Both the position numbers and the translations under genes were made by a program. From the NCBI GenBank assembly GCA_946410505.1, contig CAMKAP010000008.1, forward strand, positions 1 to 21,270: a stretch of 21,270 nucleotides of DNA, given 5' to 3'. The notes under the pieces were generated by a model, which did not search any database, was not told where the DNA came from, and saw only the letters and a program-made list of their open reading frames with translations. Shown here one piece after another: positions 1-21,270 of the stretch. Each line of letters begins with the position of its first letter. Within the stretch, counting starts at the first letter, position 1. This stretch comes from an uncultured Clostridia bacterium (GTDB lineage Bacteria > Bacillota_A > Clostridia > Oscillospirales > Oscillospiraceae).

Positions 1-412
1 AGGCCAGGAAGGCGATGGAACTGCCCAGGATGATAAACCAGGTCCCGCCGAAGGTGCTGTCCAGGGCGGTGTTGATGACGGCCTCGCTCCCGTCCACAAA
101 GCTCTCGCCCCAGACGCCGGGGATGCGGCTGGCCAGGAAGAACACCAGCGCCATCAACAGGTTCGTAAGCAGCGCCGCCACGGACATGCCCGTTGCGGCC
201 CGGGGACCGTAGCAGTGAGTCAGAACGTCCATCGACAGGAAAGTGAGCCAGGAAAACAAAATACCGCAGTCCAGCGCCAGCCATTCCACGCCGGTGTCGA
301 TGCTCTTGTTGGCCAGCAGATTCATCCCCACAACAGAGAGAATCAGCAGCGAAGCAATCAGCGGGTGAACGGTGTGCAGCAAACTGCGGAACTCGGATGC
401 GAATTTTTTCAT
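1..412 (-). CDS. VUT/YhhQ-family queuosine precursor transporter, 5' part (runs off window)
   Basis: I translated the minus strand from the ATG at 412-410. It gives 137 residues of an integral membrane protein that continues past the left edge. Hydrophobic segments lie near residues 17-33, 43-60, 73-95 and from 122 onward. The block FLSMDVLTHCYGPRAA (about residues 58-73) matches the family pattern D-V-L-T-E-x-Y-G-x-x-x-A, with His in place of the usual Glu. Family members import queuine, preQ1 or preQ0 for queuosine modification of tRNA. An AAGGAG ribosome site lies about 10 nt before the start. It has its own promoter and a structured leader (separate entries), which suits a gene controlled by a queuosine precursor. 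The family call is fairly secure; the substrate is inferred from the family. Confidence 0.8.
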   Translation of the reverse strand, partial: MKKFASEFRSLLHTVHPLIASLLILSVVGMNLLANKSIDTGVEWLALDCGILFSWLTFLSMDVLTHCYGPRAATGMSVAALLTNLLMALVFFLASRIPGVWGESFVDGSEAVINTALDSTFGGTWFIILGSSIAFLA

Positions 413-487
413 GGGTAAACTTCTCCTTGTTTTTTTCAGGTGGTTGGCAAGAGACACCTTTTTCAATTGTATTGCCCGCAGGCAACG
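413..487 (-). promoter_or_regulatory. Structured leader, candidate queuosine-pathway riboswitch
   Basis: This is the roughly 75-nt untranslated leader between the predicted transcription start and the transporter ATG. Read on the minus strand it has a hairpin TTGCC-tetraloop-GGCAA (472-485), then an A-rich single-stranded stretch, then a second hairpin AGGTG/CACCT (438-459). The loop of the second hairpin repeats TTGCC and so could compete for the GGCAA arm. Another A-rich run leads into the AAGGAG ribosome site. Small hairpins, A-rich linkers and a nearby ribosome site are typical of preQ1 riboswitches, which often precede queuosine transporter genes. I cannot assign a preQ1 class by eye. 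Confidence 0.35.
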
Positions 488-492
488 CTGGA

Positions 493-521
493 AGCATACC
501 ACAATCCGATACGGAAAGCAA
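493..521 (-). promoter_or_regulatory. Sigma-A promoter of the queuosine-precursor transporter
   Basis: On the minus strand a -35 box TTGCTT (521-516) is followed by a 17-nt spacer and a -10 box TATGCT (498-493). A TG dinucleotide one base before the -10 makes it an extended -10. Transcription should start near 486, giving a leader of about 75 nt. Confidence 0.6.
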
Positions 522-561
522 GTCCTTTTTCCCGGGAAAGGAAAAGACGGAAGAATGGAAA

Positions 562-590
562 TGCCCCCGCTGTCCAAGACAGCGGGGGCA
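562..590 (-). terminator. Rho-independent terminator of the LysM gene
   Basis: A perfect 12-bp stem (TGCCCCCGCTGT / ACAGCGGGGGCA) closes a 5-nt loop. It lies 16 nt beyond the stop codon of the LysM gene. The following tract on the minus strand (TTTCCATTCTTCC) is T-rich but interrupted. The hairpin also separates this transcript from the transporter promoter at 493-521. Confidence 0.7.
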
Positions 591-606
591 AAACTGTTTT
601 CAGTGA

Positions 607-879
607 TCAGCGAAGAATGCGGGCGTAGATGACCAGCTTCTGACCAGCCATAATGAAGTTGGGATCCTTGATGCCGTTCCAGTCAACGATGTTCTGAACG
701 GTAACACCGAAACGAGGAGCAATGCCGGACAGGACGTCGCCAGCAGCCACGGTGTAAACGATATGATCGCCAACCTTGACATAGGTGCCCTTTGCGTAAT
801 CTCTCCAGGTCTTGCCGCCGCCGGAAACTTCTTCAACCTCAGCGTCGCTGATAGGGGTGACTTTCACTTCATCTGCCAT
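607..879 (-). CDS. LysM-domain small protein with a double-glycine (bacteriocin-type) leader
   Basis: This 90-residue protein has two parts. Residues 1-21 match the double-glycine leader consensus position by position: I10 (-12), E14 (-8), V15 (-7), V18 (-4), G20 and G21 (-2, -1). Such leaders are cut after the second Gly by C39-peptidase ABC exporters (PCATs). Residues about 39-86 form one LysM domain, starting IVYTVAAGDVLSGIAPRFG and ending near QKLVIYARI. LysM domains bind N-acetylglucosamine in peptidoglycan or chitin. The predicted mature product is 69 residues, has no Cys and is almost entirely the LysM module. I chose the ATG at 879 because AAGGAGGAT sits 8 nt before it; an in-frame TTG at 921 would add 14 residues but has no comparable site. 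No C39 exporter or modifying enzyme lies in the window. LysM is certain by eye; export by a PCAT is inference. It could instead be a cytoplasmic LysM/BON-type protein with a chance GG. Confidence 0.85.
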   Translation of the reverse strand: MADEVKVTPISDAEVEEVSGGGKTWRDYAKGTYVKVGDHIVYTVAAGDVLSGIAPRFGVTVQNIVDWNGIKDPNFIMAGQKLVIYARILR

Positions 880-1269
880 TGTAAATATCCTCCTTAATAT
901 ATTCACAAAAGAACGCTTCAAGGAAGGGTGGGCGATGATCGAAAACCGACATCAAAACGATCCTTCTCTGTCTGAATTCTTCCGTGTTTACAATTTACAT
1001 CGGGCCTTCACCGGCCCTGAACAATTAGCCTTTCTTTTTTCCGGCTTTTTGTTCTTCGTCTATTAATACGACGGATTCGGGAAGCTGGCCGATTTTTTTG
1101 AAATTTTTTCTTTTTCTGGATTGAACCGGTGTCTTTCCCAATTCCCGGGTTTACTATAACACGCTATGCCCAACAAATGTCCAGCAAATTGTAACGCTTT
1201 CAGAGTAGATTCGACAAATTCGCATAATCTTTGGATTTCTTAAGATTTTCAATCCGGGCTCTGATCCCA
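880..1269. other. Gene-free 390-base stretch: LysM leader region and regulator 3' flank
   Basis: No convincing gene lies here. Reading on the minus strand it holds the promoter at 1183-1153 and then about 270 nt of leader before the LysM ATG. The leader contains long A-rich runs and a compact hairpin GGGCC/GGCCC (1017-1002) that lacks a T-tract. The part from 1184 to 1269 is the AT-rich 3' flank of the regulator gene; I find no strong terminator in it. Confidence 0.5.
1153..1183 (-). promoter_or_regulatory. Candidate promoter for the LysM gene
   Basis: On the minus strand TGGACA (1183-1178), a 19-nt spacer and TATAGT (1158-1153) are seen. A TG one base before the -10 forms an extended -10, which can compensate for the long spacer. 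It implies a leader of about 270 nt, unusually long for a 90-residue protein. Confidence 0.4.
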
Positions 1270-2070
1270 TCAGATGCGCTCTCTCCGGTCTGTGAGGAAG
1301 GCTTCGGTAAGGCTCGCCCAGGAATAGGAGCTCATATATTCGCCCCGGTAGGAATTGACCGCCTCCGGGTCCCCCTTCAGGAAGCGGAACATATCACAGT
1401 CCATCATCTCCGGCCGGATGCGCATGAAGCCGCGCTTTCGCTCCAGGATCTCGCCGATGCCGTACTCATCCAGCGTATCGCATAGGCTGCGCACGATCAC
1501 GTCCAGCTGCTTCTGCCTGGCCCTGTCGTAGGTCTCATCCTCCCAGAGCGCGGCAAAGATCTGCGCGCGGGAAACGCTACCGCCCTGCCGGTCCACCAGA
1601 TAGGCCAGCACCTCTTTGGCCCTGGCGCGCCGGAACGCGACCGAGACGCCGTCCACCGCCACCACGAAGCTGCCGAAGGTCTGCACAGAAATATGCAGCG
1701 TCGCGTTTTTCTGATGGACGTCGAAGGCGTAGGACACCTCCGCTGCCAGACTCTCCCGGTTGACGGGCTTGAGAAGACAGCCTGCGGGGTGAACGGAAAA
1801 AAGCTCCGTCGGCACAAGCTGTGAATCGCTCATAAAGAGGATCGCCGTCTCCGGCTTTTCTTCCCGGAGTTTCTGTGCCAGACGAAGCCCGTCCAGATCG
1901 GGAAGGTCCAGATCCAGCAGCGCCAAATCTACCGGGTGCGTGTACGCCCAGTCCAGCGCCTCCTGCGTGGAGGCAAAACCCTGGACATCCTGCACCTGCG
2001 GCAGGATGCGGCAGATGGCCACCGTCTGCTCCAGCGCCTGTTTCTCCCGGTCCACACAGATCGCTCTCAT
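1270..2070 (-). CDS. Response regulator with SARP/AfsR-type winged-helix output domain
   Basis: This 266-residue protein has an N-terminal receiver domain (about 1-118). It shows an acidic site at D7, the phosphoacceptor D53 in LLDLDLPDLDG, S81 after strand 4 and the conserved K101-P102. Residues about 125-220 form a winged-helix DNA-binding domain of the OmpR/SARP type (FGSFVVAVDG, then AKEVLAYLV and the SRAQIFAALW segment). The tail (YRGEYMSSYSWA, 241-252) looks like the start of a bacterial transcriptional-activation (BTAD) domain that is cut short; this short form is common in clostridia. GAAGGGGAG precedes the ATG. It follows the MogA/MoaB gene by 27 nt, so the two are probably cotranscribed. 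No histidine kinase is adjacent, so its signal and targets are unknown. Confidence 0.85.
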   Translation of the reverse strand: MRAICVDREKQALEQTVAICRILPQVQDVQGFASTQEALDWAYTHPVDLALLDLDLPDLDGLRLAQKLREEKPETAILFMSDSQLVPTELFSVHPAGCLLKPVNRESLAAEVSYAFDVHQKNATLHISVQTFGSFVVAVDGVSVAFRRARAKEVLAYLVDRQGGSVSRAQIFAALWEDETYDRARQKQLDVIVRSLCDTLDEYGIGEILERKRGFMRIRPEMMDCDMFRFLKGDPEAVNSYRGEYMSSYSWASLTEAFLTDRRERI

Positions 2071-2097
2071 ACACTCCCCTTCTCTCTGCTTTGCCTC

Positions 2098-2604
2098 TTA
2101 CCCATGGTGATTGTGGGCATGGTCTGTGGAGCCCTCGGCATAGAGCATCTCCATACCGTGGCCGATGGCCTCGATGACTGCCGCCAGGTTCTCGCGTGCG
2201 GCTTTCTCGCTGCCGGGCAGATTGACAATGAGGGTCTTGCCGCGAATTCCCGCCGCCGCGCGGGAAAGGCAGCCGCGGGGCGTGATTTGGAGACTCGCGT
2301 ATCGCATGGCCTCCGGGATGCCGCGGGTTTCGCGCTCAATGACGGCGAGGGTGGCCTCCGGCGTCACGTCCCGCTGAGAGAAGCCGGTGCCGCCCGTGGT
2401 CATGACAAGACCGATCTTTCTTTCGTCCGCGCAGCGTATGAGCTCCGCGCGGATCTGCTCGCTCTCGTCCGGGACAAGGCCTGTATACACCACGTCGAAG
2501 CCCGCCTCCTCCAGCATGGCCTTCACCGCCGGGCCGCTGGTATCCGTCCGCTCCCCACGGGAGCATTTGTCGCTCACTGTGATCACTGCCGCAGTGTATT
2601 TCAT
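2098..2604 (-). CDS. MogA/MoaB-family molybdenum cofactor biosynthesis protein
   Basis: This 168-residue protein is a single MoCF domain of normal length. The molybdopterin-binding signature TTGGTGFSQRDVTPEA is complete, and the GRG-like loop region and the late VNLPGS motif are present. Enzymes of this family adenylylate molybdopterin before molybdate insertion. The tail is His-rich (DHAHNHHG), which could bind a metal but may be incidental. I start at the ATG at 2604 because GGAGGT lies 7-8 nt upstream; an earlier in-frame start would add 13 residues that look like untranslated leader. It sits 85 nt after glf and 27 nt before the regulator. No other molybdenum genes are in the window, so the link to a specific molybdoenzyme is open. 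Confidence 0.9.
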   Translation of the reverse strand: MKYTAAVITVSDKCSRGERTDTSGPAVKAMLEEAGFDVVYTGLVPDESEQIRAELIRCADERKIGLVMTTGGTGFSQRDVTPEATLAVIERETRGIPEAMRYASLQITPRGCLSRAAAGIRGKTLIVNLPGSEKAARENLAAVIEAIGHGMEMLYAEGSTDHAHNHHG

Positions 2605-2689
2605 GTGAATTACCTCCGTTCCGCCCGTTTCGGGCCGAAGCAAAATCGACCCGAAGGGTTTTGTCTGTCAGTTCCTCCCGACCGCTCCT

Positions 2690-3805
2690 TCACCGCAGCT
2701 CTTTTTCGCTCACCTCCAGCGCGGCGGCAATCACGGCATCCATATCGTAGTACTTGTATTCGCCCAGACGGCCGCCGAAGATCACCTGTTTTTCCTGCTC
2801 GGCCAGCTTCTTATACGCAGCGTAGAGAGAGCCGTTTTTCGCATCGTTTACAGGGTAGTAGGGCTCGTCGCCAGGTTTCCACTCGGAGGAAAATTCGCGG
2901 GAGATCACCGTCTTCGGCAGCTCCTTCCCCTCGTCGTCTTTACCGAACTCAAACCACTTGTGTTCAATGATCCGCGTCCAGGGCGTCTCCCGGTCGGTGT
3001 AGTTGACGGCGGCGTTGCCCTGGAAATTGGGAATATCCAGCAGTTCCGTCTCAAAACGGACGCTGCGGTATTCCAGTGTTCCCAGCCGGAAGCCGAAAAA
3101 CGCGTCGATGGGGCCGGTGTAGACCACGCGCTCGGCAAGCCTGTCCAGCTCTTCCCGATTCTCCAGATAGTCCACACCCAGTCGTACCTCGATCCCCTCC
3201 AGCATGTTGGCCACCATTTTGGTGTAGCCGCCCATGGGGATGCCCTGATAGAAGGCGTTGAAGTAATTGTTGTCAAAGGTCAGACGCACAGGCAGGCGCT
3301 TGATGATGAAGGCGGGTAGATCTTTGCAGTCACGGCCCCACTGCTTTTCGGTATAGCCCTTCACAAGCTTTTCGAAAATGTCCCGGCCCACCAGAGAGAT
3401 GGCCTGCTCTTCCAGATTCCGGGGCTCGCCGATGATTTCCATGCGCTGTTCAGCGATCTTTGCAGCGGCCTCGTCGGGCGTCACCACACCCCACATTTTG
3501 TTGAAGGTATACATGTTGAAGGGGAGCGAATACAGTTCGCCCTTGTAGTTCGCCACAGGAGAGTTGGTAAAACGATTGAACACGGCAAACTGCGTCACAT
3601 AGTCCCAGACTTTCTTATTGTTAGTGTGGAAAATATGCGCGCCGTACTTGTGGACATGAATTCCCTCCACGTCCTCGGTGTAGACATTGCCTGCGATATG
3701 CGGCCGCTTGTCGATGACGAGGACCGATTTCCCGGCCTTTTTCGCTTCCTGCGCAAACACTGCGCCGTACAGTCCTGCGCCGACGATCAGATAATCATAC
3801 TTCAT
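2690..3805 (-). CDS. glf: UDP-galactopyranose mutase
   Basis: This 371-residue flavoenzyme interconverts UDP-galactopyranose and UDP-galactofuranose, the donor for galactofuranose-containing surface glycans. The N-terminal FAD-binding fingerprint is GAGLYG (G9, G11, G14) followed by the acidic strand end VIDKR. Family-typical blocks follow: HIFHTNNKKVWDYV, YTEKQWGRD, the RLPVRLTFDNNYFN segment and a C-terminal FGGRLGEYKYYDMD that closes over the flavin. The length matches the family (about 365-390). The ATG at 3805 has GGAG 9 nt upstream; a longer in-frame reading would overlap the structured leader and is not supported. It is expressed from its own promoter (3900-3928). No other capsule gene is adjacent. 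Confidence 0.95.
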   Translation of the reverse strand: MKYDYLIVGAGLYGAVFAQEAKKAGKSVLVIDKRPHIAGNVYTEDVEGIHVHKYGAHIFHTNNKKVWDYVTQFAVFNRFTNSPVANYKGELYSLPFNMYTFNKMWGVVTPDEAAAKIAEQRMEIIGEPRNLEEQAISLVGRDIFEKLVKGYTEKQWGRDCKDLPAFIIKRLPVRLTFDNNYFNAFYQGIPMGGYTKMVANMLEGIEVRLGVDYLENREELDRLAERVVYTGPIDAFFGFRLGTLEYRSVRFETELLDIPNFQGNAAVNYTDRETPWTRIIEHKWFEFGKDDEGKELPKTVISREFSSEWKPGDEPYYPVNDAKNGSLYAAYKKLAEQEKQVIFGGRLGEYKYYDMDAVIAAALEVSEKELR

Positions 3806-3829
3806 TGCTTTTTCTCCGATCCGAAGTAT

Positions 3830-3883
3830 CGTACAGACGCCATGCTGCGAAAGCATATGCCTTCGAATACCGGTATCTGTACG
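3830..3883 (-). promoter_or_regulatory. Structured leader element ahead of glf
   Basis: Inside the predicted glf leader an 8-bp outer stem CGTACAGA / TCTGTACG (3883-3876 with 3837-3830) encloses two further helices. One is a self-complementary ATACCGGTAT, the other an ATGCT/AGCAT hairpin with a TTCGC loop flanked by GGC. This resembles a three-way junction ending about 15 nt before the ribosome site. It could be a cis-regulatory RNA or a protein-binding leader. On the plus strand the element is followed by six T, so it could also stop plus-strand transcription. Confidence 0.4.
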
Positions 3884-3899
3884 TTTTTTCTACTATTTT

Positions 3900-3928
3900 A
3901 TTGTATCACAATCAGAGGAGAAACACAA
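3900..3928 (-). promoter_or_regulatory. Sigma-A promoter of glf
   Basis: On the minus strand TTGTGT (3928-3923), a 17-nt spacer and TACAAT (3905-3900) are seen. Transcription should start near 3893, about 88 nt before the glf ATG, so the folded element at 3830-3883 lies in the mRNA. Confidence 0.6.
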
Positions 3929-3960
3929 TTTGAAATCGTTATCCGCGAAAAAGCTTCGGC

Positions 3961-3989
3961 TTGACAGTGGCGTTTTTGGCGGCTATACT
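3961..3989 (+). promoter_or_regulatory. Strong sigma-A promoter for the Pr6Pr membrane protein
   Basis: A consensus TTGACA (3961-3966), a 17-nt spacer and TATACT (3984-3989) lie just ahead of the plus-strand gene. It is the closest match to consensus in the window. It is divergent from the glf promoter, with about 32 nt between the two -35 boxes. Confidence 0.8.
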
Positions 3990-4033
3990 TGGAAAAAAGC
4001 AATTTGTTTCATCCGAATGAGGTCGATTTTCCC

Positions 4034-4717
4034 TTGAATTCCACACCAAAACAAAGCATTTTTCTTCGTATCGGCATCCTTCTCTCCACCGGCTACGCCA
4101 TCCTCATGCTGCTGCACTGGCCTATCGGCTTTACGTTTTTCACGCAGCTTTCCAATGTGTTTACGGCGCTTGTCGTTCTGCTGCAGCTGCTCTCTCCTCC
4201 TCAGAAGCAGCGCGCTCTGCGGTTCTGGAAATACATGGCTGCCGTCTCCATTTTTCTGACCTTTCTGGTGTATCTGCTGGTGCTCGGCCCGATCATGCCG
4301 GGCGGCATCGGCGCCGCCTACCGCCAGGACCATTACGCGAGCCTGTGCCTGCACCTGATCACGCCGACGCTGACCATCACAGATTTTCTGCTGCATGACC
4401 GGGACTATCCCTGGCGCGGAGGGCATGTGCTTCTTGCCGCGATCCCGCCCTTTCTGTGGCTGCTCTTTATCTTTATTCTCGGCGCGCTCGGGCTTCGCTG
4501 GGGCCGCGGAGACATGACGGCCCCCTACCCCTTTCTGAATTATGCCGCTCCGGCCGGCTGGTTCGGCTGGATGCCGGAGACCGCAGGCTATACAACGCTG
4601 GGAATCGGCGTGTTCTATACCATCCTGTTCATGATCCCGCTGGTGCTGCTGCTGGGCTGGCTGCTGCTCAGCGCTGGAAAGGCGCTGCGGAGAAGATGCG
4701 ACAGGCAGGAGGCCTGA
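4034..4717 (+). CDS. Pr6Pr-like six-helix membrane protein
   Basis: This is a 227-residue integral membrane protein with about six hydrophobic helices. The arrangement and the motif HLITPTLTITDFLLHD (about residues 107-122, conserved H-x-x-x-P and a late D) resemble the Pr6Pr family of unknown function. Start choice: an in-frame TTG at 3989 lies inside the promoter -10 box and cannot be in the mRNA. The TTG at 4034 has GAGGT about 10 nt upstream and leaves a leader of roughly 40 nt, so I use it; a downstream in-frame ATG near 4106 would delete part of the first helix. The C-terminus is basic (KALRRRCDR), consistent with the inside-positive rule. It precedes the lipoprotein gene by 118 nt. Role unknown. 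Confidence 0.7.
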   Translation: MNSTPKQSIFLRIGILLSTGYAILMLLHWPIGFTFFTQLSNVFTALVVLLQLLSPPQKQRALRFWKYMAAVSIFLTFLVYLLVLGPIMPGGIGAAYRQDHYASLCLHLITPTLTITDFLLHDRDYPWRGGHVLLAAIPPFLWLLFIFILGALGLRWGRGDMTAPYPFLNYAAPAGWFGWMPETAGYTTLGIGVFYTILFMIPLVLLLGWLLLSAGKALRRRCDRQEA

Positions 4718-4835
4718 TGCAGGACGGAACCGTGGCGGTCGGCCATACGCGCCATGGCTTCGTATCAAGAAATGTACGAAGGTACAGCCATACCAAAGTC
4801 GATAGAAACATTTTTAAGAAAAGAGGTTGAATAAT

Positions 4836-5525
4836 ATGAAGAAAATGATCCTTATGTTTCTCTGCGCCGCCATGCTGCTGAGTCTGGCCGCCTGCGGGCA
4901 GAAGAACGCCGAACAGCCCGCCGCCGAACAGCCCGCCGCCGAGGAAGCCCCCGCCGAGGAGAGTTCCACCTCCCTTCTGGGCGGCTGGACCCCCGCCGAG
5001 AGCGTCGCGCTGACCGTGGAAGCGCAGGAACTGCTGGCAAAGGCAACGGAGAAGCTGCTGGGCAGCCGCTACACCCCTGTCCTCTATCTGGGCACGCAGG
5101 TCGTCGCGGGCCGCAATCACGCGCTTTTGTGCCGTGTAGCTCCCGTAACCGCCGATCCCGTGGAAACCTATGCCATTGTGAAGCTCTATGAGGATACGCA
5201 GGGCAACGTGAGCGTGCTGGATGTGACCGACTCCGGCGTCGCCACCAACATCAGCGACAGCATGGGCGGCTGGAGCCAGTGTGAGGCCCCCGCTGTGACC
5301 GAGGAACTGCAGGCCATCTTTGATAAGGCCATGGAAGGCTACACCGGCATGGGATTTCGGCCCATCGGCCTCGTGGCCACGCAGCTCGTCTCCGGCACCA
5401 ATTACTGCTTCTTCTGCGAGTCCACGCCCGTGGACGGCGGTGAGAGCGGCTACGCCTTCGTCACCGTGTACGCCGATCTGGAAGGCAACGCGCAGATCAG
5501 TGACGTGGCCCCCTTTGCAGCCTGA
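4836..5525 (+). CDS. Lipoprotein with two cystatin-like QxVxG repeats
   Basis: This 229-residue exported protein has a lipoprotein signal peptide with lipobox L17-A18-A19-C20. A low-complexity linker rich in Ala, Glu and Pro follows (about 21-50). Two homologous units of about 70 residues come next. Unit 1 contains GTQVVAGRNHALLCR (86-100), unit 2 ATQLVSGTNYCFFC (181-194). Each continues to a strand pattern ending in Y-x-D/E-x-x-G-N (118-124 and 212-218). Q-x-V-x-G followed by N is the hallmark of the first binding loop of cystatins, so each unit probably has a cystatin-type fold. The ATG at 4836 has AGAGGT upstream; a TTG 9 nt earlier is less likely. It ends in a strong terminator. The protein should sit on the outer face of the membrane; its partner is unknown. 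Protease inhibition is only one possibility. Confidence 0.75.
   Translation: MKKMILMFLCAAMLLSLAACGQKNAEQPAAEQPAAEEAPAEESSTSLLGGWTPAESVALTVEAQELLAKATEKLLGSRYTPVLYLGTQVVAGRNHALLCRVAPVTADPVETYAIVKLYEDTQGNVSVLDVTDSGVATNISDSMGGWSQCEAPAVTEELQAIFDKAMEGYTGMGFRPIGLVATQLVSGTNYCFFCESTPVDGGESGYAFVTVYADLEGNAQISDVAPFAA
4911..4940 (+). repeat. Two perfect 15-bp tandem repeats in the lipoprotein linker
   Basis: The unit GAACAGCCCGCCGCC occurs twice head to tail and encodes EQPAA twice. It lies in the flexible linker right after the lipobox. Copy number of such a unit can vary by slippage, which would only change linker length. Confidence 0.8.
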
Positions 5526-5538
5526 CCCCATGAATACG

Positions 5539-5570
5539 AAAGCAGCCCGCACAGGCGTGCGGGCTGCTTT
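5539..5570. terminator. Bidirectional terminator between the lipoprotein and met operon
   Basis: A perfect 14-bp stem (AAAGCAGCCCGCAC / GTGCGGGCTGCTTT) closes a 4-nt loop. T-runs flank it on both strands. It lies 13 nt after the lipoprotein stop on the plus strand and immediately after the stop of the metF-like gene on the minus strand, so it probably ends both convergent transcripts. Confidence 0.9.
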
Positions 5571-5571
5571 T

Positions 5572-6435
5572 CTATGCATCTGACCGGATCGTTTCCATGA
5601 TCCGGCATACAAGTCCGGTGCGGCCGAAGGGCGTCATGAGATAGTATCCGTCCACCAGAGCGCGCATGACCCGGGCGGCGTCGACGGAGATCTCCACGGC
5701 CAGCTCCTCGCCCCGGGCGCGGTCTGCCCCCTCATAGCGGTCGATGATGCTGTCGTCCACCACCACACCATGGACCTCCCGCTGCAAAAAGATCGCGTTT
5801 CTCTGGGACACGATGGGCATGATGCCGCCCAGCAGCTTCCCCCGCAGGTGCTCCCTTGCCTGCCGGAGGTTTTCAAGCCCCCGCGCGGAGAGGACCGGCT
5901 GGGTCAAAAAGCCCACCGCGCCGTTTTCCTCTTTCTGCTGCGCAAGCTTCAGCTCCACCTCGAAATTGCGGGCGTTCACGTTCAGCGCCGCGAAAAGCCG
6001 CAGCGGCAGGCCAAGTCCCTGTACCCGGCTCAAAAGCTCCCGGGAGTTGAAGTGATAGACCCCGTGGGCCTCCTCCCGGTATTCCGGCGGCACCGGGTCG
6101 CCGGTCACGAGGAGCATGTTCTCGATCCCCTCGGCCACGAAGCCGAAGAGCAGGGACTGCACCGCGATCCAGTTGCGGTCACGGCAGCTCATGTGGGGAA
6201 GGGTCTCCATCCCCAGTTCGCGGCGCAGCTTGCAGGCCATGATACCCGCGTCTGCGCGCACCCGGCCCATCGGGCAGTCGGCCACGGTGATCAGGTCCGC
6301 GCCGTGCGCCTGCAGCTCGCGGGCGCCGGCCAGGAAAGCCGCCACCTCGGGGCCTGCCGGACTGTCCAGCTCCACGGCAAAGGGCCTCAGCGCCGGATCA
6401 CACAGGGAATCCCAGAATTTGCTCTTCTTTTCCAT
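5572..6435 (-). CDS. Methylenetetrahydrofolate reductase family protein (MetF-like)
   Basis: This 287-residue protein resembles the flavin-dependent (beta/alpha)8 barrel that reduces 5,10-methylene-THF to 5-methyl-THF, the methyl donor for MetH. Seen features are an early acidic FAVELDSP segment, the substrate-handling strand ITVADCP, THLSCRDRN-like PHMSCRDRN (residues about 80-88), the strand MLLVTGDPVPP and FLTQPV. These match the MetF fold closely, including the family R/T-C-x-D/R motif and the VTGD flavin contact. Its ATG directly abuts the metH stop, so translation is probably coupled. Its own stop reaches the terminator. The order metH-metF is expected for a methionine operon. Direct electron donor is not evident. 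Confidence 0.85.
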   Translation of the reverse strand: MEKKSKFWDSLCDPALRPFAVELDSPAGPEVAAFLAGARELQAHGADLITVADCPMGRVRADAGIMACKLRRELGMETLPHMSCRDRNWIAVQSLLFGFVAEGIENMLLVTGDPVPPEYREEAHGVYHFNSRELLSRVQGLGLPLRLFAALNVNARNFEVELKLAQQKEENGAVGFLTQPVLSARGLENLRQAREHLRGKLLGGIMPIVSQRNAIFLQREVHGVVVDDSIIDRYEGADRARGEELAVEISVDAARVMRALVDGYYLMTPFGRTGLVCRIMETIRSDA

Positions 6436-8778
6436 TTATCCCAGCACCTTTCTGGCGATGTCCACGCTCTGCTTGGCGTCCCTGGCATAGTAATCCGCGC
6501 CGATCTGCGCGGCGTAGTCCTCCGTCAGCACCGCGCCGCCCACCATGATCTTACAGTCATGGCCGCTGCGGCGCAGGGCGGCAATGGTATCGCGCATGCT
6601 CACCACCGTGGTGGTCATCAGCGCCGAGAGGCCCACCAGGCGCACGTTTTCCCGGATGGCTGCGTCCACCACAGTCTGGACCGGCACATCCCGCCCCAGG
6701 TCGATGACCGTGTAGCCGTAGTTTTCCAGCACTGCGCGCACGATATTCTTGCCGATATCGTGGATGTCCCCCTGCACGGTGGCAAGGATGATCTTTCCTT
6801 TGGACACGCTCTCGCCGCCGCGCCGTGCAATGCGGGCCTTGATGAGTTCGAAGCCCTCGCAGGCGGCGTTGGCCGCGGAGATAAGCTGCGGGAGAAAGAT
6901 CTCCTGCTTCTCATACTTCTCGCCCACCCGGTCCAGCGCCGGGATCAGCAGGTCGTTGATGACGGAGAGCTCGTCCCGCTCCATCAGCGCCTTGACCGTG
7001 AGCCGCGCCGTCTCGCCGCCGAGGCCGCGCAGGATCGCGTCGTTGATGCTCATGCCGCTCTCAGCAGCACTGGGCTTTTTCTCCTCCCGGGAAGCAAAGC
7101 AGCCAATATAGGCTTCGCTGTTATGATCCTCACCGGAGAGGACCCGGAAAGAAACAACGGCGTCCATGACGGCGCTCTGATTGGGATTCACGATGGGCAG
7201 ATCCAGCCCGGCATACAGCGCCTGGGTCAGAAAGCTGATGGTGATGTTTTCTCTGGCGGGCAGGCCGAAGGAGATGTTGCTCACACCCAGCACCGTATGC
7301 AGGCCCAGCTCCTCCTTCACATAGCGGAGCGCCCGCAGTGTCTCCCTCGCCTGCTCCTGCTGGACGGACACCGTCAGCGTCAGGCAGTCGATATACACGT
7401 CCTCCTTTGGAATCCCGCAGGCGAGCGCCGCATCCAGGATGCGCCGGGCGATGGCCACACGGCCCTGCCAGTCGGCGGGAATCCCCTGTTTGTCCATGCA
7501 AAGGCCCACCACCGCCGCGCCGTACTTTTTGCACAGAGGCAGGATGGCCTCCAGCACCTCGGGCCGACCGTTGACCGAATTGACAATGGCCTTGCCGCTC
7601 ACGGCCCGCAACCCCGCCTCGATGGCGGCGGGGTCCGAGGAGTCGATCTGCAGGGGCAGATCGCACACGCTCTGCAGAGCCTTGACCACCCGCACCATCA
7701 TCGTCGGCTCGTCCACTCCGGGCAGGCCCACGTTCACGTCCAGAATGTCCGCGCCGGCATCCTGCTGTTCGATGCCGCGCTGCACAATATAGTCGATGTC
7801 GTTTTCCCGCAGCGCCTGCTGGAAGCGCTTTTTCCCGGTGGGGTTGATGCGCTCGCCGATGACGCGCACGCCCTCCATCCCCACGGCAAGCCGCCCGGAG
7901 CACACGCCGTGCCTGCGCACAGGGGCAGGCGCCGGGTCCGCATCTCGCTGCAGGGAATCGCGGAGACTGCGGATAAAGTCGGGCCTGGTGCCGCAGCAGC
8001 CGCCCATCATCTCCACGCCCAGGGGAAGCGCCGCCGCCATTTCCCGGGCAAAGGAGGCCGCGGTCATGGCGTACTCCCCGGTGGCGGGGTCCGGCAGGCC
8101 CGCGTTGGGCTTGAGGATCAGGGGCTTGTCCGTCCACTGACGAAGCTCGCGGACCAGGGGCAGCAGTTCGCGCGGACCGAGGCTGCAGTTGAAGCCCATG
8201 GCGTCCACGCCCAGTCCGTCCAGTGTCAGCGCCATGGCGGGGACAGTCGCCCCCACGAAGCTGCGTCCGTTCCGTTCAAAGGTCATGGTGACCCAGACGG
8301 GCAGCGTGCTGTTTTCCTTCGCCGCCAGCACTGCGGCCTTGACCTCGTAGAGGTCGCTCATGGTCTCGATCACGATCAGGTCCGCCCCGGCATCCGCGCC
8401 GGCAATGACCTGCTCCCGAAACAACTCGTAGGCCTCCTCAAAGCGCAGCGTGCCCAGCGGCTCCAGAAGCTGGCCGACGGGGCCGATGTCCAGCGCGACA
8501 CGCACAGAAGCGTCCCCGGCGGCCATCCGGGCGCAGCGCACGCCGCCCGCCACCAGCTCCGCCACCGTATACCCGCAGCCGGCGGTCTTGAGCCGGTTTG
8601 CGCCGAAGGTGTTGGTGTAGAGCACCCGGCTTCCCGCTTCCACATAGCGGCGCTGAATATCCGCCACCACCTCCGGCGCGGTCAGGTTCCAGACCTCCGG
8701 AGGCAGGCCCATGGGAAGGCCGGCACTCTGGAGCATGGTGCCCATGGCCCCATCCAGCAGGATGATCTCATGTTCCAC
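6436..8778 (-). CDS. metH: Cobalamin-dependent methionine synthase lacking the activation domain
   Basis: This 780-residue enzyme transfers a methyl group from methyl-THF through cobalamin to homocysteine. Four modules are visible. The homocysteine domain (1-285) has zinc ligands C198, C261 and C262 (GFNCSLG and GGCCGT). The pterin-binding barrel (about 305-545) begins VIGERINPTGKK. The helical cap follows (about 575-655). The B12 domain (660-778) carries D671-x-H673-x-x-G676 in GDIHDIGK, with H673 the lower cobalt ligand, and later GGAVL. E. coli MetH is about 1227 residues; the missing C-terminal reactivation domain is encoded by the preceding gene. The start is GTG at 8778, overlapping the upstream gene by 11 nt, with GGAGGG upstream. 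Residues for all chemistry appear intact. Confidence 0.93.
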   Translation of the reverse strand: MEHEIILLDGAMGTMLQSAGLPMGLPPEVWNLTAPEVVADIQRRYVEAGSRVLYTNTFGANRLKTAGCGYTVAELVAGGVRCARMAAGDASVRVALDIGPVGQLLEPLGTLRFEEAYELFREQVIAGADAGADLIVIETMSDLYEVKAAVLAAKENSTLPVWVTMTFERNGRSFVGATVPAMALTLDGLGVDAMGFNCSLGPRELLPLVRELRQWTDKPLILKPNAGLPDPATGEYAMTAASFAREMAAALPLGVEMMGGCCGTRPDFIRSLRDSLQRDADPAPAPVRRHGVCSGRLAVGMEGVRVIGERINPTGKKRFQQALRENDIDYIVQRGIEQQDAGADILDVNVGLPGVDEPTMMVRVVKALQSVCDLPLQIDSSDPAAIEAGLRAVSGKAIVNSVNGRPEVLEAILPLCKKYGAAVVGLCMDKQGIPADWQGRVAIARRILDAALACGIPKEDVYIDCLTLTVSVQQEQARETLRALRYVKEELGLHTVLGVSNISFGLPARENITISFLTQALYAGLDLPIVNPNQSAVMDAVVSFRVLSGEDHNSEAYIGCFASREEKKPSAAESGMSINDAILRGLGGETARLTVKALMERDELSVINDLLIPALDRVGEKYEKQEIFLPQLISAANAACEGFELIKARIARRGGESVSKGKIILATVQGDIHDIGKNIVRAVLENYGYTVIDLGRDVPVQTVVDAAIRENVRLVGLSALMTTTVVSMRDTIAALRRSGHDCKIMVGGAVLTEDYAAQIGADYYARDAKQSVDIARKVLG

Positions 8779-9436
8779 AGCGTTTTCCCTCCTTCCGGAA
8801 TGCGCATTTTTCGGCGAGCGCGCAGCACTCGCAGCCCGTGGGGCGTTTTGCCCGCGGCGTATCGGCGACGCCGACCACCGCCGTCACCGTCTTCTGCGGC
8901 ACCATGAGACCGCTTTCATTGAGACAGACTCCCAGACGCCGGTTCATGTCCAGCAGGCGGAAAAACCAGATCTGCTGGCTCAGGGGGAAATCCCCGTAGC
9001 CGGGGCTGTAGCGCTCGGTCAGAAAGCGCGGCGCGAAAGCTTCCGCCAGATCGGCGCACAGATTGTCGCAAACATTTTCCACCGCGGCAGAGGCCGCCGC
9101 GTCCAGGATCAGCGCTTCACTCATATTCCGCAGCCGCAGCTGCCGCTGCAGCCGGTCCGGTCCGTCCCCCAGCGTGGCGGCCAGGAGGATCACCTGATCG
9201 CAGCCCGAGAGGAAAGCGCGCAGCTCCTCCCCCTCCGGGCGAAAATCCGTTCCGCCAAGAGGCTCACCGGGCTGGTAATCGAACACACGCCACACGACTC
9301 TGGGCGACGCCGCTTCCAGCAGCCGTTCCTCGCCCTGCCGGAGCTGCTCGCCGAGCTCCTCCGGGATCGCCTCGCCGTGCCACATCAGATAACGCAGCAT
9401 CTCCCCCCGGTCGATCCGGCTCAGTCTGGCCTCCAC
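8768..9436 (-). CDS. MetH reactivation-domain protein (stand-alone)
   Basis: This 222-residue protein corresponds to the S-adenosylmethionine-binding activation domain that in E. coli forms the C-terminus of MetH. The motif RYSPGYGDFPLSQQ (142-155) is the signature of that domain, the R-x-x-x-G-Y-G block contacting SAM. The C-terminus adds a Cys cluster GCECCALAEKCAFRK (201-215), a feature of the stand-alone clostridial forms. It probably docks on MetH and allows reductive methylation of oxidised cob(II)alamin. The start is GTG with GGGGGG 6 nt upstream. It is the first gene of the operon and overlaps metH by 11 nt, so stoichiometric production is likely. Electron donor is unknown. Confidence 0.88.
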   Translation of the reverse strand: MEARLSRIDRGEMLRYLMWHGEAIPEELGEQLRQGEERLLEAASPRVVWRVFDYQPGEPLGGTDFRPEGEELRAFLSGCDQVILLAATLGDGPDRLQRQLRLRNMSEALILDAAASAAVENVCDNLCADLAEAFAPRFLTERYSPGYGDFPLSQQIWFFRLLDMNRRLGVCLNESGLMVPQKTVTAVVGVADTPRAKRPTGCECCALAEKCAFRKEGKRCGT

Positions 9437-9470
9437 GGCGATCCCCCCTTTTGTTTTTCGTTATTGAATT

Positions 9471-9499
9471 AATTTATCACAGTTTGTTCCGCTTGAAAA
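9471..9499 (-). promoter_or_regulatory. Candidate promoter of the methionine operon
   Basis: On the minus strand TTTTCA (9499-9494), a 17-nt spacer and TAAATT (9476-9471) with an upstream TG (extended -10) precede the first met gene by about 35 nt. Both boxes are only 4/6 matches. I see no SAM riboswitch, T-box or cobalamin riboswitch in the 188 nt between this operon and the divergent gene. Confidence 0.35.
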
Positions 9500-9558
9500 G
9501 AAGAATATTTGACTGGTTCCCGCCGAGGGAGTCAATCCGAAAAAAACGGGCAAAAGCC

Positions 9559-9587
9559 TTGCGTAATCCGGCCGGGTGCAGTATAGT
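9559..9587 (+). promoter_or_regulatory. Promoter of the VTT / BMP / phosphoesterase operon
   Basis: TTGCGT (9559-9564), a 17-nt spacer and TATAGT (9582-9587) lie 37 nt before the ATG at 9625. No terminator is seen between the three following genes. Confidence 0.6.
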
Positions 9588-9624
9588 GTCTGCGAAGAAC
9601 AGGAACTGTGAGAAAGGATTTTCC

Positions 9625-10308
9625 ATGACGATAGCGGAAGGCAAAGGAAAATGGCTGTGGAGTGCGGCATTGCTGTGCGTCTGGGCGGCAGTTATCGCTC
9701 TTTTCATCGTAAACCATGGGAATCTGACCGTGCGGCAGCTGCTGGACTATACGCCCGAGGAGCCGCTGCTGGCAGCCTTCATCATGCTTGGGCTCTTCTG
9801 CCTGAAAAGTCTGGACTTTGTGATGCACTCCGGCGTCCTTTATGCCGCTGACGGCGTCATGTTCCCCTTCCCCGTCGCCTTGCTCCTCAATACGGTCGGC
9901 GCGGCCATCATGGTCACGGCGCCCTACTTTGTGGGCAAAAGTCTGGGAACGCCGGTGGCACGCAGGCTCCGGGCCAAATATCCGAAGCTGGCAAATCTCG
10001 AAAAACTTCGTCTGGGAAGAGGCTTTCTCACCGCCATGTTCCTGCGGGTGGCCAGCACACCGCTGACCGTGGCGAGCATCTATATGGGTGCTACGAATAT
10101 GCCCTTCGGCCCCTACCTGAGCGGCTCTCTCGTGGGGCTGATCCCTGTGATGGTCAGCTACGCCCTTATGGGCGCGGCGGCCGACGATCCCGGCTCTCCG
10201 CTCTTCATCGCCGGCGCCGGCGCCATTGCGGTCACCACCTGTGCCTCCATCCTCATCTATGCGCTGCTGCTGCGCCGCGCCGTCCGGAGGGCAGGAGGCA
10301 CGCAATAA
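9625..10308 (+). CDS. TVP38/TMEM64-family (VTT domain) membrane protein
   Basis: This 227-residue protein has about five to six membrane segments (about 11-29, 47-63, 82-105, 135-152, 163-180, 193-217). The central block with PYFVGKSLG (about 106-114), then GRGFLTAMFLRVASTPLTVASIYMGA in pieces (132-157), matches the VTT/SNARE-associated domain, including the family G-x-x-x-x-x-x-R-x-x-P pattern. DedA/VTT proteins act in membrane lipid homeostasis, some as phospholipid scramblases or undecaprenyl-phosphate translocases; which applies here is unknown. I chose the ATG at 9625 because AGAAAGGAT lies just upstream and the promoter ends at 9587; the longer open frame begins before transcription starts. 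It is followed 45 nt later by the BMP fusion gene. Confidence 0.82.
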   Translation: MTIAEGKGKWLWSAALLCVWAAVIALFIVNHGNLTVRQLLDYTPEEPLLAAFIMLGLFCLKSLDFVMHSGVLYAADGVMFPFPVALLLNTVGAAIMVTAPYFVGKSLGTPVARRLRAKYPKLANLEKLRLGRGFLTAMFLRVASTPLTVASIYMGATNMPFGPYLSGSLVGLIPVMVSYALMGAAADDPGSPLFIAGAGAIAVTTCASILIYALLLRRAVRRAGGTQ

Positions 10309-10353
10309 TGCCGGCTCTGTCCCGGAACAATACCTGTAAGGAAAGGATCTCCT

Positions 10354-12300
10354 ATGGCAAACGAAGCAATGGAACAATACGCCGCCGCCCTCAAGGCAGG
10401 GCAGCGTTACTATAAAAATGCGGTCTCCCACGGCCGCCCGCCCTATCCCCCTGTGCTCGATGAGCTGACCCAGGGCGTCCCCCTCGTCGGGCAGGCCGAT
10501 CTGGGCCTCGTGAACGTGCCGTGTGAGCTGATTGCCGGCACCAAGACCGCCGGGCGCGTTTTCGCCCTGGCTGGGAACTTCATGCCGCTGCTGCCTGTGG
10601 GGAGCGAGTTTTCCACCAAGTGGATCGCCCTGTGCGATGCCCATCTCGGCAGCGAAGGCATTCGGGACCCCATCAAGTGCTATGAGTATTACGGGCGCTT
10701 TTACGTCCAGGAGGGCAACAAGCGGGCAAGCGTCCTCATGAGCTACGACGCGCCCACCGTCCCCGCCACGGTCACCCGTCTGATTCCCCAGTACAGCGAC
10801 GACGAATCCGTGCGTCTTTACTACGAGTTCATGGCCTTCTACGCGCTCTCCCGCCTTTACGGCGTGGAGTTTCGCCGTCTGGGCGACTACAGCCGCCTGC
10901 AGGCAGCTCTCGGCTTTGAGCAGGACCACACCTGGACTGAGGAGGAGCGCCGCCGCTTTGCCTCCGGCTTTACCTTCTTCAAGAGCGCCTACGCCAAATG
11001 CTCTCCCCGCAATCCCGAGATCACTGCCGCCGAGGCGCTGCTGGGCTGGCTGGATCTCTATGCCTTCTCTTCCCTGCGGGATCTGACGGCGCCACAGCTG
11101 TATCAGCAGTTGGACCGCATCTGGCCGGACATTGCCGCCAAGGCAGAGAGCGCGGCCATCCCTGTGAGCACCGAACCCGAGGTCAAGGGGCAGAGCGTGC
11201 TGCAGCGGCTGCGCCGCGTGACCCACAGCGACCGGATCGACATTGCCTTTCTCTATGCCTTTGATCCGGAAACCAGCGCCTGGACCCGCGCCCACGACGA
11301 GGGGCGGCGCTATCTGGAGCAGGTCATGGGCGAGCGGGTACACATCCGGGTGGAGCACGCCTACAACCATGATTATCTTGCCGCGATCGAGCGGGCCAGA
11401 GAAAACGGGGCCGATCTGGTCTTCGCCACCACCCCCGCCATGGCAGCCGACTGCCGCAAGGCCGCTGCGCTGCATCCGGAGCTGAAGATCCTGTGCTGCG
11501 CCCTGTCGAAGCCCTATACAGGCGTGCGCACATACTACACGCGAAACTATGAAGCCAAGTTCATCGCTGGTGTTATCGCCGGCATCATGGCGGGAGACTC
11601 GCCCATCGGCTATGTGGCCTACAGCCCGATCTACGGCGTACCGGCGGATATCAACGCCTTCGCGCTGGGAGCGCGGGCGACCAATCCCGGTGCAAAGATC
11701 CTGCTGCGCTGGACCTGCACCGACGGCAACGCCGTGCAGGAGCTGACGGAGCGCGGCGTGCACGTTTTCTCCAACCGGGACGTGGTGCGTCCTGGCTTTT
11801 CTCGCAGCGCGCTGGAGCTCGGCACCTACATGATCGGCAGCGACGGCAGCCGGATTCCCCTGGCCACTCCCATCTGGGAATGGGGCAAGCTCTACGAGCT
11901 GATCGTCAACAGCATTTTCAGTGGGGCCTGGGCGGATATTGAGCGCAGCCGCTCCACTCACTACTACTGGGGCATGGACAGCGGCGTGATCGACCTGCAT
12001 CTGGGTGAGGCGCTGCCCCCCGCCGTGCGCGCCCTGGGCACGATCCTCAAACGGGACTTTGCCGCGGGCTCCGTGCGTCCCTTCCGCATGGAGATGTATG
12101 ACCAGTCCGGGCTTCTGCGCTGGAAAGGCGAGGAATCGCTCTCTCCGGAGCAGATCATGAAGATGGACTGGCTCTGCGACAATGTGGAGGGCGAAATCCC
12201 GGGCTTTGACAAGATCCTGCCCATGTCCCGGGACACGGTGCGTCTGCTTGGCGTCTACGCGGACAGTCTCCCACCTGAAAAGGAGGCGCCGCAGCTGTGA
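10354..12300 (+). CDS. Cytoplasmic fusion: ParB/Srx-like domain plus BMP (PnrA-like) ligand-binding domain
   Basis: This 648-residue protein has no signal peptide, lipobox or membrane helix. Its N-terminal half (about 50-150) contains DPIKCYEYYGRFYVQEGNKR (105-124), the kind of fold seen in ParB/sulfiredoxin-like domains, where the G-N-K-R/G-x-x-R loop binds nucleotide phosphates. A helical linker (150-285) follows. Residues about 293-600 are a BMP domain, as in the purine-nucleoside lipoprotein PnrA/Med: VFATTPAMA, RNYEAKFIAGVIAG, IGYVAYSPIYGVPADINAF and the late WEWGKLYELIV. BMP proteins are normally exported ABC-transporter receptors; this one should stay in the cytoplasm and may sense a nucleoside or nucleotide. 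The ATG has AAGGAAAGGAT upstream. The next gene starts inside its stop codon. Domain calls are by eye; the ParB/Srx call is the less certain. Confidence 0.75.
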   Translation: MANEAMEQYAAALKAGQRYYKNAVSHGRPPYPPVLDELTQGVPLVGQADLGLVNVPCELIAGTKTAGRVFALAGNFMPLLPVGSEFSTKWIALCDAHLGSEGIRDPIKCYEYYGRFYVQEGNKRASVLMSYDAPTVPATVTRLIPQYSDDESVRLYYEFMAFYALSRLYGVEFRRLGDYSRLQAALGFEQDHTWTEEERRRFASGFTFFKSAYAKCSPRNPEITAAEALLGWLDLYAFSSLRDLTAPQLYQQLDRIWPDIAAKAESAAIPVSTEPEVKGQSVLQRLRRVTHSDRIDIAFLYAFDPETSAWTRAHDEGRRYLEQVMGERVHIRVEHAYNHDYLAAIERARENGADLVFATTPAMAADCRKAAALHPELKILCCALSKPYTGVRTYYTRNYEAKFIAGVIAGIMAGDSPIGYVAYSPIYGVPADINAFALGARATNPGAKILLRWTCTDGNAVQELTERGVHVFSNRDVVRPGFSRSALELGTYMIGSDGSRIPLATPIWEWGKLYELIVNSIFSGAWADIERSRSTHYYWGMDSGVIDLHLGEALPPAVRALGTILKRDFAAGSVRPFRMEMYDQSGLLRWKGEESLSPEQIMKMDWLCDNVEGEIPGFDKILPMSRDTVRLLGVYADSLPPEKEAPQL

Positions 12301-12890
12301 AGATCCTGCTTGGCTCCGATGAAGAGGATAAGTATCTCTGGGACTATTACCGTCCCGGACGGCTGGCGGGTATCGACATGATCCTCGCCGCCGGGGACCT
12401 GAGGCCGGAGTATCTGAGCTTTCTGGTCACCATGGCAAACCGGCCTGTGCTCTACATCCACGGCAACCACGACGGACGATACGAGAGCAACCCGCCCGAG
12501 GGCTGCGACTGCATTGACGGGAAGCTCGTGAAGATAAACGGGCTGCGCATTCTGGGGCTGGGCGGCTGCCCCATGTACAACAAGGGGCCCCATCAGTACA
12601 CCGAACGCCAGATGCAGCGCCGCATCCGGAAGCTGGGCTGGAAGATCCGCCGGGCCGGAGGCGTGGACATTGTGCTGACTCATGCCCCGGTGCGCGGCTA
12701 CGGCGATCTGGACGATATCACCCACCGGGGCTTCGAGGCTTTTCTGCCTCTGCTGGACAAGTGGAAGCCCCGCTATCTGGTGCACGGGCACATCCACCTG
12801 AGCTACGGCTCACGGCAGCCCCGCGTCCTGCAGTATGGGGACACCACCCTCATCAACGCCTGCGGAAAATACATATTGGAAATCGACTGA
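12297..12890 (+). CDS. Calcineurin-like metallophosphoesterase
   Basis: This 197-residue protein has the ordered metal-site motifs of the family: G-D-L (AAGDLRP, 33-36 region), GNHD (HGNHDGR, about 58-61), T-H (LTHAP, about 125) and GHIH (VHGHIHLSYG, about 163-166). The first motif, normally D-x-H, reads SDEED, so the His ligand is replaced by Glu (E10). The start is GTG at 12297, giving a 4-nt GTGA overlap with the BMP fusion and hence translational coupling. Substrates of such small enzymes include cyclic nucleotides, nucleotides and phospholipids. The tight pairing with a putative nucleoside sensor suggests a shared nucleotide substrate, but that is inference. A terminator overlaps its stop codon. 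Confidence 0.87.
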   Translation: MKILLGSDEEDKYLWDYYRPGRLAGIDMILAAGDLRPEYLSFLVTMANRPVLYIHGNHDGRYESNPPEGCDCIDGKLVKINGLRILGLGGCPMYNKGPHQYTERQMQRRIRKLGWKIRRAGGVDIVLTHAPVRGYGDLDDITHRGFEAFLPLLDKWKPRYLVHGHIHLSYGSRQPRVLQYGDTTLINACGKYILEID

Positions 12891-12922
12891 GGACAGCCTT
12901 GCGCGGCTGTCCTCGGATTTTT
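12889..12922 (+). terminator. Rho-independent terminator after the phosphoesterase gene
   Basis: A 10-bp stem GAGGACAGCC / GGCTGTCCTC with a TTGCGC loop is followed by GGATTTTT. The stem begins within the TGA stop codon. It ends the VTT / BMP / phosphoesterase operon. Confidence 0.85.
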
Positions 12923-12996
12923 CTGCCGCCTCGCTGGCGCCCGAAAAAGCTGGCAGTTCATCCCGTCGTGATTTGACACATTTCTGTAACTTCATC

Positions 12997-13025
12997 TTGC
13001 AATTCACAGGGGAATCCGTTAATAT
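12997..13025 (+). promoter_or_regulatory. Promoter of the large flavoprotein gene
   Basis: TTGCAA (12997-13002), a 17-nt spacer and TAATAT (13020-13025) lie 54 nt before the ATG. A second TTGACA at 12973-12978 lacks a -10 at the right distance. The gene between the flanking terminators is therefore transcribed alone. Confidence 0.7.
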
Positions 13026-13079
13026 AGATTTAAGTTTGTCCCGCATGGATTTATTCAAAAACAAGTTCGGGAGGAAGAC

Positions 13080-16000
13080 ATGAAGAAGAACAAAAAACTG
13101 CTGGATATCATCGGCGCAAGCTGCGGCATGTTTCTTGTCGCGGCGCTGATCATCAGCCTTATTTCCAGCGCCGTCGCCAGCGCGCCCCCCAAGGGTGCCG
13201 TCACGCTGACCGGCACCGCGCCCGGCCGCAACGCCGATGTGGCGGTGGAGGTCGTCACCGACGGCAGCACCATCGCCGGCGTCACCGTCACAGCCCATGA
13301 GGAGACCGAGGGCATCGGCACCATGGCCGTGGACCAGCTGCCCGCTGCCATCGTCGAGGCCAACAGTCTGGCGGTGGACAACGTCTCCGGCGCGTCCATC
13401 ACCTCCGAGGCCATCAAGGCCGCCGTGGCCGACGCTCTGACGGAGGGCGGCTTTGATCCCGCCGTCTTGGGCTATATCGCTGCCGCGCCCGCAGAGGAGA
13501 CCGCAGCCGCGCAAGCGCCGGCCGAGCCCGCCGCCCCCGCAGAGCCTGTCGAGATCCCGGCAGACGCGATCACCGAGACCGGCTCCTACAACGGCATTGA
13601 CGGTCCCGTGGTCACGCAGGTCACCGCGGACGCCGAGCGCATCTATGACGTTCAGGTCCTGGAGCAGAACGAGACCGTCGGCATCGGCTCCGTCGCCGTG
13701 GAGAAGCTGCCCGCCGCCATCGTCGCTGCCAATTCTCTGCTGGTGGACGACATCTCCGGCGCTACCGTCACCAGCACCGCCATCAAGAACGGCATCCGCG
13801 AAGCGCTGAACAAGGCCGGTCTGGATCCCGCTGTGTTTGAGGTGGAGCCCGAAAACGCCGGCGCACCGGCTGAGAAGACCGAAGAGACCCTTGACTGCGA
13901 TGTGGTCGTGGTCGGCGCAGGCGGTGCCGGTCTGACCGCTGCCGTGCGCGCCACCCAGCAGGGCGCGAAGGTCCTGGTCGTGGAGAAGATGCCCATCATC
14001 GGCGGCAACAGCCTGCGCGCCGAGGGCGGCATGAACGCGGCCGAGACCAAGGTGCAGGCCGAGCTGGGTCTCACCGATTCCACCGTTGAAAACTTCGTCG
14101 CCGACACCCTGCGTTTGGGCCACGATCTGGCCAACCCCGATCTGGTGCAGACCCTGGCCGAGAACAGCGCTGAGGCCGTTGACTGGCTCGACTCCATCGG
14201 CGCGCCGCTGACCAAGGTGGCTGCCACCGGCGGAACGGAGCACAAATATCTGCACAAGCCCGAGGACGGCCGCCCCGTGGGCAGCTATCTGGTGGAGAAG
14301 CTCAGCGCCTACGCCGAGCAGCTTGGCATTGAGATCAGGATCAACACCAAGGCCACCGAGATCCTGATGAGCGGCTCCCGCGCCTGCGGCATCAAGGCCG
14401 AAGACGACGAGCACATCTACACCATCAACGCCAAGGCCGTGGTGCTGGCCACCGGCGGCTTCGGCTCCAACTTCGAGCTGATGGCGAGCTACGATCCCTC
14501 CCTGGCTGACGCCGTCACCACCAACCACTCCGGCGCCCAGGGCGACGGCATCATGATGGCACAGGCCGTCGGCGCCGACACCGTGGACATGGAGCAGATC
14601 CAGCTGCATCCCACCGTCATCCAGCAGAACGGTCTGCTGGTGTCCGAGTCCGTGCGCAGCCACGGCGCCATCCTGGTCAATGCCGAGGGCAAGCGCTTTG
14701 TCAATGACATGGCCGGACGCGACGTGGTCTCCCAGGCCGAGCTCAAGCAGCCCGGCGCCTACGCCTTCATCGTCTTCGACCAGGGCCTGGTGGACGAAGT
14801 GGCGCTGACCCACAAGTTCATTGACGGCGGCTACGCCATCTCCGGCAAGACCTATGAGGAGCTGGCGAAGAACCTCGGGTTGGAGGGCGACGCGATCGGA
14901 AACTTCGTGGAAACCATGGAGAACTGGAACGCCGCTGTCGAGGCCGGTGAAGATAAGGACTTCGGCCGCAGCGCGGTCAGCATGATCGACATCTCCACCG
15001 CTCCCTACTACGCCATCAAGATCGCCCCGGGCATCCACCACACCATGGGCGGCATCAAGATCGACACCCAGGCTCAGGTTATCGACACCGACGGCTCTGT
15101 GATCCCCGGTCTCTTCGCCTGCGGCGAAACCACCGGCGGCATCCACGGCGGCAACCGTGTGGGCGGCAACGCCGTGTGTGACTTCATCGTCTTCGGCCGT
15201 ATCGCCGGCACCTCCGCGGCGGACTACGCCGCAGCCATCGCCCCGGCGGAGTACTCCTCCCAGGCCGATACCTTCACCGGCACCGGCGCCGGACGCAACG
15301 GCGATGTGAACGTGGAAGTCGTCGCCGACGCAAGCCATATCTACTCCATTGAAGTGACTTCCCATGAGGAGACCGAGGGCATCGGCTCCGTCGCTGTCGA
15401 AAAGCTCCCTGCCGCGATCATCGCTGCCCAGAGCCTGGACGTGGATGATGTCTCCGGCGCCACCATCACCTCGGCTGCCATCAAGGAAGCCGTTGGCGCG
15501 GCCCTGGCGGCCGGCGGCATTGATCCCGCCAAGCTCGTGCCCGGTGAAGCCCCTGCGGACGAGGCGGCTGCCGAGCCTCTGGGCGACCGAGTCTATGAGG
15601 CCGATGTGGTCGTCATCGGCGCGGGCGGCGCGGGCATGTCCGCCGCCATCACCGCGGCCGACGCGGGCATGGACGTCATCGTCGTGGAGAGCCAGCCCAT
15701 GGTGGGCGGCAACTCCGTGCGCTCCACGGGCGGCATGAACGCCGCGCCCACCGAGTGGCGCAATATGAACGAATTCGGCGAGAGCGCCGGCGTGGAGAGC
15801 ACGCTGGCCAAGGTCGAGAAATACCCCGACAACGCCCGCATTCAGGAGCTGGGCAAGATCGTTGCCAAGCAGTGGGCTGAGTATCAGGCCAATCCCGAAG
15901 GCTACTTCGATACGGTGGAGCTCTTCCAGCTCGACACGCTGATCGGCGGCGGCGGGCTCAACAATCCTGACCTGGTCCTCACGCTGGCCGAGCGCAGCGC

Positions 16001-17087
16001 GGACGCCATCAGCTGGCTCGACAGTTTGGATCCCGCTGTGATCCTGCACAATGTGGCCCAGTTCGGCGGTGCTTCCGTCAAGCGCATCCACCGCCCGGTG
16101 GACGAGAACGGCAAGACTCTCTCCGTCGGTGCCTACGTGGTGCCTCTGCTCCAGAAGAATCTGGAGAACCGCGGTGTCACCGTGTTACTGAGCACCACCG
16201 CCAACGAGATCGTGCGCGACAGCCTCGGCATCGTGCGCGGCATCGTCTGCACCGATGAAAACGGCAGCACCGTCAGCGTAAATGCTCCCGCTGTCGTCAT
16301 CGCCTCCGGCGGCTTCGGCGCGAACAATGACATGATCGCCTCTATCCGCCCCGAGCTGGACGGCTTCATCACCACCAACGCCCCCGGCATCCAGGGCCAG
16401 GGCATCCAGATGGCCCAGGCCATCGGAGCCGACACCGTGGATCTGGAGCAGATCCAGCTGCATCCCACTGTCCACGTACAGGGTACCGACGCTGTGCTGA
16501 TCACCGAGGGCCTGCGCGGCGACGGCGCGATCCTGGTCAACCAGGAGGGCGAGCGTTTCTTCGACGAGGTCTCCACCCGTGACAAGGTCTCTGCGGCGGA
16601 GTTTGAGCAGACCGGCGGCTACGCCTGGCTGATCGTGGACAGCCGCATGAGCGACGCCTCCAATGTCATCCAGGGCTATATCAGCAAGGGCTACGCCGAG
16701 AGCGGCGAGACCTGGGAAGCACTGGCTGAGGCCATCGGCGCTCCCGCCGATGCTCTGGCGGCCACCATGGAAAAGTGGAATGCCTGTGTGGAAGCCAAGG
16801 AAGACGCCGACTTCGGCCGCGTCTCCTTCGCCAATCCTCTGGATCAGGCTCCCTACTACGCCATCAAGGTCCAGCCCGGTGTCCATCACACCATGGGCGG
16901 CATTAAGATCGACAGCGCAGCCCAGGTCATCGACGCCGACGGCGCTGTGATCCCCGGCCTCTTCGCAGCGGGCGAGGTCACCGGCGGCGTGCACGGCAAC
17001 AACCGTCTCGGCGGCAACGCTGTGGCAGACTTTGTGATCTTCGGCCGCATCGCCGGCGCTTCCGCTGCGGAATACGCCAACCGCTGA
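13080..17087 (+). CDS. Exported flavoprotein reductase with three FMN-binding and two FAD (fumarate reductase-like) domains
   Basis: This 1335-residue protein starts with a signal or anchor segment (about 8-33). Domain order: FMN_bind 1 (about 40-125), FMN_bind 2 (about 155-250), FAD domain 1 (about 272-715), FMN_bind 3 (about 735-815), FAD domain 2 (about 842-1335). The FMN-binding domains carry SGA[ST]xT motifs with acceptors S106, T229 and T795, the sites where ApbE attaches FMN covalently. Both FAD domains have GAGGAG (279-284, 847-852) and the full fumarate-reductase set: His in HPT (H510, H1128), S/T-E (S522-E523, T1142-E1143), the acid Arg (R547, R1167), His in HHTMGG (H653, H1269) and Arg in NR[VL]GGN (R693, R1309). 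In half 1, spacings 12, 13 and 37 after HPT equal those of Shewanella FccA. GGGAGGA precedes the ATG. Likely role: terminal reduction of fumarate or a similar enoate outside the membrane; substrate not proven. Confidence 0.9.
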   Translation: MKKNKKLLDIIGASCGMFLVAALIISLISSAVASAPPKGAVTLTGTAPGRNADVAVEVVTDGSTIAGVTVTAHEETEGIGTMAVDQLPAAIVEANSLAVDNVSGASITSEAIKAAVADALTEGGFDPAVLGYIAAAPAEETAAAQAPAEPAAPAEPVEIPADAITETGSYNGIDGPVVTQVTADAERIYDVQVLEQNETVGIGSVAVEKLPAAIVAANSLLVDDISGATVTSTAIKNGIREALNKAGLDPAVFEVEPENAGAPAEKTEETLDCDVVVVGAGGAGLTAAVRATQQGAKVLVVEKMPIIGGNSLRAEGGMNAAETKVQAELGLTDSTVENFVADTLRLGHDLANPDLVQTLAENSAEAVDWLDSIGAPLTKVAATGGTEHKYLHKPEDGRPVGSYLVEKLSAYAEQLGIEIRINTKATEILMSGSRACGIKAEDDEHIYTINAKAVVLATGGFGSNFELMASYDPSLADAVTTNHSGAQGDGIMMAQAVGADTVDMEQIQLHPTVIQQNGLLVSESVRSHGAILVNAEGKRFVNDMAGRDVVSQAELKQPGAYAFIVFDQGLVDEVALTHKFIDGGYAISGKTYEELAKNLGLEGDAIGNFVETMENWNAAVEAGEDKDFGRSAVSMIDISTAPYYAIKIAPGIHHTMGGIKIDTQAQVIDTDGSVIPGLFACGETTGGIHGGNRVGGNAVCDFIVFGRIAGTSAADYAAAIAPAEYSSQADTFTGTGAGRNGDVNVEVVADASHIYSIEVTSHEETEGIGSVAVEKLPAAIIAAQSLDVDDVSGATITSAAIKEAVGAALAAGGIDPAKLVPGEAPADEAAAEPLGDRVYEADVVVIGAGGAGMSAAITAADAGMDVIVVESQPMVGGNSVRSTGGMNAAPTEWRNMNEFGESAGVESTLAKVEKYPDNARIQELGKIVAKQWAEYQANPEGYFDTVELFQLDTLIGGGGLNNPDLVLTLAERSADAISWLDSLDPAVILHNVAQFGGASVKRIHRPVDENGKTLSVGAYVVPLLQKNLENRGVTVLLSTTANEIVRDSLGIVRGIVCTDENGSTVSVNAPAVVIASGGFGANNDMIASIRPELDGFITTNAPGIQGQGIQMAQAIGADTVDLEQIQLHPTVHVQGTDAVLITEGLRGDGAILVNQEGERFFDEVSTRDKVSAAEFEQTGGYAWLIVDSRMSDASNVIQGYISKGYAESGETWEALAEAIGAPADALAATMEKWNACVEAKEDADFGRVSFANPLDQAPYYAIKVQPGVHHTMGGIKIDSAAQVIDADGAVIPGLFAAGEVTGGVHGNNRLGGNAVADFVIFGRIAGASAAEYANR

Positions 17088-17107
17088 TTTCCGGTAAAAA
17101 ACAACAA

Positions 17108-17140
17108 GACAGGAGCTGCGCACACCGCGCAGCTCCTGTC
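17108..17140 (+). terminator. Strong hairpin after the flavoprotein gene
   Basis: A perfect 14-bp stem GACAGGAGCTGCGC / GCGCAGCTCCTGTC closes a 5-nt loop 20 nt beyond the stop codon. No T-tract follows on the plus strand; on the minus strand it is followed by TTGTTGTTTTTT. It may therefore protect the plus-strand mRNA end and terminate minus-strand transcription. Confidence 0.65.
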
Positions 17141-17501
17141 CATATCCGGGGCATCTGTTGGATTCATAAATGATATGGCAGCATTATCATGCGTCAGCAT
17201 CGCCATCGTCATCGCGTCCAGGCGCACTGAAAACGCAAGCTGCTGATTCCGGCCATAGAATAACCGTGGGATGTGAGGTATCACATCCCACGGTTTTTTA
17301 TCGAAGCTGGTTTCTGTATGTGCAGCCTCTTGTTTATTGGCCGACTTTTGCTGGGTTCCTATCACTGCCGATCAGCTGGAAGCAGGCTCTGTCAGCGGGT
17401 AGTCAAAGAGAATGCCTGAATTCCACGCTTGCCTCCGGTCGCCATCATCGGATGGCGGCACACCAGGGCGCCAGCCACCAGGGAGCCTTTTCCCTGATGA
17501 T
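17141..17501. other. Gene-free stretch between convergent genes
   Basis: No open frame here looks like a real gene. The stretch holds the terminator at 17262-17300, a 7-bp hairpin CGCCATC/GATGGCG (17440-17457) and a weak AGGGA/TCCCT hairpin next to the minus-strand stop. Composition is mixed and no repeat or insertion boundary is visible. It is longer than the other intergenic gaps and may be the scar of a lost gene. Confidence 0.5.
17262..17300 (+). terminator. Rho-independent terminator, 15-bp stem
   Basis: The stem AACCGTGGGATGTGA / TCACATCCCACGGTT with a GGTA loop is followed by TTTTA, giving an uninterrupted run of T across the stem end. It is the best plus-strand terminator here and stands 175 nt beyond the flavoprotein stop. 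On the minus strand it is followed by TTATTCT, so it could also stop the convergent aminotransferase transcript. Confidence 0.85.
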
Positions 17502-19616
17502 TTATGAAAAAGATTTCATAACCTCTCTCAGCGTCTCACAGACATAATCCACATCCTCATCCGACAGGCGTGTATGCAGCGGCAGCGTGATCAGATTGTG
17601 ATAATAATCGTAGGCATTGGGATACGCCGAGCAGTCTGTGCCATACGCCGTCATCAGAGGGAGCGGCTTGTAGTGGACATTGGTAGCCACACCGCGTTCC
17701 GCCATCTTCTCGATGATTTTGTTGCGCTGCTGCTCATCGATCCCGGGAATCCGGATCAGGAACAAGTGGTTCGAGCTGTCCATAGATTCCGTATGATGCT
17801 CAAGATGTGAAATTCCCAGTTCATCACATACGGCGTTGTACTTGTTTATGATCGCGACGCGGCGTTCCAGCAATCCGAGATAACGGTCCAACTGGCGAAG
17901 ACCGATCGCCGCCATGATGTCCGTCATGTTGCATTTGTACCACGGCCCGATAATATCGTATTCCCAGGCGCCGATCCTGGTCTTGGCCAAGGCATCCTTA
18001 TTCTGCCCGTGCAGAGACAGGAGCTGATACATCTTGTAGATTTCCGCGTTATCCACATCCTTCACCGGGTTCCATGCGGAGGCTCCGCCTTCGGCAGTCG
18101 TAAAGTTTTTGACCGCATGGAAGGAAAAGGAGGTAAAATCTGCGATTGCACCGACATATTTCTTTTCACCGCCAACCGTTCGGCTCGCCCCAAGCGCATG
18201 AGCCGCGTCACATACGATCGCCACGCGGCCGATGCCTTTCTGAATGCGGGAGGAAAGAATCGCAAGCGGAGTAGAGGAATCATTCATTGGCCGGAAAAGG
18301 TGCTTATTTCTCTCGACAATCTCAAAAATCCGGTCATAGTCGCACACAATGCCGCCGAGATCTACGGGCACGATCGCCTTGGTTTTGGGGGTAATGGCAG
18401 CTTCCAAAGCCTCATAATCCATTTCCGGGCAATGTGTTGCCGCGTCGCCGTCCTTCTGGATATCTACGAATTTGACAGTGGCGCCGCAATGGATCGCTGC
18501 ACTCGCACTTGCAGTATAAGTATAGGCGGGGACGATGACTTCGTCCCCCGGGCCAATACCCAGGATTCTCAAATTGAGTTCCTCGGCCGCTGTCGCGGAA
18601 TTAAGGCAGACGACCCTGTTGTTCCACCTCGCCTGATCTCCTTCGGTATCCACATCGGTTTTTCCGGTTTCAATATAGGCAGCAAGTCTTCTCTCCAGGA
18701 GCTTTGTACGCGGTCCGGTGGTAATCCAGCCGCTCTTGAGGGCTTCAACCACCTCACCGATCTCACTCTCAGAAATGTCGGGAGGGCTGAAAGGAATCCT
18801 TCTCAGGCAGTTTTGCTCCGGCCCCTTCACGACATCTTCCATACCTGTGAACTGGTCACTCTCACTGGAGAAATCAAAAAAGCTGGAATGATCCCGGTAA
18901 AAGATATGTCGTTCATCACAGATTGCCTTGATTCTTTCTCTCGACTCATTGTTAAGTTCAGGCTCCGCCAGAAAAACGCATTTGATCGCATGACGTTTTA
19001 AGACATCCACTAATTCATCTTTTCCGTAAACCTTGATCCCATCGATCTGCTTTCCGTCGGAATTGTTATCCGGGTCAACCATGCATACCACGCGGAAGGA
19101 AAGGCCTTCCTGAACCATGCGCATGATCTGAACCCCAGGTTCCCTGACACCGACCACAAGAGCGTTACCGGTCTTTTTATTGTTCCTTCGCTTCTCCATA
19201 ATGAAAAAGCGATACATAAACCGGGGCAAAGAGATAAGCACAAACTGGAATGCAGCCCCAAGCATATAATACGTTATCGGCATGCGGTGAAAGAACAAAA
19301 GCGTGCCGGCAACCTGAACGGCTGTAGAAACAGCTGAGGCACCGATAATCCGGTTCATATCATCGATCCCGGCGTATCGCCACAGGCCGTTGTAGAGCTT
19401 GAATGCAGCAAAAATAATGATGCATGCCACGGTATACCACGGCGCAAACTTATAGAAAGTATTGAAAAAATATCCCAACGGACTGGTTTGGGAACCCGAA
19501 ACTCGATCAATCAGGCTTCTGAGTACAAGCGCCAGATAATACGCAAAATTCACGGAAACAAGGTCGAGCAGCAATACCCACAGATCATTTTTCAGTGCTT
19601 TCTTGATGTCTTTCAT
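17502..19616 (-). CDS. Fusion of CapD/PglF-type membrane and nucleotide-binding N-terminus to a DegT/DnrJ/EryC1/StrS aminotransferase
   Basis: This 704-residue protein has two unrelated halves. Residues 1-140 contain four membrane segments (about 12-33, 58-74, 90-109, 115-135), ending RFMYRFF as in FlaA1/CapD-type dehydratases. Residues 150-270 are the Rossmann-like domain that follows in those proteins (NALVVGVREPG, VCMVDPDN, IDGIKVYG), but its glycine loop is degenerate (G156, G161; middle Gly is Arg). The dehydratase domain is absent. Residues 273-704 are a complete PLP sugar aminotransferase: LNSATAAEELNL, PAYTYTAS, D470 in VCDAAHALGA and Schiff-base K503 in SFSFHAVKNFT, then NVHYKPLPL. 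Such enzymes aminate nucleotide-4-keto sugars, as PglE does beside PglF. GAGGAATGTACG precedes the ATG. The gene is clearly less GC-rich than its neighbours, suggesting transfer. Likely role: membrane-anchored amino-sugar synthesis for surface glycan. Confidence 0.88.
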   Translation of the reverse strand: MKDIKKALKNDLWVLLLDLVSVNFAYYLALVLRSLIDRVSGSQTSPLGYFFNTFYKFAPWYTVACIIIFAAFKLYNGLWRYAGIDDMNRIIGASAVSTAVQVAGTLLFFHRMPITYYMLGAAFQFVLISLPRFMYRFFIMEKRRNNKKTGNALVVGVREPGVQIMRMVQEGLSFRVVCMVDPDNNSDGKQIDGIKVYGKDELVDVLKRHAIKCVFLAEPELNNESRERIKAICDERHIFYRDHSSFFDFSSESDQFTGMEDVVKGPEQNCLRRIPFSPPDISESEIGEVVEALKSGWITTGPRTKLLERRLAAYIETGKTDVDTEGDQARWNNRVVCLNSATAAEELNLRILGIGPGDEVIVPAYTYTASASAAIHCGATVKFVDIQKDGDAATHCPEMDYEALEAAITPKTKAIVPVDLGGIVCDYDRIFEIVERNKHLFRPMNDSSTPLAILSSRIQKGIGRVAIVCDAAHALGASRTVGGEKKYVGAIADFTSFSFHAVKNFTTAEGGASAWNPVKDVDNAEIYKMYQLLSLHGQNKDALAKTRIGAWEYDIIGPWYKCNMTDIMAAIGLRQLDRYLGLLERRVAIINKYNAVCDELGISHLEHHTESMDSSNHLFLIRIPGIDEQQRNKIIEKMAERGVATNVHYKPLPLMTAYGTDCSAYPNAYDYYHNLITLPLHTRLSDEDVDYVCETLREVMKSFS

Positions 19617-19660
19617 CGTACATTCCTCATATCATCGTTTATTACAGACCGCTGAGTGCG

Positions 19661-19834
19661 TTATCGGAACTGATTTCTGTCCTCGTCGTAGGCAAAGCCC
19701 GCGGCGTTGAGCTTCTCTTCCAGCGCGCTGCGGTCCTCGTCCAGGTCCTCACACAGCGCGTCCAGTGAGTCATACGCGTCCCGGAGCTTTGTGTTCACCA
19801 CGCTCAGAAGCAGCATCGGGTCTTTCGGCAGCAT
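19661..19834 (-). CDS. DUF4250-domain small protein
   Basis: This 57-residue protein matches the DUF4250 pattern: an N-terminal MLPKDPMLLLSVVNTKLRD, a central SLDALCEDLD and a C-terminal YDEDRNQF. The motif L-S-x-V-N-T-K-L-R-D resembles a short helix-turn-helix-like region, but no function is established. The ATG at 19834 is preceded by GGGAG, which lies inside the last codons of the DUF4298 gene, 4 nt upstream of its stop, so the two are translationally coupled. Longer readings in this frame have no ribosome site and overlap the neighbour. Confidence 0.85.
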   Translation of the reverse strand: MLPKDPMLLLSVVNTKLRDAYDSLDALCEDLDEDRSALEEKLNAAGFAYDEDRNQFR

Positions 19835-19838
19835 GCTA

Positions 19839-20129
19839 TCACTCCCATTCATTGCGTAAAGCATCTTCCAGCTCCCGCTGGGTTTCCAGCGCGTTGTAGA
19901 TCCCGTCCTCCGACAGGACGCCGCGCTCCAGTCCCTCCGGGAGCAGCCCGGCCTCGTCAGCCTCCAGATCCTCGCGCCATTCCGCGCTCTCGAGATACAC
20001 GGCAAGCGCCGCCTCATCCTCACGGACCAGCGGCAGCCTTTCCAGCAGGCGCCCCAGCTCTCCCTGCCATTGAAGCAGGCGGTTGAGCCGCTCCTCCATG
20101 GCGCGGATGCGTTCTATCCGTTTCCGCAT
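19839..20129 (-). CDS. DUF4298-domain protein
   Basis: This 96-residue, strongly charged and mainly helical protein matches DUF4298. Residues 1-35 form an amphipathic, coiled-coil-like helix (IERIRAMEERLNRLL). The second half carries the family block EWREDLEADEAGLLPEGL (49-66) and RGVLSEDGIYNALE (69-82). Function unknown. It starts 3 nt after the LUD gene stop with no strong ribosome site, so it probably relies on translational coupling. An internal ATG (residue 11) is a weaker alternative start. Confidence 0.85.
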   Translation of the reverse strand: MRKRIERIRAMEERLNRLLQWQGELGRLLERLPLVREDEAALAVYLESAEWREDLEADEAGLLPEGLERGVLSEDGIYNALETQRELEDALRNEWE

Positions 20130-20132
20130 AGC

Positions 20133-20762
20133 TCAGAAGCCCAGCGTGTCGTTGACCAGGATCACGTGGATCCTGCCCGCATGACGGGAGAAGCGTGTGA
20201 TCAGGAACTGGCAGCAGATCGTGTCTGGCGATTTGCAGTCCATGCAGGCGCCGGTCTTCGCGCAGGGGGTGGAAAGGCCGAAGCGCTGGGCGTTGATGGG
20301 CGCGGCCACGTTGCGGGCGCGCTTCATGGCGCCGTCCACATCGCTGCAGACCTTATTCATCCCCACGATCATCACGACCTTCTTCGGGCCCTGGGCAATG
20401 GCGGAGACGCGGTTGGCGTTGCCGTCGATGTTCACGAGCACCCCGTCCTCGGTGACGGCGTTGCTGCTTGCGAGAAACACGTCGGCGTCATAGGCCATCA
20501 GCATGGCAGCGCGCTTGTCCGCGATCTCGTCGCGGTCGATGAAGTTGTAGTCGCCTGCCTTGAGCGCCTTGACCAGCCCGATCTCGTGGACGCTGGTACC
20601 GCCGCCCATGGTGACGCTGCTGCCCTCGGGGATCAGGGAGAGGGCCAGCTGCAGGGCTTCTTCACGGTCTGCGGCGTAGTAGCCGGACATGTTGCGGCTC
20701 TGAAGGCCCTTGATGACCTTCTGGGCCAGAAGCTCATTGCGCTGGAAAATGTTTTTATCCAT
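20133..20762 (-). CDS. LUD-domain (LutC/YkgG-like, DUF162) protein
   Basis: This 209-residue protein has the single LUD domain of LutC-type lactate-utilisation proteins. Motifs include SVTMGGGTSVHEIG (49-62, the nucleotide/phosphate loop of the family), the ADVFLASSNAVTEDG segment (93-107), INAQRFG and a Cys-rich block TPCAKTGACMDCKSPDTICC (165-184) with Cys 167, 173, 176, 183 and 184. The Cys block is typical of the stand-alone clostridial branch and may bind a metal. LutA and LutB are not present here, so a lactate role is doubtful. GGAGGAAC precedes the ATG. It heads a tight cluster with DUF4298 and DUF4250, 105 nt after argS. Confidence 0.85.
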   Translation of the reverse strand: MDKNIFQRNELLAQKVIKGLQSRNMSGYYAADREEALQLALSLIPEGSSVTMGGGTSVHEIGLVKALKAGDYNFIDRDEIADKRAAMLMAYDADVFLASSNAVTEDGVLVNIDGNANRVSAIAQGPKKVVMIVGMNKVCSDVDGAMKRARNVAAPINAQRFGLSTPCAKTGACMDCKSPDTICCQFLITRFSRHAGRIHVILVNDTLGF

Positions 20763-20867
20763 GTGTGTTCCTCCTCAATTCTTATTCCTGGTTTCGCTTC
20801 GCGACTGTTTTTTTATCCGTTACCGAAGGGAAGGCCGCAAAGATTCATTTTCATGATTCATTGTCAC

Positions 20868-21270
20868 TCACATGCTCTCCGGGGCGGAGACGCCGATCAG
20901 GTGCAGGGCGTTGCGCAGCGTGATCTTCAGCGCCACGATCAGCCCCAGGCGTTCATTGGTCAGCTCCGGGTCCTCCGGATTGTAGACCTTGGTGCTGTTA
21001 TAATAGCTGTGGAAGATCTTGACCAGCGAGAGGATGTAGTCGGCCAGCTTGTTGGGCTTGCGCAGGAGCGCGTCGTTTGCCACCTCGGCGGGAAACTCGC
21101 CGATCATCTTCAGAAGCTGCAGTTCCTTCTCGTCGGTCAGGCGGTCATAGCTCTCCGCCTGCCGGAAGGCGGGCATCTTAGGGTTGGAGAGAATGGAACA
21201 CATGCGGGAGTGGGCGTACTGGGCGTAAAAGACCGGGTTGTTATTGTCCTTGGAGCGGGCCAGCTTCAAA
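20868..21270 (-). CDS. argS: Arginyl-tRNA synthetase, C-terminal part (runs off window)
   Basis: The visible 134 codons encode the end of the catalytic region (KLARSKDNNNPVFYAQYAHS, the conserved SxDNPVFYVQYAHAR block) and the helical anticodon-binding DALR domain, ending IGVSAPESM. The protein charges tRNA-Arg. The 5' part lies beyond the right edge, and the last base of the window belongs to the preceding codon. No hairpin terminator follows within the 105 nt before the LUD gene, so readthrough is possible. Confidence 0.95.
   Translation of the reverse strand, partial: LKLARSKDNNNPVFYAQYAHSRMCSILSNPKMPAFRQAESYDRLTDEKELQLLKMIGEFPAEVANDALLRKPNKLADYILSLVKIFHSYYNSTKVYNPEDPELTNERLGLIVALKITLRNALHLIGVSAPESM

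Follow-up and report, generated by a model that had tools for sequence, protein, structure and literature searches.

A LysM module behind a double-glycine leader and its association with NHLM-type exporters in Clostridia

RESULTS

The LysM gene and its product

The DNA analysed here (the window, meaning the whole stretch of 21,270 nt from an uncultured Clostridia bacterium) carries a short LysM gene on its minus strand, together with putative control elements and a response regulator gene. The following features were assigned, all of them on the minus strand:

562..590, minus: GC-rich, terminator-like 13-bp hairpin downstream of the LysM gene
607..879, minus: gene for the LysM precursor with a double-glycine (GG) leader, 90 aa, an open reading frame with an ATG start
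628..756, minus: LysM domain, residues 42-84, assigned from Pfam, an AlphaFold2 model and profile matches to solved domains
817..879, minus: double-glycine leader, residues 1-21, with predicted cleavage after G21, assigned from the published consensus
880..1146, minus: putative 5' leader RNA of about 265 nt, its start placed from the -10 element
889..895, minus: strong ribosome-binding site, AAGGAGG
1153..1158, minus: putative -10 element, TATAGT, with a TG extension
1166..1184, minus: direct repeat CTGGACATTTGTTGGGCAT with an 11-bp period, putative response-regulator operator
1270..2070, minus: response regulator (Response_reg and Trans_reg_C), candidate controller of the LysM gene

The encoded protein begins with MADEVKVTPISDAEVEEVSGG, followed by a basic 69-residue module, and the initial annotation had read it as a double-glycine leader placed ahead of a LysM domain. 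That reading was borne out. All six scored leader positions, namely I10 (-12), E14 (-8), V15 (-7), V18 (-4), G20 and G21, fit the leader consensus of peptidase-containing ABC transporters (PCATs), L(-12)xxxE(-8)L(-7)xxxxGG, in which the residue at -4 gives specificity (excerpt of PMC6959990), and Pfam matched LysM (PF01476) with an E value of 1.9e-15 and 57 bits, as compared with a cut-off of 20.9. By its sequence, the window protein is a LysM precursor bearing a GG leader, confirming the observation. Among 20,000 shuffled versions of the protein, 21 had the strict leader motif within their first 45 residues, and none of 20,000 reached the score of the window protein against a leader profile, the latter comparison being circular because the profile was trained on relatives. 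A Sec-like hydrophobic core was absent, the best 8-residue Kyte-Doolittle mean being 0.3 for windows starting at residues 1-30. No nitrile-hydratase or Nif11 family was found among the 14 NCBIfam matches of the protein (E up to 1), and the leader, at 21 residues, is not of the long NHLP/Nif11 type.

The mature part after the leader has 69 aa, a mass of 7.6 kDa and a pI of 9.7. AlphaFold2 modelled the whole protein with a mean pLDDT of 70 and with blocks of 78-86 over residues 31-90. The leader was modelled at low confidence with a short helix at residues 12-15; for comparison, PCAT leaders are helical from -10 to -4 when bound. The predicted LysM fold is beta-alpha-alpha-beta with one extra N-terminal strand (residues 32-36). 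Profile comparison of the sequence placed it nearest to the solved domains of the fungal effector Ecp6 (E 2.1e-19) and of wall hydrolases such as LytE; Foldseek ranked Ecp6 and a T. thermophilus endopeptidase at the top, with no match below E 0.001. Residues G47, D48, L50, W67 and I76 are invariant in our alignment A5. Codon adaptation of the gene was only moderately high, at the 78th percentile for the window and the 81st for its closest relative (genome G001) among 120 genes, of which one encoding a GG-leader CW_7 peptide ranked highest.

Elsewhere in the window, a 1335-aa protein (13080-17087, plus strand) contains three stretches each of FAD_binding_2 and FMN_bind and is apparently a tandem fused flavin reductase, a 704-aa protein (17502-19616, minus strand) fuses a CoA_binding_3-type N-terminal part to a DegT/DnrJ/EryC1 aminotransferase, and a 648-aa protein (10354-12300, plus strand) has a Bmp/PnrA-type substrate-binding domain at residues 308-548, the rest giving no Pfam match at E 0.001.

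Conservation of the leader among homologues

In total 219 homologues were found, and the leader was examined in the best 120 of these. Every one of the 120 had a GG ending a short leader and a hydrophobic residue at -4, and 116 had the strict motif, ending at residue 15-21, with Glu at -8 in 114, Leu at -7 in 109 and Val at -4 in 114 of the 116. Positions -12, -8, -7, -4 and GG were nearly invariant among the 120, the leader varying in length upstream of -12. The initial annotation had named free variation of the first 21 residues among close homologues as evidence against its proposal; near-invariance of the leader positions was found instead.

The closest relative is encoded in G001 (contig CACYHB010000005.1, MAG RUG11929), with a 99% identical protein and the same gene order as in the window, that is, response regulator, LysM gene and a counterpart of the Vut_1 transporter of the window. 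As a separate observation, 81 of 85 LysM-gene codons were identical between window positions 607-879 and L048:9898-10170, from two species, as compared with 68-80% for four other shared genes; recombination, codon bias or an RNA constraint may account for this identity. We also noted a 126-aa LysM protein (L196:12322-12702, minus strand) with two successive GG-leader-like segments ahead of the LysM domain.

Co-occurrence with an NHLM-type exporter

No exporter gene lies within the 21,270-nt window. When the search for C39-peptidase exporters proposed in the initial annotation was run in relatives, such exporters were present in four of the five genomes encoding relatives (G001 to G005), and an NHLM exporter in every LysM-positive genome of the two samples detailed below; the fifth, G004, a possibly incomplete MAG, had LysM genes and no C39 match. 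Lack of a C39 exporter had been the other outcome named in the initial annotation as refuting its proposal, and in these relatives it was not borne out. The exporters of G001, G003 and G005 passed the TIGR03796 cut-off and that of G002 clustered with them. At the G003 locus (L035) the scores were 936 bits for TIGR03796 (cut-off 853) and 725 bits for TIGR03797 (cut-off 709). The HlyD-like partner at this locus, of 138 aa, matched TIGR03794 in its N-terminal part only, with 27.6 bits as compared with a cut-off of 156.2, and a full-length HlyD-type partner was not found there. The Gln, Cys, His and Asp of C39 peptidases were visible by eye in those 41 of 81 clustered ABC proteins that have the peptidase motif.

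Two samples of genomes were then compared. Among 41 genomes of the genus of G005, using a LysM profile limit (E<=1e-9) set before the exporter search, 22 exceeded the TIGR03796 cut-off; the exporter was present in all 20 LysM-positive genomes and these LysM genes were absent from all 19 exporter-free ones. The LysM matches spanned the leader in 12 of these 20, and in the other eight the GG leader was read directly in the LysM gene (L200 included). Among 300 genomes of the family of G001, 34 exceeded the cut-off, and these included all five genomes with LysM and all seven with GG-CW_7 genes. The corresponding P values, 9.4e-10 (Fisher) for the genus sample, 8.8e-5 for its leader-spanning matches alone, 1.4e-5 for LysM in the family sample and 1.3e-7 for CW_7, overstate the evidence because the sampled genomes and stretches are related. 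Class-wide, in 391 genomes, leader-spanning LysM proteins at E up to 1e-12 were found in G001 only. Nine of 26 leader-spanning LysM genes lay within 10 kb of an exporter, the other 17 being farther away or on other contigs. The best reading of these data is that the GG-LysM genes encode cargo of a lineage-restricted secretion system.

A second NHLM exporter of G001 (L041, on contig C50), with a short GG peptide and a 361-aa CxxxCxxC protein nearby, perhaps belongs to a separate modified-peptide system.

Further GG-leader modules beside the exporter

From 55 stretches around exporters and LysM genes, 872 proteins were called by a simple script, and 105 of these were short proteins with a GG-leader pattern, including a few visibly chance matches in membrane proteins. 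The initial annotation had suggested looking for other short proteins with the same leader, and several such families came to light: LysM proteins, some of them shorter (58 proteins from 32 stretches), tandem CW_7 repeats (23 from 20), a beta-sandwich family (8 from 7) and a fourth family (4 from 4). One operon (L164) encodes CW_7, short LysM, long LysM, STAS, HlyD-like, PCAT, second ABC and fourth-family proteins, followed by a protein of a cluster whose representative is DUF218. Pfam confirmed CW_7 or LysM in the tested cluster representatives, the CW_7 cargo having two PF08230 repeats (E 3.4e-28). When scored with the leader profile built on LysM proteins, all 23 CW_7, all eight beta-sandwich and all four fourth-family proteins exceeded the 95th percentile for 779 other proteins. 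In protein databases, the leader was strict in 31 and loose in 65 of 68 homologues of the CW_7 peptide, and strict in 32 and loose in 44 of 47 beta-sandwich homologues.

The beta-sandwich model resembled parts of proteins from tailed phages. A siphovirus protein, itself uncharacterised, was its best match (E 4.8e-8, TM 0.73 by query), and a match to a protein with a name, a baseplate wedge protein, had E 3.5e-4. Genes of this family lie at L002:10378-10821 and L035:6267-6707, both on the minus strand, and in its homologues P0166 and P0168 a hydrophobic N-terminus replaces the GG leader. Given the LysM, CW_7 and beta-sandwich identities, the cargo is made up of modules that in other settings are known from wall hydrolases, lysins or tailed phages. 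GG peptides of another kind, such as cysteine-rich, ribbon-like ones in L172, L173 and L176, are encoded at other NHLM loci of the family sample, and the set of wall modules therefore looks like a speciality of one lineage.

Annotation of cluster representatives placed a D-Ala-D-Ala dipeptidase and a DUF218 protein among the neighbouring families. Four stretches (L039, L040, L166 and L194) have the same trio next to exporter and CW_7 genes: a DUF7005-cluster protein, an ECF-like sigma factor and a peptide of about 68 aa with a GG close to its C-terminus. A Cache-sensor protein of the SpoIIE-phosphatase/HATPase type (L164:4477-7062, plus strand) belongs to a cluster (c6) that recurs with STAS proteins at exporter loci, hinting at a second, partner-switching layer of control there.

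Promoter, direct repeat and regulator

The direct repeat CTGGACATTTGTTGGGCAT (TGGACA) sits at the -35 position, ahead of the extended -10, and both elements are recognisable in G001 and G002. We regard this as a putative promoter only, since a consensus -35 is absent and a sigma-70 scan did not list the site among its three promoter-like ones (shuffle mean 0.9). The putative leader RNA is largely conserved in G001 and partly in G002; its folding was weakly unusual (z -2.1), and the single match in an Rfam search was at chance level. The hairpin at 562-590 was listed on both strands, as one of three terminator-like sites in the region (shuffle mean 2.1). As to the long leader RNA and terminator described in the initial annotation, the putative promoter would imply an RNA of about 265 nt, and the hairpin keeps its stem pairing through base changes in G001; the minus-strand T-run after it is weak.

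The repeat pattern TGGACATNTNTTGGRCA, which was tuned after the window and its relatives had been seen, had 15 exact occurrences in the 55 stretches and none in any of five Markov simulations. When one mismatch was tolerated, 16 of 183 LysM, regulator, HlyD, STAS, CW_7 and XRE-regulator genes had it in the 400 bp upstream, as compared with 3 of 689 others, with one site counted for two genes and some stretches coming from close relatives; for CW_7 genes in these stretches the count was 0 of 23. Whole-genome searches of the genus sample gave 12 exact sites in six genomes, all of them exporter-positive, and 0 for a reversed-pattern control. The 19 exporter-free genomes had no exact site, nor did the other 16 of the 22 exporter-positive ones. 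All 12 sites lie at loci of this system, the next gene being GG-LysM in five cases, a response regulator in three, an exporter operon in two, an XRE-type regulator beside an exporter in one and, in one, a gene for 94 aa that lies in an exporter stretch and is itself followed by STAS. One site precedes a GG-LysM gene (G317:C26:69429; Pfam LysM E 2.8e-8) that the profile search at 1e-9 had not listed.

A period of 11 bp is typical of OmpR/PhoB-type regulators. The window regulator shares 45-54% identity with 12 regulators from eight of the exporter stretches, and near 30% with a second subgroup. From its position, period and company, the repeat is the putative operator of the neighbouring regulator, and it is fairly likely that LysM cargo, regulator and exporter form one regulon. 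The independently controlled unit of the initial annotation needs amending to that extent: the gene does seem to have its own promoter, but in relatives the repeat also precedes regulator and exporter genes.

DISCUSSION

Taken as a whole, our preferred explanation, to which we assign a probability of about 0.65, is that the window gene encodes a bare LysM module exported by an NHLM-type system under two-component control and coating the wall of its producer. The NHLM-type peptidase-containing ABC transporter would recognise residues 10-21 of the precursor, cut after Gly20-Gly21 and export the 69-residue LysM, which would bind peptidoglycan or another GlcNAc-containing glycan outside the cell. 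The same exporter would also ship CW_7 (Cpl-7) tandem repeats, shorter LysM proteins and the phage-protein-like beta-sandwich, and the two-component regulator would switch LysM cargo, itself and the exporter through the direct-repeat operator. Support from the side of sequence comes from the leader, the LysM fold, the exporter association, the leader shared by unrelated modules and the repeat in common. That the precursor is cleaved and secreted as GG-leader cargo is highly likely, and the released module probably binds the cell wall. Its export is plausible since PCAT1 handles cargo of near-equal size unfolded and since the E. coli exporter for microcin V tolerates a very wide variety of small proteins, with length as the main limit (excerpt of PMC10231218); LysM would have to fold after export, because PCAT1 cargo appears unstructured inside the transporter (excerpt of PMC6959990).

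Among known systems, NHLM/NHLP (TIGR03796, TIGR03797, TIGR03794; excerpt of PMC2887384) agrees with the present one in that the peptidase-transporter and second transporter of the relatives pass its curated cut-offs, in that Gly-Gly cleavage is expected and in that precursors can be encoded at a distance from the exporter, a point which that paper makes about its own families. It differs in its cargo, which has a nitrile-hydratase or Nif11 leader and a hypervariable modified core in contrast to the short leader and folded wall-binding module found here, and in its HlyD partner, the 138-aa HlyD-like protein being far below the TIGR03794 cut-off. The PCAT1 substrate CtA of Clostridium thermocellum (24 + 66 residues, as compared with 21 + 69) has the same leader consensus, with Met at -4 where the window protein has Val; the excerpt of PMC6959990 names no wall-binding function for CtA. 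The CW_7 module of the endolysin Cpl-7 binds the muropeptide analogue GMDP and serves a lytic enzyme (excerpt of PMC5705596), while in the sister cargo CW_7 stands alone behind an export leader. Fungal LysM effectors (Ecp6, 4b8v; Z. tritici, 6q40; Mg1LysM) are likewise secreted LysM proteins without an enzyme and are the nearest solved relatives of the domain, and Mg1LysM, which has a single LysM, shields hyphae against chitinases (excerpt of PMC7337405). The window module differs from them in its bacterial origin, its GG-leader export and a likely preference for peptidoglycan rather than chitin; the analogy is one of working, confined to the LysM domain, and we claim no wider kinship.

An accidental resemblance to a leader, in a cytoplasmic or otherwise targeted LysM protein, would agree with the absence of an exporter from the window and with the LysM genes of G004, which has no C39 match, but it is very improbable in view of the near-perfect retention of the leader, the co-occurrence with the exporter and the presence of this leader on unrelated modules of a single operon. 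The cargo could alternatively serve competition, released LysM and CW_7 modules binding the peptidoglycan of neighbours and blocking growth, division or hydrolases; it would then be a novel type of bacteriocin, having neither enzyme nor pore. Leader and exporter are indeed of the bacteriocin type, some genomes have several LysM paralogues and one homologue is termed bacteriocin-like by a source. We nevertheless find this unlikely, the sequences being conserved rather than hypervariable (mean column identity 74% in A5), the module lacking a killing domain, and the listed operons revealing no dedicated immunity gene when cluster representatives were annotated, although an unannotated small gene could be one. 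Class II bacteriocins have a short, variable and unstructured core peptide and a cognate immunity gene; the window protein, as a conserved LysM with a predicted fold, has no such core.

Use as a scaffold or adhesin, anchoring other secreted proteins on the wall or gluing cells into aggregates, would find its candidate partners in large secreted proteins encoded between the modules, and a cluster of 16 large proteins with signal-like N-termini (c7, in 15 stretches) does alternate with LysM genes; LysM/YG proteins also contribute to the biofilm of Lactobacillus reuteri (excerpt of PMC3873254). No such neighbour lies beside the LysM copy of the window, however, and the module has no second domain beyond the added N-terminal strand of the model, so that this role appears rather unlikely. 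A signalling role, by which the exported module, alone or with wall fragments, is sensed by a neighbouring histidine kinase that then drives the response regulator controlling the same genes, could draw on five exporter stretches (L035, L183, L185, L186 and L191) in which a His_kinase gene directly adjoins the regulator family, and on the repeat preceding regulator and LysM genes alike. We judge it distinctly improbable: a folded, cationic wall binder of 7.6 kDa would be a poor diffusible signal, regulator and LysM gene are flanked in the window by a MoCF-domain gene and the Vut_1 transporter and not by a kinase, and the exporter is common to CW_7 and beta-sandwich cargo.

Returning to the exported wall-binding module, the LysM cargo has no catalytic domain, pore or variable core, and the role that best fits LysM, CW_7 and phage-type modules taken together is the occupation of bacterial surface glycans. 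The likeliest use of the module would be to coat the wall of its own producer, as a shield against hydrolases such as lysozyme, phage lysins or the enzymes of neighbours, and it would then work like the fungal LysM effectors. The own wall is favoured over a foreign one because of the conservation, the wall-type neighbour families and the fungal precedent, without any of these being decisive, and we put self-coating at somewhat below even odds. More speculative, and at present doubtful, is a wall-armouring system in which a bacteriocin-type exporter has been converted to deliver bare surface-binding modules under two-component control, the cell occupying sites on its own wall with LysM, CW_7 and beta-sandwich modules and thereby blocking hydrolases and phages. 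Such a system would be previously undescribed, its modules being of the sort with which phage lysins and tailed phages engage the bacterial surface.

The cargo of double-glycine exporters is usually taken to be bacteriocins, pheromones or modified peptides, and here a well-defined exporter group co-occurs, and has operons in common, with plain cell-wall-binding modules. The direct repeat predicts further cargo, one genome-wide site having already pointed to a GG-LysM gene missing from the list of the profile search. If our reading is confirmed, some NHLM loci would be mislabelled as bacteriocin clusters, and the non-covalent placement of wall proteins without a Sec signal or sortase would become testable.
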